A DNA stretch of 64,000 nucleotides from Alkalicaulis satelles. Lineage in GTDB: Bacteria > Pseudomonadota > Alphaproteobacteria > Caulobacterales > Maricaulaceae. The stretch is taken from assembly GCF_008630495.1 (NCBI RefSeq), contig NZ_VWOJ01000001.1, positions 868,001 to 932,000 of the forward strand. Reading direction: 5' to 3'. Within the stretch, counting starts at the first letter, position 1; each line of letters begins with the position of its first letter. Below, piece by piece: positions 1 through 64,000 of this stretch. The notes beneath the pieces were generated by a model, which was given only the letters and a program-made list of their open reading frames with translations, was not told where the DNA came from and ran no database searches. A program made the position numbers and the translations under genes.

Positions 1-405
1 GTGCTGGGTCTGCTGCTGGCCTCGGCGGGCCTGATCACGCTCCTGGTGGGCGGGATCGGGATCATGAACGTGATGCTGGTCTCGGTCACCGAGCGCACGC
101 GCGAGATCGGCTTGCGCCTGGCCGTGGGCGCGCGCCGGCGCGATATCCGCAACCAGTTCCTGATCGAATCGGTGGTGCTGTGTTCAGCCGGCGGCGTGAT
201 CGGGCTGGGCGCTGGCGTGGCGGTTGCGCGCGGGATTGAAGCCTTCGGCCCGGCCATGGGCCTGACCGGGCTTGCGGTGTCGGTGGACCCGTCAGTGGCG
301 CTGGTGGCTATTGGCGCGGCGGCGACAGTGGGCGTGCTGTTCGGCTTCTATCCGGCGATGCGCGCCAGCCGCCTCGACCCGATCGAGGCGCTGCGTCACG
401 AATAG
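1..405 (+). CDS. ABC transporter permease, MacB/FtsX type (C-terminal part, cut by window edge)
   Basis: This is the last 134 codons of a MacB-family ABC permease; the reading frame is open to the first base, so the true start lies outside the window. Three membrane segments are visible (about residues 2-26, 56-78 and 98-118). The conserved loop after the first helix reads ERTREIGLRLAVGARRRDI, and the protein ends in the usual motif GFYPAMRASRLDPIEALRHE. In this family the FtsX domain works with a partner ATPase, often in tripartite efflux or macrolide/lipoprotein export systems. The periplasmic domain and the ATPase are not visible, so the substrate cannot be inferred. Confidence 0.9.
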   Translation: MLGLLLASAGLITLLVGGIGIMNVMLVSVTERTREIGLRLAVGARRRDIRNQFLIESVVLCSAGGVIGLGAGVAVARGIEAFGPAMGLTGLAVSVDPSVALVAIGAAATVGVLFGFYPAMRASRLDPIEALRHE

Positions 406-414
406 CCCGGCTGA

Positions 415-732
415 TCAGCGGCGCGAGGCCGCCGTGATGACCCGCACCACAATCCAGATCGGCACCACGATCACAGCGCCCAGCAGAAGATACTGCACCG
501 CCCAGCGCAGCGTGCTGCCAATGGACTCGAAGAAGGCGCTCCAGGCCCGCGCCACGGCGCCGAAGAAGTCCACCCACAGCTCGGCCGGGTCGATCCGGAA
601 CGCCGCCAGCACCAGGCCGACCACCACGCACAGCACGACCAGCAGCACGATATCGCTGGGCTTGAAGGCCACCAGGCGCTGCAAAAAAGTGCGCCGGGCG
701 GGCGGGGGAAGCGTGTCCGGGGTCTGGCTCAT
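415..732 (-). CDS. Small integral membrane protein, DUF6460-like
   Basis: A 105-residue protein with a basic, proline-containing N terminus, a strong membrane helix at about residues 28-46 (DIVLLVVLCVVVGLVLAAF) and a second hydrophobic stretch at about 72-98 before a basic end. The conserved core around FRIDPAELWVDFFG resembles the alphaproteobacterial DUF6460 family, from memory only. A good ribosome-binding site (AGGAGA) lies 7 bases before the ATG. It converges on the permease gene with 9 bases between them. Function is unknown. Confidence 0.75.
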   Translation of the reverse strand: MSQTPDTLPPPARRTFLQRLVAFKPSDIVLLVVLCVVVGLVLAAFRIDPAELWVDFFGAVARAWSAFFESIGSTLRWAVQYLLLGAVIVVPIWIVVRVITAASRR

Positions 733-815
733 GATCGGCTCTCCTGTCCTTGAGCCCTATAAGCCATGAAACCCGAATGCGGCGCAATCGCGGCGCATCC
801 GGGTTTCGCCTGGCG

Positions 816-1988
816 TCAGGATGTCGAGCGCGGCTTGCGCGGCCGGCGGGACGGCGCAGACGCCGGCTTGTCCGCAGCCTTTTTCGCGGCAGGCTTGCGC
901 GCAGCCGGTTTCGCCGATGTCTTGGCGGCGGGCTTGGCCGCAGCCTTCGAGGCTGCGCCCGTCTTGGCCGCAGAGGCCGCGCGCGGCTTGCGCGTGGTCT
1001 TGCGCGCAGACGGCTCGGGGGCCGGCTCGGGCGCCGGCTCGGGCAGCGCCTCGGCGGGCGCCACATAGGTCAGCTTCGCTGCATGCTCGGCGGCGCTGGC
1101 GGCGGCTTTCATGATGGCGGGGCTGCGGGCGCCGGACGGCTTGCCTGGCGCGCCGCCATCCTTCTGGACCATGACGCGGTGCGGGAAGGGAATGGAGATG
1201 CCCGCCGCGTCAAACGCCAGCTTGATGCGCCGGTTCACGTCCCAGAACACCGGCCAGAAATCGGGCGCATTCACCCAGCCGCGCGCGAAGAAATCGATGG
1301 AGGAATCACCGAACTTGCCCACTTCGACGAACACCGCCGGATCCTTGTGTACCCGCTCGTCGGCTTCCAGCACATGGCGGATCACCTCGCGCGCCAGCTC
1401 CAGATCGGTGTCGTAATCCACCGAGAAGGTGAAATCGACGCGCCGGGTCTGATAGCCGGAAAAATTGGTGATCACATTGCCCCAGGCCCGGCCATTGGGA
1501 ACGATGATCTGCTTGTTATCGGGCGTGTTGAGCTCGGTCAGGAACAGATTGATGTCCTTGACCGTGCCCATGGTGCCGGAAATGTCGACGAAATCGCCGA
1601 TCTTGTAGGGGCGGAAGAACACGATCATCACGCCCGAGGCCACGTTGGACAGCGTGCCCTGAAGGGCCAGGCCCACCGCCAGCGTCATGGCGCCCAGTGC
1701 GGCCACAAGCGAAGTGGTCTCGACCCCGAAGCGCGTCAGAACGGCGATGATGACCACCGCGATGATGACGTATTTGACCACTGAGGCGAAGAACAGCGCC
1801 AGCGTGGTGTCGATGCGCGGATGCGCGATCGCCCAGGTGCGCACGCGCTTGGAAATGAAGCCCGCAACATAAAGGCCGGCGACGAGAATAAGAGCGGCCA
1901 GGGCCACGTTGGAAAGCACCGCAAGGCCAATACTGGCCATCATGTCGGTGAGCTGTTCGATATCGATATTCATGCCCGTGGCGTCCAT
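816..1988 (-). CDS. MscS-family mechanosensitive channel with lysine/alanine-rich tail
   Basis: A small-conductance mechanosensitive channel that should open under membrane tension to release solutes during hypo-osmotic shock. Three membrane helices occupy about residues 15-125; the pore helix and start of the beta domain are seen in GAMTLAVGLALQGTLSNVA and YKIGDFVDISG, followed by the cytoplasmic MscS fold to about residue 285. The start at 1988 is preferred over upstream codons because an AGAGGA site sits 8 bases before it and the protein begins just ahead of TM1. The last ~95 residues are low complexity, with many Lys-Pro-Ala steps such as AAKPAAKTSAKPAARKP, like histone H1 tails. That extension is not part of the MscS fold. 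Confidence 0.93.
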   Translation of the reverse strand: MDATGMNIDIEQLTDMMASIGLAVLSNVALAALILVAGLYVAGFISKRVRTWAIAHPRIDTTLALFFASVVKYVIIAVVIIAVLTRFGVETTSLVAALGAMTLAVGLALQGTLSNVASGVMIVFFRPYKIGDFVDISGTMGTVKDINLFLTELNTPDNKQIIVPNGRAWGNVITNFSGYQTRRVDFTFSVDYDTDLELAREVIRHVLEADERVHKDPAVFVEVGKFGDSSIDFFARGWVNAPDFWPVFWDVNRRIKLAFDAAGISIPFPHRVMVQKDGGAPGKPSGARSPAIMKAAASAAEHAAKLTYVAPAEALPEPAPEPAPEPSARKTTRKPRAASAAKTGAASKAAAKPAAKTSAKPAARKPAAKKAADKPASAPSRRPRKPRSTS

Positions 1989-2222
1989 GTGTGCGTCCTC
2001 TTCGCGGCAGGCTGCATTCAGGGCGCGGCTTGTAACAGGCAAGGCCGGTGATGCGAAGCGTGTTTTGACTTCCGGATGCACGCTGTCCGGACCCGGCCGC
2101 AAGCCGGGGCGCCCGGCGCGCCGTGCGCTCAATGCCAAACTCATACAGCACAAGGAAAATTAACCCGCTTGCGCTATCAAGCGCCAAAGCCCGGCAACAG
2201 GGCGCCTGGTGGGTGGATATCC

Positions 2223-4289
2223 ATGCGCGTTTTTTCATGCCTCTTCACAGAGCATAATCTGTGGTTTGTGCTTCTGGCCGCCGTCATGTGCGTGCTGGGC
2301 GCCACGATCACCATCAGGCTTTACCGGCTGGTCAGCGGCGCCCGGGGCGCGGCCCGGCTGGGCTGGGCCTTCCTGGCCGCGGTGTGCGCAGGCGCAGCGG
2401 TATGGACCACCCATTTCATCGCCATGCTGGGCTATGAGCCCGGCGTGCCGGTGCAGCTCGACCCCGGGCTGACCATTGCCTCGGGCCTGATCGCCATCTT
2501 CGGCAGCGGCCTGGCCTTCCTGATCGCCGGCAGCTTCTCCGGCCGTGTCTTTCACGCACTGGGCGGTGCGGTGTTCGGCCTGACGGTGGCCGCCATGCAT
2601 TTCACAGGCATGTTCGCCTACCGCGTGGACGGAATCGTCAGCTGGGACATGGCCTATATCGCCGCCGCCATCGCCCTGTCCGCCGGTTTTGGCGCCGCTG
2701 CGCTCTATGTGGCGCCCAACTGGAAGGGCGGCTGGCGCTGCATGATCCCGTCGCTGTTGATGGTGGCGGGCATTGTCTCGCTGCACTTCACCGGCATGGC
2801 CGCCTTCATTGTGACGCCGCTGGAGGGCGTCGAGACCGGGGCGGACAGCCCGGCTTTCACCGCCATGGCCATCGCCGTGGCGATCGCGGGCTTTCTCATT
2901 CTGGGCACGGGCGTGGCCACCTATTTCATCGAACAGCGCATGCGCGAGGCGTCCGAGGACAAGCTGCGCCACATGGCCCTGCACGATCCCCTGACCGGCC
3001 TGCCCAACCGCACCAGCTTCAATGCCCGCCTGGACGCCCGCCTGGACGGGCCGCTGGCCCATGAAACGGCGATCATCGCCATCGATCTCAACCGCTTCAA
3101 GGAAATCAATGACAGCTGGGGCCATGCGGCGGGCGACCAGGTGCTGACAGTTCTGGCCGAGCGCCTGCGCAAGTTCGACGGCGCGCGCCATTTCGCCGCC
3201 CGGCTGGGCGGGGACGAGTTCTGCATGATCCTCAAGACCGCCGACGTTCAAGAGCTCGAGACTCTGGTTCAGGCGCTGGAGAACGAGTTCAACCGGCCTG
3301 TCCAGTGCGGTGATCTGGAGGCGGCGGCGGGCGCCAGCATCGGCGTGGCCATCTTCCCGCGCGACGGCGACACCCGCGATGCGCTGGCGCGAAACGCCGA
3401 TCTGGCCATGTACAAGGCCAAGGCCGATCCGCTGACCAATATCTGCTTCTACGATCCGGCGCTGGGCGAAGCCGTGCGCGAAAGCCGCGCGCTGGCCAGC
3501 GATCTGCGTCAGGCCATCGAGTCAGATCAGCTGACCTTGCACTACCAGGTGCAGACCTCCATCGGGTCCGGGGAGATACGCGGCTATGAGGCGCTGTTGC
3601 GCTGGACCCATCCTGAACGGGGCAATATCCCCCCCTCCCGGTTCATCCCGCTGGCCGAGGCCAATGGCCTGATCCTGCAACTGGGCGACTGGGTGCTGCG
3701 CCGCGCCTGTCTGGATGCGGCCGCCTGGCCGAGCCACCTGAAGGTCGCGGTCAATCTGTCAGCCATCCAGCTGACCCATATCGCCCTGCCCCAGCAGATC
3801 CATCAGGTGCTCATCGAGACCGGGCTGCCGCCTGCGCGCCTGGAGATCGAACTGACCGAGACCGCGCTGATCAAGGACAAGGCCCAGTCGCTCCATATCA
3901 TGCGCCAGATCAAGGCGCTGGGCGTATCCATCGCGCTGGATGATTTCGGCACGGGCTATTCCTCGCTGGACACGCTGCGCACCTTCCCGTTCGACAAGAT
4001 CAAGCTGGACAAGTCCTTCACCGACGAGCTGAAAACCGACCCGCGCTCGCTGGCGGTGGTGCGCGCCGTGCTGACGCTGGCCCGGAGCCTGGGCATTCCG
4101 GTGCTGGCCGAAGGCATCGAGACGGTTGAACAGCTCGAGCTGCTGCGCATCGAGCATTGCGATGAAGGCCAGGGCTATCTGCTGGGCCGGCCTGCGCCCA
4201 AAGACGTGGTCAGCCAGCTGGGACAGCGCATCGAGGTCGGAGGCGCGCCGCAGCCGGCTCAAGCGCCGGCGCCGGCGAAACGCGCCTAG
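2223..4289 (+). CDS. Cyclic-di-GMP signalling protein, MHYT-GGDEF-EAL
   Basis: A 688-residue membrane-bound diguanylate cyclase/phosphodiesterase. The N-terminal ~245 residues form the seven-helix MHYT sensor, with its repeated motifs WTTHFIAML, AAMHFTGMF and VSLHFTGMA; this domain is proposed to bind copper and sense a diatomic gas. A GGDEF domain follows, with intact GGDEF at residues 329-333, then an EAL domain with GYEALLRW (EAL 456-458) and the later DDFGTGYSSL. Both catalytic signatures are intact, so it may make and degrade c-di-GMP. I see no RxxD inhibitory site five residues before GGDEF. The start at 2223 puts the first helix at the N terminus. Its stop codon overlaps that of amn on the other strand. 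Confidence 0.95.
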   Translation: MRVFSCLFTEHNLWFVLLAAVMCVLGATITIRLYRLVSGARGAARLGWAFLAAVCAGAAVWTTHFIAMLGYEPGVPVQLDPGLTIASGLIAIFGSGLAFLIAGSFSGRVFHALGGAVFGLTVAAMHFTGMFAYRVDGIVSWDMAYIAAAIALSAGFGAAALYVAPNWKGGWRCMIPSLLMVAGIVSLHFTGMAAFIVTPLEGVETGADSPAFTAMAIAVAIAGFLILGTGVATYFIEQRMREASEDKLRHMALHDPLTGLPNRTSFNARLDARLDGPLAHETAIIAIDLNRFKEINDSWGHAAGDQVLTVLAERLRKFDGARHFAARLGGDEFCMILKTADVQELETLVQALENEFNRPVQCGDLEAAAGASIGVAIFPRDGDTRDALARNADLAMYKAKADPLTNICFYDPALGEAVRESRALASDLRQAIESDQLTLHYQVQTSIGSGEIRGYEALLRWTHPERGNIPPSRFIPLAEANGLILQLGDWVLRRACLDAAAWPSHLKVAVNLSAIQLTHIALPQQIHQVLIETGLPPARLEIELTETALIKDKAQSLHIMRQIKALGVSIALDDFGTGYSSLDTLRTFPFDKIKLDKSFTDELKTDPRSLAVVRAVLTLARSLGIPVLAEGIETVEQLELLRIEHCDEGQGYLLGRPAPKDVVSQLGQRIEVGGAPQPAQAPAPAKRA

Positions 4290-5797
4290 CGGAAGGGCGG
4301 CTCGTCGAAGCTTCTCAGCTTGCGCGAATGCAGGGCGGCCGAGCCCTCGCGCTTGAGAATCTCAATCGCCTCGATGCCTGCGGCCAGGTGCTCTGACACC
4401 GAGCGCTGGTAGAAGCGGTTGGCCGCCCCGGGCAGTTTCAGCTCGCCATGCAGCGGCTTGTCGGAGACGCACAAAAGCGTGCCGTAGGGCACGCGCAGGC
4501 GAAAGCCGTTGGCCGCAATGGTGGCGCTTTCCATGTCCACCGCGATGGAGCGCGACTGGTTGATGCGCCGCGCTTCCTGATAATAGCGCAGCTCCCAGTT
4601 CCGGTCGGCATAGGTCACCACCGTGCCGGTGCGCAGGCGGCGCTTGAGCGCCTCGCCCTTGTCGCCGCTGACCGACTCCACCGCCTTGTGCAGCGCCATC
4701 TGGATCTCGGCGATGGGCGGGATGGGAATCTCCACCGGCAGATCGCGGTCCAGCACGCTGTCATAGCGCAAGTATGCGTGGGCCAGCACGTAATCGCCCA
4801 GGCGCTGGGAATGACGCAGCCCCCCGCAATGGCCGACCATGAGCCAGCATTCGGGCCGCAGCACCGCCAGGTGATCGGTGATGTTCTTGGCGTTCGACGG
4901 CCCCACCCCGATATTGACCAGGGTGATGCCCCGCCCGTTCGGCGCCATCAGGTGATAGGCCGGCATCTGGAAGCGCTGCCAGTGCGCGCCCATGACCTGG
5001 CCCAGCGCGTCGGGGGTATCGGCGTCCACGCGCACCAGGCCCGCCGCCGACAGGGCGGTGTAGTCATTATCCTCCTGGAGCTGGCGCACGGCCCATTCCA
5101 CGAAGGCGTCCACATAGCGGTGATAGTTGGTGAACAAGATGAAGTCCTGCACGTCCTCGAACGGCGTGCCGGTATAGTGGCGCAGGCGCTGCAGCGAATA
5201 ATCGGTGCGCGCCGCATCAAACAGCAGAAGCGGGCGCGGACGGCCCGGCTTCGAGGGGCGCTCGCCATTGGGCAGGGCGTCGTCGATATTGGCCAGATCG
5301 GCATAGGGGAAATGACGCACCAGCTCGGCCGGGCTCACCTCGTCCAGATCGAGATCACTGCCGTCCAGCACATAGGAGAACGGAATCTCCTGGGTGGACA
5401 GCCCGGTCTCGATCACCACCGGATACTCGTCGGCCAGAAGCTGGATCTGTTCGGTCAGATAGCGCCGGAACAGCGCAGGATGGGTGATGGTGTTGGCGTA
5501 GACGCCCGCTTCGGAGAACTTGCCGAAGGCCCGGCTGACCGGCGGGACCGGCCCTTCGGGCTGATAGGTGATGCGCAGTTCGGGATAGGCGAAGGCGCCC
5601 CCGGCCCGGGCCGCCGCCGCGGGCGGGGTTCCGTCCTTGAGATAGGAGCGGAGCGCATCGCGCAGATGGTTGACCGAGGCGTCATACAGCGCGCACAGGC
5701 GGTCAACGGCGCAAGCCGCGTCCGGCGCCGCTTCAAAACTCGCCAGAACCGCGTCCGGCGCGACCGCCTTGGCCAGCGACAAGGGCTCAGTCCTCAC
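4286..5797 (-). CDS. amn: AMP nucleosidase
   Basis: Hydrolyses AMP to adenine and ribose 5-phosphate, regulating the cytoplasmic adenylate pool. The 503-residue length and two-part architecture fit the family: an N-terminal AMP nucleosidase domain (to about residue 180, with GKFSEAGVYANTITHP) and a C-terminal nucleoside phosphorylase-like domain with LMVGHCGGLRHSQRLGDYVL and the ribose-binding stretch VDMESATIAANG. The GTG start at 5797 lies inside the end of the upstream small gene (11-base overlap), so translation is probably coupled. The 3' end overlaps the c-di-GMP gene by 4 bases in a palindromic CTAG. Confidence 0.95.
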   Translation of the reverse strand: MRTEPLSLAKAVAPDAVLASFEAAPDAACAVDRLCALYDASVNHLRDALRSYLKDGTPPAAAARAGGAFAYPELRITYQPEGPVPPVSRAFGKFSEAGVYANTITHPALFRRYLTEQIQLLADEYPVVIETGLSTQEIPFSYVLDGSDLDLDEVSPAELVRHFPYADLANIDDALPNGERPSKPGRPRPLLLFDAARTDYSLQRLRHYTGTPFEDVQDFILFTNYHRYVDAFVEWAVRQLQEDNDYTALSAAGLVRVDADTPDALGQVMGAHWQRFQMPAYHLMAPNGRGITLVNIGVGPSNAKNITDHLAVLRPECWLMVGHCGGLRHSQRLGDYVLAHAYLRYDSVLDRDLPVEIPIPPIAEIQMALHKAVESVSGDKGEALKRRLRTGTVVTYADRNWELRYYQEARRINQSRSIAVDMESATIAANGFRLRVPYGTLLCVSDKPLHGELKLPGAANRFYQRSVSEHLAAGIEAIEILKREGSAALHSRKLRSFDEPPFR

Positions 5798-5999
5798 GCT
5801 TGACGAAGGTCACGGTGAACAGCGGTTCGCCGTCGAAGGCCGGGCGGGTCTTGCCGTCCTCGTCGATGATCTCGAACACGGTGGGCTCGATGCGCCCTTC
5901 CATGCGGTAGCCGCGCTCGGCCATGTGACCGCGGTGGAACTCCAGCGCCGCAGCCGAGAAGGTCTTGGCGAGATAGGTGATGCGGTGGGGTTCGGCCAT
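5787..5999 (-). CDS. Small soluble protein coupled to amn
   Basis: A 70-residue protein that I do not recognise. It starts MAEPHRITYLAKTF, has no signal peptide or membrane segment, and alternates short helical and beta-prone stretches ending in PLFTVTFVKRED. A strong ribosome-binding site (AAGGAGA, 6 bases before the ATG) and the 11-base overlap with the amn start support real translation. The coupling suggests a role alongside AMP nucleosidase, perhaps as a regulator or partner; this is inference from context only. Confidence 0.75.
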   Translation of the reverse strand: MAEPHRITYLAKTFSAAALEFHRGHMAERGYRMEGRIEPTVFEIIDEDGKTRPAFDGEPLFTVTFVKRED

Positions 6000-6081
6000 G
6001 GCGGTCTCCTTGAGGCGAAGGGGCGTTTAAAGCCAGTCCTACCCGCTTCGCGGGCGCTTACCAAGCCCTGGCGTGCGGCGT

Positions 6082-7026
6082 TCAGATGCGGCTGCGCGCC
6101 CCGGCGGCCTCATCGATGCGCAGGGCGGTCTCCAGCGCCAGCCAGCCCGCTTCGCCGTCCGCCGCAGGCCCGCCTGCACCGCTCCCGCGCACCGCATCCA
6201 GAAAGGCGGCCACATTGGCGCCCAGGCTGTCGCGCGCTTCGGGCGCATCGGCGAAATCAGGGTTCAGGGCCAGCCCGCCCTGGCTGTCGAAGGTCTTGGC
6301 GATGAAGTCCACGCGCACATGGGCGCCGCCCTGATAGCCGATCTCCATCACCCGGTCGCGCGCCTCGGCGACCCGGCTGGATTCCAGCTCCGCCACAAGG
6401 CCGCCAGGGAAGCTGAGGCGGCAGCGGATATGATCGGCGAGCCCGGCGCGGCCCGCGTCCATCTGCGCGTCCACCCGGTCCGGCGCCGAACCGGCCAGCG
6501 CCAGCACCAGGTCGATATCGTGGATCATCAGATCCAGCGTCACCGACACATCCAGATTGCGCGCGCTGGGCACGCCCATGCGCCGGGCGGAAAGGGTTTG
6601 CGCATGCGGCAGATCGCCGAACAGACCCATGGCGTTGAAGACAAAGCGTTCCTGATGGCCGACCCGCAGCACCAGGCCGCGCGCGCGGGCCAGATCCGCC
6701 AGAGCGCGCGCCTCCTCCAGCGTCGCGGCCAGCGGTTTTTCCACCAGCACCGCCCGGTCCGCCAGCAGCGCCCGGCGCACCGCGTCATGATGGAAGATGG
6801 CCGGGCTGGCGACCGTGATCACGTCGCACGACTCGATCAGCCCTTGCAGGCTGTCAAAGGCTTTGCCGCCATGGGCCTCGCTGACAGCGCCCGCCCGGTC
6901 GGAGACCGGATCGAACACGCCCTGGAAGCTGACGCCCGGCGCAGAGGCGTATTTGCCGGCGTGATATCCGCCGAACACGCCCGCGCCCACGACCCCGGCG
7001 CGCAAGGGAGAAGATGTCTGGTTCAT
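6082..7026 (-). CDS. Gfo/Idh/MocA-family NAD(P)-dependent oxidoreductase
   Basis: A dehydrogenase of the glucose-fructose oxidoreductase/inositol dehydrogenase fold. The N-terminal Rossmann motif is GVVGAGVFGGYHAGKY and the substrate-site lysine lies in EKPLAATLEEA; a histidine and aspartate for catalysis fit the later MIHDIDLVLAL. About 314 residues is a usual length. The ATG at 7026 is preferred; a GTG four codons upstream (7038) is the alternative. Many members with this architecture act on sugars or UDP-sugars, or as biliverdin reductase-like enzymes; the substrate cannot be told from the sequence. It is a single gene, divergent from the oxidoreductase at 7143. Confidence 0.88.
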   Translation of the reverse strand: MNQTSSPLRAGVVGAGVFGGYHAGKYASAPGVSFQGVFDPVSDRAGAVSEAHGGKAFDSLQGLIESCDVITVASPAIFHHDAVRRALLADRAVLVEKPLAATLEEARALADLARARGLVLRVGHQERFVFNAMGLFGDLPHAQTLSARRMGVPSARNLDVSVTLDLMIHDIDLVLALAGSAPDRVDAQMDAGRAGLADHIRCRLSFPGGLVAELESSRVAEARDRVMEIGYQGGAHVRVDFIAKTFDSQGGLALNPDFADAPEARDSLGANVAAFLDAVRGSGAGGPAADGEAGWLALETALRIDEAAGARSRI

Positions 7027-7142
7027 AGCCCAGCGCACCTAGCCCAGCCCGGCCCCGCCTGCAACAGGCTTGCAGGGCGTGTGCTGGCGTCTAGGATCGC
7101 GCGTGATTCACATTCGCCCCGATCCGCCAGGAGACTGACCCC

Positions 7143-8144
7143 ATGAAATCTCGCGAAATCCGCCTCGTGCGCCATTTCACCGGCCCGGTGAAGCCGGACT
7201 ATTTCGAACTGGCTGAAGTGGAGCTGCCCGAACCCGGCGCGGGCGAGGTGCGGGTGCGCAACGCTTTCCTGTCAGTCGATCCCTATATGCGCGGGCGCAT
7301 GATCGGGGTGAAAACCTATGTCGATCCGTTCCAGCCGGGTCAGCCCATGGACGGCGGCGCTGTCGGGCAGGTGGTGGACTCCAAGGCTGACGGCTTTGCG
7401 CCCGGCGACTGGGTGATGAGCATGCATGGCTGGCGCGAGGGCTACACCGCCCCGGCCGCCGGGCTGATGAAAATCGACGCCTCGCTCCTGCCCGCCCAGG
7501 CCTATCTGGGGATCGCCGGCATGCCCGGCCTGACCGCCTATGCGGGCCTCAAGCGCATGATCGGTCTCAAAGAGGGCGAGACGCTGTGGATGAGCGCAGG
7601 CGCGGGCGCGGTCGGCACGGCGGGCATCCAGTTCGCCAAGGCCATGGGCGCCCATGTCATCGCCACCGCCGGCGGGCCGGACAAGACCGCCTTCTGCCGC
7701 TCCATCGGCGCTGACGCTGTCGTCGACTACAAGGCCGAGAGCGATCTGGCCGGGGCGCTGCGCGCCGCGGCCAAGCCTTTTGGCGGGATCGACGCCTATT
7801 ATGAGAATGTGGGCGGCGACCATCTCCAGGCGGCGCTGGACGTGATCAAGCCCTTCGGGCGTATCGCGGCATGCGGGATGATTGCGCGCTATAATGACGA
7901 TACCCCGGCGCCCGGCCCGTCCAACCTGACCCAGATCGTGGCCAAGAAGCTGACCATTCGCGGCTTCATCGTCACCGATCATTTTGACATGCAAGGCGAG
8001 TTCATCGCCGATCTGTCGCGCTGGATAGGCGCCGGCCAGGTGCGCCTGCATGACACGGTCTATGAAGGAATAGAGCGCACGCCCGACGCCTTCATGGGCC
8101 TGTTCACCGGCGCCAATACCGGCAAGATGCTGGTCAAGCTGTGA
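7143..8144 (+). CDS. NADP-dependent oxidoreductase, CurA/leukotriene B4 dehydrogenase type
   Basis: A zinc-independent medium-chain reductase of the curcumin reductase/alkenal reductase group, which reduces activated carbon-carbon double bonds with NADPH. Visible hallmarks are LSVDPYMRGRM near the N terminus, the nucleotide-binding motif AGAGAVGTAGIQFAKAMGAHVIA around residue 160, and YYENVGGDHLQAALD. The 333-residue length is typical. AGGAGA stands 9 bases before the ATG. Its stop overlaps the start of the thioesterase gene by 4 bases, so the two are one operon. Confidence 0.93.
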   Translation: MKSREIRLVRHFTGPVKPDYFELAEVELPEPGAGEVRVRNAFLSVDPYMRGRMIGVKTYVDPFQPGQPMDGGAVGQVVDSKADGFAPGDWVMSMHGWREGYTAPAAGLMKIDASLLPAQAYLGIAGMPGLTAYAGLKRMIGLKEGETLWMSAGAGAVGTAGIQFAKAMGAHVIATAGGPDKTAFCRSIGADAVVDYKAESDLAGALRAAAKPFGGIDAYYENVGGDHLQAALDVIKPFGRIAACGMIARYNDDTPAPGPSNLTQIVAKKLTIRGFIVTDHFDMQGEFIADLSRWIGAGQVRLHDTVYEGIERTPDAFMGLFTGANTGKMLVKL

Positions 8145-8563
8145 GCGGAGCCATCCCGGCTGCAGACCTGAACCAGGCCGGCAAGGGCAAGCTGCCCGAG
8201 CTGATCGGCCTGGATGTGACGCTGTCTGAATACGGCCGCGCCGCAGGACGGCTGGCCGTGCGCGAGGCCTTGCTGGCGCCCAACGGGTATCTCCATGCCG
8301 CCAGCGTCATCGCGCTGGCCGACACGCTGGCGGGCTATGGCGCCATGTCCAGCCTGCCCGAGGGCGCCTACGCCTTCACCACAGTGGAGCTGAAATCGAA
8401 TTTCCTGGGCACGGCGCGCGAGGGCGTGGTGCTGGGCGAGGCGGTGCTGGTCCATGGCGGGCGCACCACCCAGCTCTGGGACGCGACAGTCTGGCGCCAG
8501 GGCCAGGAACAACGCCCCATCGCCCTGTTCCGCTGCACCCAGATGATCCTCTATCCGCGCTGA
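8141..8563 (+). CDS. PaaI-family hotdog thioesterase
   Basis: A 140-residue single-domain hotdog protein predicted to hydrolyse acyl-CoA thioesters in the cytoplasm. The family signature is visible as PNGYLHAASVIALADTLAGYGA followed by TTVELKSNFLGTAREG. It uses a GTG start within a GTGA overlap with the upstream reductase, which indicates translational coupling and suggests that both act on related acyl or enoyl substrates. The physiological thioester is unknown. Confidence 0.9.
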   Translation: MSGAIPAADLNQAGKGKLPELIGLDVTLSEYGRAAGRLAVREALLAPNGYLHAASVIALADTLAGYGAMSSLPEGAYAFTTVELKSNFLGTAREGVVLGEAVLVHGGRTTQLWDATVWRQGQEQRPIALFRCTQMILYPR

Positions 8564-8742
8564 AGCGCGCCCGCGCGCAATAACCGGCCCAGTGCGAACC
8601 CGCCCACGCATGCGCCCACCAGCGCGGCGAGCAGCGCATTGTCGAACATATGGACGAAGCCGGCATAGGCCAGGCACGCCGCCGCGACCGCGAATCCCGC
8701 CGCCGCCACCCTGTTCAGCCATGAGACATGTGTGCGTTTCAT
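8551..8742 (-). CDS. Putative small membrane protein
   Basis: A possible 63-residue protein beginning MKRTHVSWLNRVAAAGF, with two hydrophobic segments (about residues 10-27 and 33-52) separated by a short turn and a basic end. It converges on the thioesterase gene with a 13-base overlap. There is no clear ribosome-binding site before the ATG at 8742 or the longer alternative at 8778. I keep it because the membrane pattern is coherent. It could be spurious. Confidence 0.4.
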   Translation of the reverse strand: MKRTHVSWLNRVAAAGFAVAAACLAYAGFVHMFDNALLAALVGACVGGFALGRLLRAGALQRG

Positions 8743-8832
8743 GTTTCCCAACCAGCAAGGAGCGGGCCGATTGACCATGTTTTGTTTACCATACGGACCA
8801 ATTGCTGCGCCTGCACGCTGCCAAAATCAGCG

Positions 8833-8914
8833 GAATCGCCTGTATTGCCTTGCATTGGCGCGCCAGAATCGCGCTTGATGCCTTGCGTTCAACACCGGCG
8901 CGCCGTTGCGATTC
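8833..8914 (+). promoter_or_regulatory. Cluster of three GANTC (CcrM) sites upstream of HU
   Basis: GAATC at 8833-8837, GAATC at 8866-8870 and GATTC at 8910-8914 lie in the 175-base leader of the HU gene. A CcrM methyltransferase gene is present at 48239, so these sites should be methylated. In high-GC DNA the motif is expected less than once in this length, so promoter control by methylation state is possible. Confidence 0.45.
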
Positions 8915-8953
8915 CCGCTTCGGCGGCCCCATAACCGAAGGGGGGATCCCTCA

Positions 8954-9220
8954 ATGAACAAATCCGAACTCGCCAAAGCCGTCTCTGACAAGGCCGGGAT
9001 CACCCGCGCCCAGGCCGGCGACGCCATCGACGCCTTCATCGACGCCGTCGTGGGCGCCGCCAAGAGCAAGGACACCGTCCAGCTGGCCGGCTTCGGCACT
9101 TTCCACGCCAAGCACCGGGAAGCCCGCGAAGTGCGCAACCCGCGCACCGGCGAAAAGATCAAGGCGAAAGCCAAGACCTCTCTGGCCTTCCGTCCGGCTT
9201 CGGCCCTGAAGGATATCTAA
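8954..9220 (+). CDS. HU-family DNA-binding protein
   Basis: An 88-residue nucleoid protein that bends DNA nonspecifically. The alpha-helical dimerisation half (MNKSELAKAVSDKAGITRAQAG) is followed by the beta-arm signature GFGTFHAKHREAREVRNPRTGE with the conserved Arg-Asn-Pro tip, and the C terminus SLAFRPASALKDI. A GGGGGAT site lies about 7 bases before the ATG. A strong intrinsic terminator follows at 9300. HU rather than IHF is favoured by the arm sequence. Confidence 0.95.
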   Translation: MNKSELAKAVSDKAGITRAQAGDAIDAFIDAVVGAAKSKDTVQLAGFGTFHAKHREAREVRNPRTGEKIKAKAKTSLAFRPASALKDI

Positions 9221-9238
9221 GGCCTGAAGGACATCTAA
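9203..9238 (+). repeat. 18-nt tandem duplication across the HU stop codon
   Basis: The last codons and stop of the HU gene (9203-9220) are followed directly by a second copy (9221-9238) with 16 of 18 bases identical. In frame, the second copy encodes GLKDI and another stop, so it would act as a backup stop if the first were read through. Confidence 0.8.
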
Positions 9239-9299
9239 GGGACGTGTTCAGGGCCAGGCGCGTATCGCCCAGGCCTGCTGACGACCCTTAAGACACAAG

Positions 9300-9328
9300 C
9301 GCCGCCGGATCACTCCGGCGGCGTTTTT
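9300..9328 (+). terminator. Intrinsic terminator of the HU gene
   Basis: A 10-bp perfect GC-rich stem (9300-9309 with 9314-9323), a TCAC loop and a run of five T. Confidence 0.92.
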
Positions 9329-9354
9329 GTTGTGCGGCGCGGATTTATTAGCGC

Positions 9355-9846
9355 TCAGCTCTCTTCCATGATCGCGGTGACCTGAGGCATTACATCCGCC
9401 ATCGCTCTTTCTCCAAGACGCTCCCCGATCATCTGCCCCTCCTCCATGAGGCGGCTCTGACTTTCGATGAAACGCTGTCCCACCGGCGAGCGCATGAAAT
9501 CGGCCAGCTCCGCCAGATCGCTCTGAGTGAAAAGGCGCTTATAGACCACAGCCGTCTCGTCCACGAGTTCCGGGGCCAGACCGAGCATGGCGCTTTCAAT
9601 GAGGGCCATGGCCCGATCCGCCGCCTCGGGGCTGGCCGCGGGCCAGGCTTGCCCCAGACTGGGACGGATCATCGGGATGGTCTGGCGGATGCTGCTTGTA
9701 AACAATTGCTCCACGCCCGCCAGGATGACTACTTCGCGGGCCTGTTCGAGATGCGCGTCCGGTTCATGACCGAAGCCCTCATGCGCCAGCGACCCCGGCG
9801 CCAGCATCACAGCGCACGCGCAGGCCATACTCATGAATTTCAGCAT
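9355..9846 (-). CDS. Exported DUF2059-like protein
   Basis: A ~163-residue protein with a cleavable signal peptide (MLKFMSMACACAVMLAPGSLA). The mature part is helical and carries a pattern typical of DUF2059: VYKRLFTQSDLAELADFMRSP followed by VGQRFIESQSRL. It is presumably periplasmic, with no known function. The start at 9846 is chosen because GAGGGGA stands 6 bases before it; ATGs at 9861 and 9879 are alternatives. It is transcribed towards the HU terminator. Confidence 0.78.
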   Translation of the reverse strand: MLKFMSMACACAVMLAPGSLAHEGFGHEPDAHLEQAREVVILAGVEQLFTSSIRQTIPMIRPSLGQAWPAASPEAADRAMALIESAMLGLAPELVDETAVVYKRLFTQSDLAELADFMRSPVGQRFIESQSRLMEEGQMIGERLGERAMADVMPQVTAIMEES

Positions 9847-9920
9847 GGGAAGTCCCCTCATGAACCTGTTGAGGTTCAATCATAAGGGCGGCGAGGATCG
9901 ACAGATAGCCGGATTCTTCC

Positions 9921-11288
9921 CTACTCCGCCGCGCGGCGCATTCCTTCGGTCGGCTTGAGCGCCTCGGCGATCTGGAAAGCCATTTCGAGGGCCTGGTCGG
10001 CGTTCAGGCGCGGATCACAATGGGTGTGATAGCGGCTGGAGAGATCGGCCTCGGACAGATGTCCTGCGCCGCCCACGCACTCGGTCACGTCCTGGCCGGT
10101 CATCTCGAAATGCACCCCGCCCGGCTCGGCGCCTTCGGCGCGCACGATCTCGATAAAGCTGCGCAGCTCGCCCAGCACACGCTCGAAGGGGCGGGTCTTG
10201 TAGCCATTGGCCGCCTTGATGGTGTTGCCGTGCATGGGATCGCAGGCCCACACCACATTGCGGCCCTCCTCGCGCACCTTGCGCACCAGCGGCGGCAGGC
10301 CTTCGCCTACCTTGTCCGAGCCCATGCGCACATAGAGCACCAGGCGGCCCGCCTCGTCACGCGGATTGAGGATATCGATCAGACGGATCAGCTCATCGGG
10401 GTCCAGCGTGGGGCCGCATTTGAGGCCCACCGGGTTCTCGATGCCGCGCATGTATTCCACATGGGCGCCGTCCGGCTGGCGGGTGCGGTCGCCGATCCAC
10501 ATGAGGTGGGCGGACGTCGCATACCAGCGCCCGGTGGTGTGCTCCATCCGGGTCAGCGCCTCCTCGAATGGCAGGTGCAGGCCTTCATGGCTGGTGAAGA
10601 AGTCCACGCCCTCCAGAGAGGGCGCCGCGTCCGGCGTCACGCCGCAGGCGCGCATGAAGGCCAGCGCCTCGGTGATGCGCGCGGCATAGGCCGCATAGCG
10701 CTCGCCCGCCGGGCTGCCGTCCAGGAAATCCAGCGTCCACTGGTGCACATTGTGCAAATCGGCATAACCGCCGGACGCCAGCGCCCGCAGCAGATTGAGC
10801 GTCGCCGCCGCCTGGTCATAGGCGCGCAAGAGCCGCTCCGGATTGGGCACGCGCGCTTCGGACGTGAAGGCCATGTCATTGATGGAATCGCCGCGATAGC
10901 TGGGCAGCTCCACGCCGTCGATGACTTCAGTGTCGGCCGAGCGCGGCTTGGCGAATTGTCCGGCGATGCGTCCGACTTTCACCACCGGCTTGGCGCTGGC
11001 GAAGGTCATCACCACCGCCATCTGCAGCAGGACGCGGAAGGTGTCGCGCACGGTCTCGGCGGAAAACTCCTTGAAGCTTTCCGCGCAATCGCCGCCCTGC
11101 AGCAGGAAGGCCTGACCGGTCGCCACATTGGCCAGCTGGCGCTTGAGGCGCTTGACCTCGCCGGCGAACACCAGGGGCGGACGCCGGGCGAGCTCGGTCT
11201 CCACCCGCTTGATCCCGAGCGCGTCGGGATAATTGGGCAATTGCTTGACGGGCTTGGCTCTCCAGCTGTCAGGCGTCCAGGCGGTCAT
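9921..11288 (-). CDS. aroG: 3-deoxy-7-phosphoheptulonate synthase, class II
   Basis: The first step of the shikimate pathway: condenses phosphoenolpyruvate and erythrose 4-phosphate. The plant/mycobacterial class II signatures are present: [11 protein letters not shown] (metal-binding Cys), [41 protein letters not shown] and [12 protein letters not shown]. With the start at 11288 ([18 protein letters not shown]) the protein has 455 residues, as usual for the family; a longer form starting at 11348 would add residues with no match to the domain. No leader peptide is visible in front of it, unlike pheA at 35144. Confidence 0.95.
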
Positions 11289-11431
11289 GGTCTCAGGCTT
11301 TCGTTCTGTTGTCCGGTCAATACGCGGATTATTCACAATGGCGCTCATGTTGCGGCGCGGCAAGGGCGCGCGCCGCTACGCCGCAGCCGGACGCGCGCGC
11401 CTGTGGCGCCTCAGCCGCAATGGCCCGGGCG

Positions 11432-11893
11432 CTATCCCAGCTTCAGGGCGGTGCGCACGAACACCTGGCGCATGGCGATATTGGAGATCAGGCGCGCCAC
11501 GCCGGGCAAGCCTGACAGGCGCTCGCGGTGAACGCGCTCATAATCGCGCGCATCGCGCACCATCAGGCGCAACAGATAATCCTCGGCCCCGGTGGTGAGA
11601 TAGCACTCCATGACCTCGTCCACCCCGGCCACGGCGCGCTCGAAGCGCTCCAGCGTCTCGCGCTTCTGGTTCTCCAGCGTGACCAGCACGATCACCGTCA
11701 GTCCCCGGCCCACCGCCTCGGCGTCGAGCAGCGCGGCATAGCCGGTGATGATCCCGCCCGCCTCCAGCGCCCTGACCCGCCGGTGACAGGCCGAGGCCGA
11801 CAGGCCGGCCCGTTCGGCCAGCTCGGCATTGGAGATACGCCCCTCGCGCTGCAGGGCGTCCAGGATCACCGCATCAATCGCATCCAGCCGCAT
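11432..11893 (-). CDS. Lrp/AsnC-family transcriptional regulator
   Basis: A 153-residue feast/famine regulator: N-terminal helix-turn-helix (LDAIDAVILDALQREGRISNAELAERAGLSASACHRRVRAL, split here at residues 3-45) and C-terminal RAM ligand-binding domain from about residue 65, with YLTTGAEDYLLRL. The start at 11893 has AAGGGTGA in front. It is divergent from alanine dehydrogenase across a ~200-bp region. In other alphaproteobacteria and mycobacteria such a neighbour activates ald in response to alanine; I infer the same role here. Confidence 0.93.
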   Translation of the reverse strand: MRLDAIDAVILDALQREGRISNAELAERAGLSASACHRRVRALEAGGIITGYAALLDAEAVGRGLTVIVLVTLENQKRETLERFERAVAGVDEVMECYLTTGAEDYLLRLMVRDARDYERVHRERLSGLPGVARLISNIAMRQVFVRTALKLG

Positions 11894-11949
11894 GAAGTCA
11901 CCCTTGCAATCTTCCGCCGCGCCGAGCGATCCGGACGCGTCAACTCTGG

Positions 11950-12046
11950 CGCAATCATCGCACTTTCGTACCATTGCGCAAGATTATTCGATGATCATGC
12001 TTTGACTTGCGGGAAACAGCGCGCCGGATGTATTTTCCGCGCAATT
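11950..12046. promoter_or_regulatory. Shared lrp-ald control region with repeated GCGCAA half-sites
   Basis: The divergent intergenic DNA holds GCGCAA words at 11950, 11977 (as the palindrome TTGCGCAA, 11975-11982) and 12040, with an AT-rich stretch between. A TTGACT at 12003-12008 could be a -35 element for ald, but no well-spaced -10 is seen. The half-sites are candidate binding sites for the adjacent Lrp-type regulator. Confidence 0.4.
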
Positions 12047-12093
12047 TCACACCAAGGCGCGCCATCAGGTGCGCGCACCCGGGAGGCTTCCAC

Positions 12094-13212
12094 ATGCGCA
12101 TTGGCGTTCCGTCCGAGATCAAGGTTCACGAATACCGCGTCGGCCTCACGCCCAACGGGGCGCGCGAGCTGGCCGCTCACGGCCATGAGGTGTTCGTCCA
12201 ATCCGGCGCAGGCCTGGGCGCGGGCTTCACGGATGCGGAATACCAGGCGGCCGGCGCGCAGATGCTGCCCGACGCCAAATCCGTGTTCGAGACCGCCGAG
12301 CTGATCGTCAAGGTCAAGGAGCCCCAGCCCTCCGAAACCGCCATGCTGACGAAAGACCATGTGCTGTTCACCTATCTGCACCTGGCGCCGGACCCGGTGC
12401 AGGCCGAAGGGCTTCGCAAATCGGGCTGCATCGCCATCGCCTACGAGACCGTGACCGACGCCCGGGGGCGCCTGCCCCTCTTGCAGCCCATGTCGGAAGT
12501 CGCCGGGCGCATGAGCGTGCAGGTGGGCGCGCTGGCGTTGCAGAAATCCAATGGCGGGCGCGGCGTGCTGCTGGGCGGCGTGCCGGGCGTCACCCCGGCC
12601 AAGGTGGTGATCCTGGGCGCGGGCGTGTCGGGCAGCCATGCCGCCGAGATGGCGCTGGGCCTGCGCGCCGACGTAACGATCCTCGACCGCTCCATCCCCA
12701 AGCTGGCCGAGACCGACCAGTTCTTCCGCGGCGCGGTGAAGACGCGCTTTTCCACGCAAGGCGCCGTGGCCGAGGAAATCGCCGGCGCCGATCTGGTGAT
12801 CGGCGCGGTGCTGGTGCCCGGCGCCGCCGCGCCCAAGCTGGTCACCCGCGCCATGCTCAAGACCATGAAGGAAGGCGCGGTGCTGGTCGATATCGCCATT
12901 GACCAGGGCGGGTGTTTCGAGACCTCGCGCGCCACCACCCACCAGGACCCCACCTATATCGTGGACGGCATCGTGCATTATTGCGTCGCCAACATGCCTG
13001 GCGCCGTGGCGCGCACCTCCACCCTGGCCCTGACCAACGCCACCTTGCCCTTCACCCTGGCGCTGGCCGACAAGGGCGCGGTCAAGGCGCTCAATGACGA
13101 CATCCACCTGGCCCGCGGCCTCAACGTCGCCGGCGGCGAAATCGCCTATGAGCCGGTGGCCAAGGATCTGGGCGCGCGTTTCGTGAAGCCGGACTGGCTG
13201 ACAGTGATTTAG
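12094..13212 (+). CDS. ald: Alanine dehydrogenase
   Basis: NAD-dependent oxidative deamination of L-alanine to pyruvate and ammonia, in the cytoplasm. The 372-residue length is exactly usual. Hallmarks: MRIGVPSEIKVHEYRVGLTP at the N terminus, the pyruvate-site lysine region LIVKVKEPQPSE, the Rossmann motif ILGAGVSGSHAAEMALGLRADVTILDR around residue 172, and HYCVANMPGAVARTST. GGGAGG precedes the ATG by 7 bases. It is divergent from the Lrp-type gene, the probable regulator. Confidence 0.96.
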   Translation: MRIGVPSEIKVHEYRVGLTPNGARELAAHGHEVFVQSGAGLGAGFTDAEYQAAGAQMLPDAKSVFETAELIVKVKEPQPSETAMLTKDHVLFTYLHLAPDPVQAEGLRKSGCIAIAYETVTDARGRLPLLQPMSEVAGRMSVQVGALALQKSNGGRGVLLGGVPGVTPAKVVILGAGVSGSHAAEMALGLRADVTILDRSIPKLAETDQFFRGAVKTRFSTQGAVAEEIAGADLVIGAVLVPGAAAPKLVTRAMLKTMKEGAVLVDIAIDQGGCFETSRATTHQDPTYIVDGIVHYCVANMPGAVARTSTLALTNATLPFTLALADKGAVKALNDDIHLARGLNVAGGEIAYEPVAKDLGARFVKPDWLTVI

Positions 13213-13229
13213 GGGGCTTCGTCAGTTTC

Positions 13230-13388
13230 CCCTCCCCTCGGTGGGGAGGGTCTAACGCTGCACTCCACCTGCTTTCCCGGAATTTGCGCAGCAAATGTCC
13301 GGGACCCATCCCCGGAAATCTCCAACTGCCTTAGCGGCTGCAGATGTTTGGTGGATGGGTCCCGGATCGGCTGCGCCGTCCGGGAAGG
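13230..13388. repeat. Intergenic palindromic element (REP-like)
   Basis: The 283-base gap between ald and the sulfurtransferase holds two structures. A perfect 8-bp GC hairpin (13230-13237 with 13243-13250) has no T-run. A large imperfect inverted repeat follows, with arms 13272-13310 and 13353-13387; the matched blocks are GGATGGGTCCCGGA, GCTGCGC and TCCGGGAA. It does not encode a protein. The form fits a dispersed intergenic palindrome; only one copy lies in the window. Confidence 0.6.
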
Positions 13389-13495
13389 CAGGGTTGGAAG
13401 AAATCTCTCCCCCTCCATGAGAAGCCCCACAAATCCCGCTAGCCGCGCACGCCGGTCCTGATAGGCTATCCCTCAATACAAGAGGGGAATCGCGG

Positions 13496-14326
13496 ATGAT
13501 CGAGCCGGTGTCCATCAGTGCGGTGCAGGCGCTGGCCGAGACCGATCCGGTGTTTGTGGACGCCACCTGGTTCATGCCCGGCGCCGGGCGCACGGGCGCC
13601 GAGGCCTATGCCGCGCGGCGCCTGCCTGGGGCGATCTTCTTCGACATTGATCAGGTGTGCGATCCCACCAGCCCCCTGCCCCATATGGCGCCGGGTTCGG
13701 CGGTGTTTGCGCGCTGGCTGGCCGCTAACGGCCTCAATGGTGATGGCCGGTTCATCGTTTATGACCAGAACGGCTATGCGGCGTCGGCGCGCGTCTGGTG
13801 GACGCTGCGCCGGTTCGGATGCGATGTGCGCATCCTGGATGGCGGGCTGGAAGCCTGGCGTAAATCGGGCGGTTCGCTGGAGACCGGCCATGTCCCGCCG
13901 CGCGCGAAGGCGCTGGAGCGCATGCCGCGCCTGATCCGCGATGACGCGGTGAGCTGGGCGGACGTGCTCCATCATGTGAACGCCAGGGACGCCCTGATCG
14001 TGGACGCGCGCTCGCCGGGGCGGTTCGCCGGAACCGAGCCGGAACCGCGCGCGGGCCTGGCTTCCGGGCGCATTCCCGGATCGGTCAATCTGCCCTTCCA
14101 GAGCGTGATCGGCGCGGACGGCAAGCTCCTGAAGGAGGATGCGCTTAAACGCGTCCTGCCCGATGTGAGCCGCGAGCGGCGGATCATCACCAGCTGCGGC
14201 TCAGGCGTGACGGCCGCCACCCTCTACGCCGCCTTCATCACCGGGGGCTTTCGCGATGTGCGCCTGTATGACGGCAGCTGGGCCGACTGGGGCGCGCGCG
14301 CCGATCTGCCGGTGGAGAGGGGCTGA
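13496..14326 (+). CDS. sseA: 3-mercaptopyruvate/thiosulfate sulfurtransferase
   Basis: A 276-residue tandem rhodanese: an inactive N-terminal domain (about 5-120) and a C-terminal catalytic domain (about 150-272). The active-site loop is TSCGSGVTA with the persulfide-forming Cys at 234; the CG[S/T]GVTA form is typical of 3-mercaptopyruvate sulfurtransferases, giving pyruvate and a bound persulfide. Other family marks are VDATWFMPG near the start and LPGAIFFDIDQVCD. GAGGGG is 9 bases before the ATG. A single gene. Confidence 0.92.
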   Translation: MIEPVSISAVQALAETDPVFVDATWFMPGAGRTGAEAYAARRLPGAIFFDIDQVCDPTSPLPHMAPGSAVFARWLAANGLNGDGRFIVYDQNGYAASARVWWTLRRFGCDVRILDGGLEAWRKSGGSLETGHVPPRAKALERMPRLIRDDAVSWADVLHHVNARDALIVDARSPGRFAGTEPEPRAGLASGRIPGSVNLPFQSVIGADGKLLKEDALKRVLPDVSRERRIITSCGSGVTAATLYAAFITGGFRDVRLYDGSWADWGARADLPVERG

Positions 14327-14417
14327 GGGCCGGAGTGCGTCCAAGGGCTTTCCCTGCTCTCAAACCGCGCTAGCTTGGCGGCAAACACTGTTCACTCATT
14401 TTCCGGGGAGGCCCTGC

Positions 14418-15383
14418 ATGGCGGGACTGGACATTCTCAAAGGAAAGCTCAGCGTGCCGGTGATCGGCGCGCCGCTCTTCATCATCTCCAACCCCAAGCT
14501 GGTCATCGCCCAGTGCAAGGCGGGGGTGGTGGGATCTTTCCCCGCCCTCAACGCCCGCCCGCAAAGCCAGCTCGACGAGTGGCTGGACGAGATCACGTCC
14601 GAGCTCGACAGCTATAACAAGGCCAATCCCGACAAGCCTGCGGCGCCGTTCGCGGTGAACCAGATCGTGCACCGGTCCAATGACCGGCTGGAGGCCGATC
14701 TCGCAACCTGCGCCAAGTACAAGGTGCCGCTGGTGATCACCTCGCTGGGCGCGCGCGAGGAGCTCAATCAGGCCGTCCACAGCTGGGGCGGCAAGACGCT
14801 GCACGACATCATCAATATCAAATTCGCCCACAAGGCGCTGGAAAAGGGCGCGGACGGGCTGATCCCGGTGTGCACCGGCGCGGGCGGGCATGCGGGCGTG
14901 ATGTCGCCCTTCGCCCTGGTGAGCGAGATCCGCGAGTTCTTTGACGGACCCGTCGCCCTGTCAGGCTCCATCGCCACAGGCGCCGGCGTGCTGGCGGCCC
15001 AGGCCATGGGCGCCGACTACGCCTATATCGGCTCGGCCTTCATCGCCACGGAAGAAGCGCGCTGCGGCGAGGACTACAAGCAGGGCATTGTGGACGGGAC
15101 GGCCGACGACATCGTCTACACAAACCTCTTCACCGGCATTCACGGCAATTATCTGCGCCGCTCCATCGAACAGGCCGGACTGGACCCCGACAAGCTGCCC
15201 GAAAGCGATCCGTCGGCGATGAATTTCGGCTCGGGCGGCAATAGCGCGGCCAAGGCGTGGAAGGATATCTGGGGCTCGGGCCAGGGCATTGGCGCGGTCA
15301 AGGCGATCCAGAGCGCCGGCGGGTATGTGAGCCAGCTTCAGGCCGAATACGAGGCGGCCAAGGCCCGGCTGATGAGCCTCTAA
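14418..15383 (+). CDS. Nitronate monooxygenase family flavoprotein
   Basis: An FMN-dependent TIM-barrel enzyme of the 2-nitropropane dioxygenase family, which oxidises toxic propionate 3-nitronate. Key stretches: IGAPLFIISNPKLVIAQCKAG at the N terminus (split: APLFII, residues 17-22), the FMN phosphate loops CTGAGGHAG and SGSIATGAGVLAAQAMGADY, and the following IGSAF. The 321-residue length is usual. The start at 14418 is set by GGGGAGG 6 bases upstream. Followed by a bidirectional terminator. Confidence 0.92.
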   Translation: MAGLDILKGKLSVPVIGAPLFIISNPKLVIAQCKAGVVGSFPALNARPQSQLDEWLDEITSELDSYNKANPDKPAAPFAVNQIVHRSNDRLEADLATCAKYKVPLVITSLGAREELNQAVHSWGGKTLHDIINIKFAHKALEKGADGLIPVCTGAGGHAGVMSPFALVSEIREFFDGPVALSGSIATGAGVLAAQAMGADYAYIGSAFIATEEARCGEDYKQGIVDGTADDIVYTNLFTGIHGNYLRRSIEQAGLDPDKLPESDPSAMNFGSGGNSAAKAWKDIWGSGQGIGAVKAIQSAGGYVSQLQAEYEAAKARLMSL

Positions 15384-15407
15384 GGCTGGCCGACACCTGA
15401 CAAGACA

Positions 15408-15438
15408 AAGCCCCGGCGCATCAGCGCCGGGGCTTTTT
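15408..15438. terminator. Bidirectional terminator between nitronate monooxygenase and phosphoesterase genes
   Basis: An 11-bp perfect stem (15409-15419 with 15424-15434), ATCA loop, T-run on the right (15434-15438) and A-run on the left (15407-15409), so it can stop transcription of both converging genes. Confidence 0.9.
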
Positions 15439-15460
15439 CATGCGCGGCAGGCGTCCCTGC

Positions 15461-17377
15461 CTAGTCCCACAGCTCCGCGCGCCAGCGGCGGGGCGGGCGC
15501 TGGCTGCGCACTTCCACCACCAGCGTGTCGGTGAACACCAGGCCATTGCGGTCGGTGCTGGTCACCGCGATGCGGTGCACGCCTTCAGGCAGTTCAGGCA
15601 GGCGCGCGCGCCACAAATGCATGTTGCGCTCGGCCACGGCGCGCTGGGGCTGGGGCGCCGACGGGCCAAAGCGCGAGCCGCGGAACAGCTCGTGGCCTTG
15701 CGCGCGCTCATCGCCCGAGCGGCTCTCCAGCGCATAGCGGCCCACCGAAGCCTGGCGCTGCACGGCGAAGGGATCGGCCCATTCAGCGCCGATGCGAGCC
15801 GCTTCGCCTGCGCCTTCCTGGGTGCGCTCCAGAATCAGGGTCTCGCCGCCGGGTAGGCGCGCGCTGACGCGGGTTTCAGCCGATCCGGCCCAGACATTGG
15901 CGGTCAGCCACACCCCGCCGGCGAAATCGTCCGCCGTCAGGAGCCGCGTATCGGGCAGGTCATTGATCGAGGCCGGCGGGACGGAATCGCGCTCGCGCCA
16001 GTCCTCGCCCACCCATTCGGCGATCGTCTCGAACCAGTCGCGGAAGGCGGGCGTGTTGAGCCCCACCCACTGGCCGCGGCGCGGATCGATGCGCGCGCCG
16101 ATATAACGCTCCACATAGTCCGCACCCTCGAAGTCGAGACGCAGATGGCCCATCGGAGCGCCCATGCGCTGCAGCGCCATGGGCACGCCATCGACGTTGA
16201 AATCGCCCTGATACCAGGCGCCCGAAGCCGCCCCGGCGATGATGTGGCGGAAGGGCAAGGGCCCGATTCCGGTCTGTTCGGCCCAGCCTTCGAAAATCTG
16301 GCCCGGCGCGTGGTTCTCGGTGGTGTGGGTGTGGCCCGAGATCGACAGCGCCTCGCGGCCTTCCAAGAGGGCGTGGATCTCCGCCGCATTGTCGGTCTGG
16401 TGGCGGTCGCTGGTCGCGTCCACGAAGGAGACGAACGGAATGTGGTGGGCGAGCACCACGAGCCGGTCCTCCGGCGTATGCTCCAGCAGACCGGAGAGCC
16501 AGCTCATCTGGGTCTCGGAGACGATGCCGTTATAGAAGGGGCGTTCTCCGCCGCACCAGTCGCGGCCCGCCTGGCAAGGATAATCGACATTGTCGAGCAC
16601 CACGAAGAGCACCTGCCCCATCTCGAAGGCGTAATAGTTCGGGCCGACGATGCGGCGCCAGCTATCGGCCTTGTCGGCATTGGTGCGGGCGTCGAAATCG
16701 ATGTCGTGATTGCCCACCACCAGCCATTGCGGCGCATTGGCCGTGGCGGTGACTTCCAGGAGGCGGTCAAGCAGGCCCAGATCATCGCCCACCACATCGC
16801 CCGCCAGGATCAGGCAATCGCTGGATGAAAAGCCCGCCTCGATCAGGTCCGCCGTCACACCGTCGCGCAGATAGCCGATCTCGTCATTGGAATAGGTCTG
16901 GGGGTCGGCCAGCACGGCGCAAGTGAAGGCCTGCCCCGCCGCGCCCTCGCGGATCAGCGGGAAATTGACCGCTTCAGGCGCCGGGCCGGTGTCTTCCAGC
17001 CCGCCAAAGCGCAGCTCATTGCCCGTGCCGCCGGGCTTGTGGGTGTAGAAGAACTGAGGGACCAGGCGGTGATCGGTTGGCACGCGCCAGCCCGAAGGCT
17101 GCACGATGGTCAGGTCCATGTCGTCACGCACGGCGATTTCATAGGCGCCGTTTTCATCGGTGCGCACCCAGTCGAGACCGTTGGAGACCAGAACCCCGGC
17201 CACCCCCGCCTCGCCCGCATCGCGCACGCCATTGCGGTTGGCGTCCTCGAACACAACCCCGCGAATAGTCTCGCCGCCCGCGCCCGGATTGATCACTTGC
17301 GGCGCCGCCTCCCAGCGGTCAGCCTGCGCAGCCCCCGTCAGGGCGGCCCCCAGGGCCAGAACCAGAACCAGACGCAT
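15461..17377 (-). CDS. Secreted calcineurin-like phosphoesterase with N-terminal SdrD/B-like domain
   Basis: A 638-residue exported metallophosphoesterase. It starts with a signal peptide (MRLVLVLALGAALTGAAQA); the third of three consecutive ATGs is chosen because GGGAGG is optimally spaced from it. Residues ~35-100 form a beta domain with GVVFEDANRNGVRDAGE (SdrD/B or MetallophosN-like). The catalytic domain (about 150-400) has the five metal-binding blocks: AVLADPQ, LAGDVVGDD, VVGNHDIDF, LAHHIPFVS and SGHTHTTE. A C-terminal beta domain follows (MetallophosC type). The substrate is unknown; periplasmic phosphate scavenging is possible. Confidence 0.92.
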   Translation of the reverse strand: MRLVLVLALGAALTGAAQADRWEAAPQVINPGAGGETIRGVVFEDANRNGVRDAGEAGVAGVLVSNGLDWVRTDENGAYEIAVRDDMDLTIVQPSGWRVPTDHRLVPQFFYTHKPGGTGNELRFGGLEDTGPAPEAVNFPLIREGAAGQAFTCAVLADPQTYSNDEIGYLRDGVTADLIEAGFSSSDCLILAGDVVGDDLGLLDRLLEVTATANAPQWLVVGNHDIDFDARTNADKADSWRRIVGPNYYAFEMGQVLFVVLDNVDYPCQAGRDWCGGERPFYNGIVSETQMSWLSGLLEHTPEDRLVVLAHHIPFVSFVDATSDRHQTDNAAEIHALLEGREALSISGHTHTTENHAPGQIFEGWAEQTGIGPLPFRHIIAGAASGAWYQGDFNVDGVPMALQRMGAPMGHLRLDFEGADYVERYIGARIDPRRGQWVGLNTPAFRDWFETIAEWVGEDWRERDSVPPASINDLPDTRLLTADDFAGGVWLTANVWAGSAETRVSARLPGGETLILERTQEGAGEAARIGAEWADPFAVQRQASVGRYALESRSGDERAQGHELFRGSRFGPSAPQPQRAVAERNMHLWRARLPELPEGVHRIAVTSTDRNGLVFTDTLVVEVRSQRPPRRWRAELWD

Positions 17378-17495
17378 CATCATCCTCCCGTATGAAACTG
17401 AAGTGTGGGCTAGCAGGGCAGATTGACATCTCCATGACAAGGACCGTCCCGGGACCACTACCCGCCCGCAAGCGGCCTTGGCGCGGGCGGGGGGA

Positions 17496-19277
17496 ATGAC
17501 CGATGATGGGGATCGTTCGCGAATCGGATCGCCCGCCTTGGTCAAGTTCAACCTCTCCCGCCTGCCCTTTCTGGACCGCGTCGAGGGCGCGGCGCTGAAG
17601 GCTGTGGAAGCCGAGGTGGAGTGGTTCTGCCTGCCGGCCGGCGCCACCTTGTTCCATGAGGGCGAGACGGCGGACGCCTTCTACATGGTGCGCTCGGGCG
17701 CGCTGGCCGCCTTTCGCACCAGCCCGGACGGGCGCGCCGAGCTGATCGGCCATATCCGCCAGGGCGAGCCCATTGGCGAGATGGCGCTGGTGGAGGACCG
17801 GCCCCATTCGGCCAGCGTCTACGCCCTGCGCGACAGCGAGCTGGTGCGCCTGCCCAAACGCGCCTTCGAGGCGCTCACCCGGCGCCACCCCTCGCTGATG
17901 CGCGAGCTGGCGCGCATGATGATGTTCCGCCTGCGCGGCGGATCGCTGCGTCAGGGCTCGGATCCGAAAATCTTCGCCCTCATCACCACCTCCCCGACCA
18001 TTGATCTCGATTACCGCGCCCGCGAATTGCGCCGCGCGCTGGAATCCATGGGCGCGAAAGTGGAGGTGCTGGGCGAGGAGGCCGCAGGCCTGTCGCCCCA
18101 GCGCATTGACGTGATCGAAGCGCGCCATGACGTGGTGGTGCTGGCCGCGCGTCTGGGTGATATCGACTGGGCCCAGCGCGCCATGGCGCGGGCCGACCGG
18201 ATCGTGATCCTGGCCCGGGCTGACGCGCGGCCCTCCACGCCGCTTCTGCCCGACAGCCCCTCCCCGGCGGCGCGGCTGAAACTGATTGATGTGGTGATGG
18301 TCCACCATGGCGGAGACAGGGCTGCAGCGCGTCCGGCTGAATGGGTGGAGGCCGCCGACGCGGCGCGCTGCTTCCACTGGCGTCAGGGGCGCAGCGAGGA
18401 TGTCTACGCGCTGGCGCGCACGCTCTACGGGCGCTCGGTGGGACTGGTGCTGTCGGGCGGCGGCTCGCGCGCCTACGCCCATGTGGGCGCGGTGCGCGCC
18501 TTCCAGGACGCCAAGATAAGGTTTGATTTCTTCGGCGGCGCCTCCATGGGCGCCATCATCGCCGCCGGCGCCGCCCAGGGCTGGGAGAACGCCGAGCTGG
18601 AAGAGCGCATGCGCGCGGCCTTCGTCACCTCCAACCCGCTCAATGACTGGACCCTGCCCGTGGTCAGCCTGATCCGGGGCAAGCGGGTGGACAAGCGCCT
18701 GATGGAGCATTTCGGCGATGTGGACATCACCGACATGCCCCGGCCCTTCTTCTGCGTCTCGTCGGACCTCACCTCTGGAAGCGTGCGCGTGCACCGCCGG
18801 GGCAGGCTGCGCCACGCCCTGCGCGCGTCGCTGGCCATTCCCGGCCTGCTGCCGCCGGTGGTGGATGGGCAGTCCGTGCTGGTGGACGGGGCGGTGTTCA
18901 ACAATTTCCCGGTCAAGGAGATGAAGGGCTTTCACCGCGGCGTGAATATCGGCTCGGACGTGACGCGCACCAACACCATCAGCGCCGCGGATTTCATCGA
19001 CCCGCCGGGCTTTTTCGGCTGGGCGATGCGCCATGGCCTGTCCGACCCGCCGCCCATCGCCTCGCTGCTTCTGCGCGCGGCCACTGCAGGCACGCTGGAC
19101 CGGCATGCCGCCACACGCGACGCGGCCGATCTTCTGGTCCTGCCCGAGCTGGACATGGATTTGCGCGAGTGGCGACGGTTCGATGACGCGGTGGATGCGG
19201 GCTATAACGCCGCCACCGCCCTGATCAAGGCGCTGGAGCCTGAAGATCTCGCCCGCTATCGCGCTGGTGTGGCCTGA
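17496..19277 (+). CDS. cNMP-binding patatin-like phospholipase (NTE family)
   Basis: A 593-residue protein with a cyclic-nucleotide-binding domain (about residues 20-135, with FYMVRSGALAAF and GEPIGEMALVEDRPHSASV) and a C-terminal patatin hydrolase like neuropathy target esterase. The catalytic machinery is complete: oxyanion loop GGGSR at 321-325, nucleophile elbow GASMG with Ser350, and DGA with Asp464 of the Ser-Asp dyad. It should hydrolyse lysophospholipids at the inner membrane face. Start choice is uncertain: the G-run is very close to the ATG at 17496. It diverges from the phosphoesterase gene. Confidence 0.92.
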   Translation: MTDDGDRSRIGSPALVKFNLSRLPFLDRVEGAALKAVEAEVEWFCLPAGATLFHEGETADAFYMVRSGALAAFRTSPDGRAELIGHIRQGEPIGEMALVEDRPHSASVYALRDSELVRLPKRAFEALTRRHPSLMRELARMMMFRLRGGSLRQGSDPKIFALITTSPTIDLDYRARELRRALESMGAKVEVLGEEAAGLSPQRIDVIEARHDVVVLAARLGDIDWAQRAMARADRIVILARADARPSTPLLPDSPSPAARLKLIDVVMVHHGGDRAAARPAEWVEAADAARCFHWRQGRSEDVYALARTLYGRSVGLVLSGGGSRAYAHVGAVRAFQDAKIRFDFFGGASMGAIIAAGAAQGWENAELEERMRAAFVTSNPLNDWTLPVVSLIRGKRVDKRLMEHFGDVDITDMPRPFFCVSSDLTSGSVRVHRRGRLRHALRASLAIPGLLPPVVDGQSVLVDGAVFNNFPVKEMKGFHRGVNIGSDVTRTNTISAADFIDPPGFFGWAMRHGLSDPPPIASLLLRAATAGTLDRHAATRDAADLLVLPELDMDLREWRRFDDAVDAGYNAATALIKALEPEDLARYRAGVA

Positions 19278-19290
19278 GAGCGGCGCGGCC

Positions 19291-20463
19291 CTAGCCTGAC
19301 GCCAAATCCCTCGAGGGCTCAGCATCCACCCCGCCCGGAGGCCGGAAATCGGCCTCGCAACGCCCGTCTTCGGCCGCCTGCCTGAGCCGTTCATAGAGAA
19401 AGGCGGCGGCGTCCAGAATGGGCTCGGGATGGCTCGTCAGGAAATGGTCCAGATCATATTCCAGGTATTCAAGCGCGTGACCGGGGTTCAGCCGGCCGGC
19501 GCGCGCCATGGCGGCCCGGGACATTTCAGCCGATGGCCACATATGGTCGCGGACCGCCCCCTGCAGCAGCACCGGCATGGCCGCCCGCTCCGCCGGGATT
19601 TCGGCGCGCGCCACCGCCGCCTCCTGGCTCAATAGCTGGTGAGACAGCGCCAGTACGGAAGGATAATCGCGCATCAGCGCGCCGGGTATGTGCGGCGACA
19701 GCCAGGGATAGCGCACAAACTCCAGCGGCTCGCCGCCCATGGACCAGCTGGACCGGATCAGCAGCGTGCGCGCTGGCGACTGATTGACCACATGGCTGGG
19801 GACCACAGCCACCGCCGCATCCATCAGCGGGCCGTCACCGCCTGACAGTTCTTCGCCATACCCCGCCAGCAAAAGCGTCAGCTCGCCGCCCTTGGATACG
19901 CCGATAAACCCGATGCAGCGGCGCTGCGCCCCGCGCGTGCCGCGCGCGTCGCGCACCACATGGGCGATGGCGTCCAGCGATCCTTCCATGAGCCGGGGCG
20001 GCAGGCTTCCCTCTCCGAACCAGTCCGGCAAGGGGCGCCCGCCGAAATGGGCGATGGAGCGGATGGAAAACCCGCTTCTCATCAGCATGGCGCCCAGATA
20101 TTGCCGGCTGGGAAACCAGCCCGGACCGCCCAGCCAGAACCCGCCATTGGATCCTCCGGCCGCGATGATCAGCGGCGGCAGCGGCAGTTCATCGTCCTGC
20201 AGCTCGAAATCCACCACTGCGACCCCGTCGATGAAGCCGTGGTGCTGATGGCGCATGGTGAAGCGCCCGGCCGGATCGGGCAGCCGCCCGGCATAGTCCG
20301 GCCAGAGCTGCTCGAACGTCTCTGCGAAAGCGGCCCTGCGGGCCTCAGCCGCCTCCGGCCCCTGGGACATGGGCTGGCTCGCGCCCGCGGCCAGAATGAG
20401 CAGGACAACCAGCGCCAATGACAAAACGGCGCCCAGACCGATCATGCCCGTGATGCGCAGCAT
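19291..20463 (-). CDS. Membrane-anchored BAAT-like alpha/beta hydrolase
   Basis: A 390-residue alpha/beta hydrolase similar to the C-terminal domain of bile-acid-CoA/acyl-CoA thioesterases (BAAT family). One N-terminal hydrophobic segment (about residues 5-30) is a signal anchor or signal peptide. The nucleophile elbow is GFIGVSKGGELTLLLA, with acid and histidine candidates in VRDHMWPS and YDLDHFLTSH. GAGGGGGA precedes the ATG. The natural substrate is unknown. Its 3' end is 14 bases from the patatin gene stop. Confidence 0.82.
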   Translation of the reverse strand: MLRITGMIGLGAVLSLALVVLLILAAGASQPMSQGPEAAEARRAAFAETFEQLWPDYAGRLPDPAGRFTMRHQHHGFIDGVAVVDFELQDDELPLPPLIIAAGGSNGGFWLGGPGWFPSRQYLGAMLMRSGFSIRSIAHFGGRPLPDWFGEGSLPPRLMEGSLDAIAHVVRDARGTRGAQRRCIGFIGVSKGGELTLLLAGYGEELSGGDGPLMDAAVAVVPSHVVNQSPARTLLIRSSWSMGGEPLEFVRYPWLSPHIPGALMRDYPSVLALSHQLLSQEAAVARAEIPAERAAMPVLLQGAVRDHMWPSAEMSRAAMARAGRLNPGHALEYLEYDLDHFLTSHPEPILDAAAFLYERLRQAAEDGRCEADFRPPGGVDAEPSRDLASG

Positions 20464-20543
20464 GGCTCCCCCTCACAAACGCCTCAGGCGTGAAGTTTGC
20501 ACCAGTGCGGATTGGAAGCAAAGGCTGGCGTCAGCCGCCATGT

Positions 20544-21338
20544 TCAGTCCGGCGTCCAGCCGCTCACCTCTTGCAGCGCAGCCTCGGCCAGACGCGCGCG
20601 CAGGGCGAGCTGGGCCGGCGGGTCGGGCATGTCGATATTGAGCGCGAACAGCCAGGCCTCGCCTTCAAGCTCCAGCCATCCGGCGAACCAGCCTGTGTCC
20701 GGCTCGCCCCCAAAACGCCAGCCTGTCTTGCCGCGCAGGACCCAGCCCTCGCCGCGCCTCAACGCCATCAGATCGATAACCGTCTCCATGACGCCGGCCT
20801 CGAAGGGCAGCGCACGGGCGTGAAGACGCGACAGGAAACCGGCCTGCTCGCGCGCGCTTATCTCAAGCGGTCCGTCCAGCCAGAACCGGTCCGGCGCCCC
20901 GCCCGCATCGCCATTGCCGTAATCCAGCGCCTCAAGGGCCGCCTGCATCGCGCCGCGGTCCAGCTCAAGCGTCCAGGCCTGGTAGGCCCAGACCGTGGAG
21001 CGCTGAAAGGCTTGCGCGAAGGTCTGGTCCTGATTCCAGCTGGCGAAGGGGCGCTCGGTCCCGTCCCAGGCCAGCGCGGCGTCCGGGCCGCTGACCACGC
21101 CGGACTGCAACAGGATCAGGCTGTTGGGAATCTTGAATGTCGAGGCCGGAATGAACCGCGCGTCAACCCGCTCGCCGCCGCCCGTCCACGCCCGCCCGTC
21201 CGAGGCCCGGATGACCACAATGGCGCCCGTCACGCCCGCCTCGTCCAGCAAGCTGTCCAGCTCCTGGGCCTTTGCCGGCCACGCCAGCAGGACGGCCATC
21301 AGGACGCCGGTCAGAACGGCGGTGCGCAGACGTCTCAT
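20544..21338 (-). CDS. Class D (OXA-type) beta-lactamase
   Basis: A 264-residue periplasmic serine beta-lactamase with signal peptide (ending AWPAKA). All class D motifs are intact: S66-T-F-K69 in PASTFKIPNS, S114-T-V116, Y140-G-N142 and K204-T-G206 in LRGKTGW. FWLDGPLEIS is also family-typical. It should open penicillins and perhaps other beta-lactams; the spectrum cannot be judged from sequence alone. The ATG at 21338 has GGAGG five bases before it. There are no mobile elements nearby, so this looks like a resident chromosomal gene. Confidence 0.93.
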   Translation of the reverse strand: MRRLRTAVLTGVLMAVLLAWPAKAQELDSLLDEAGVTGAIVVIRASDGRAWTGGGERVDARFIPASTFKIPNSLILLQSGVVSGPDAALAWDGTERPFASWNQDQTFAQAFQRSTVWAYQAWTLELDRGAMQAALEALDYGNGDAGGAPDRFWLDGPLEISAREQAGFLSRLHARALPFEAGVMETVIDLMALRRGEGWVLRGKTGWRFGGEPDTGWFAGWLELEGEAWLFALNIDMPDPPAQLALRARLAEAALQEVSGWTPD

Positions 21339-21392
21339 ATCATCCTCCACACCCCGGTCCCGGACCCGCCGCCAGCTTCCGGCGGATATTTC

Positions 21393-21875
21393 CTAGAACG
21401 GAATGTCGTCATCCAGCGTGTCGGAGGAGAAGTCCTCGCGCGGGCGGTCGTTTGAGCGCTGGCCGCCGCCGCCGGAGGAGCGGTCATCGCCCTGGTCATA
21501 GCCGCCGCGGTCACCGCCGCCGCCCTTGCCGTCCAGCATGGTCAGCTCGCCGCGGTATCTTTGCAGCACCACTTCGGTGGTGTAGCGGTCATTACCGTCG
21601 CGGTCCTGCCATTTGCGGGTCTGGAGCTGGCCTTCCAGATACACCTTGGAGCCCTTGCGCAGATAGTTCTCGGCGATCTTGGCCAGGTTGTCGTTGAAGA
21701 TCACCACATTGTGCCACTCGGTCTTCTCGCGGCGCTCGCCGGTGGACTTGTCGCGCCACTGCTCGGACGTGGCGATGCGCAGATTGACCACCGGATCGCC
21801 GGAATTGAGCCGTCGCACTTCCGGGTCCGCGCCCAGATTGCCCACCAGAATGACCTTGTTGACACTGCCCGCCAT
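21393..21875 (-). CDS. ssb: Single-stranded DNA-binding protein
   Basis: A 160-residue SSB: OB-fold domain at residues 1-110 ([19 protein letters not shown] at the start; [23 protein letters not shown]), a glycine-rich acidic linker, and the acidic tip DDDIPF that recruits replication and repair proteins. The start at 21875 is the first ATG. An alphaproteobacterial LexA box lies 35 bp upstream (21910-21924), so expression is probably raised in the SOS response. Confidence 0.96.
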
Positions 21876-21909
21876 CACATCCGCTCCCGCTTGCCTTTTC
21901 AGGCATTTT

Positions 21910-21924
21910 GTTCACACTCTGTTC
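21910..21924. promoter_or_regulatory. LexA (SOS) box upstream of ssb
   Basis: GTTC at 21910-21913 and GTTC at 21921-21924, separated by exactly 7 bases: the direct-repeat operator known for alphaproteobacterial LexA. It lies 35 bp before the ssb start on the other strand and about 147 bp before the small membrane gene at 22071. Confidence 0.8.
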
Positions 21925-22070
21925 CGCACGTCAATCCCGGCGCGCGAGTCGCCCGACAGCGAACACGAGGCGCGTGCGGAAGTCTACCCGTCTGGGCCGC
22001 GTGCCGCGCAGCAGTGAGGCCAGATTGGGGGATATGGCTATGATCACAGCCCTGTCTTATATTGAGGGGC

Positions 22071-22472
22071 ATGAGTGACACCCACGCGCCATACGAGCCC
22101 GCTGCGGCCTCTGATCAGGATGCGCGCATGGCGGGCATTCTGGACCGCCTGCTGGAGCTGGAAAAATCGCTGCACGAACAGCAGCGGCTCGACCCGCTCA
22201 AGCTCATGGCGCCCAATGCCGCCCTGCTCGCGGTGATCGTGATCGCCGTGGCGTGGAGCCTGTTGACTTCATCCCCGCTCCTGTCCGGGATGAATGCCCC
22301 CAGCCTGTTGCTGGGCGTGATGATCATTGCCGCCGCCTTCGGCTTTTACGGGGTCGCGACCGTGCAGGCCTCGCGCCGGCGCATTCTTCAGCTTGAGGCC
22401 CTGCGCTTGCAGCGCCGCGCCATGCTGGCGGCGCACGCCATGGAGCCTTCCGGGGAAAGCCGGGAGACGTGA
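22071..22472 (+). CDS. Small membrane protein A (between ssb and uvrA)
   Basis: An unrecognised 133-residue protein: an acidic N terminus, a helical stretch RMAGILDRLLELEKSLHEQ, two membrane helices (about 53-70 and 78-97) and a basic, helical C-terminal tail (RRRILQLEALRLQRRAM). TTGAGGGG is directly before the ATG. It overlaps the next gene by 4 bases (GTGA), so the two are co-translated and may form a complex. It lies between two SOS-controlled genes. Confidence 0.72.
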   Translation: MSDTHAPYEPAAASDQDARMAGILDRLLELEKSLHEQQRLDPLKLMAPNAALLAVIVIAVAWSLLTSSPLLSGMNAPSLLLGVMIIAAAFGFYGVATVQASRRRILQLEALRLQRRAMLAAHAMEPSGESRET

Positions 22473-22807
22473 GACGGTTCCAGAACTGGCCTGACGCGCG
22501 CATCCGGCAGGAGTTCCACCTTCTGTCCCTGCGGCTTTCTCAAATCAATGGCAGGCTTGAAGGCCTGAAAGATCATCGCACGCCGGGCCTCATCGCACTT
22601 CTTGGCGGCGCAGGCGTTGTTCTGGCGTCGGGTCCTGTATCATACCTCTTCGGCCTCATTGGCGTGCTGGGCGCTCTTGAGCAATTGCGCGTGTCTGCAC
22701 GCACTTACAATGATGAGCGCGCCCTGCGCCGGGAGCTGGCGGAGATCGGCGCCGACATCATCGACCTGGAGATCGAAGCGCGCCATCGCGGCTATACGCT
22801 TCCCTGA
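22469..22807 (+). CDS. Small membrane protein B (between ssb and uvrA)
   Basis: A 112-residue protein of unknown function with a GTG start inside the preceding gene's stop. It has a basic N-terminal helix (LSLRLSQINGRLEGLKDH), two adjoining hydrophobic segments (about 41-70) and an acidic helix (LRRELAEIGADIIDLEIEARH). No family is recognised. The overlap and the similar layout to its neighbour suggest that the pair work together. It ends 93 bp before uvrA. Confidence 0.72.
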   Translation: MRRFQNWPDARIRQEFHLLSLRLSQINGRLEGLKDHRTPGLIALLGGAGVVLASGPVSYLFGLIGVLGALEQLRVSARTYNDERALRRELAEIGADIIDLEIEARHRGYTLP

Positions 22808-22823
22808 TCCGGCACACACAGTT

Positions 22824-22838
22824 GTTCAGTATTTGTTC
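22824..22838 (+). promoter_or_regulatory. LexA (SOS) box upstream of uvrA
   Basis: GTTC at 22824-22827 and GTTC at 22835-22838 with a 7-base spacer, 62 bp before the uvrA start: the expected operator and position for an alphaproteobacterial SOS gene. Confidence 0.88.
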
Positions 22839-22900
22839 TTGATGTTTGCGCCTATTGTCAGCTTATATCGGCACACTGCGATTCCACGAAAGCTCTCCCC

Positions 22901-25791
<2,891 letters not shown>

Positions 25792-25795
<4 letters not shown>

Positions 25796-26670
25796 TCCTT
25801 CGCCGCGCCCAGAATGGCGATGGCGTAATCGGCGATGGAATGGCCGGTAGAGGGTTGAACCTTGAGCACCTCTTCGGTGTTCCAGATCCAGCCGCCCGGG
25901 CTGCCCCAGCTCTTGATTCTCGCGGCCATTTGGCTGGGTGAAAGCTGTGGCGTGGAAGACCCTCCGGCGATCGCCATGCCCGGGCGCACGAACGCGGCCG
26001 GGTCGCTGACTCCCGTTTTGGCCGCACCAGCCTGCTCCAGCGCCGTCACCCAGTCCCTGGGATCATTGCTGTAGCCGCCCGAATAGCATTGCAGACGGAA
26101 CGCCTCCACCGGCTGAACCCCCGCCTTGATCAGGGTCTGCTGCAGGCACTGGATCCAGACACTCTCCCCGTAATACGGGCAGTAGGTGATGCGCGCGCCC
26201 AGCTGTTTGTACAAATCCGCGCCCAGCGTCGAGATCGTGCTCACGGGATCGGCGATGCTTTCCTCATAATCGAAATCGAACCCGTCACCGCCCAGCGCGT
26301 AGAGCGCGGCGAAATTGGCGAACAGGTTCTTGTAAGCCGGCCCTGAGGGGTTGTTCAGAATGGTCTCGATCGCCTGGAAATCATGGACGCCGCCCGCGCC
26401 GATGGAGAACCAGACCGAGCTGGCCGCGTGATTGGCCTTCGCCTTGGCTATGAAATCGCCAATCGGACCGGCGATGGCGGCAACCGCCGAACCTCCGGCG
26501 CAAATCGCGTCATTATTGTAATAGAGATCGCCATTGTCGTGCACATGGATCGACCAGAATATATAGTCGGTCATGGCCGAGCTGATCATCGCCGCCTCGG
26601 CCGGCGCTCCGGTATAAGCGCCGTTTTTGAACAGCCCGGTGATATAAGCCCCTGCGGTTTTGCCCGTCAT
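25792..26670 (-). CDS. GH18-like (chitinase-fold) protein without signal peptide
   Basis: A 292-residue protein with the glycoside hydrolase family 18 signature DGxDxDxE: D129-G-F-D-F-D-Y-E136 in [13 protein letters not shown]136 would be the catalytic acid. The N terminus [12 protein letters not shown] and the strand VWFSIGAGG fit the TIM-barrel beta-1 and beta-3 strands. There is no signal peptide, membrane segment or chitin-binding domain, unlike secreted chitinases. The start at 26670 has GGAGG 7 bases upstream. It could be an active hydrolase, or a lectin- or narbonin-like barrel, or be exported by a specialised route. Confidence 0.75.
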
Positions 26671-26960
26671 GATCACGCCTCCTTACGCTAGGCGCCGATT
26701 GCAGCAATAGCGCATTTTAGATGATTTAATCTCATATACCACCTATAATTGCCTTCATGGAGGGGGCTCCCGGCCGCCGCGCGGCGCAATGCGCAAGCCG
26801 GAAACGGAGCGCTATAGACCGGTGGTCCGGACATATTTTCAGTCCGCCCCGCCATGCGTGTATACAATATAGAATAATAAAAAGTGTGGATTACGCCTAT
26901 GACAATCCGCTGATCGCAGGCATGATATTTTCAGGGACAATAACAAAGGGGGCGATTCTC
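26671..26960. promoter_or_regulatory. AT-rich divergent promoter region (GH18-like / aquaporin)
   Basis: This 290-base spacer is clearly more AT-rich than its surroundings, mainly at 26711-26750 and 26860-26900. A possible aquaporin promoter is ATGACA (26899-26904), a 17-19 base spacer and GATATT (26924-26929), about 30 bases before the start codon. I see no gene in it. TATAAT at 26744-26749 has no matching -35. Confidence 0.35.
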
Positions 26961-27665
26961 ATGCCCATAGCGAAACGTGCAACAGCAGAGTTTATCGGTA
27001 CATTCTGGCTGGTCTTCGGCGGGTGCGGCAGCGCCATGTATGCGGCGGCGTTCGGTGATATCGGCATCGGGCTTCTGGGCGTCTCGCTGGCGTTCGGCCT
27101 GACGGTTCTGACCATGGCCTACGCCATCGGGCATATTTCGGGATGCCATCTCAACCCGGCGGTGACGCTGGGCTTGTGGGCGGGCGGGCGCTTCGAGGCG
27201 CGCGATATTCCCGCCTATATCATCGCCCAGCTGCTGGGCGCCCTGGCCGCCGCCGCCGCACTTTGGCTCATCGCTCAGGGCGGGCCGGGCGAGGTGACGG
27301 GTCTGGCCTCCAACGGGTTTGGCGAGCGCTCGCCGGGCGGGTATTCGCTGGTCTCCGGCTTCTCCATCGAGCTGATTTTGACCCTGGGATTCCTGCTGGT
27401 GATCATTGGCGCGACGGACAAGCGCGCGCCGGCGGGCTTTGCGCCCATCGCCATCGGGCTGTGCCTGACGCTCATCCACCTGATCAGCATTCCTGTCACC
27501 AACACCTCGGTGAACCCGGCGCGCAGCACCGGACCGGCGGTGCTGGAATGGCTGGCGCTAGGCGATGGCGGGGCTGCGGGCCAGCTCTGGCTGTTCTGGC
27601 TGGCGCCGCTGGCGGGCGCGGTGATCGCCGGCTTCGTCTACCGGGCCGTGTTCAAGGCGGACTGA
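26961..27665 (+). CDS. aqpZ: Aquaporin (AqpZ-type water channel)
   Basis: A 234-residue six-helix inner-membrane channel. Both NPA boxes are intact: N65-P-A67 in [10 protein letters not shown] and N185-P-A187 followed by Arg188 in [12 protein letters not shown], as required for the selectivity filter. The start [21 protein letters not shown] is typical of AqpZ; GGGGG stands 7 bases before the ATG. The water-selective rather than glycerol type is inferred from overall similarity and from the second box being NPARS, not NPARD. A single gene in a long intergenic setting. Confidence 0.93.
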
Positions 27666-27687
27666 CCAGCCGGGTCTGGCTGACGGG

Positions 27688-28539
27688 CTATATCCTGCCC
27701 GTCAGCGAGGCCCAGCTCAGCGCCAGCTGGCGGGTCAGAAGCGCCGGTTCGGGACGCTCGCGGAACGGATCGGCGATGGCGCCCGCCGCGCGCAGATAGC
27801 CGCGCGCCAGCCGGGCATAGCCCACCGCAGCAAAGGCTTGCGCCGGCAGGGCGGCGCGGCTGGCCGCCAGCGCCTCTCCGGCTTCGTTTGCTTCGTTCAT
27901 CAGGCCGGCGAGCGCAGCGCGCGCAGCATCGGGCTTGCGCCCGGACAGCCAGTCGCTCTCGGTCAGGCCCGCGCCCGCCGCCTCGTCCGCGGCCAGGGGC
28001 GGACGCCCGGCGGCGCATAGCGGCGCAAACGCGCGCACCAGCCCCGTCAGCCCCCAAAACCGCCCCGCCGCCTGAACGGCGTCCGCCGCCCGCCCCTCCA
28101 GCGTCATGTCCGGCGCGCACAGGCGAAAAGCTGCGCGCATCAGAAGACCGGCCGTGCGGTCCACATAGTCCAGGCGGTCCTGGCGGGTGGGAAAAGGCCC
28201 CTGCCCCAGATCGGCGGCGCGCGCCTCGACCATCTGGTCCAGAAGGGCGCTATCGGGCGCGCCGGGCGCGGCTTTCAGGTCCGCCAAGGCCTCATACACG
28301 TCATGGCGGCGCACTTTGGGGGGCGTGGCGTAGAGATCGCGCACCGCCTCGCGCGCCCAGTTCAGGCGCATCTCGCCAATCACCGGCTCGCTGACCGCGT
28401 CGGGCACGCGGGCGATCTCGTGATAGAAGGCGTAGAGCGTGACCAGCCGCGCGCGCACGTCAGCCGGCGCAAACTGCGCGGCCATCCACCGGTCCGGATC
28501 GTCACGCTTCAGCGCATCTGCAAAGCCGGCTTCAGTCAA
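27688..28539 (-). CDS. Squalene/phytoene synthase-fold protein, NDUFAF6-like
   Basis: A 283-residue all-helical protein of the trans-isoprenyl diphosphate synthase superfamily. The stretch [19 protein letters not shown], followed by REAVRDLY, closely resembles mitochondrial NDUFAF6 (VSExxIGxMRxxFW). The usual first DxxxD/DD metal motif of phytoene synthases is not seen, so it may not make carotenoids or squalene. NDUFAF6 is a complex I assembly factor; the same role here is inference. Start: TTG at 28539 with an AGGAGAGGTGAT site directly upstream; there is no suitable ATG. It is divergent from superoxide dismutase. Confidence 0.82.
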
Positions 28540-28620
28540 ATCACCTCTCCTGCGGTGGACCCGGGCGCGATCACGCCCATATGGCCCTTGAGAGCACAGC
28601 CCCAAGCAAGGAGCCCGAGA

Positions 28621-29220
28621 ATGGCCATCACCCTCCCCGACCTGCCCTATGCCCGCGACGCGCTGGCGCCTCATATCAGCGCTGAGACGCTGGATTTCCA
28701 CCATGGCAAGCACCACAGGACATATGTGGACAAGGCCAATGAGCTGGTCAAAGGCACGCCGCTGGACAGCGAGGCGCTGGAAACCATCATTCGCGCCGCC
28801 TGGACCGACAAGAACGCCGCCCTGTTCAACAACGCCGCCCAGATCTGGAACCACAGCTTCTACTGGCGCTCCATGAAACCCGGCGGCGGCGGACGCCCTA
28901 CGGGCAAGCTGGCCGAGGCCATCGGCCGGGATTTCGGCTCGTTTGAAAAATTCGCCGACGCCTTCAAGGCGGCGGGCGCGGGCCAGTTCGGGTCGGGCTG
29001 GGCCTGGCTGGTGGTCAAAAACGGCAAGCTGGACGTGCGCAAGACCGGCAATGCCGAAACCCCGCTGACCGAGGACGGCGTCACCCCCCTCCTGACCATG
29101 GATGTGTGGGAGCACGCCTATTATCTCGACTTCCAGAACCGGCGCCCGGACTATATCACCGCCTTCCTGGAGCATCTGGTGAACTGGGACTTCGCGGCGG
29201 ACAATTTCGCCAAAGCCTGA
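28621..29220 (+). CDS. sodB: Superoxide dismutase, Fe type
   Basis: Dismutates superoxide in the cytoplasm. The 199-residue protein has all metal ligands: His27 (LDFHHGKHH), His78 ([11 protein letters not shown]), Asp161 and His165 ([10 protein letters not shown]). Gln74 in the N-terminal position of AAQIWNH and the overall pattern point to the iron form. The ATG at 28621 is preceded by AGGAGCCCGAGA. It is divergent from the NDUFAF6-like gene. Confidence 0.96.
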
Positions 29221-29303
29221 TCCCTCGCGCCAATTGCTGATTGACGTGACCGGCAGCCGCAGCGAGGCTCGTTGCGGCTGCTTTCATTTCAAAAGGGGAT
29301 AAT

Positions 29304-30641
29304 ATGTTCCGGTCTGACGCCGCGCCCTGGCGCGCCTTGCTTGCTGCTTTCGCTTCATCGGCCCTGCTTGTGCTGGCCGCCTGCGGCGAACGCGAGACGC
29401 CCGCGCCCGAGGCGCCACCCCCTGCGCCCGCGCCTGCCCCGGAACCGGCTGATGCGGCGCGCGGCCTGGACGCGGCCGGTGTGGCGGCTCTGGACGCAGC
29501 TTTGGCCGAGCTGGCCGCCAGCCAGGACCGGGCCGGCTTTGTGGCCGTCATCGCGCGTGACGGCGTGGTGCGCCATGTCAGCGCGGCCGGTTACGCCGAT
29601 ATCGAAGCGGGCCGGCCCATGACCGCCGACACGGTGGTGCGCATCGCCTCCATGACCAAGCCGGTGACGGCCGCCGCCATCATGATGCTGGCCGAGGACG
29701 GCGCTGTGTCGCTGGATGACCCGGTCGCGCGCTTCATCCCGTCTTTCGCCGGCGCGCGGGTGGCCAGCTCGCTCATGCATGACGAGCGCTATGACATCCC
29801 GACCGAAGCGCTGGCGCGGCCCATCACCATCGAGGATCTGCTCACCCACACCTCGGGCGTGGGCTATCTGTTTGATTACCGCACCCATCTGGGCGCGCTC
29901 TATATCGACCGCGACATCTACCGCGCCGATGGCCGAAGCCTGGCCGAGCGCATCGACGTGCTGGCCGGCCTGCCGCTCTATTTCCAGCCGGGCGAGCGCT
30001 GGTTCTATTCCTACTCCAATGACATTCTGGGCCAGGTGATCGCGGCCGCATCGGGCATGAGCGTGGAAGCCTTCATGCAGGCGCGCATCTTTGCGCCGCT
30101 GGGCATGGCCGACACCAGCTTCTTCCCCGATGAGGCCTTGAGCGAGCGCCTGGCGGCGCTCTACACCCATGACGAGGACGGCGCGCTCGTGCGCGTGGAG
30201 CGCACCCGCGATCTGGCCGTGCTGGCGCAGGTGGAGGCGGGCGGCGCGGGGCTGTTCTCCACGGCCAATGACTATATCCGCTTCGCCCAGATGCTGGCCA
30301 ATGGCGGGGAGCTGGACGGCGTGCGCGTTCTGTCCGCCGACAGCGTGGCGGCCATGACCACGCCCCATGTGGGCCTGGACCGCATGGGCGAGGAGCAGCA
30401 GCGCATCGGCCTGGCCTTCGGCTATTCGCTGGGGGTCTATGTCAATGGCGATGGCGGGCGCCTGCCCGGCGATTACGGCTGGGGCGGTTATTTCGACACC
30501 ATTTTCGCCGTCAGCCCGTCCACGGGCCTGGTCGCCGTGATGATGGCCCAGGAAGAGCCCGGACCCGGCACGCCGGACACCACCAGCGCCGGGGCCGCCT
30601 TCACCCGCCTGATCGGCGATCTGGTGACGCCCGAGAGCTGA
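29304..30641 (+). CDS. Serine hydrolase lipoprotein, beta-lactamase class C family
   Basis: A 445-residue lipoprotein: signal peptide with lipobox LAAC (Cys27), a proline/alanine-rich linker, then a penicillin-binding-protein-like serine hydrolase (PF00144 type). The SxxK motif is in RIASMTKPVTA and the tyrosine motif is YSYSNDILG; a late GWGGYFDT precedes the end. Such proteins include esterases, D-amino-peptidases and peptidoglycan-active enzymes; resistance function should not be assumed. AAAAGGGG is ahead of the ATG. Confidence 0.9.
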   Translation: MFRSDAAPWRALLAAFASSALLVLAACGERETPAPEAPPPAPAPAPEPADAARGLDAAGVAALDAALAELAASQDRAGFVAVIARDGVVRHVSAAGYADIEAGRPMTADTVVRIASMTKPVTAAAIMMLAEDGAVSLDDPVARFIPSFAGARVASSLMHDERYDIPTEALARPITIEDLLTHTSGVGYLFDYRTHLGALYIDRDIYRADGRSLAERIDVLAGLPLYFQPGERWFYSYSNDILGQVIAAASGMSVEAFMQARIFAPLGMADTSFFPDEALSERLAALYTHDEDGALVRVERTRDLAVLAQVEAGGAGLFSTANDYIRFAQMLANGGELDGVRVLSADSVAAMTTPHVGLDRMGEEQQRIGLAFGYSLGVYVNGDGGRLPGDYGWGGYFDTIFAVSPSTGLVAVMMAQEEPGPGTPDTTSAGAAFTRLIGDLVTPES

Positions 30642-30661
30642 TCACGCCAGAGCGGCCAAGC

Positions 30662-30693
30662 AAAACGGCCCCCGGATCGCATCCGGGGGCCGT
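30662..30693 (-). terminator. Intrinsic terminator of the PuuD-like gene
   Basis: A 13-bp perfect stem (30665-30677 with 30681-30693), 3-base loop, and AAAA on the left, which reads as a T-run only on the minus strand. It lies 25 bp past the end of the minus-strand gene. Confidence 0.85.
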
Positions 30694-30717
30694 GTGCGTT
30701 TCAAGGGCTGAACCCGG

Positions 30718-31326
30718 TCAGCCCAGCGTCTGGAAGCTCGCCATCGCCACCAGCATGGGCAGGGAGAGCAGGGTATTGGTGCGCGAGAACAGCATGGCCG
30801 TGCGCGCCGCCTTGGGCTTGGCGTCGGCGTCCGCATCCACGATGCCCAGGGCGATTTTCTGGTTCGGCCAGATCACGAACCAGACATTGAACGCCATGAT
30901 CAGGGCCAGCCACATGCCGATGCCCATGAAGATATGGCCCGGCGCAAACCCGCTCATGGCGCCCAGGCTCAATGTCTCCAGAAGATAATTCTTCTGCAGC
31001 GCCAGCAGCACGCCGGTGAGCACGGTGAAGGCCGCGCCCCAGCGGAACCAGAACAGGGCGGCGGGCGCGATATGCTTGCCCACCGCCGGCTTCAGCTCGT
31101 CGGGGATGGAGGGCATGGTGGGGATCTGGACGAAGTTGAAATACCACAACAGCCCGATCCACATGATGCCGGCCACCACATGGGTCCAGCGCAGAAGCGA
31201 CTCCAGCACTTGCGGTTCGCCCAGCCCGATGCCCTGCCCGGCCAGGATGTAGATGAAGAAAAACGCCAGAGCCAGCACGGTGGAGACCAGCACGGTCAGG
31301 CGCAGATTGGTCAGGAGGTTCGCCAT
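30718..31326 (-). CDS. Membrane protein with Urate_ox_N (PuuD N-terminal) domain only
   Basis: A 202-residue protein with about five membrane helices. WTHVVAGIMWIGLLWYFNF and the later PGHIFMGIGMWLALIMAFNVWFVIW (two helices) match the membrane part of urate hydroxylase PuuD. PuuD itself carries a C-terminal cytochrome c domain, which is absent: no CxxCH occurs. No other purine-catabolism gene is nearby except amn, 25 kb away. Histidines in the helices suggest heme binding. Annotation as a urate oxidase is therefore doubtful; an unknown redox or heme membrane protein is safer. Confidence 0.8.
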   Translation of the reverse strand: MANLLTNLRLTVLVSTVLALAFFFIYILAGQGIGLGEPQVLESLLRWTHVVAGIMWIGLLWYFNFVQIPTMPSIPDELKPAVGKHIAPAALFWFRWGAAFTVLTGVLLALQKNYLLETLSLGAMSGFAPGHIFMGIGMWLALIMAFNVWFVIWPNQKIALGIVDADADAKPKAARTAMLFSRTNTLLSLPMLVAMASFQTLG

Positions 31327-31399
31327 GGTAAGCCCCTGTCAGTTGTTGCGAATCATGGCGCCAGCATAGGGCAGAATGCCGCACCCGCGCCAGAGGGAG

Positions 31400-31441
31400 G
31401 CGAGTGACGGGGCGCGAACCGGCGGCCTCCGGCGCGACAGG
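31400..31441 (-). pseudogene. tRNA-Asp 3'-part fragment (decayed attachment-site-like repeat)
   Basis: These 42 bases match 34869-34910 in the intact tRNA-Asp at 38 positions, in the same orientation. The match runs from the anticodon loop (GTC kept) through the T arm to the acceptor 3' strand. The 5' half and the CCA end are missing, and one T-stem pair is broken, so it is not functional. It resembles the distal repeat left when an element integrates into a tRNA 3' end. Confidence 0.75.
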
Positions 31442-31509
31442 ACGCGGTCTTCCGCCGGCGCAAGACGGGCATGGCCCCTTCGCCATGTCACACTGGTGAC
31501 AGACGCCCC

Positions 31510-33414
31510 CTACCCGATCACACCGCGCTTGATCAGCTGTTCGATCACCTCTTCGGCGGCGGCCTCGGCGGTGATGTCGGCGGTTTTCAGGTGCAGGTCG
31601 GGCGCTTCGGGCGCCTCATAGGGGCTGTCGAAGCCGGTGAAATTCTTGATCTCGCCGGCTTTCGCCTTGCGGTAGAGCCCCTTGGGGTCGCGCGCCATGC
31701 AGGCTTCCAGAGGCGCGTCCACGAACACCTCGATGAACTCGCCCGGCTCGGCCATCTCGCGCACCATCATGCGCTCGGCCCGGAAGGGCGAGATGAAGGA
31801 GCAGGTCACGATCAGGCCGGCATCCACGAACAGTTTGGCCACCTCGCCGATGCGCCGGATATTCTCCACCCGGTCCACATCGGTGAAGCCCAGATCCCGG
31901 TTCAGCCCGTGGCGCACATTGTCGCCGTCCAGCGAATAGGTGTGCCGGCCGATGGCCGCCAGCTTCTGCTCGACCAGATTGGCGATGGTGGACTTGCCTG
32001 CGCCCGACAGGCCGGTGAACCAGAGAATGGCCGGCTTCTGGCCCTTCAGCTCGGAGCGGCGCGCCTTGGTGACGTCCATGGCCTGGGCGTGGACATTGCT
32101 CGCCCTGCGCAGGGAGAAGGCGATCATGCCTGCGGCCACGGTCTGGTGGGTGAAGCGGTCGATCAGGATGAAGGCGCCGGTCTCGCGCAGCTCGGCATAG
32201 GGATCAAACGCGATGGCGCGCGCGGTGGACAAATTGCACACCCCGATCTCGTTGAGCTGCAGGCTCACGCCCGGCTCGCGCTCGAACGTGTTGACGTTGA
32301 GCTTGTGCTTGAGCGTGGTGACGGAGACCGGCGTCACCTGGCCGCCGGCTTTGAGAAGATAGGTCCGCCCGGGCAGCATCTCCTCCTCGGCCATCCACAG
32401 GATTTCGGCGGCGAACTGGCCGGAGACGGCGGGGCGCGCCTTGGCGTCAGCCAGCATGTCGCCGCGGGCGATATCGATCTCGCGGTCCAGCACCAGGGTG
32501 ACCGCCTGGCCCGCGCCGGCGCTGTCGAGATCGCCGTCCGCCGTGACGATGCGCGCGATTTTCGCGGTCTTGCCGCTCTGGGCTGCGGCGATCTCGTCGC
32601 CCGGCGCGATGCGCCCTCCGGCGATGGAGCCGGAAAATCCGCGGAAATCGGCGTCGGGCCGGTTAACCCATTGCACCGGCATGCGGAAAGGATGATCGAG
32701 CGCCTCGGCGGCGTCGGTGTCGACGCTTTCCAGATGTTCCATCAGGGTCGGCCCGTCATGCCAGGCCATGTTGTCCGAGCGCTGGAAGATATTGTCGCCA
32801 TAGCGCGCCGAAATCGGGATCGGCGTGATGGTGTCGAAACCCAGCGCCTCGGCCACGCGCAGATAATCTGACACGATCTCGTGGAAGCGCGCGCGCAAAT
32901 GGCCGGCCAGATCCATCTTGTTGACCGCCAGCACAGCGTGGCGGATGCCCATCATGTCGGCGATCCAGGTGTGGCGCCGGGTCTGGGTCAGCACGCCCTT
33001 GCGCGCATCCACCAGGATGATGGCCAGATCGGCCGTCGAGGCGCCGGTGGCCATATTGCGCGTGTACTGCTCATGGCCGGGCGTGTCGGCGACGATGAAT
33101 TTGCGCTTTTCGGTGCTGAAAAAGCGGTAGGCCACATCAATGGTGATGCCCTGCTCGCGCTCGGCCTCAAGCCCATCCAGCAGCAGCGCGAAATCGATCT
33201 CGTTCTCGCCCGCCGTGCCGTGCTTTTTCGAATCGCGCTCCAGCGTGGCGATCTGGTCCTCGAACAACAGCTTGGAATCATAGAGCAGGCGGCCGATCAG
33301 GGTCGACTTGCCGTCATCCACCGAGCCGCAGGTGATGAAGCGCAACACGCCGCGCCCGCCCGCCCGGGTCAGGCGGTCGAGCAGGGCGGCGCGTTCGGGG
33401 GTCATGATATTCAT
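31510..33414 (-). CDS. cysNC: Bifunctional sulfate adenylyltransferase subunit 1 / APS kinase
   Basis: A 634-residue fusion. Residues 1-~440 are the CysN GTPase that powers ATP sulfurylase: P-loop [25 protein letters not shown], and NKMD, followed by two beta-barrel domains. Residues ~455-634 are APS kinase CysC: P-loop [12 protein letters not shown], and later [16 protein letters not shown] and FISPFRAER. Together they make APS and then PAPS from sulfate, GTP and ATP. The gene follows cysD with a 2-base gap, one operon. The genes for the later reduction steps are not in the window. Confidence 0.97.
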
Positions 33415-33416
33415 GA

Positions 33417-34391
33417 TCAGAAATACCCCTCGCGCTTTTTCTTCTCCATGGACCCGGCCTCGTCATGATCGATCAGCCGGCCCGAGCGCTCCGAGGTGCG
33501 CGCGGTGAGCATTTCCATGACAATCGCCTCCACGCTGTCGGCATCGGACTCGATGGCGGCGGTCAGCGGATAGCAGCCCAAAGTGCGAAAGCGGATGCGG
33601 CGCATCTGCGGCGTCTCGCCCGGCTCAAACACGAAGCGATCATCATCGGCCATCAGGATCTGGCCATCACGCTCCACCACCGGGCGCTCGGCGGCCAGAT
33701 AGAGCGGCACGATGGGGATGTCCTCTTCCAGGATGTATTGCCAGATATCCAGCTCGGTCCAGTTGGACAGCGGGAAGACCCGGATGGATTCGCCCTTGCG
33801 GATGCGGGTGTTGTAGGTGCGCCAGAGCTCCGGGCGCTGATTGCGCGGGTCCCAGCCGTGATGGGCGTCGCGGAAGGAGAAGATGCGCTCCTTGGCGCGG
33901 CTTTTCTCCTCGTCCCGGCGCGCCCCGCCAAAGGCCGCGTCATAGCCGTGCCGGGTCATGGCTGCGCGCAGCGCCTCGGTCTTCATCACCTGGGTGTGCA
34001 GGCTGGAGCCCGAGGCAAACGGGCCGATGCCCCGCTTCAAGCCCTCTTCATTGATCTCCACGCGCATTTCCAGGCCCAGCGCCTCGGCCAGCGCGTCGCG
34101 ATAGGCGATCATGTCGCGGAATTTCCACGTCGTATCCACGTGCTGCAACGGGAAAGGCGGGCGCGAGGGGTAGAAAGCCTTCAGCGCCAGATGCAGCATC
34201 ACCGCTGAATCCTTGCCGATGGAGTAGAGCATGACAGGGTTGGCAAACTCGGCTGCCACCTCGCGCATGATGTGGATGCTTTCGGCCTCCAGCGCGGCCA
34301 GATGCGGCGACAGCGCCCGGGCGCGCCCCGCCGGAGCGACGCCCGTGAAGCGCGCCGCATAGGCGCTGATCTGGCTGGCGATGTCGCTCAT
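33417..34391 (-). CDS. cysD: Sulfate adenylyltransferase subunit 2
   Basis: The catalytic subunit of ATP sulfurylase, forming APS from ATP and sulfate in complex with CysN. A 324-residue N-type ATP pyrophosphatase with PP-loop [14 protein letters not shown], and family marks [12 protein letters not shown] and [23 protein letters not shown]. The C terminus ends in KKKREGYF, as in most CysD. The first ~20 residues before [15 protein letters not shown] are an alphaproteobacterial-type extension; a later start is possible. The ribosome-binding site is weak. Confidence 0.96.
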
Positions 34392-34864
34392 CCGCTTGCC
34401 CCTACGCGTGCCTTCGCTCGGGCGTTGTTATCCTTGCCCACCGTAAAATGAAAGCCATCGCAAAGGGTTTTTGCCCAGCCGGGCAGCGTGGGGGCGCGTG
34501 TCAAGGTGGCGTCCCGCCCTTGCGAAGCCGTTCGCCGGCATCCTCCTGCGCCTGGCGGCAGCTTCATCCGGCCAGCACACGGTTTTGACCCGCAAATCGA
34601 CGCCAGGGCTTTGGCGCGCCATCACCACGCCAAGCCGGCGCCGAACGCGCCCAGCGCCATCTGGCCGATATCAGAGACTGCCCGAAAGCACCGGCGCACA
34701 ATCAATAGACCGCCCCCGAAACCTTGAAACCATTCGGCCATCTGTGTGAGGGGCCGCAAGGGCTCAGCTCACGGGCTCTTGCGCGATGCCGGCCCATAAG
34801 CGCGAACAGCCGCGAACGCCCTGCGGGAACAGGGGCAACGCGATTTACCGAGTGATTGAGAAAA
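34392..34864. other. Noncoding 473-bp stretch between cysD and tRNA-Asp
   Basis: I find no convincing gene, hairpin terminator or repeat. Short open frames on both strands lack ribosome-binding sites and family resemblance. It should contain the cysDNC promoter; no clear -35/-10 pair was found. It is the longest gene-free segment here and lies inside the segment bracketed by the tRNA-Asp repeat, so it may be the remains of deleted element DNA. Confidence 0.5.
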
Positions 34865-34941
<77 letters not shown>

Positions 34942-35054
34942 GTGGGTGGCCGGCGCGTGGCCGGGGAGCGCTTTCCTACTTTTGCTCCCGCCCCCGGTCA
35001 AGCGCGTTTGCGCGTGATCTGCAGACGGGACGCATCTTGAAGTCATGGCGGGCA

Positions 35055-35130
35055 TGGTGGGCGGTGACGGGATCGAACCGCCGACCCTCTCGGTGTAAAC
35101 GAGATGCTCTGCCAGCTGAGCTAACCGCCC
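35055..35130 (-). tRNA. tRNA-Val (TAC)
   Basis: A 76-base gene including an encoded CCA. The acceptor stem GGGCGGT/ACCGCCC pairs perfectly; the anticodon loop TTTACAC gives anticodon TAC between CTCGT/ACGAG-type stem arms; the T loop is TTCGATC. It lies upstream of tRNA-Asp on the same strand, 113 bases away, and just downstream of pheA. Confidence 0.98.
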
Positions 35131-35143
35131 TTGCCTTACTCCT

Positions 35144-36310
35144 TTAGCCTGCCCGGCTGGCTGGCTTCAACCGGTCTGATCCGTAAGAGCCCAGCCGGCG
35201 CACGGTGCTGGCGTGGCGGGCCAGGTGGTCGAGCGCGCGCGAGACGGCGGCGTCGCTCTCATGGCCTTCCAGATCGATGAAGAAAAGCTGCTCCCACGGC
35301 GCGCCGGGCACGGGCCGGCTTTCCAGCTTGGTCAGGCTCACCCCTTCGGTGCGGAAGCCCTCCAGCGCGCTGATCAGCGAGCCGGCCTCGTCGCTGGTGA
35401 TCACCACCAGCGAGGTCTTGCACGGCAGGAGCGGCGAGGCCGGCGCCGGATCAAGCGCCAGAGAGACAAAGCGGGTCTCGTTGCCGGCGAAGTCGGAGAT
35501 ATTGGGCTCGATCACATTGAGCCCGAACAGGCGCGCAGCGTCCGGGCTGCCGACGGCGGCTGCCGACGGGCCCTCGTCCAGCGCCCGCTCCAGCGCGCGG
35601 GTGGTGGAGGAGACCGGAACCTTCTTGAGGTCATGGCGCGCGTTGAGCCAGCGCTGGGCCTGGCGCAGCGCCTGGGGGTGGCCATAGACCGTGCGCACCA
35701 CGCCCACATCGCTGGATTTGCCCATCAGGGCGTGAACGATGCGCTGGTGATGCTCGCCGGCGATTTTCAGCCGGGTCTCGCGCAACAGGTCATAGACCTC
35801 CACGATGCCGCCCGTGGCGGTGTTCTCGATGGGCAGGAAGCCGTATTCGGCCTCGCCCGCCTCCACCGCCGCAAACACGGCCGCATAGTCGCGTTTGATC
35901 ACCGGCGCCACGCCTGAATAGCGCCCGGAATAATGGCTGTAGACCCCGAAATGGGAATAGCTGCCCGGCCCGCCCAGATAGGCCACGCGCGCCTCGGTCA
36001 GCAGCCGGTCGCCCGCGCGCGCATCCAGCCCGGCGCGCTGGCGGCGCAGGGAATCATCAATGATCGCCTGGAACAGCGTCTCCACGAAGCTGGCGTCCAG
36101 ACCCAGCTCGGTCCCCGCCGCCACGGCGCGCGTGATCACATCCTGCTCGCGCTCCACATCACGCACCGGGGTCTGCTCGCCCGCCTTGAGGGCGCCCAGC
36201 GCCTCGCCCAGACGCCGGCGCTCGGCGAGCAGCTTGATCAGCTCTCCATCAGCCCGGTCGATGGCCGCGCGCAGGGCGGCGCGTTCGTTTCGGGTCTCGG
36301 GCGGCGTCAT
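35144..36310 (-). CDS. pheA: Chorismate mutase / prephenate dehydratase (P-protein)
   Basis: A bifunctional enzyme converting chorismate through prephenate to phenylpyruvate for phenylalanine synthesis. The 388 residues comprise a chorismate mutase AroQ domain (about 1-95), a prephenate dehydratase domain (VAYLGGPGSYSHFGVYSHY, and SSTTRALERA) and a C-terminal ACT domain with GSLISALEGF and LTKLESRP, the phenylalanine-binding motif for feedback inhibition. The start at 36310 has AAGGAGA 7 bases upstream; longer frames run into the attenuator. Expression is probably controlled by the attenuator at 36325-36452. Confidence 0.96.
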   Translation of the reverse strand: MTPPETRNERAALRAAIDRADGELIKLLAERRRLGEALGALKAGEQTPVRDVEREQDVITRAVAAGTELGLDASFVETLFQAIIDDSLRRQRAGLDARAGDRLLTEARVAYLGGPGSYSHFGVYSHYSGRYSGVAPVIKRDYAAVFAAVEAGEAEYGFLPIENTATGGIVEVYDLLRETRLKIAGEHHQRIVHALMGKSSDVGVVRTVYGHPQALRQAQRWLNARHDLKKVPVSSTTRALERALDEGPSAAAVGSPDAARLFGLNVIEPNISDFAGNETRFVSLALDPAPASPLLPCKTSLVVITSDEAGSLISALEGFRTEGVSLTKLESRPVPGAPWEQLFFIDLEGHESDAAVSRALDHLARHASTVRRLGSYGSDRLKPASRAG

Positions 36311-36324
36311 GGGCGGTCTCCTTG

Positions 36325-36397
36325 AAAAGCAAAACCCCCGCCGGGCGGGCGGGGGCGGACTGGTCTTCATCTGTGCGCAGACGAGCTCAGCCAGTCC
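36325..36397 (-). promoter_or_regulatory. pheA transcription attenuator (terminator and antiterminator)
   Basis: On the minus strand an 8-bp perfect stem (36335-36342 with 36348-36355) is followed by TTTT, GC and TTTT (36325-36334), ending 15 bases before the pheA start. Directly ahead of it, CCAGTCC (36357-36363) can pair with GGACTGG at 36391-36397, inside the leader peptide gene just before its stop. G residues next to the latter arm can also pair with the terminator's C-rich arm, so the two structures exclude each other. Confidence 0.85.
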
Positions 36398-36452
36398 CCC
36401 CGGGACCGCCAAAATAGCTGAAAAGCCGATAGAAAGCCGTGCGCGTCATCAT
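36387..36452 (-). CDS. pheL: pheA leader peptide, Phe/Tyr-rich
   Basis: A 21-codon frame with AFYRLFSYF at residues 6-14: three Phe and two Tyr codons in eight consecutive positions (7-14), then GGPGGTG and TGA. It lies upstream of the pheA terminator and its stop follows the antiterminator arm. When charged tRNA-Phe is scarce the ribosome should stall on these codons, free the arm at 36391-36397 and prevent termination. No ribosome-binding site is seen before ATG 36452; an in-frame ATG at 36464 is an alternative. A possible -35 (TTGACC, 36484-36489) and weak -10 (36460-36465) would start the RNA at about 36453, so translation may be leaderless. Confidence 0.82.
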   Translation of the reverse strand: MMTRTAFYRLFSYFGGPGGTG

Positions 36453-36576
36453 GCGCTGCAGCATGGCGCAGGCGCGATTGTCCGGTCAAGCGCCAATTCG
36501 GACCGGCGTTGACACGCGCGCACAGGCGCCCTCCGAATCCCTGGCGGGCGCTGACGCCCTGCCGGGAGACCTGCTC

Positions 36577-37224
36577 ATGACCTTGCGCCTTCTCGCCCTG
36601 CCGCTGATCGCTGTGCTCGCCGCCTGCCAGAACCCTGCTGACGAAGGCGGCGCCGGCGTGACCGAAGAGACCCTGCCCAAAGCCGTGATCGAAACGGATA
36701 TGGGCGAGATCCGCATCGTGCTGCACGCCGGCAAGGCGCCGGTGAGCGTGGCCAATTTCCTGGCCCATGTGGAGGCGGGCACGTTTGAAGGCGGGTCGTT
36801 CTACCGGGTGGTGCGCGATGACAATGACCGGCCCGATATCGAGAACCCGATGAATCTCATCCAGGGCGGCTGGGGGTTTGAGGGCCTGCCCGAAGCGCAA
36901 GGCATCGCCCATGAGAGCACGGACATGACCGGCCTGTCCCATGTGCGCGGCGCGGTTTCCATGGGGCGCTATGATGTGGGCACGGCGACCACCGAGTTCT
37001 TCATCATGCTCAATGACACGCCCGGGCTCGACGCCGGCCCGGACGGGCGCAATCCCGGCGACGAGGCGGGCTATGCCGTGTTCGGTCAGGTGGTGGAGGG
37101 GATCGAGATCGCCGAGGCGATCATGAATGGCGCCGCCGGCGGCCATGAGGGCGCGCCCGAAGGCTTCGCCCATCAATTCCTGACAGAGCCTGTGACCATC
37201 CGTTCGATCCGGCGCGTGCGCTAG
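36577..37224 (+). CDS. Cyclophilin-type peptidyl-prolyl isomerase, lipoprotein
   Basis: A 215-residue cyclophilin with a lipoprotein signal (MTLRLLALPLIAVLAAC, Cys17), so likely anchored in the periplasm where it assists folding of exported proteins. Domain marks: VIETDMGEIRIVLHAGKAPVSV, GGSFYRVVRDD, AVSMGRYDVGTATTEFFIML and GYAVFGQVVEG. The classical FHRxI is FYRVV, as in several bacterial forms. GGGAGA stands 8 bases before the ATG. The stop overlaps the converging transferase gene in CTAG. Confidence 0.92.
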   Translation: MTLRLLALPLIAVLAACQNPADEGGAGVTEETLPKAVIETDMGEIRIVLHAGKAPVSVANFLAHVEAGTFEGGSFYRVVRDDNDRPDIENPMNLIQGGWGFEGLPEAQGIAHESTDMTGLSHVRGAVSMGRYDVGTATTEFFIMLNDTPGLDAGPDGRNPGDEAGYAVFGQVVEGIEIAEAIMNGAAGGHEGAPEGFAHQFLTEPVTIRSIRRVR

Positions 37225-38240
37225 CTCTGTGATCCGAGCGCCAGCCGTCCGGCCAGCATGTGCAGGACGGTGAGGATCGCGGTCCAGCCCCAGAACACAA
37301 GGAAGGGCGCGATGTCGGGCCCTTGCGCGGCGGCGAGCCCCGAGACCACGATCAGCACGCTCAGCCCGCCATAGGCCAGCGCAACGCGCCTGTGGCTCCA
37401 GCCTGCATCAATGAGGCGCTGATAGGCGTGCTCGCGATGGGCCATGAGCGAGAAGCGGCCATAACGCGCCCGGCGCAACAGGGTCAGAAGCACGTCGGCG
37501 AGAAACACCAGGATGAAGAGCGGCGCCAGCCACATCGATCCGGGCACGCCCTGCCCGGCCAGCGCCAGCGCGCCGCCCGCATACGCCGCCCCGGCGCCCA
37601 GCGCGCCCACATCGCCCGCAAACACTTTTGCCGGGGGCCAGTTGAACGCGGCGAAGCCTGCAAGACCTGCGGCCAGCGCGAAACCGATGATCACGCTGGC
37701 GTTGACGCCCGTGACCAGACCCGCCACCGCCAGCCCCAGGCTGGCCGGGATCATCACGGCGGGAAACATCCCGTCCGAGCCGTCCATGAAATTGACCGCA
37801 TTGACCGCCACGAACACGAACAGGGCCGAGCCCGCCCATCCGAGCCAGAGCGGCAGGCCCAGGGCGATATCGCCGTCCAGCGGAATATGGGTCACCGGCC
37901 CGGCCATAGCGGCCACGGCGATGCACAGGAAGACGCTGGCGAGGAATTTGCCGGCCTCGCCCAGCGTGATCAGATCATCGGCGAACCCCATCACCGCAAA
38001 CGCCGCCGCCAGGATGAGCAATCCCGCCAGCGGCCCGCCTGACAGCGCAAACGCGCTGGCCGCCAGCGCCCCGGCGCCCAGCCCGGCCATCACGCCCAGC
38101 CCGCCGGCGCGCGGCGTCGGCGCGCCATGACTGGAGCGCGCATTGGGCATGTCGAGCACGCCTGCGCGCCAGGCCAGCGCCGTCACGCCCGCACTGGCGA
38201 TGAGGCTGGCGGCCAGGATTGAGAGGATCACCGCGATCAC
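37221..38240 (-). CDS. MraY/WecA-family polyprenyl-phosphate sugar-1-phosphate transferase
   Basis: A 339-residue membrane enzyme with about ten helices, transferring a UDP-sugar phosphate to undecaprenyl phosphate, the first step of O-antigen, capsule or teichoic-type glycan synthesis. Catalytic motifs: GFADDL (metal-binding aspartates), NAVNFMDGSDG, KVFAGDVGALGAG and MAHREHAYQRL. The last loop is of the WecA/WbpL type rather than MraY, because MraY would sit in the mur cluster. The GTG start overlaps the ispE stop by 4 bases. Confidence 0.9.
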   Translation of the reverse strand: MIAVILSILAASLIASAGVTALAWRAGVLDMPNARSSHGAPTPRAGGLGVMAGLGAGALAASAFALSGGPLAGLLILAAAFAVMGFADDLITLGEAGKFLASVFLCIAVAAMAGPVTHIPLDGDIALGLPLWLGWAGSALFVFVAVNAVNFMDGSDGMFPAVMIPASLGLAVAGLVTGVNASVIIGFALAAGLAGFAAFNWPPAKVFAGDVGALGAGAAYAGGALALAGQGVPGSMWLAPLFILVFLADVLLTLLRRARYGRFSLMAHREHAYQRLIDAGWSHRRVALAYGGLSVLIVVSGLAAAQGPDIAPFLVFWGWTAILTVLHMLAGRLALGSQS

Positions 38241-39127
38241 GCCGCGCCCCCGAAAGTCACCGGCGCCGCCGTCCAGTCCGGACGGGCGCGCTGGATCAGG
38301 CCGGCGCAGTGTTGCGCCGCATCCAGCGTCTCGAAAATGGCGAAACAGCTGGCGCCCGAGCCGGACATGCGCGCCAGGCGCGCGCCGGGCATCTCCCTCA
38401 GCAGCGCCAGCGCTTCTCCGATCACGGGGCGCAGCCTCAGCGCCGGCGCTTCCAGATCATTGCCCGAGGTCTCCAGCACGCGCAGCGCCCCCTCCAGCCC
38501 GCCTGCAGCGGGCAGGCCGCCCGGCGCCAGAGCGGCGGGGTTGTCCGCATCAAAGGCGGTGAACACGTCCCTGGTGGACAGCGCCGCGCCGGGATGCAGG
38601 ATCAGGGCGGGCAGGGACGGCCAGGCGGCCAGCGGCGCGACCTGTTCGCCAATGCCGCTCATGCGCGATGCGCGGGCATGGACGCAGACCGGCACGTCCG
38701 CGCCCACCACCGAGCCGATTTCGGCCAGCTGACGCAGGGAGAAATCCAGCTCCCACAGCAAGGCCAGCGCCCTCAGGGCCGCCGCCGCGTCGGAGGATCC
38801 GCCCCCCAGCCCCGCCGCCACGGGCAGGCGTTTGACCAGGGTCAGCCTGGCGCCCAGCTCGCGCTGCCCCGCCGCAGCGCGCAGCGCCCAGGCGGCCTTG
38901 AGAACCAGGTTCTGGGTCTCGCCCGCCAGAGCGGACGCCCCTTCGCCCTCAATGGAAAGAGAGAGTCCCTCGCCCGGTTCGGCGATGACGGTGTCGCCCC
39001 AGTCAGCGAACACCACCAGCGAGTCCAGCGGGTGATAGCCGTCTGCGCGCGCTGCGCCGGCGCGCAGGGTCAGATTGACCTTGGCCGGCGCGAACGCTTC
39101 CACGCCCTCACGCATGGACAGGCTCAT
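38237..39127 (-). CDS. ispE: 4-diphosphocytidyl-2-C-methyl-D-erythritol kinase
   Basis: A GHMP kinase of the MEP isoprenoid pathway. The 296-residue protein has the substrate motif FAPAKVNLTL at the N terminus, the ATP-binding glycine loop PVAAGLGGGSSDAAAALRAL, GADVPVCV, and the third GHMP motif MSGSGASCFAIF. Its start overlaps the TPR gene stop by 4 bases (ATGA), and its stop overlaps the transferase start. Linkage to an undecaprenyl-using transferase is functionally sensible, as both depend on isoprenoids. Confidence 0.95.
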   Translation of the reverse strand: MSLSMREGVEAFAPAKVNLTLRAGAARADGYHPLDSLVVFADWGDTVIAEPGEGLSLSIEGEGASALAGETQNLVLKAAWALRAAAGQRELGARLTLVKRLPVAAGLGGGSSDAAAALRALALLWELDFSLRQLAEIGSVVGADVPVCVHARASRMSGIGEQVAPLAAWPSLPALILHPGAALSTRDVFTAFDADNPAALAPGGLPAAGGLEGALRVLETSGNDLEAPALRLRPVIGEALALLREMPGARLARMSGSGASCFAIFETLDAAQHCAGLIQRARPDWTAAPVTFGGAA

Positions 39128-40839
39128 GACGCCTCCACCGGACCGGCCTCCAGGCCCAGCTCCAGGCGCCGGGCGAGCAAGGCGGCCAGATCGGCATCGG
39201 GGCCCAGCTCCAGGGCGCGCCGCCACTGGAAGCCCGCCTCCAGCACCCGGCCCGTCGCCGCATAGGCGTCGCCCAGATGCCAGTTGATCACCGGATTGTC
39301 CGGCGCGCGCTCGCTGGCGCGCTCCAGCCAGTCCACCGCCGCCTCGGGTTCGCCGGCGCGGAACAGGCCCCAGCCCATGGAATCGAGCAAGGCGGCGTTG
39401 TCCGGCTCCTGGGCCACGGCGCGCTCGACCATGGCCAGGCCTTCCTCGACCTGGCCCTCGACGATCAGGGAATAGCCCACATCATTGAGCACCGACGCCT
39501 CATCGGGCGCCAGTTCCAGCGCGCGCATCATCAAGGGCTCGGCCTCGCTCCAGCCCGCGCGCGACAGCCGGCAGCTGCCGGCCAGATAGAAATGGCGCCA
39601 GTCTGGCTCATCGCCCGCAGCTTCGGCCTCCTCGACCAGGGACAGATAGAGCGCTTCAGCCGCCTCGCACTCGCGCGAGGCCTGCAGAAGATTGGCCAGC
39701 AGTTCGCGCGCCGCAGGGGTGCGGGTGCGCCCGGCCATGGCGCGGGCGCGGTCGACAGCCTCCTGGCGCGCGCCGGTATCGAAATCGATCCAGGCCGCCG
39801 ACGCGGCGGCGCGCTCGGCGAAAGGCCCCTCGCGCACCGAGGCGTAAGCCGTGCGCGCGGCGTCATCGATCCCCAGGGCCCGCAGCGCGTCAGCCACAGC
39901 CAGGGTATTGCGGTCAAAATCCGGATCGAGCCGCTGGGCCATGCGCATATAGAGGACGGGAACCTCCACCGGGGCATGAGACATCAACAGCTGGGCCGGG
40001 CCGTGCACCGCGCGCGCCGCCGCTTGCGGCGCAGCAGGAAAGCGCGGCGCCCGCCCGCCCGCCCGCACCCGCTCCAGCGCGGCGGCGACTTCAGGATCGC
40101 CATCCTGGCCTGACCGGGCGAGCTGGCGTTCATAGATCCGCCCGGCCTCGGACCGGCGCCCGCGCCGCTCCAGAAAGGCGCCCAGCAAAACGGTGGTGAA
40201 ATTGCGCATGGACAGGGTCTGATCCGCCGCACGATAGGCCGCTTCAGCCCGGTCATACTCACCCGCGGCTTCCAGGATCAGGGCCTGATGGACCAGCAGA
40301 TGGCCGGCCGCGCCCATCATCAGGTCATGGCTCCCGGCCGCGGCCGCCGCGGCGCTGGCGCGCCCGCGCGCGGCCAGGCGCCAGTCCTCCAGCATGGCCG
40401 CGATCATCTCGCCGAACGGGCCATAGCTTTCCTGGGGAAGGGCCGGGACGCGCGACCCGGCCAGCGCTGCAGACATCAGATAGAGACTGGCCACGCCCCC
40501 CGGCGCGCCATCGCGCACCGTACCGGGCGCCAGGCGGTCGGCGCGGGCGAAATCACCCGCCAGCAGGGCGCTGGAAAAGGCGCGGTCGGCGATCAGATCC
40601 AGGCCGGGCGCCTGGTCCAGCGCAGCGTCATAATAGGCCGCAGAGGCCTCGATATCGCGCATCTGCGCGGCATAGCGCGCCGACAGAAACGCGCCATAGG
40701 CCGATGGCGGAGCCTCATCATCATCAGGCGGCAGAAAGCGCGGCCCGCCCGCGCAAGCGGCGGCGGGCAGGGCCATGGCCAGGATCACGATCAGTGCGCG
40801 CATCGCGCCCGCGGAACGCTTGAACGCTCCACGCCTCAC
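39124..40839 (-). CDS. TPR-repeat lipoprotein
   Basis: A 571-residue protein with an N-terminal lipoprotein signal ending PAAAC (Cys29 if started at 40839) and repeated helical tetratricopeptide units throughout, clearest at the C terminus ([21 protein letters not shown], one unit; [21 protein letters not shown], the next). It probably scaffolds an envelope complex. A GTG at 40839 overlaps the ETF-QO stop by 4 bases and fits the coupling seen down the operon; ATG 40803 is the alternative, giving a shorter signal peptide. The gene order TPR lipoprotein-ispE is common in alphaproteobacteria. Confidence 0.85.
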
Positions 40840-42512
40840 ATATTGGGGTAATTGGGGCCGCCCGCGCCTTCAGGCGTGGTCCAGTTGATGTTCTGGTTCG
40901 GGTCCTTGATATCGCACGTCTTGCAGTGGACGCAGTTCTGGGCGTTGATCACGAAGCGCGGCTCGCCGCTCTTTTCATCGGCCACCCACTCATACACCGC
41001 CGCCGGGCAATAGCGCGCCGAGGGGCCGCCATACACATCCAGCTCGCTGGCTTTTTGCAGATCCGCATCGGCAAGCCGGAGGTGAATGGGCTGGTCCTCT
41101 TCATGATTGGTGTTGGAGATGAACACCGAGGACAGGCGGTCGAAGGTCAGCACGCCATCCGGTTTGGGATACTCGATCGGCTTGCAATCGGCGGCCGGTT
41201 TGGTGGCCGCATGGTCCGGCCCGCCATGCTTGAGCGTGCCAAAGAAGGAGAAGCCGCCAAACATGTGGGTGGTCCACATCTCAATCCCGCCCAGCGCCAC
41301 GCCGATCACCGTGCCGAATTTCGACCAGAGCGGCTTGACGTTGCGCACCTTTTTCAGCTCGGCGCGCACCCAGCTCTTTTCATAGGCGCTTTCATAGGCC
41401 TCCAGCGTGTCGTGGGCGCGGCCTTCCTTGAGCGCCCCGGCCACAGCCTCAGCGGCCATCATGCCGGTCTTCATGGCGTTATGGCTGCCCTTGATTCGCG
41501 GCACGTTCACAAAGCCCGCCGAACAGCCGATCAGCGCGCCGCCAGGGAAGGCGAGCTTGGGCACGGACTGGAACCCGCCCTCGGTGATGGCGCGCGCGCC
41601 ATAGGACAGGCGCTCGGCGCCCTCGAAGATGGGGGCGATGTCGGGATGGGTCTTGAAGCGCTGGAACTCGCCGAAGGGGAACAGGTGCGGGTTCTTGTAA
41701 TTGAGGTGCACCACAAACCCGACCGCGACCAGATTGTCGCCGAAATGATAGAGGAAGGAACCGCCGCCGGTCTCGTTATCCAGCGGCCAGCCCATGGTGT
41801 GCTGGACACGGCCCTTGTGGTGGTTCTCCGGCTTGACGCGCCAGAGCTCCTTCATGCCCAGCCCGTATTTCTGCGGCTCGCTGTTGGCGTCCAGGCCGTA
41901 GAGCTTGATCAGCTCTTTGGACAGGCTGCCGCGCGCGCCCTCCCCGATCAGGGTGTAGCGGGCGCGCAGCTCCATGCCGGGCTGATAGGCGTCCTTGGGC
42001 TGGCCGTCGCGCCCCACGCCCATATCGCCGGTGATCACGCCTTTGACCACGCCGTCTTCCTCGATGAAAGACGCCGCCGGGAAGCCGGGATAGATCTCCA
42101 CGCCCAGCGCTTCGGCCTTGTCGCCCAGCCAGCGGCACACATTGGCCAGCGAGCCCACATAGCAGCCGTGATTGTGCATGAAGGCCGGCATGGAAAAGCT
42201 TGGAATGGTGGCCGAACCGGCTTCGCCCAGCAGGATGAACTTGTCCTCGGTCACTTCCGTGTCGAAGGGCTGGGACGGATCGTCGCGCCAGTCGGGGATC
42301 AGCTCGTCGAGGGCCTTGGGATCGAACACCACGCCCGACAGGATATGGGCGCCGACCTCGGAGCCTTTTTCAATCACCGCCACCGAGACGTCCTGACCGC
42401 TCGCTTCAGCGGCCTGTTTCAGCCGGATCGCTGCGGCCAGGCCCGCCGGGCCGGCGCCCACGATGACGACGTCGTATTCCATGGATTCGCGCTCGATGGT
42501 CTGTTCGGCCAC
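40836..42512 (-). CDS. etfD: Electron transfer flavoprotein-ubiquinone oxidoreductase
   Basis: Passes electrons from ETF, fed by acyl-CoA and amino-acid dehydrogenases, to ubiquinone at the inner membrane. The 558-residue length is standard. The FAD dinucleotide motif is [19 protein letters not shown]; the C-terminal ferredoxin domain carries the [4Fe-4S] ligands in [16 protein letters not shown] plus the earlier [11 protein letters not shown] start at 42512 with GGGAGGCGA upstream. It heads the run of overlapping genes through the TPR protein, ispE and the transferase. Confidence 0.96.
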
Positions 42513-42650
42513 ACTCGCCTCCCGCTGCTGTTCATGCCGGGGGCGCAGCGCAATCGCTGGCGCGCGCCCCTAACCCGTCTTAGCCTAGGGTTTCCCTGTG
42601 AGCTAGGGCGAACCCCGCCCTTGCGCCACTTCGCCTGCAGAGCCCGTCCC

Positions 42651-43475
42651 ATGACCGCCGCGCTGAGCCCTGAAGACATCCGTGTGCTCAAGAGCCTCAC
42701 ACAATGGTGGGAGCAGGCGGGCGTGGACGTGCTGGGCCCGCCGCCCGGCACCCGCCCCGCCCGGCGACAGGAGCCCGCCAGCGAACCCGCCCCGCGCCGG
42801 GCGCGCGAAGAGCCCGCGCCGCGCGCCACGCCCGCCGCGGCGCGCGCAGCCGGATTCGGAGCCCCGCCGCCCGGCGAGGACGCGCGCAAGCTGGCGGCGG
42901 GCGCCGATAGCCTCGAGGCGCTCAGGGCCGCGCTGGAGGCCTATGAGGGCTGCCCGCTGAAAGCCACCGCCACCCGGCTGGTCTTCGCCCGCGGCAATCC
43001 GGGCGCGCGCCTGATGATCGTGGGCGAGGCGCCCGGGCGCGAGGAGGATATGGAGGGCCAGCCCTTTGTCGGGCGCTCGGGCCAGCTTCTGGACCGCATG
43101 CTGGGCGCCATCGGGCTGGGGCCGGAGGACTATTACATCTCCAACGCCGTGTTCTGGCGCCCGCCGGGCAATCGCAAGCCCACCGATGTGGAGATCGAGG
43201 CCTGCCGCCCCTTCGCCGAGCGCCATATCGCCCTGGCCGCGCCGGATGTGGTGGTGTTCGCCGGCGGCATCGCCGCCCAGACCTTCCTGCGCGCCAGCGC
43301 CGGCATCACCGCCCTGCGCGGGCGCTGGAGCGAATTTGCGCCCGAAGGCGGCGCGCCGGTCCCGGCCCTGCCCATCTACCACCCCGCCTTCCTCCTGCGC
43401 CGCCCGCAGGAAAAGGCGCGCGCCTGGGAAGACCTGCTGAGCCTCAAGGCGAAGCTGGACGGTTCTGACGCCTGA
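42651..43475 (+). CDS. Type 4 (family 4) uracil-DNA glycosylase
   Basis: Removes uracil from DNA, starting base excision repair. The 274-residue protein has a disordered Pro/Ala/Arg-rich stretch (about 30-75) after a short helical N terminus, then the UDG domain: iron-sulfur Cys in [11 protein letters not shown], catalytic motif [36 protein letters not shown], and [10 protein letters not shown] (DNA-binding histidine). The GEAPG motif is typical of the family 4, 4Fe-4S enzymes. The last 32 bases overlap the converging gene at 43444. Confidence 0.93.
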
Positions 43476-44043
43476 GATCGCCCGCCTCATCCACATCGGC
43501 CAGCGCGCGCAGGCGCGCAACGCTGAGGCCATGAGCCGCCAGGCGCGCTTCCAGATCGCTGAGCGTTTGCGCATGCGACCAGCGCACGCCCTCAAAAAGC
43601 CCGCGCGGCGCCGGGGCGTTGAGGGCGAGGAGCCAGTAGCCGCCATCCAGCGCCGGGCCGGTCACCGCGTCATGGCGTTTGAGCGCCTTGAAGGCGCTGG
43701 CGATATCGGCGCGCGTCACGTCCGGCGCATCTGACCCGATCACGCAGACCGGCCCGCGCCCTGAAAAAACACGCGCCTGCCGCGCGCCCAGATCGCCAGG
43801 CCCTTGGGCGCGGCGCTTCACGCCCGGCGGCCAGACACCCGGGAAACATCGTTTCAAGGCTGCGTCCGGCGCCACAGCCAGCACCGTGTCCCAGCGCCGG
43901 TCAGCCAGGCGGCGCATCAGGCGCGCGGTCATGGCGCGGTAGAGGCGCCAGGCGCTGACCTTGCCGATGCCGCGCGCCAGGCGCGTCTTGGCGCCGCCGA
44001 TCACGGGCGCCTTGGCGAAGATCACCAGAACCGGCCGGGTCAT
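43444..44043 (-). CDS. TIGR04282-type glycosyltransferase (DUF2064)
   Basis: A 199-residue protein with a nucleotide-sugar transferase-like fold: [19 protein letters not shown] at the N terminus, [12 protein letters not shown], and [11 protein letters not shown]. The family is named after a proposed arsenosugar-synthesis role, but most genomes carrying it lack that pathway and no arsenic methyltransferase is nearby. It overlaps the next-upstream glycosyltransferase by 4 bases (ATGA), so the pair are one operon and act together. Confidence 0.88.
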
Positions 44044-44744
44044 CGGCGATAGGCAGCGGCGAGCCGGCCCGGATCCGCGCCCATGAAATAACGCGCCAGC
44101 AGCACCAGATTGCGCCGCGAGCGGCGGCCATAGCCTTCAGCGCGGAATTTCGCCGCACTGGTCACCGCCGCGCTGTGCAGCGGCTCAAGGCGTGCGCGCG
44201 TGATGCGCCGGACGAGGTCCACATCCTCAAACAGGGGCATGGGCTTGTAGCCACCCAGCCGGTCATAGAACCCGGCATTGATCACCAGCGCCTGATCGCC
44301 ATAGGGCAGCGCGAACAGCTGGCAGCGCAGGCGCACCGCCGCTTCCAGACGGCGCGCGGCGGGGCTCATGTCATCGAGCGCAAAGCGGAAATAGCCCGCC
44401 CGGTCGCGCCCGGCATGGCGCGCCATGAAGGCCTTGGCCTCGCGCGCCCAGCCCGGCTGCATCACCGTGTCGGCATGCACGAACATGAGCCAGTCATCGG
44501 CTGTGATCTGCCCGCGCGCCGCTCCAGCCCCCGCCGCCAGCTGCGCGCCCCGGCCCTGCGCGCCCGTGACGATGGCGCAGCCGGCCTTGCGCGCGATATC
44601 CAGCGTTGCGTCGCTCGATCCGCCATCGGACACGATCACCGGCCCGAGATATCCCAGGCGCTGCGCCGGCGACAGGCTGGCCAGCGCCGCAGGCAGGCCC
44701 GCAGCGGCGTTCAGGGTGGGAATGACGACCGCCAGACGGGACAT
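44040..44744 (-). CDS. TIGR04283-type family 2 glycosyltransferase
   Basis: A 234-residue GT-A fold transferase: LAVVIPTLNAAAGLPAAL, VSDGGSSDATLDIAR, and the metal-binding region WLMFVHADTVMQPGW; later YGDQALVINAGFYDRLGGY and MPLFEDVDLVRRI are typical of the family. The start at 44744 gives the expected N terminus, though no strong ribosome-binding site is seen. It is the first gene of the pair with the TIGR04282-type gene. A LexA box lies 48 bp upstream, shared with the divergent radical SAM gene. Confidence 0.9.
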   Translation of the reverse strand: MSRLAVVIPTLNAAAGLPAALASLSPAQRLGYLGPVIVSDGGSSDATLDIARKAGCAIVTGAQGRGAQLAAGAGAARGQITADDWLMFVHADTVMQPGWAREAKAFMARHAGRDRAGYFRFALDDMSPAARRLEAAVRLRCQLFALPYGDQALVINAGFYDRLGGYKPMPLFEDVDLVRRITRARLEPLHSAAVTSAAKFRAEGYGRRSRRNLVLLARYFMGADPGRLAAAYRR

Positions 44745-44791
44745 GACCGCCAGCTTGAACCGCGCCGGCGCCCCTCTGTCAACCCGATTTT

Positions 44792-44806
44792 GTTCTTGAT
44801 CTGTTC
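44792..44806. promoter_or_regulatory. LexA (SOS) box upstream of the PA0069-family gene
   Basis: GTTC at 44792-44795 and GTTC at 44803-44806 with exactly 7 bases between, 25 bp before the ATG of the radical SAM gene. The form is the same as the boxes at uvrA and ssb. Confidence 0.82.
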
Positions 44807-44831
44807 CAGTGCGTGCGGCAGGCTTGAGCCC

Positions 44832-45941
44832 ATGAACGCCCGCTTCACCCCCGCCCGCGCCTCTGCGCCCCTGCCCGAGCCCTTGCGACCACGCGGGCGC
44901 GGGGCGGCGTCCAACGATGCCGGACGCTATGAGCGCGAAACGCGCGCGCCGGTGGATGATGGCTGGACCGGCGCCGAAGCGGCCGCGCCGAAGCTGCGCA
45001 CCACGCTGATCCGCGACAATGCGCGCTCCATCATCACCCGCAATGACAGCCCGGACATCAGCTTCGACCACTCGGTCAATCCCTATCGCGGCTGCGAGCA
45101 TGGCTGCGTCTACTGCTTCGCCCGCCCCAGCCACGCCTATTGGGGCTATTCGGCGGGGATCGATTTCGAAAGCCGGATATTCTTCAAGCCCGGCGCGCCG
45201 GACCTGCTGGCCGCCGCCTTCCGCAAGCCCGGCTACCGGCCCGAACCCATCCTCATCGGCGCCAATACCGACGCCTACCAGCCCGTGGAGCGCCAGCTGC
45301 GCCTGACCCGGCGGCTGCTGGAAACCTGCCTTGAGTTCCGCCACCCGGTCAGCGTCATCACCAAATCGGCCGGGATCGTGCGCGATCTCGACATACTGGG
45401 CGACCTGGCCGCACAGGGCCTGGCCAAAGCGGCGGTCTCGCTGACCACGCTGGACGCGGAACTCGCCCGCACCCTGGAGCCGCGCGCCGCCACGCCCCGG
45501 CGCCGGCTGGACGCCATACGCGCGCTGACCGGCGCCGGCGTGCCGGTGACGGTGATGACCGCGCCCATCATTCCCGGGCTCAATGACCATGAGATCGAGG
45601 CGCTGATCGAGGCCGCCGCCGGGGCCGGGGCGCGCCAGGCCGGCTATGTGCTGCTGCGCCTGCCGCTGGAGGTGCGCGATCTGTTCAGGGACTGGCTCGA
45701 CATCCACCGCCCCAATGCGGCCGCCAAGATCATGAGCCTCATCCGCCAGACCCGCGGCGGCAAGGATTACGATGCGCGCTGGCATGTGCGCGGCGTGGGC
45801 GAAGGCCCGGTCGCCGCCCTGATCGCCACGCGCTTCCGCGCCGCCATCCGCCGCCATGGCCTGGACACCCCGCGCCTCGCCCTTCGCACCGATCTGTTCC
45901 GCGTTCCACCCGAGGACAGCGCGCAGATGAGTTTGTTTTGA
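44832..45941 (+). CDS. PA0069-family radical SAM protein (spore photoproduct lyase-related)
   Basis: A 369-residue radical SAM enzyme. The CxxxCxxC iron-sulfur motif is in YRGCEHGCVYCFARPSHAYW, followed by ILIGANTDAYQPVE and MTAPIIPGLND, all characteristic of the PA0069/Rv2578c group, which is distantly related to spore photoproduct lyase. PA0069 in Pseudomonas is part of the LexA regulon, and here too a LexA box overlaps the promoter area. A DNA-repair reaction is inferred but unproven. The start at 44832 lies directly after this control region. Confidence 0.92.
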   Translation: MNARFTPARASAPLPEPLRPRGRGAASNDAGRYERETRAPVDDGWTGAEAAAPKLRTTLIRDNARSIITRNDSPDISFDHSVNPYRGCEHGCVYCFARPSHAYWGYSAGIDFESRIFFKPGAPDLLAAAFRKPGYRPEPILIGANTDAYQPVERQLRLTRRLLETCLEFRHPVSVITKSAGIVRDLDILGDLAAQGLAKAAVSLTTLDAELARTLEPRAATPRRRLDAIRALTGAGVPVTVMTAPIIPGLNDHEIEALIEAAAGAGARQAGYVLLRLPLEVRDLFRDWLDIHRPNAAAKIMSLIRQTRGGKDYDARWHVRGVGEGPVAALIATRFRAAIRRHGLDTPRLALRTDLFRVPPEDSAQMSLF

Positions 45942-45958
45942 GGGCTCCGCCCCGCCCC

Positions 45959-46354
45959 TCAGGCGTGGACGGGCTGCCAGAGCTCGATCTTGACCCCGTC
46001 CGGGTCCATCACCCAGGCGAAGCGGCCATAGGGATAGTCTTCCGGCTCCCCGATGAGCGCCACGCCGTGGCTGGCGAGCCGGGCCATGACCGCGTCGAGA
46101 TCATCGACCATGAGATTGATCATGACCGGGTGGGGTGAAGGGTCGAAATAGGTGGTGTCGGCATTGAAGCGGGCGAAGATGGTGCGCGCGCCGTCCCGCC
46201 AGGCCTCGGCGCTGGCGGTATGGCGGAAGTCGAACTCGCCATACTCGTTGCGCTCCAGCCCCAGCGCCTGGGCATACCAGCGGCGCGTCGCCTCGGGATC
46301 GGCCGATTTCACGAACACCCCGCCCACGCCCATCACCCGGCCCTGCCCCGCCAT
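45959..46354 (-). CDS. VOC-family (glyoxalase/bleomycin-resistance fold) protein
   Basis: A 131-residue vicinal-oxygen-chelate protein with two beta-alpha-beta-beta-beta units: VGGVFVKSADPEATRRWYAQALGL and MINLMVDDLDAVMARLASHGV, ending YGRFAWVMDPDGVKIELWQP with the conserved Glu. It is probably a metal-dependent lyase/dioxygenase, or a binding protein; substrate unknown. The second of two adjacent ATGs (46354) is best spaced from GGGAGG. It is divergent from the phosphodiesterase gene. Confidence 0.88.
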   Translation of the reverse strand: MAGQGRVMGVGGVFVKSADPEATRRWYAQALGLERNEYGEFDFRHTASAEAWRDGARTIFARFNADTTYFDPSPHPVMINLMVDDLDAVMARLASHGVALIGEPEDYPYGRFAWVMDPDGVKIELWQPVHA

Positions 46355-46491
46355 CATCGCCTCCCTGTGTTCACCCGTCCAGCCTGCCACATAAAACGCG
46401 TTCCGGCGATCATTGCCCTTGCAGCGGAGCGCGCCTCATTACGGGCGCAAACCCCGGCAAACTCACCGGTCAAATCACCGGGGAGCGATAG

Positions 46492-47502
46492 ATGAAGATT
46501 CACCACGCGATTATTGGCGCCGTCATCCTCGCCGCCGGCGGCGTCTATCTCAACAACGCGTCCTGGCTGGCGCCTGCGCCTGACAGGCTGGAGTTAATGG
46601 CGCACCGGGGCGTCTATCAGCAGTTCAGCCGTGAAGGCCTGACCAACGAGACCTGCACCGCCGCCCAGTCCCTGCCTTCGGGCCACAGCTATCTCGAGAA
46701 CACGCTGGCCTCGATGGCCGCCGCCTTTGAATACGGCGCCGATATCGTCGAGTTCGACATTCACGCGACCAGTGATGGCGATTTCATCGTCTTTCATGAC
46801 TGGACGCTGGAGTGCCGCACCAATGGAAGCGGGCGCACGCGCGACCATAGCGTTGATAAGCTCAAACAGCTTGATATCGCTTACGGATACACGTTCGACG
46901 GCGGCGAAACCTTTCCGCTCAGAGGCTCAGGCTACGGGCTGATGCCAACACTGGGCGAGGTGCTGGAGACATTTCCCGAGCGCCGCTTCCTGGTCGACAT
47001 CAAGAGCAATCAGGCCAGCGAGGCTGACCGCCTGCACGCCTGGCTCGAAGCGCATCCCGGCGCCAATCCGGACCGCCTGATGGTGATCGCCGGGCCGCGC
47101 GCCGCCGAGCGTCTCAATGCGCTGCGGCCGGACATGACCGCGTTCTCCAAACAACAGGTCATGACCTGCATGAGGCGCTATATGCTGCTGGGCTGGAGCG
47201 GGTATGTGCCGCGCGCCTGCCATGACGGCTTTGCGGGCGCGCCCGTCAATATGACGTGGATGCTCTGGGGATGGCCGAACCGTTTCATCGCCCGGATGGA
47301 GGCGGTCAACACCCCGGTCTTCATCGGCGGAGAAACAGACATCACCCGGCCTCAGAATGTCGGCCTTGACGATCCCGCAAGCCTCGGCGCCCTGCGGCGC
47401 AATTTTCGTGGCGGCATTATCACGGACAGGATCGAGCTGATCGGACCGGCTGTACGCGAACGATGGCCGGACAACCCGCCTGCAGACGCGCGCGCGGATT
47501 GA
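46492..47502 (+). CDS. Glycerophosphodiester phosphodiesterase family protein
   Basis: A 336-residue GDPD-fold enzyme with an N-terminal hydrophobic anchor or signal (about residues 4-22), so acting in the periplasm. Conserved catalytic parts: ELMAHRGVY, YLENTLASM, DIVEFDIHATSDGDFIVFHDWTLE (metal-binding Glu/Asp and second His) and FLVDIKSN. It should release glycerol 3-phosphate from glycerophosphodiesters. GGGGAG is 7 bases before the ATG. Confidence 0.9.
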   Translation: MKIHHAIIGAVILAAGGVYLNNASWLAPAPDRLELMAHRGVYQQFSREGLTNETCTAAQSLPSGHSYLENTLASMAAAFEYGADIVEFDIHATSDGDFIVFHDWTLECRTNGSGRTRDHSVDKLKQLDIAYGYTFDGGETFPLRGSGYGLMPTLGEVLETFPERRFLVDIKSNQASEADRLHAWLEAHPGANPDRLMVIAGPRAAERLNALRPDMTAFSKQQVMTCMRRYMLLGWSGYVPRACHDGFAGAPVNMTWMLWGWPNRFIARMEAVNTPVFIGGETDITRPQNVGLDDPASLGALRRNFRGGIITDRIELIGPAVRERWPDNPPADARAD

Positions 47503-47541
47503 TCTTTGCAGCCCCGCTCCGGCGGCGCTATCAAGCCCGCC

Positions 47542-48171
47542 ATGACGTCTTCCCTCCCCCTCATCGCCGGCCCCCTCATCGCCGGCGTGGACGAGGCCGG
47601 GCGCGGGCCGCTGGCCGGGCCGGTGGCCGCCGCCGCCGTGATCCTGCCGGAGGGCTTCTCCGCACTGGATGCACTCGACGATTCCAAAAAGCTCACAGCA
47701 AAGCGGCGCGCGGCGCTGGCGGCGGTGATCCGGGCCGAAGCCATTGTGTCAGTCGCCCTGGCCGAGCCGGCCGAGATCGACCGGCTCAACGTGCTCCACG
47801 CCAGCCTCGCGGCCATGGCGCGCGCCGTGGCGGGCCTGTCGCAAAAGCCGGACATGATCCTCATTGACGGCAATCAGCTGCCGCCGGGCCTGGCCGCGCC
47901 CGCCCGCGCGATTGTCGGCGGCGACGCCAGCGAGCCGGCCATCGCTGCAGCCAGCATCATCGCCAAGACCACCCGCGACGCGCTGATGGCGGATGCGGAC
48001 TTGCGGTTTCCCGGATACGGCTTCGCCGGCCACAAGGGCTATCCCAGCGCCGCGCACCGCGCCGCCCTTGAAGCGTTAGGCCCCTGCCCCATCCATCGGC
48101 TAAGCTATGGCCCTGTGCAGGGCGCGCTCCAGGCGCGCGGCTTTGCGCAGCATGCGATGAATCGCGCTTAA
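47542..48171 (+). CDS. rnhB: Ribonuclease HII
   Basis: Cleaves RNA in RNA-DNA hybrids and at single embedded ribonucleotides. The 209-residue protein has the catalytic carboxylates in IAGVDEAGRGPLAGPV and DDSKKLTAKRR, plus MILIDGNQLP and ASIIAKTTRDALM. Its TAA stop lies inside the CtrA-like box of ccrM, 68 bp before the ccrM start. The ATG at 47542 gives the usual short N terminus; no strong ribosome-binding site. Confidence 0.95.
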   Translation: MTSSLPLIAGPLIAGVDEAGRGPLAGPVAAAAVILPEGFSALDALDDSKKLTAKRRAALAAVIRAEAIVSVALAEPAEIDRLNVLHASLAAMARAVAGLSQKPDMILIDGNQLPPGLAAPARAIVGGDASEPAIAAASIIAKTTRDALMADADLRFPGYGFAGHKGYPSAAHRAALEALGPCPIHRLSYGPVQGALQARGFAQHAMNRA

Positions 48172-48195
48172 CCAACGGGTAAGCCGGACTGATTC
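48159..48195 (+). promoter_or_regulatory. ccrM control region: CtrA-like box and two GANTC sites
   Basis: TTAA (48168-48171), a 7-base spacer and GTAA (48179-48182) match the CtrA consensus TTAA-N7-TTAA in 7 of 8 positions. GAATC at 48159-48163 and GATTC at 48191-48195 flank it. In Caulobacter ccrM is activated by CtrA and carries two GANTC sites in its promoter region, giving feedback from methylation. Confidence 0.65.
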
Positions 48196-48214
48196 ATCCC
48201 TGTGCGCGTGATGA

Positions 48215-49336
<1,122 letters not shown>

Positions 49337-49343
49337 GCAGGCC

Positions 49344-50435
49344 TCACCCCAGCGCGGCGCGCACAGCTTTTTTCATCACACTGGGCAGACCGGACGCCGA
49401 GAGCGGCTCGGCGGGAACCCAGCGCCCGTGCGCGTCCGGCCCGCGCCAGCCTTTCGGGGCGCGCGCGGCATAAACCGTCAGCTCCAGCGCAAAATGGGTG
49501 AAGACGTGGGACACCCCGCTGGCCTTGCGCCAGTTCAGCGCTGCGGGCGCTGCGGCGTCCCGTGAGGGCAGCGCCCCCACATCCTCCAGCCACTCACTGC
49601 CCGGCGTTTCCAGCATGCCGCCCAGCAAACCCTTGTCAGGCCGGGGCCGCACATACACCTCACGACGGCCTGCGCCGCCGCGCAGGATGACGAAGGCCAG
49701 CCCATGGCGCACGGGCTTGGGTTTCCTGACCGGCTTGACCGGATAGCGCAAAGGATCGCCTTGCGCCCGCGCCGCGCAGGCCCGGGCCCAGGGACATGTC
49801 CCGCAGGACGGGTTCTTGGGCGTGCACACGGTCGCGCCCAGGTCCATGATGGCTTGCGCATAATCGCCCGGGCGGTCCGGATCGGCGAGCCGGGACGCTT
49901 CTTTTCGGATGGCCGGCTTGGCGGAGGACAGCGGCGCCTCCATGGCGAACAGGCGGGTGATCACCCGCTCCACATTGCCGTCCACCACGCTGGCGGGCAG
50001 GTCAAAGGCGGCGGCGCGGATCGCATTGGCGGTGTACTCGCCAATCCCGGGAAGGGCGCGCAAGCCGTCAAGATCGCTGGGGAAACGCCCGCCCAGCTGG
50101 GACGCCACCATCTGCGCGCAGGCGTGCAGATTGCGCGCCCGGGCGTAATAGCCCAGCCCCGCCCACTCCCGCATCACATCCTCGCGCGGGGCGTCAGCCA
50201 GGTCTTCGATGCGCGGCCAGAGCTGCAGGAAGCGCGCCCAGTAGGGCGCGGCATGAGGCACGGTGGTCTGTTGCAGCATGATTTCCGACAGCCAGACGGC
50301 GTACGGGTCGGGCGCCACGCCGCGCGCCCGGTCTTCAGGCCGCACCCGCCAGGGCAGGGTCCGGCCCTGGCGGTCATACCACTCGAGGAGCGCTGCGCGC
50401 AGGGCGGGCGCGTCACCGCGCAGGGCCGGGGTCAT
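49344..50435 (-). CDS. mutY: A/G-specific adenine DNA glycosylase
   Basis: Removes adenine mispaired with 8-oxoguanine. The 363-residue protein has the catalytic Glu in WLSEIMLQQTTV, the helix-hairpin-helix ALPGIGEYTANAIRAAAF with catalytic Asp in VVDGNVERV, the [4Fe-4S] ligands spaced C-x6-C-x2-C-x5-C in CTPKNPSCGTCPWARAC, and a C-terminal NUDIX-like domain that recognises oxoG. The start at 50435 removes a non-conserved extension. It is divergent from the DciA-like gene. Confidence 0.95.
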   Translation of the reverse strand: MTPALRGDAPALRAALLEWYDRQGRTLPWRVRPEDRARGVAPDPYAVWLSEIMLQQTTVPHAAPYWARFLQLWPRIEDLADAPREDVMREWAGLGYYARARNLHACAQMVASQLGGRFPSDLDGLRALPGIGEYTANAIRAAAFDLPASVVDGNVERVITRLFAMEAPLSSAKPAIRKEASRLADPDRPGDYAQAIMDLGATVCTPKNPSCGTCPWARACAARAQGDPLRYPVKPVRKPKPVRHGLAFVILRGGAGRREVYVRPRPDKGLLGGMLETPGSEWLEDVGALPSRDAAAPAALNWRKASGVSHVFTHFALELTVYAARAPKGWRGPDAHGRWVPAEPLSASGLPSVMKKAVRAALG

Positions 50436-50527
50436 GACGGGTTCACGAGAGGCGGCCTCATTACAAATCTCCAGCGCGCGCAGGCGCACGCTTGCCAGCG
50501 CGCCGGACGGGAGCGATCCTGACCAAC

Positions 50528-51118
50528 ATGAAACGTCCGCCCCCTCCGTCAAGCGGCGCGCGCCGCCTGATCCGCCCCGGCGACGGGCAGGCGGAGGCCG
50601 AGGCGTGGGCCTGGGCCCAGCGCCATCGCGGGCGCCCGGCCATCGCCCCGCCGCCTGCAGTATCGCGCGCGCTGGCCAAAGTGCTCAAACCCCTGGCGGT
50701 CCATCACGGGCCGGGCGTGAGCGAGCTGGCCGAGCACTGGGCGGAGATTGTCGGCGCACCGCTGGCCGCCCATTCGCGCCCGGAGAAGATGCAGGCCGGC
50801 GCGGGCGGGCTGACCCTGGTGGTGCGCGCGCGCGGCCCCGCCGCGGCGCTGGTGGAGGCGCAATCGGCGCGCATTCTGGAGCGCGTGGCGCGCTATGCCG
50901 GGCGCGCGCCAAAGCGTTTGCGCATCGTGCAAGGGCCGCTGGCGGGGCTGGCGCCCGCCGCGCCCCGGCAGAGCCAACGCCCTGCGGCGCCGTCAGGTCT
51001 GGACACTGAGGCCCAAAGCCTTGATAGGATCATGGCTGAATTCCAGCGCGCGGTGGAGGAACGCGAGGGCGTCCGCATCGGACCCGCCCCGGCGCCGCGC
51101 CCGAAGGGAGATGAGTGA
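50528..51118 (+). CDS. DUF721/DciA-like protein
   Basis: A 196-residue protein whose middle (about residues 50-135) is the DUF721 domain: LAEHWAEIVGAPLAAHSRPEKM and LTLVVRARGPAAALVEAQS. The family includes DciA, the ancestral bacterial helicase operator that loads DnaB; many alphaproteobacteria lack DnaC. Both ends are basic or proline-rich and probably disordered. Its stop overlaps the DsbA-like gene start by one base, forming an operon that runs on to smc. Confidence 0.85.
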   Translation: MKRPPPPSSGARRLIRPGDGQAEAEAWAWAQRHRGRPAIAPPPAVSRALAKVLKPLAVHHGPGVSELAEHWAEIVGAPLAAHSRPEKMQAGAGGLTLVVRARGPAAALVEAQSARILERVARYAGRAPKRLRIVQGPLAGLAPAAPRQSQRPAAPSGLDTEAQSLDRIMAEFQRAVEEREGVRIGPAPAPRPKGDE

Positions 51119-51903
51119 TGGGTGTGATATCACGCATGTTCGCCACTGCGGCGCTCGCCGCCGGACTGGTGCTGACAGGCTGCGGAAACGGGTCGTCCGA
51201 CGGCCGGTCCGCATTCGAGCGCGAGGGCGATTTCGCCAAGGGCCGTCCGGACGCGCCGCTCACCTTCATCGAATACGCCTCCACCGCCTGTCCGGCGTGC
51301 GCCTATTTCCACGCCGAGGGCAAGCCGGTCATCGACCGGTATGTGGCCGACGGCACAGTGCGCTACGTGTTCCGCGAATTCATCACCGGCCTGCCTGCGC
51401 TGGCCACGCCTGGCTTCATGCTGGCGCGCTGCGCGCCGGAAGAGCGCTATTTCGACGTGCTGGACCTGCTGTTTTCCCAGCAACAGACCCTGGTCGCCGC
51501 CATCCAGCAGGGCCGCGGCCAGCAGCAATTTCGCATCATCGCGCGCACGGCGGGGCTGTCTGACGCCGAGTTCCAGGCCTGCATGAATAATGACGAGATC
51601 TTCCAGGCCGTGACGGACGCCAATAACCGCGCCAGCCGCGAAGGCATTCGCGGCACGCCGACCTTCATCATCAATGGCGTGACGCTGGAAGCGATCGACT
51701 CGCCCGACGGACGCCTGACCTCCGCCCGTCACCCGGTTCAGGTGTTCGCCATCAATGGCCGGCCCATCAGCGATGATCAGGGCATTATTGATCAGGATTT
51801 CGACGCTGACACGACGCAGCGAATCATCGCCTACTTTCTGGCTCGCGAAGGTGTGGAGGCTCAAGCAGACACGCCTGAGCCTGCGGATGGGGACGCCGGT
51901 TAG
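51118..51903 (+). CDS. DsbA-family thiol:disulfide oxidoreductase, lipoprotein
   Basis: A 261-residue periplasmic thioredoxin-fold protein with a lipobox (LTGC, Cys22). The active-site C58-P-A-C61 is in ASTACPACAYFH, and the cis-proline loop is GTPTFIING. It should oxidise or isomerise disulfides in exported proteins. The ATG at 51118 is favoured by GAAGGGAG 7 bases upstream. The position between the DciA-like gene and smc is conserved in alphaproteobacteria, with no obvious functional reason. Confidence 0.9.
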   Translation: MGVISRMFATAALAAGLVLTGCGNGSSDGRSAFEREGDFAKGRPDAPLTFIEYASTACPACAYFHAEGKPVIDRYVADGTVRYVFREFITGLPALATPGFMLARCAPEERYFDVLDLLFSQQQTLVAAIQQGRGQQQFRIIARTAGLSDAEFQACMNNDEIFQAVTDANNRASREGIRGTPTFIINGVTLEAIDSPDGRLTSARHPVQVFAINGRPISDDQGIIDQDFDADTTQRIIAYFLAREGVEAQADTPEPADGDAG

Positions 51904-51951
51904 ACCCTTAAAGCCCGTCAAGGGCGGGCGGCGGCGTGATCGGAGGGTGTG

Positions 51952-54900
51952 GTGAAGTTCACCCAGTTGCGCCTGGCCGGCTTCAAGTCGTTCGTCGACG
52001 CGGCAGAGCTGCGCATTGATCCCGGCCTGACCGGGATCATCGGGCCCAATGGCTGCGGCAAATCCAACCTGCTGGAAGCCCTGCGCTGGGTGATGGGCGC
52101 CACCTCGGCCAAGTCGCTGCGCGGCGGCGGCATGGAAGACGTGATCTTCGCCGGGACCGACTCGCGCCCGGCCCGCGACCGGGCCGACGTCACCCTGACC
52201 GTGGACAATAGCGCGCGCACCGCGCCGGCCCGCTTCAATGACGCCGACATCCTGCAGGTCGTGCGCCGCATCACCCGCGGCAAGGGCTCGGACTATTCCA
52301 TCAATGGCGAGGAGGTGCGCGCCAAGGACGTGCAGCTCCTGTTCGCCGATGCGGGCACGGGCGCCAACTCGCCCGCCCTGGTGCGCCAGGGCCAGATCAG
52401 CGAGCTGATCAGCGCCAAGCCGGAAAACCGCCGCCGGGTGCTGGAGGAAGCTGCGGGCGTGGCCGGCCTGCGCGCGCGCCGGCGCGAGGCGCAGCTGCGC
52501 CTGACCGCCGCCGAGGCCAATCTCGCCCGGCTGCAGGAGATCGTCGACGATCTCGCCGGGCGGCACGCCAGCCTGCAGCGTCAGGCCCGCCAGGCCGGAC
52601 GCTATCGCGAGCTGTCGGTCACCATCCGCCAGTATGAGAGCCTGTTATGGCTGCGCCGCTGGAGCGAGGCGAGCGAGGCCGTCGCCGCTGCTGAAGCGGC
52701 TTTGGCCGAAGCAGCGGTGTCCGCCGACGCCGCCATCCGCACCGCATCGCAAGCCTCCGTCGCCGCTGAAACCGCTGCAGCGCGCGTCCAGCCCCTGCGT
52801 GAAAGCGAAACCGAAGCCGCCGCGGCCTTGCGTCTGGCCGAACGCACGCGCGACCAGCTGGACCGGGATGTGGAGGCGGCGCGCCAGGACATCACCCGCC
52901 TGACCGCCCGGCTTGACGAGCTGCGCGCCAGCGAGGCGCGCGAAGCCGAGCTGCATGAGGAAGCGCGCACCGCGCTGGGGCGGCTGAAAAGCCAGATGTC
53001 GGGCCTGCGCGAGCAGGCGGGCGCGGACGGCCCGGCCCAGGCGCGCGCCGAAGCCGCGCTGAGCGATGCCGACGCCACCCGCTCCAGGGCCGAAGCCGAG
53101 CTGGACAAGGCGTCAACCGCCTGCGCCGAGGCGCGCGCGCGCCGCCAGGGCGCCCGCCGGGACGCCGAACAGGCTCGCGAACGTGCGCTGAAGCTGGACC
53201 GCGAAGCCCAGTCCGCCCGCGCAGCGCTGGAGGCGGCGGGCGCCGATGGCGGACCGGATATCGAGGCGCTGGAAGCGTCCACGCGGGGCCTGTCCGAAAC
53301 GCTCGACGCTGCGCGCACCGCGCTGGAGACGGCGGAGGCGGGCGTGGCGCAGCTGCGCGCCCAGGCCGGCGAAGCGCGCGACGCCGCAGGCGAGGCGCGC
53401 GCCGAGGCCGCCGCCCTGCAACGCGAACAGGCCAGCCTGGAGCGCCTGCTGGCGGGCGGCGACACGGCTGCGCGCGCCCTCGATCAGGTCAGCGCGGACG
53501 CGGGCTTTGAACAGGCGCTGGCCGCGGCGCTGGGCGAGGATCTCGATGCGGGACTGGAAGCCGGCGCGGCCCGGCGCTGGACCGGGGATGGCGTGAACGC
53601 CGCCGCCCTGCCCGAAGGCGCCAGGCCGCTGATCGATCATGTGCGCGCGCCGGACGCGCTGGCCCGGCGCCTGGCCGCGATTGGGGTGGTGGAGGAGGCC
53701 GATCTGGACCGGCTGGCCGCCGGGCTTCAGCCCGGCCAGCGGCTTGTCACCCAAACCGGCGCCCTGCGCCGCTGGGATGGCTATGCGGCCAATGCCGGGG
53801 CGCCCTCGCCTGCCGCGGTGCGTCTGGAAACCCTCAATCGTCTCGCCGCCCTTGGGCCCCAGGCCGAGGCGGCGCGCGCGCACGCCTCGGCGCTGGAAGC
53901 TGAGGCGGGCGCGGCGCGCGAAGCGGTCGCGGACGCCGAACGCGGCGCGGCGCGCGCGCGCGCTGGCGCCAGCGAGGCCGAAACCGCCCTGCGCCAGGCC
54001 GAACAGGCGCTGTCATCGGCGCGCACCGAAGCCGCGCGCGCCGAGGCGCGCCGGGCCGGACTGGCCGAAACCCTGGCCAGCGCCGAAGCGCGCCTGGAAG
54101 CGGCCCAGGCTGACGCTACCGCTGCGCAAGCCGCCGAAGCGGCCGCGCTGGACGAGGATGACGGACTGGAAGCGCTGGAGGCGGCGCGCGCGAAAGCCGA
54201 GCGCGCGCGCGGCGCCGCTGCGGACGCGCGCGCGGCGCTGGAAACCGTCAAGCGCGAGGCGCAAGGCCGGCGTCACCGCCTCGCCTCGCTGGAGCGTGAA
54301 ACCGCTGACTGGGCGCGGCGCGAGGCCGATGCCGGCGCAAGGCGCGCAGCGCTCAACACCCAGATCGAAGAGACGCAAACCGCCCTGGAATCCGCCCGCA
54401 CCCGCCCTGATGAGCTGGAGGCGCGGCGTCCCGCCCTTCTTGACGCCCTGTCTGAAGCCGAAACCGCCGCGCGGGCGGCGCGCGATCAGGTGGCGCAAGC
54501 CGAAGGCGCCCAGCGCGAAGCCGATTCGGCGCTGCGTCAGGCTGAAGCCGCCTCCGCCGCCGCGCGCGAGGCCCGCGCCGGGGCGGACGCCCGCCTGGCC
54601 GGCGCGCGCGAACGCCTGGACGACGCCGCGGCGCGGCTGGCCGACGCCACCGGCGCTGCGCCTGCAGATCTGGCCGCCCAGACCGCGGAGAGCGAGTTCA
54701 ACGCCCTGTCCAGCCAGGAGCTGGAGCGGCGCCTGGATGAAGCGCGCCTGGCCCGCGAGCGGCTGGGCGCGGTCAATCTGCGCGCCGACGAGGAGGCGGG
54801 CGAGCTGGAAGCCGAGCGCGCGCGCCTGGCCGCCGAGCACGATGATCTGGTGGAAGCGGTGGCGCGCCTGCGCAAGGCGGTGGACGCCCTGTCGCGCGAA

Positions 54901-55389
54901 GGCCGCGCGCGCCTGCTGGAGGCCTTCGAAGTGGTCGACCGCCACTTCCAGACCCTGTTCGCCACCCTGTTCGGGGGCGGGCGCGCCGAGCTGGCGCTGA
55001 CCGAAAACGACGATCCGCTGGAAGCGGGGCTGGAAATCTACGCCTGCCCGCCGGGCAAGAAGATGGAGACCATGAGCCTGATGAGCGGCGGCGAACAGGC
55101 GCTGACCGCCACGGCGCTGATCTTCGCGGTGTTCCTGGTCAATCCCGCCCCTGTGTGCGTGCTCGACGAGGTCGATGCGCCGCTGGACGACGCCAATGTG
55201 GACCGCTTCTGCACCATGCTCGAAGAAATGCGCTCCATGACCGACACCCGTTTCCTGGTGATCACCCACAATCCGGTGACCATGAGCCGGATGGACCGCC
55301 TGTTCGGGGTGACCATGGGCGAACGCGGCGTCTCGCAGCTGGTCTCGGTGAACCTGCGCACGGCCGAAGCGATGCTGGCGGCCGAGTAG
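51952..55389 (+). CDS. smc: Chromosome segregation protein SMC
   Basis: The condensin ATPase that compacts and aligns chromosome arms. At 1145 residues it is full length: N-terminal head with Walker A GPNGCGKSN, about 330 residues of alanine/arginine-rich coiled coil, a hinge near residues 515-620, the returning coil, and a C-terminal head with signature LMSGGEQALTATAL and Walker B VCVLDEVDAPLDD. Of two adjacent GTGs, 51952 is better spaced from GGAGGG and gives MKFTQLRLAGFKSF. ScpA/ScpB are not in the window. Confidence 0.97.
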   Translation: MKFTQLRLAGFKSFVDAAELRIDPGLTGIIGPNGCGKSNLLEALRWVMGATSAKSLRGGGMEDVIFAGTDSRPARDRADVTLTVDNSARTAPARFNDADILQVVRRITRGKGSDYSINGEEVRAKDVQLLFADAGTGANSPALVRQGQISELISAKPENRRRVLEEAAGVAGLRARRREAQLRLTAAEANLARLQEIVDDLAGRHASLQRQARQAGRYRELSVTIRQYESLLWLRRWSEASEAVAAAEAALAEAAVSADAAIRTASQASVAAETAAARVQPLRESETEAAAALRLAERTRDQLDRDVEAARQDITRLTARLDELRASEAREAELHEEARTALGRLKSQMSGLREQAGADGPAQARAEAALSDADATRSRAEAELDKASTACAEARARRQGARRDAEQARERALKLDREAQSARAALEAAGADGGPDIEALEASTRGLSETLDAARTALETAEAGVAQLRAQAGEARDAAGEARAEAAALQREQASLERLLAGGDTAARALDQVSADAGFEQALAAALGEDLDAGLEAGAARRWTGDGVNAAALPEGARPLIDHVRAPDALARRLAAIGVVEEADLDRLAAGLQPGQRLVTQTGALRRWDGYAANAGAPSPAAVRLETLNRLAALGPQAEAARAHASALEAEAGAAREAVADAERGAARARAGASEAETALRQAEQALSSARTEAARAEARRAGLAETLASAEARLEAAQADATAAQAAEAAALDEDDGLEALEAARAKAERARGAAADARAALETVKREAQGRRHRLASLERETADWARREADAGARRAALNTQIEETQTALESARTRPDELEARRPALLDALSEAETAARAARDQVAQAEGAQREADSALRQAEAASAAAREARAGADARLAGARERLDDAAARLADATGAAPADLAAQTAESEFNALSSQELERRLDEARLARERLGAVNLRADEEAGELEAERARLAAEHDDLVEAVARLRKAVDALSREGRARLLEAFEVVDRHFQTLFATLFGGGRAELALTENDDPLEAGLEIYACPPGKKMETMSLMSGGEQALTATALIFAVFLVNPAPVCVLDEVDAPLDDANVDRFCTMLEEMRSMTDTRFLVITHNPVTMSRMDRLFGVTMGERGVSQLVSVNLRTAEAMLAAE

Positions 55390-55437
55390 GCCAAAAACTA
55401 CTTGTTTTTCAATATGAAAGCAATGCGCTCGCCTTGC

Positions 55438-55464
55438 TTGACAGGGTATAGGCCCGCTTATAGG
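55438..55464 (+). promoter_or_regulatory. Candidate promoter of the F0 ATP synthase operon
   Basis: TTGACA (55438-55443) matches the -35 consensus; TATAGG (55459-55464) is a possible -10 with a short 15-base spacer. It lies about 47 bp before atpI, in the only gap between smc and the atp genes. Confidence 0.45.
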
Positions 55465-55510
55465 GTGCGCGCGCCTGACGGGGAGGTCTCCGGCGGGCCC
55501 ATGGTCACTG

Positions 55511-55822
55511 ATGTCCCGCCAAGACAATCCGATTCCGCACCACGCTGACCGCGACGATTTCGACCGACGGCTGAACGCCAAGATCGAGGAACGGCGCGCC
55601 AGAGACGTCAAGAAGGAAGCCTCCGGCTGGAGCCAGGGCTTGCGCTACGGATCGGAGTTTCTGGGCGGGGTGATCACCGGCGCAGCGCTCGGCTTTATCG
55701 TCGACTGGCTGGCGGGATGGTCGCCTTGGGGGCTTGTGACCGGAATGATGCTGGGTTTCGCGGCGGGCACTTTGAATATGGTGCGCGCCGTGCGTGAGAT
55801 GAACCGGAAAGACGGCGCCTGA
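55511..55822 (+). CDS. atpI: ATP synthase protein I
   Basis: A 103-residue accessory protein that helps assemble the c-ring. A charged N-terminal half is followed by two membrane helices (GVITGAALGFIVDWLAG and GLVTGMMLGFAAGTLNMVRAV), with the AtpI/Gmx-type spacing. First gene of the F0 operon, 67 bp before atpB. Confidence 0.9.
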   Translation: MSRQDNPIPHHADRDDFDRRLNAKIEERRARDVKKEASGWSQGLRYGSEFLGGVITGAALGFIVDWLAGWSPWGLVTGMMLGFAAGTLNMVRAVREMNRKDGA

Positions 55823-55888
55823 GGCGCCCGGCCGGTTTGCAAGTGAAGCAAGGGGCGCTGCGCGCGTCCGGGACGGAAAGGGCGGGGC

Positions 55889-56668
55889 GTGGCCGACGCG
55901 ACTAACCCGATCAAGCAATTCGAAATCCATCCCATCGCCGAACTGACGGTGGGCGGACTGAATCTGTCCTTCACCAATTCCAGCTATTTCATGGTGGTCT
56001 CGGTGATCATGATCACCGGGCTGTTGTCGCTGGCCATGTCCAAGCGCGCCCTGGTGCCGGGCCGCGCGCAATCAGTGGCCGAGCTGCTCTATGAGTTCGT
56101 GGCCGGCATGATCCGCTCCACGGCGGGCGATGACGGGCTGAAATTCTTCCCCTTCGTGTTCACCCTGTTCGCCTTCATCCTGATGGGCAACATGCTGGGC
56201 ATGATGCCCTTTTTCCCCGCGCCGGACTTCCACGGCTTCACCTTCACCAGCCATCTCATCGTCACGGTGGGTCTGGCCATGACGGTGATGACCATCGTGG
56301 TGGGCTACGGGATTTGGAAGAACGGGTTCAAATTCCTCAAGCTGTTCGTGCCTTCGGGCGTGCCTGCGCCGCTCTATCTGATCGTGACGCCGATCGAGAT
56401 CATCTCCTTCCTGTCGCGTCCGGTCAGCCTGTCGGTGCGTCTGTTCGCCAATATGCTGGCGGGCCATATCCTGCTGAAAGTGTTCGCCGGCTTCATCGTC
56501 ATGCTCGGCGCCGCGGGCGCGGGCTGGGCCGTGGTGGGCGTGCTGCCGCTGTTCATGGTGGTGGCGCTGACCGCGCTGGAACTGCTGGTGGCCTTCCTTC
56601 AGGCCTATGTGTTCGCCGTTCTCACTTGCATCTATCTCAGCGACGCGCTCCATCCGGGGCATCACTAG
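55889..56668 (+). CDS. atpB: F0F1 ATP synthase subunit a
   Basis: The stator channel subunit for protons. A 259-residue protein with five or six membrane helices; the essential arginine is in SLSVRLFANMLAGH and the partner residues lie in ALELLVAFLQAYVFAVLTCIYL (last helix). FEIHPIAEL near the N terminus is typical of alphaproteobacteria. GTG start at 55889. Confidence 0.97.
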   Translation: MADATNPIKQFEIHPIAELTVGGLNLSFTNSSYFMVVSVIMITGLLSLAMSKRALVPGRAQSVAELLYEFVAGMIRSTAGDDGLKFFPFVFTLFAFILMGNMLGMMPFFPAPDFHGFTFTSHLIVTVGLAMTVMTIVVGYGIWKNGFKFLKLFVPSGVPAPLYLIVTPIEIISFLSRPVSLSVRLFANMLAGHILLKVFAGFIVMLGAAGAGWAVVGVLPLFMVVALTALELLVAFLQAYVFAVLTCIYLSDALHPGHH

Positions 56669-56718
56669 CGTCGCGATCTCATCCTCAACCGCATCGTAAT
56701 CTTCAAGGAGCGTAAGAC

Positions 56719-56946
56719 ATGGAAGCGGAAGCCGCAAAATACATCGGCGCGGGCCTGGCCTGCCTGGGCATGCTCGGCGCGGCCGTTGGCGTGGGCAATA
56801 TCTTCGGGTCCTATCTGCAGGCCGCCATTCGCAACCCGGGCGCAGCCCAGGGCCAGTTCGGCAACCTGATCTTCGGCTTCGCCGTGACCGAAGCCATGGG
56901 CATCTTCTCGCTGCTGATCGCCCTGCTGCTGCTGTTCGCGGTCTAG
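56719..56946 (+). CDS. atpE: F0F1 ATP synthase subunit c
   Basis: The 75-residue proteolipid of the rotor ring: two helices joined by the polar loop RNPGAAQ, with the proton-carrying Glu58 in [12 protein letters not shown]. An alphaproteobacterial-type c subunit without sodium-binding residues, so proton-driven. AAGGAGCG lies 8 bases before the ATG. Confidence 0.98.
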
Positions 56947-57034
56947 GCCGCGCACTGACTGAACGCTCCGGCCGGGAGGCGCATCGCGCCTTCCGGTCCG
57001 CCGCGTGACCCCTGTCGGTCAAGGGAGACGCCCC

Positions 57035-57574
57035 GTGCTGGCGCAAGACACCGCTATCGAAACGGACGCCTATGCAGGCGGCGATGCATTCCCGCCGCTG
57101 GACCCGACCTATTTCGCCTCCCAGCTGTTCTGGCTGGCGATCAGTTTCGCCGTCCTGTATTTCCTGCTCTCGCGTTTCATCCTGCCGCGCATTGGCGGGG
57201 CCATCGAGGAGCGCCGCGACCGCATCGCGGACGATCTGGACGCTGCATCCCAGATGCGCGACCAGGCCGACGAGACGGTGAAGGCCTATGAAAAGTCGCT
57301 GGCGGACGCGCGCGCGCGCGCCCAGTCCGTGGCGGCCTCGGCCAAGGCGGAAGCCGATGCGGACATCGCCGAAGCCGTGCGCGAGGCCGATGCGCGCCTG
57401 GACGCCCAGCAAGCCGAATCCGAGGCGCGCATCCGCGCGGCCCGCGACAAGGCCCTGAAAGAAGTGCGCAAGATCGCTGCGGGCGCCGCAGCGGACATCA
57501 CCACCCGGCTGGCCGGGCTGGACGTGGCCCAGGCCGACGCCGAAAAGGCCGTCGACGCGGCCCGCAAGGGGTAA
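57035..57574 (+). CDS. atpG: F0F1 ATP synthase subunit b'
   Basis: A 179-residue peripheral-stalk subunit: one membrane helix (FASQLFWLAISFAVLYFLLS) and a long charged helix that forms the stator arm. The second GTG (57035) is chosen because AAGGGAG is 7 bases upstream; the first at 57005 lacks a site. Having both b' and b genes is typical of photosynthetic and alpha-proteobacteria. Symbol usage varies (atpF2, atpG, atpX). Confidence 0.92.
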   Translation: MLAQDTAIETDAYAGGDAFPPLDPTYFASQLFWLAISFAVLYFLLSRFILPRIGGAIEERRDRIADDLDAASQMRDQADETVKAYEKSLADARARAQSVAASAKAEADADIAEAVREADARLDAQQAESEARIRAARDKALKEVRKIAAGAAADITTRLAGLDVAQADAEKAVDAARKG

Positions 57575-57577
57575 GCC

Positions 57578-58072
57578 ATGAGCTATCTTCTCGGTGACAC
57601 CAGTTTCTGGGCCCTTATCGGCCTGATCGGCTTCTTCGCCATCGTCTTCTACATGGGTGCCCACAAGGCGGTCGGAAAGGCGCTGGACGACCGGGCCGAG
57701 AAAATCCGCGGCGAGCTGGACGAGGCCCGCCGCCTGCGCGAGGAAGCCCAGGAAATGCTGGCCTCCTACGAGCGCAAGCATGCCGAGGCCGCCGAAGAGG
57801 CCGAGCAGATCATCAAGAAGGCCCGCTCCGAGGCCGAATATCTGCGCGAGCAGGCCCAGGCCGAGATCGCCGAGCGCATCGAGCGGCGCACCGCCCTGGC
57901 CGAGCAGCGCATCGCCCAGGCCCAGGCCCAGGCCGCCAAGGAAGTCAAAACCCTGGCCGCCGATCTGGCCGTGGACGCCGCGCGCGAGCTGTTGTCTGGC
58001 GGGCTGACCAAACCCCAGCGCACCAAGCTGCTCAAGGCCGGGATCGAGGACGCGAAAGAGCGCCTGAACTGA
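57578..58072 (+). CDS. atpF: F0F1 ATP synthase subunit b
   Basis: A 164-residue stalk subunit with an N-terminal membrane helix (FWALIGLIGFFAIVFYMG) and an amphipathic coiled coil (LDEARRLREEAQEMLASYER and following), pairing with b'. It starts 3 bases after the b' stop. The operon ends here; F1 genes are encoded elsewhere, as usual in this class. A terminator follows. Confidence 0.95.
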   Translation: MSYLLGDTSFWALIGLIGFFAIVFYMGAHKAVGKALDDRAEKIRGELDEARRLREEAQEMLASYERKHAEAAEEAEQIIKKARSEAEYLREQAQAEIAERIERRTALAEQRIAQAQAQAAKEVKTLAADLAVDAARELLSGGLTKPQRTKLLKAGIEDAKERLN

Positions 58073-58094
58073 TCACGCCCGAAGCCACGCAATC

Positions 58095-58127
58095 AAAGCC
58101 CGCCGCGCTGACGCCGGCGGGCTTTTT
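58095..58127. terminator. Bidirectional terminator after the F0 operon
   Basis: Stem 58097-58104 with 58116-58123, an inner 3-bp stem, T-run 58123-58127 on the right and AAA on the left, so it can serve both the atp operon and the converging serine hydrolase gene. Confidence 0.9.
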
Positions 58128-58145
58128 CGTGTCTGACGTCAGGGA

Positions 58146-59378
58146 TCAGTTGCGGATCTGGTCGATCCAGTCGCCCGGCCCGTCGCCGGTGCGCAGATCC
58201 ATCACGGTGGGCCACAGCCGCCAGGGCGCGCGCCCGTCGGAATTCCACAGCCCGATGAAGGCGAAGCCGGTCTCGGGCTCCATCACGATCTGGGCGCCAT
58301 AGCCTGAAAGATAGCCCGCATGGGCGATCAGGCGCCGGTCGCCCCAGTGATAGATGCGCCAGCCCATGCCGTAATGGGTCTCGCTGATGCGCTCGGCCAC
58401 GCCGCCCAGCCCGCGCGTCTCGCGCAAGGTGGGCGTGAAGGGCGTGAAGACCCGCGCCTTGACCGCCTCGGGCAGACCGCCCTCCTCCTCGGCACGCAGA
58501 TGGGCCTGAACCCAGGCGATCAGGTGATTGAGGCTGACCGTCACCGAGGCGGCGCTGGGCACGGCGTCATAATTGGACCGGGGATTGCCGGGCGCATCGA
58601 TGATGCGCGACCAGCCGCGATGAGGCGCCGCCCAGCTGGGCGCAGCGGTCAGGCCGGCCACCCCGACGCCCGCATCGGGCAGGCCATAGGGCTCGAAAAT
58701 CATCTGCCGCAGGGCCGCCTCATAGCTCAGCCCCGTGGCCTCCTCGATCAGATGCTCCAGCGCGGAGAAGGCGACGTTCTGATAGGTGTAGCAAGAGCCC
58801 ACAGCGCACACCAGATCCACATCGGCCAGCTGGGCGCGCGCATGCGCGCCGCTGCGTCCGTCCTGGATCAGCGTGTCATAGGCGTTGCGCGGCAGGCCGG
58901 TGCGGTGGGTGACGATCTCCAGCCAGGTGGGCTGGCGCGGCGATTTCAGACGCAGCAGGCGTGAGGGAACCGTGCGGTTGAGATCAGCCCGGCCCTCATG
59001 CTCCAGCAGGGCCAGCATCACGCCGGTAAAGCCCTTGCTCAGCGAGGCGGCGCGAAACTGGGTGTCCGCCGTGACCGGCTCGCCCGACCCGGCCGAGGTT
59101 TCGCCCGAGGTGTAGATCAGCACCGGCTCGCCGTTCTCGATCACGGCGATCGCCATGCCCACCGTGCGGGTGAAGCCCGCCGCCTGTTCCAGGCGCGTCA
59201 TCAGCGGCTCGAAATAGTCCAGGGCCGGCAGGTCGATGTCCGGCGCGGCTGCGGCGCTGGCGGCGCTGGCGGCGCCGGCCAGCTCAGGCATGGCCGAGCC
59301 CGCATCGCCCTGCACGCCGGGATCATCAGCGCCCAGCATCAGCGCAGCGCCCAGGGCCATCGCCAGATATGCGCTCAT
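58146..59378 (-). CDS. Exported serine hydrolase, beta-lactamase class C family
   Basis: A 410-residue protein with a short signal sequence (MSAYLAMALGAALMLGA), an alanine-rich linker and a PF00144-type serine hydrolase. SxxK is in FRAASLSKGFTG and the tyrosine motif in CYTYQNVAFSA; HAGYLSGYGAQIV supplies the third element. Probably a periplasmic esterase or peptidase. Its start overlaps the agmatine deiminase stop by 4 bases (ATGA), so the two are co-translated. Confidence 0.88.
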   Translation of the reverse strand: MSAYLAMALGAALMLGADDPGVQGDAGSAMPELAGAASAASAAAAPDIDLPALDYFEPLMTRLEQAAGFTRTVGMAIAVIENGEPVLIYTSGETSAGSGEPVTADTQFRAASLSKGFTGVMLALLEHEGRADLNRTVPSRLLRLKSPRQPTWLEIVTHRTGLPRNAYDTLIQDGRSGAHARAQLADVDLVCAVGSCYTYQNVAFSALEHLIEEATGLSYEAALRQMIFEPYGLPDAGVGVAGLTAAPSWAAPHRGWSRIIDAPGNPRSNYDAVPSAASVTVSLNHLIAWVQAHLRAEEEGGLPEAVKARVFTPFTPTLRETRGLGGVAERISETHYGMGWRIYHWGDRRLIAHAGYLSGYGAQIVMEPETGFAFIGLWNSDGRAPWRLWPTVMDLRTGDGPGDWIDQIRN

Positions 59379-60400
59379 GACACCGTTTCCCTCAGCCAGG
59401 GTTCGTTACAGGTGACGCAGTGAAAAGACCCTCCGCCCGTCAAGATAGCATTGGACGCGCTGGCGGCAATGGCGCGCTCGGGACAGGCGGCCTGAAGCGC
59501 GCGCACCGCGGCGGCGCCGTGCTCATTATAGACCGGGACCACCAGCTGGCGCGGCCCGGCGATCCAGTTCATGTGCGAAGCCGCCGCCGGCCCGCCCTCT
59601 ATATGCTCGACAAAGCCCGGCGAGGGGATGCGCACGACTTTCAGCGGGCGCCCGCCCGCGTCGCGCGCGCTGTCCAGCTGGCGGGCGATGGCGTCGAGCA
59701 CGTCTGTATTGGGATCATCGCCGCCTGTGGGCGCCTGGCACGCCACCACGCCGGGGCGCAGGAAGCGGGCGATATTGTCCACATGACCGTCGGTATGGTC
59801 CCCGGCCAGCCCTTCATCGATCCAGATCACATTGGTGACGCCGAACAGGCGGGCGAGCTCGGCCTCCACCTGGGCTTCGGTCCAGCCGGGATTGCGATTG
59901 GAATTGAGCACGCACTGGCGGGTGGTGATGACGCTGCCCGCCCCGTCAAACTCCAGCGCCCCGCCCTCGCAGACCAGGCGGCTCGTCACTTCGCGCGCGC
60001 CCGCCGTGCGGGCGATGTCCGCGCCGATGCTGGCGTCGCCGGGCAGGTCGTACTTGCCGCCCCAGCCATTGAACGTCATGCGCACGGCCTGGAGCCCGCC
60101 TGGGCCCGTCACGAAGACCGGCCCGGTATCGCGCGCCCACACATCGCCATAGGCGGCCTCGATGATGCGCGCAGACGGCATGCGCGCCCGGACGTCAGCG
60201 GCGGCGTCAGGCGTGGCGGCGTAGATGATGATGTCAGGCGCAGCGCCGTCCGCGCCGGGCGCAGCGGCCAATGTCAGAAACCGGGCGAACTCGGCGCGCG
60301 CAGGCTCGAGATCGTCCTCCCACAAATCTTCAGCCGCCGGCCACAGCGTGTGAATGGCGCGCTGGGGTTCGAACTCGTGCGGCACGCGCAAGGCCGTCAT
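59375..60400 (-). CDS. aguA: Agmatine deiminase family protein
   Basis: A porphyromonas-type peptidylarginine deiminase fold enzyme, probably converting agmatine to N-carbamoylputrescine in polyamine synthesis. The 341-residue protein has GDVWARDTGPVFV, FNGWGGKYDLPGD, CEGGALEFDG, the catalytic His in GDHTDGHVDNIARF, and the nucleophile Cys328 in TGGGSFHCVTCNEP. The start at 60400 is set by CGGAGA 7 bases upstream. No partner carbamoylputrescine amidohydrolase is nearby, so the symbol is by family only. Confidence 0.88.
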   Translation of the reverse strand: MTALRVPHEFEPQRAIHTLWPAAEDLWEDDLEPARAEFARFLTLAAAPGADGAAPDIIIYAATPDAAADVRARMPSARIIEAAYGDVWARDTGPVFVTGPGGLQAVRMTFNGWGGKYDLPGDASIGADIARTAGAREVTSRLVCEGGALEFDGAGSVITTRQCVLNSNRNPGWTEAQVEAELARLFGVTNVIWIDEGLAGDHTDGHVDNIARFLRPGVVACQAPTGGDDPNTDVLDAIARQLDSARDAGGRPLKVVRIPSPGFVEHIEGGPAAASHMNWIAGPRQLVVPVYNEHGAAAVRALQAACPERAIAASASNAILTGGGSFHCVTCNEPWLRETVS

Positions 60401-60460
60401 GGCGGTCTCCGGTAAGGCTGGCGAGAAGGATCCCATCACGCCTAGCACGCAAGGGTTAAA

Positions 60461-60490
60461 AGAAAAGGGGCGGCTCTTGCGAGCCGCCCC
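60461..60490 (-). terminator. Intrinsic terminator of the TonB receptor gene
   Basis: A 10-bp perfect stem (60467-60476 with 60481-60490), 4-base loop, and an A-rich left flank (60461-60466) that reads as TTTTCT on the minus strand. It is 37 bp past the receptor stop. Confidence 0.88.
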
Positions 60491-60526
60491 CGATAGTCAG
60501 TCGCCAATCGGCGGTTACAGGTTCGC

Positions 60527-63500
60527 TTAGAACTCGTAACGGATGCCGATGCGGGCGTACCAGGTCGAGCCCGGGTTGGACCGGAAGCCGGTCACAGCCG
60601 CGTTGTTGTCAAACCGGGTGAACCGGTAGAGGCAGTCCGAAGCGACCTGGCATTCGGTGCGAGGCAGATCGCCCGTCAGGGCCGGAGCGCCATCGACACC
60701 CATGTTCGTCACATCGGTCGCGCGAACCAGGTCCGCACGTGCAATCGGGCGCTGACCGTTATTCGGCGCATTCACCCGGGTGCCCCAGCTGTCATTGAGC
60801 AGGTTCAGCACGTTCTCGATATCGAGCACCAGCTTGACCCGGTTATCGCCCACCAGGCGATCCATGCCCGGAATGCCCGGCAGGTCCTGCTGGACCCGCA
60901 GGTCCCAGCGCTGTTGCCAAGGCGCACGCGCAGAGTTGACGTCGTGGATTTCACCGCGAGCCAAGCCCTGGCGATCAACGAAGCTGTTGAAGGCGTTCAG
61001 GTCAAAGCCCGAACCGTACACCACCCGCGTGTCATTGGTGGTGGGGATGTAGAGCGGGCTGTTGTTGAACGGCCGCTCACCGCCGCCCGGGCTGCCAAAC
61101 AAGGCAAAGCCTTGGAAAGCACGGTCGTCGTTGGTGAAGGTGTAGGTGAAGGGCGAACCGGAGTTGATCTGACCGAACAGGTCAAAGCGCGTGGTCAGGT
61201 CCTGGAAGAAGTCACGCTCGAAGGAGAAGCCCAGCTTGAAGGCATGCTCCACCTGGTAGATCGAGGTGCGCGGGCTCAGATTGTTCATGTCCGGAGACAC
61301 CTGACCACGGAAGGACGAGATGCCGCGCGAAGATGAGCCCTCGGACACCATCTGGATGTCCTGGTTGGCGTAGGAGGCGAAGAAGCCGAAGCCGTTTTCG
61401 AACTCGTTGGCCAGCGAGAATGTGATGGTCGTGCTTTCATCGCCGCCCTGGTTGGTCAGGATCGTGCGGTTGGGCACATTCAGGGCCTCGAGGTTGGCGT
61501 AGATCGGACGGCCATCCGGCGCAACGCCCGTCTGGGCGAAGGGCTGCTGGTTGGTCTGGGCCGCTTCACGCCACAGGAAGCCATCCTTGCTGCGCGAGTG
61601 CAGCACTTGGGCGGTTGCAATATAGTTGCTGCCCAGATTGATGCCGCCGAAGTTCAGGTCGAACTCCTGCTCGACGCGCAGCGAGTACTTCCAGTCCGAC
61701 GGGATCGAGAAGTTCGGGTCAATGGCGTCGATCGCCGTCGGCGTTCCATTGGCGACCGCGTCCAGCAGAGTCTGCGGGACGGAATTGCCCGTCACGCCGG
61801 TGAAGGTGCCAAACGCGCGAACAGCCGGAACCTGGAAGGCATTGGACGTCCACACGCCCGGATCACCACCCGCAAACAGGCCGAAGCCGCCGGTCACGGT
61901 GGTGCGGTCCAGAGCATCCCAGCGGAAGCTGAAGCGCGGCATCAACAGGTCCAGACCGTCCGTGGTGGTCAGGTTGTCGAAGCCAACCGCCGGCTCAAAA
62001 CTCGGATCGAAGGTCGGGGTGTCGTCAGTGGAAATACGCTCGTAGCGCAGGCCACCGGTCAGCTCCAGGTTCGGCAGGGCCTGCCAGCGGGCCTGACCGA
62101 ACAGGCTGGTGCGTGAATAGCCCCACTCGGCCGCACCGTCGCGGGCGACGTTGGACGGCACGTTGCGATAATCAACCACCGCAATCTGGTCGATGATGTT
62201 CTGAGCGCCCGTGAAGTCGAAATTGCCCCGCGAGCGGTTCACGAACATGTTGTAGAGGTCGAGGGTTTCGTACTCGCCGCCCACGGTGAAGATGAAGTCG
62301 TTCCAAGTGTAGTCGGCCTTGCCGAAGATCTGGAGACGGGTGTCTTCATACTCGTTGGCGTGACGGAATTCGTCGCAACCACCGTTAATGGTGCGGGCGT
62401 TGGGGCCGATCAGGCCCTCGAGCGGCGTGCCCGCCACGCTGGCGGCGTTCAGGTTGAACCGCAGCAGACCCACGCCATCCGCCGCACGGCAGTTCTGGCC
62501 GCGGACATAATCGATATAGCTGACGCGGAATTCGGTGGAGAGCTCCGGCGTCCAGTCCGAGAACAGCTGGGCGGTGTAGTTCTTCAGCGTGGTCGGGGTG
62601 TCGTACCAGGCCGACTGGAAGTTAAGCGCGCCGATATTGCTGACGCCGCTGTCTTCGGTCTGCTGATAGTTCACCTGCAGGCGGTGGTCATCATTGATGT
62701 TCCAGTCCAGGCGCAGGAACCAGCGCTCGGTCTCTTCGGGCACAGCCGCTTGCTGGGGACGGCCCAGCATGTCGATGCCGTAGACATTCTGGACAAGCGT
62801 GTTCAGTTCCGTGAACAGGCGCGGATCAATGCCGTTCGACACGTCCGTAGCTGCGAAGTCCACCTGGCGGGCGGTTTCGAAGCGGTCATAGGAGAAGGAG
62901 AAGAACAGGCGGTCGCGGATGATCGGGCCGCGGACGGAGATGCCGTATTCTTTTTCCTCGAATTCACCCGGGCTGAAGCTGCCTTCACCGCCGAACGTGG
63001 TCGAGCCGACCCAGTCCTGGTCGCGATAGTAGTAGAACGCCGCGCCGTCGAACTCGTTGGTGCCGCCGCGGGTGGTCACGTTGACCAGGCCGCCGGTGAA
63101 GCCCGACGAGGTGACCGAGTAGTCAGAAGCCACCAGCGAGACCGACTCGATGATGTCGATATTGATCGGCGAACGGGCCGTGGCGAAGGTGTTGGAGCCC
63201 AGGCCGAAATTGTCCTGCTGGCGCGCACCGTCAATGGTCACGCCGTTGAAGCGCGGGTTGACGCCCGCGACCGACAGGTTGTTCGGGCCGCCGGAGATGG
63301 CCAGGGGATCGCGGTTCAGGGTGGAGATCACGTCGCGCGACAGGGAGGGCTGGTTGGCCACGTCGCGGGCGGTGAAGTTGGAGCCGACGCCCGCGTTCAG
63401 GTCGACGCGGCTGATGGCCTGGCCGGTCACGGTGATGACGTCAGCGGCGGCAGGGGCCAGCACGATGCGCACGGGAGCGCCCGCGCCCGGGGCCAGGTTC

Positions 63501-63799
63501 AGGCCCTCGATGGCGTCGCCTTCAAAGCCCGGCGCGCTGATCAGCACATTGTACGGGCCGCCGACGCGCAGGCCGGTCTGAAGGAACGCGCCCGAAGAGC
63601 CGGTGGTGGCGACGTTCGCCGAGCCGGTGGGCGTGTGGATGATGGTGACGCGCGCGCCGGCCACAGGCTGGCCGTTCACGTCCACGACAGCGCCGCGCAG
63701 CTCCGAAGAGGTCTGCTGGGCATGAACCGCCGCCATCGGCGCCATGGCCGCCAGCGCGACAGCCGAGGCTCCGAGAGTGAGCTTCTTCATAATCGCCAT
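60527..63799 (-). CDS. TonB-dependent receptor, Oar-like, with CarboxypepD-regulatory domain
   Basis: A 1090-residue outer-membrane receptor. Order: signal peptide (about 1-28, ending AAVHA), a carboxypeptidase-regulatory-like beta domain (about 30-115, ELRGAVVDVNGQPVAGARVTI), TonB-box-like DVITVTGQ, a plug with NGVTIDGARQQDNFG, and a 22-strand barrel ending in IGIRYEF with terminal Phe. Such receptors import large ligands such as peptides or glycans with ExbBD-TonB energy; no substrate clue is nearby. AGGGGGA precedes the ATG by 10 bases. A hairpin terminator follows. Confidence 0.93.
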   Translation of the reverse strand: MAIMKKLTLGASAVALAAMAPMAAVHAQQTSSELRGAVVDVNGQPVAGARVTIIHTPTGSANVATTGSSGAFLQTGLRVGGPYNVLISAPGFEGDAIEGLNLAPGAGAPVRIVLAPAAADVITVTGQAISRVDLNAGVGSNFTARDVANQPSLSRDVISTLNRDPLAISGGPNNLSVAGVNPRFNGVTIDGARQQDNFGLGSNTFATARSPINIDIIESVSLVASDYSVTSSGFTGGLVNVTTRGGTNEFDGAAFYYYRDQDWVGSTTFGGEGSFSPGEFEEKEYGISVRGPIIRDRLFFSFSYDRFETARQVDFAATDVSNGIDPRLFTELNTLVQNVYGIDMLGRPQQAAVPEETERWFLRLDWNINDDHRLQVNYQQTEDSGVSNIGALNFQSAWYDTPTTLKNYTAQLFSDWTPELSTEFRVSYIDYVRGQNCRAADGVGLLRFNLNAASVAGTPLEGLIGPNARTINGGCDEFRHANEYEDTRLQIFGKADYTWNDFIFTVGGEYETLDLYNMFVNRSRGNFDFTGAQNIIDQIAVVDYRNVPSNVARDGAAEWGYSRTSLFGQARWQALPNLELTGGLRYERISTDDTPTFDPSFEPAVGFDNLTTTDGLDLLMPRFSFRWDALDRTTVTGGFGLFAGGDPGVWTSNAFQVPAVRAFGTFTGVTGNSVPQTLLDAVANGTPTAIDAIDPNFSIPSDWKYSLRVEQEFDLNFGGINLGSNYIATAQVLHSRSKDGFLWREAAQTNQQPFAQTGVAPDGRPIYANLEALNVPNRTILTNQGGDESTTITFSLANEFENGFGFFASYANQDIQMVSEGSSSRGISSFRGQVSPDMNNLSPRTSIYQVEHAFKLGFSFERDFFQDLTTRFDLFGQINSGSPFTYTFTNDDRAFQGFALFGSPGGGERPFNNSPLYIPTTNDTRVVYGSGFDLNAFNSFVDRQGLARGEIHDVNSARAPWQQRWDLRVQQDLPGIPGMDRLVGDNRVKLVLDIENVLNLLNDSWGTRVNAPNNGQRPIARADLVRATDVTNMGVDGAPALTGDLPRTECQVASDCLYRFTRFDNNAAVTGFRSNPGSTWYARIGIRYEF

Positions 63800-64000
63800 T
63801 TTGATTTGGTCCCCCTAATCGACCGGGTCCTGACGCCGACACTACGCCGACGCTTCACGGGGGGCTCTATAAGGTGGCGCTAACGGATCAACGACAAAAT
63901 TGTGAAGCTTTTATAACAGCGCCCGGCGCCTGTTGATTGGCATACGGATGGATGTCCCGCCTTGCAGACGCCCTATCCCTTTTGGCCCACAGGGGAATCG
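63800..64000. promoter_or_regulatory. Upstream region of the TonB receptor gene
   Basis: This 201-base end of the window has no gene I can support. A weak minus-strand promoter candidate is TTGTCG (63892-63897) and TTATAG (63867-63872) with a long 19-base spacer. AT content rises at 63880-63915. Confidence 0.3.

Follow-up and report, generated by a model that had tools for sequence, protein, structure and literature searches.

The pheA gene of Alkalicaulis satelles is preceded by a short reading frame with aromatic codons and by an intrinsic terminator, which raises the question of how the gene is controlled, and why the leader contains tyrosine as well as phenylalanine codons. We analysed the surrounding 64,000 nucleotides, referred to here as the window. 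Judged from sequence, pheA is very probably under the control of a ribosome-mediated transcription attenuator that responds to the supply of Phe as well as Tyr. An attenuator had been proposed in an earlier sequence-only reading, and that interpretation is supported.

Organization of the pheA leader region

The pheA gene is located on the minus strand (35144–36310, ATG at 36310) and encodes a bifunctional chorismate mutase/prephenate dehydratase of 388 amino acids. The protein matches the NCBIfam model of this bifunctional enzyme, PRK10622.1, over the whole length with 287 bits, the curated cut-off being 577. Several Oceanicaulis records are among its named relatives, with up to 94% identity. 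Directly downstream of pheA, the minus strand encodes tRNA-Asp (gtc, 34865–34941) and tRNA-Val (tac, 35055–35130), neither of which is a Phe or Tyr tRNA.

All parts of the leader region are also on the minus strand. The leader peptide open reading frame (36387–36452) starts with the ATG at 36452, contains 21 codons (MMTRTAFYRLFSYFGGPGGTG), and ends with the stop codon at 36389–36387. The translated leader contains the control codons Phe7, Tyr8, Phe11, Tyr13, and Phe14 (36411–36434), in agreement with the 21-codon frame and Phe/Tyr run of the sequence-only reading. In relatives, alignment gaps in the frame are codon-sized, the aromatic codons are conserved, and so is the start at 36452. A leader start at 36464, as previously placed, was not upheld: this is an upstream in-frame ATG that would give a 25-codon version of the leader, and it overlaps the probable −10 box.

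The final leader codons harbour a putative protector (1:2) hairpin, CGGTCCC-GGG-GGGACTG (36392–36408), which appears in the fold with a ribosome stalled at Phe11 and in a 23-row consensus. The 5′ arm of the antiterminator (region 2; 36391–36401) consists of a G-run followed by ACTGG and was assigned from arm pairing tests. The 3′ arm (region 3; 36351–36363), CCAGTCC-G-CCCCC, was identified by arm pairing and folding and overlaps the 5′ arm of the terminator. Within these arms, GGACTGG (36397–36391) is complementary to CCAGTCC (36363–36357) over 7 bp, and the leader stop codon is positioned 1 nt beyond the 7-bp arm, just past it as had been claimed.

The intrinsic terminator hairpin (3:4; 36334–36356), identified by a terminator scan and by the coevolution of its arms, has eight perfect pairs, one G-T pair, and a loop of five nucleotides. 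Its arm CCCCCGCC (36355–36348) pairs perfectly with GGCGGGGG (36342–36335) in a GC stem of 8 bp. The stem is followed by the split T-tract TTTT-GC-TTTT (36325–36334), with T-runs at 36334–36331 and 36328–36325, and by the pheA Shine-Dalgarno sequence AAGGAG (36318–36323), both read from the sequence. Positions 36000–37000 contain four terminator-like sites on both strands together, two of which are versions of the pheA-leader terminator, compared to a mean of 0.4 in shuffled sequences. The perfect stem, split T-runs, and ribosome-binding site are all present as previously described, and the attenuator parts in general are real and can be read directly on the minus strand.

Upstream of the leader, a probable promoter comprises the −35 box TTGACC (36484–36489) and the probable −10 box CATGCT (36460–36465), which is 18 nt past the −35 box and 7 nt ahead of the leader ATG. 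A strict sigma-70 consensus scan of positions 36000–37000 found no promoter, so the case for a probable promoter rests on conservation. The first T of TTGAC is 35–37 nt ahead of an ATG in all 46 leaders detected in the family (see below), two of which have a second ATG at 38 and 39 nt. The motif CANNNT ends 6–7 nt upstream of this ATG in 45 of the 46, the exception being L042. A Shine-Dalgarno-like motif precedes the leader ATG at three of the 46 loci and pheA at 35. Because of the fixed promoter-ATG spacing and the scarcity of Shine-Dalgarno motifs, the first transcribed nucleotide is likely to be the A of the AUG, and the leader peptide is probably leaderless. The earlier suggestion of a leaderless peptide expressed from a weak promoter is strengthened by this constant spacing, seen in all 46 leaders.

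The pheA leader of Escherichia coli has a 5′ untranslated region and a ribosome-binding site, unlike the apparently leaderless family leader. The trpL leader of Sinorhizobium meliloti (rnTrpL/peTrpL), which is also alphaproteobacterial, is described in PMC7298713 as encoding a leaderless leader peptide, with a transcript that starts with the leader ATG; it differs in its Trp codons and in preceding trpE(G). PMC3616915 gives 171 leaderless transcription start sites in the same species. If the proposed start is true, the pheA leader would join trpL as an alphaproteobacterial example of a probably leaderless leader peptide.

Conservation of the leader and pairing of its arms

A search of 137 genomes of the family identified full-length bifunctional PheA matches in 51. 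The leader plan was sought with a detector that combines TTGAC, a distance of 35–37 nt, an ATG, 15–30 codons with at least three Phe or Tyr, and a hairpin with a T-run; these criteria were fixed after the family had been inspected. The full plan is present upstream of 46 of the 51 bifunctional pheA genes, and the leader frame, the loss of which in relatives had been named as a ground for refutation, is therefore kept. The detector found the plan in none of 18 sequences upstream of monofunctional prephenate dehydratase genes from other genera of the family (19 were taken, one of which was too short) and in none of 2,040 dinucleotide shuffles. In a tiled scan of the 64-kb window, the pheA leader was the single place found. 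The leader open reading frame, aromatic codons, and promoter spacing are kept down to PheA proteins that are 42% identical to that of the window.

One of the five loci missed by the detector, L037, is situated on a contig that ends inside the leader. The bifunctional pheA loci L022, L039, L040, and L041 are without the leader and terminator plan; L039–L041 form one clade, whereas the nearest neighbours of L022 in its group, L023 and L024, retain the plan. Left out before counting were G087, G029, and G030, the PheA matches of which are partial or weak; L063, with a contig end 44 nt upstream of the match; and the named records L003–L010, some from species already counted, seven of which contain the leader, L008 being the exception. 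In the closest relative, pheA (L012, G089:C106:7713-8876) contains one internal TAG, which may be an assembly error or a sign of decay.

A covariance model was built from 23 family leaders and searched within the family only. At an E-value of 0.01, it matched 42 of the 137 genomes, with one match each, all directly before pheA; the matches comprise the 23 training rows and 19 further genomes. The model misses five of the 46 detector leaders (G003, G004, G064, G069, and G072) and adds the truncated leader of G025. In the genome of the window, itself a training row, the pheA leader is the only strong match, the next having an E-value of 0.2, and the model identified no convincing second copy of the element.

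A hairpin and then a T-run end all 46 leaders. In every one of the 46, pairing between the leader's own terminator arms exceeds the mean obtained when arms are swapped between clades, and none of 5,000 permutations was as good, which indicates that the arms coevolve. The antiterminator G-run is located 8–16 nt before the stop codon in 45 of the 46 leaders. Together with the bases after it, which often extend into the stop codon, it pairs with the C-rich arm of the terminator and the bases flanking that arm on the 5′ side. Permutations as good as the real antiterminator pairing numbered 0 of 5,000 in three of four arm settings and 60 in the fourth for 23 representatives, and 0 of 5,000 in all four settings for the 17 outside genus g13. 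Inside g13 (19 leaders), no antiterminator coevolution was detected, as 3,538–4,412 of 5,000 permutations were as good, and in most single g13 leaders the pairing of the antiterminator does not exceed that of 200 arm shuffles. With the short arm, own pairing is above the mean of other-clade swaps in just 23 of the 46 leaders; in the window, three of 200 arm shuffles pair equally well. Of the two helices whose conservation the sequence-only reading had named as a check, the terminator is conserved throughout, and the antiterminator is supported between clades but not inside g13.

RNAalifold applied to the 23-row alignment returned only seven pairs, one of which has a two-sided change. We read this as the sliding of the antiterminator register between genera, and the partner-swap test, which fails within g13, was therefore used instead. 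The protector pairing in the consensus links columns 48–50 with 55–57. Many leaders have a CCC up to 14 nt before the G-run, although it is missing from g6 except for L031, and in numerous relatives this C-run allows a protector hairpin to fold.

Folding of the window's leader shows how the arms may compete. With a ribosome at Tyr13 or Phe14, the 7-bp antiterminator pair and the terminator stem coexist without overlap. With a stall at Phe7 or Tyr8, the extension of the antiterminator by the G-run creates a conflict with the terminator, and with a stall at Phe11 the protector hairpin forms in place of the antiterminator. In these folds, exclusion of the terminator is predicted to need the pairing of the G-run at 36401–36396 with CCCCC at 36355–36351. 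The 7-bp pair named in the sequence-only reading is complementary as described, but alone it would leave the terminator intact, and the adjoining G-run has to be added to it.

In a simple masking model, every one of the 46 leaders has a Phe or Tyr stall that pairs the terminator 5′ arm before the 3′ arm exists, and with the ribosome at the stop codon the 5′ arm is captured in one of the 46. A shuffled antiterminator 5′ segment still captures the C-rich arm, at 0.62 compared to 0.73 for the real one; real segments are above their own shuffled mean in 33 of the 46 leaders, and in the window 11 of 30 shuffles are as good. The masking model is weak evidence because shuffled segments do nearly as well.

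In full-length folds, the terminator is more stable in most leaders, also when a stalled ribosome is included, and therefore antitermination must be kinetic. This thermodynamic dominance would also suit a constitutive partial terminator next to a decaying open reading frame, without any regulation. We consider such a terminator very unlikely, as the aromatic codons, reading frame, and promoter spacing persist at 42% PheA identity and the antiterminator arms coevolve between clades.

The proposed course of attenuation is as follows. RNA polymerase would begin with the A of the leader AUG or a nucleotide adjacent to it, and the leader open reading frame would be translated as leaderless mRNA. 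When Phe-tRNA and Tyr-tRNA are charged and ample, the ribosome would reach the stop codon and mask the G-run/ACTGG arm, which would leave the C-rich arm free to form the terminator, so that transcription would stop before pheA. When Phe or Tyr is short, the ribosome would pause at the Phe/Tyr codons and mask the C-run otherwise able to pair with the G-run. The freed G-run arm could then capture the C-rich arm before the terminator 3′ arm is made, and pheA would be transcribed.

Tyrosine codons and the aromatic pathway

Phe codons are present in all 46 leaders and Tyr codons in 45, with 143 Phe, 96 Tyr, and no Trp codons in total and three to eight aromatic codons per leader. Phe makes up 14.6% and Tyr 9.8% of leader residues, Trp is absent, and Leu, Ile, and Val account for 2–3% each (Leu 2.9%, Ile 2.3%). 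As Leu, Ile, and Val are scarce, the bias is towards aromatic codons and not U-rich codons generally. The mixed Phe/Tyr content, which had been noticed in the single leader of the window, is a family-wide trait and has a metabolic rationale.

Phe and Tyr replace each other at like positions, a pattern also expected if selection acted on the chemistry of the peptide, with the nascent aromatic peptide arresting the ribosome so that a peptide and not codons is sensed. The number and position of the aromatic residues vary among leaders, and the remaining peptide is highly variable, which makes peptide arrest very improbable in our view.

The rationale for reading tyrosine was sought in the enzymes around PheA. 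A profile search for TyrA (PF02153) found no match in the genome of the window. Among the 15 genomes of its genus, only G088 and G089 have PF02153 matches, and these are weak, lie within proteins of the 3-hydroxyisobutyrate-dehydrogenase type, and were rejected as TyrA. More generally, weak PF02153 matches (E-values of 6e-6 to 1e-3) were not counted as TyrA, including that of G089, which scores 26.6 bits relative to a cut-off of 26.5. All six of these weak matches that are the best match of a leader-bearing genome (G088, G089, G008, G081, G083, and G136) fall in proteins that other dehydrogenase or oxidoreductase families of Pfam fit better. Phenylalanine hydroxylase (PF00351) is encoded by each of the 15 genomes, and that of the window's genome passes the TIGR01267 cut-off. 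Because this genome has no TyrA match and contains the hydroxylase, which can convert Phe to Tyr, PheA probably supplies Phe and Tyr alike in this lineage, and the leader would for this reason read tyrosine. PMC7311316 proposes tyrosine synthesis via phenylalanine hydroxylase for Dyella and Legionella, bacteria without TyrA.

Two side observations concern these enzymes. The hydroxylase match (L090:391-1518, G000:C2) is broken near position 153 into two stretches of the profile, a pattern seen in the listed matches of the genus and different in other genera, which suggests an inserted segment. The same genome encodes, outside the window, a second prephenate-dehydratase-like open reading frame of about 182 amino acids (L002, G000:C2:486947-487462), which matches nearly the whole PF00800 profile with 78 bits, scores 66.5 bits, below the cut-off, with the NCBIfam prephenate dehydratase model, and is followed by a frame of 408 amino acids that appears by eye to encode an aminotransferase. 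Weak matches like L002 are found in further genomes of the genus.

Across the family, leaders from genomes with no TyrA found all contain Tyr codons, and the picture is mixed where TyrA is present. No TyrA was found in the genomes of 29 of the 46 leaders (G074–G076 being 90–94% and G028 69% complete), and all 29 leaders hold Tyr codons. The other 17 leaders come from genomes with TyrA-like genes; 16 of them, all from g13, have Tyr codons, and that of G004 does not. The share of Tyr is 0.44 without TyrA and 0.36 with it across the 46 leaders (p = 0.057, kinship ignored), from which we claim no association. G004 has TyrA, a Tyr-free leader, and no hydroxylase match, and with an estimated completeness of 100% it is the only highly complete genome of the 46 without such a match. 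G068 and G080, which are 65 and 69% complete, also have no hydroxylase match, yet their leaders contain Tyr codons. G003, from the same genus as G004, has no TyrA match, a hydroxylase, and a leader with three Tyr and two Phe codons.

The nearest PheA proteins outside the family provide a comparison. Their leaders were chosen as the open reading frame of highest Phe/Tyr density, blind to which of the two amino acids contributed. Upstream of the 19 outside pheA genes closest to the family, 16 leaders were identified, with 89 Phe and no Tyr codons in total; all 19 genomes have TyrA and 11 also have the hydroxylase. Any leaders identified in these 11 are Tyr-free too, which counts against the metabolic rationale.

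In a simpler Phe attenuator, Phe codons alone would matter, and Tyr codons would be neutral or an aid to spacing. The Phe-only codons of the outside pheL-type leaders and the Tyr codons retained by g13 genomes with TyrA would fit such a reading. The presence of Tyr in 45 of 46 leaders, at 96 codons relative to 143 for Phe, argues against it, as do the leaders L013–L016 from close relatives of the window, each of which has two Tyr codons and only one Phe codon, and the fact that the sole Tyr-free leader belongs to a near-complete genome without hydroxylase. A response to Phe alone is thus possible, but we regard it as rather doubtful.

The Tyr codons of the TyrA-bearing g13 genomes could alternatively be accounted for if PheA were the sole chorismate mutase, so that Phe and Tyr both depended on its prephenate; the one g13 TyrA examined (L088, 240 amino acids) is without a mutase domain. 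However, 49 of the 51 genomes with bifunctional PheA, including that of the window, have another mutase match, located in an open reading frame of its own that is mostly short. The two genomes without it are G080 (69% complete) and G004, and the leader of the latter is Tyr-free, the opposite of what would be predicted. Dependence on a single mutase is therefore disfavoured and highly improbable.

If tyrosine is indeed read because it is made from Phe, the control codons of an attenuator would follow the wiring of the pathway, and leader peptides could tell which amino acids a gene serves.

Origin of pheA and related attenuators

Among 384 other sampled Alphaproteobacteria, no PheA match reached 1e-60. 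A search of 398 genomes from the order placed matches of this strength in the family of the window only. The nearest matches from outside reach 1e-79. In a midpoint-rooted tree with long branches flagged, the 19 outside PheA proteins join the 51 of the family with a support of 100/94, apart from eight monofunctional enzymes of the family and ten other proteins. The outside genomes are probably Gammaproteobacteria, as judged from their matches to Rfam model RF01859 (Phe_leader) and from their pheL-like leaders. Transfer of the bifunctional pheA, its direction left aside, is plausible from the tree.

The family leader resembles the gammaproteobacterial pheL attenuator (RF01859) in several respects. 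Both precede bifunctional pheA genes, from neighbouring clades of the tree, and share a short leader in which aromatic codons follow a run-spacer-run pattern, helices that are predicted to compete, and a GC-rich terminator. Many outside leaders have GCCTCCC in the terminator stem, and many g13 leaders have GGCCTCCCC. They differ in control codons, which are Phe only in the outside leaders and Phe and Tyr in those of the family. The family element appears to be a Phe/Tyr-bivalent, probably leaderless form of the known pheL attenuator. We see about an even chance that this leaderless two-amino-acid attenuator combines a pheL-like switch with a gamma-type bifunctional pheA, perhaps acquired by transfer, and that loss of TyrA and reliance on the hydroxylase retuned its codons from Phe only to Phe and Tyr.

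RF01859, with a cut-off of 55 bits, has no match in the window. Of eight family loci searched with it, only L044 matches, at a sub-threshold 28.6 bits, and of four outside controls, L101 (122 bits), L106 (120 bits), and L105 (84 bits) exceed the cut-off, L114 scoring 31 bits. Other, weak Rfam matches at the window, to anti-hemB (20.5 bits) and four more families, were rejected as far below their cut-offs. If true, the pheA leader is an amino-acid attenuator unrecognised by the Rfam models searched.

Vitreschak et al. reportedly dealt with proteobacterial attenuators in 2004. We found no report of this pheA attenuator in searches of the open-access literature of PMC. A pheA motif is listed as a candidate in Actinobacteria in PMC2864571. 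The actinobacterial motif is alike in name, and no such family is among the Rfam matches of the window. The leaders thrL and ilvL of E. coli each read several amino acids, and their operons serve several end products. The pheA leader of the window would be alike in reading more than one amino acid and differs from both in the combination of Phe and Tyr codons before pheA.
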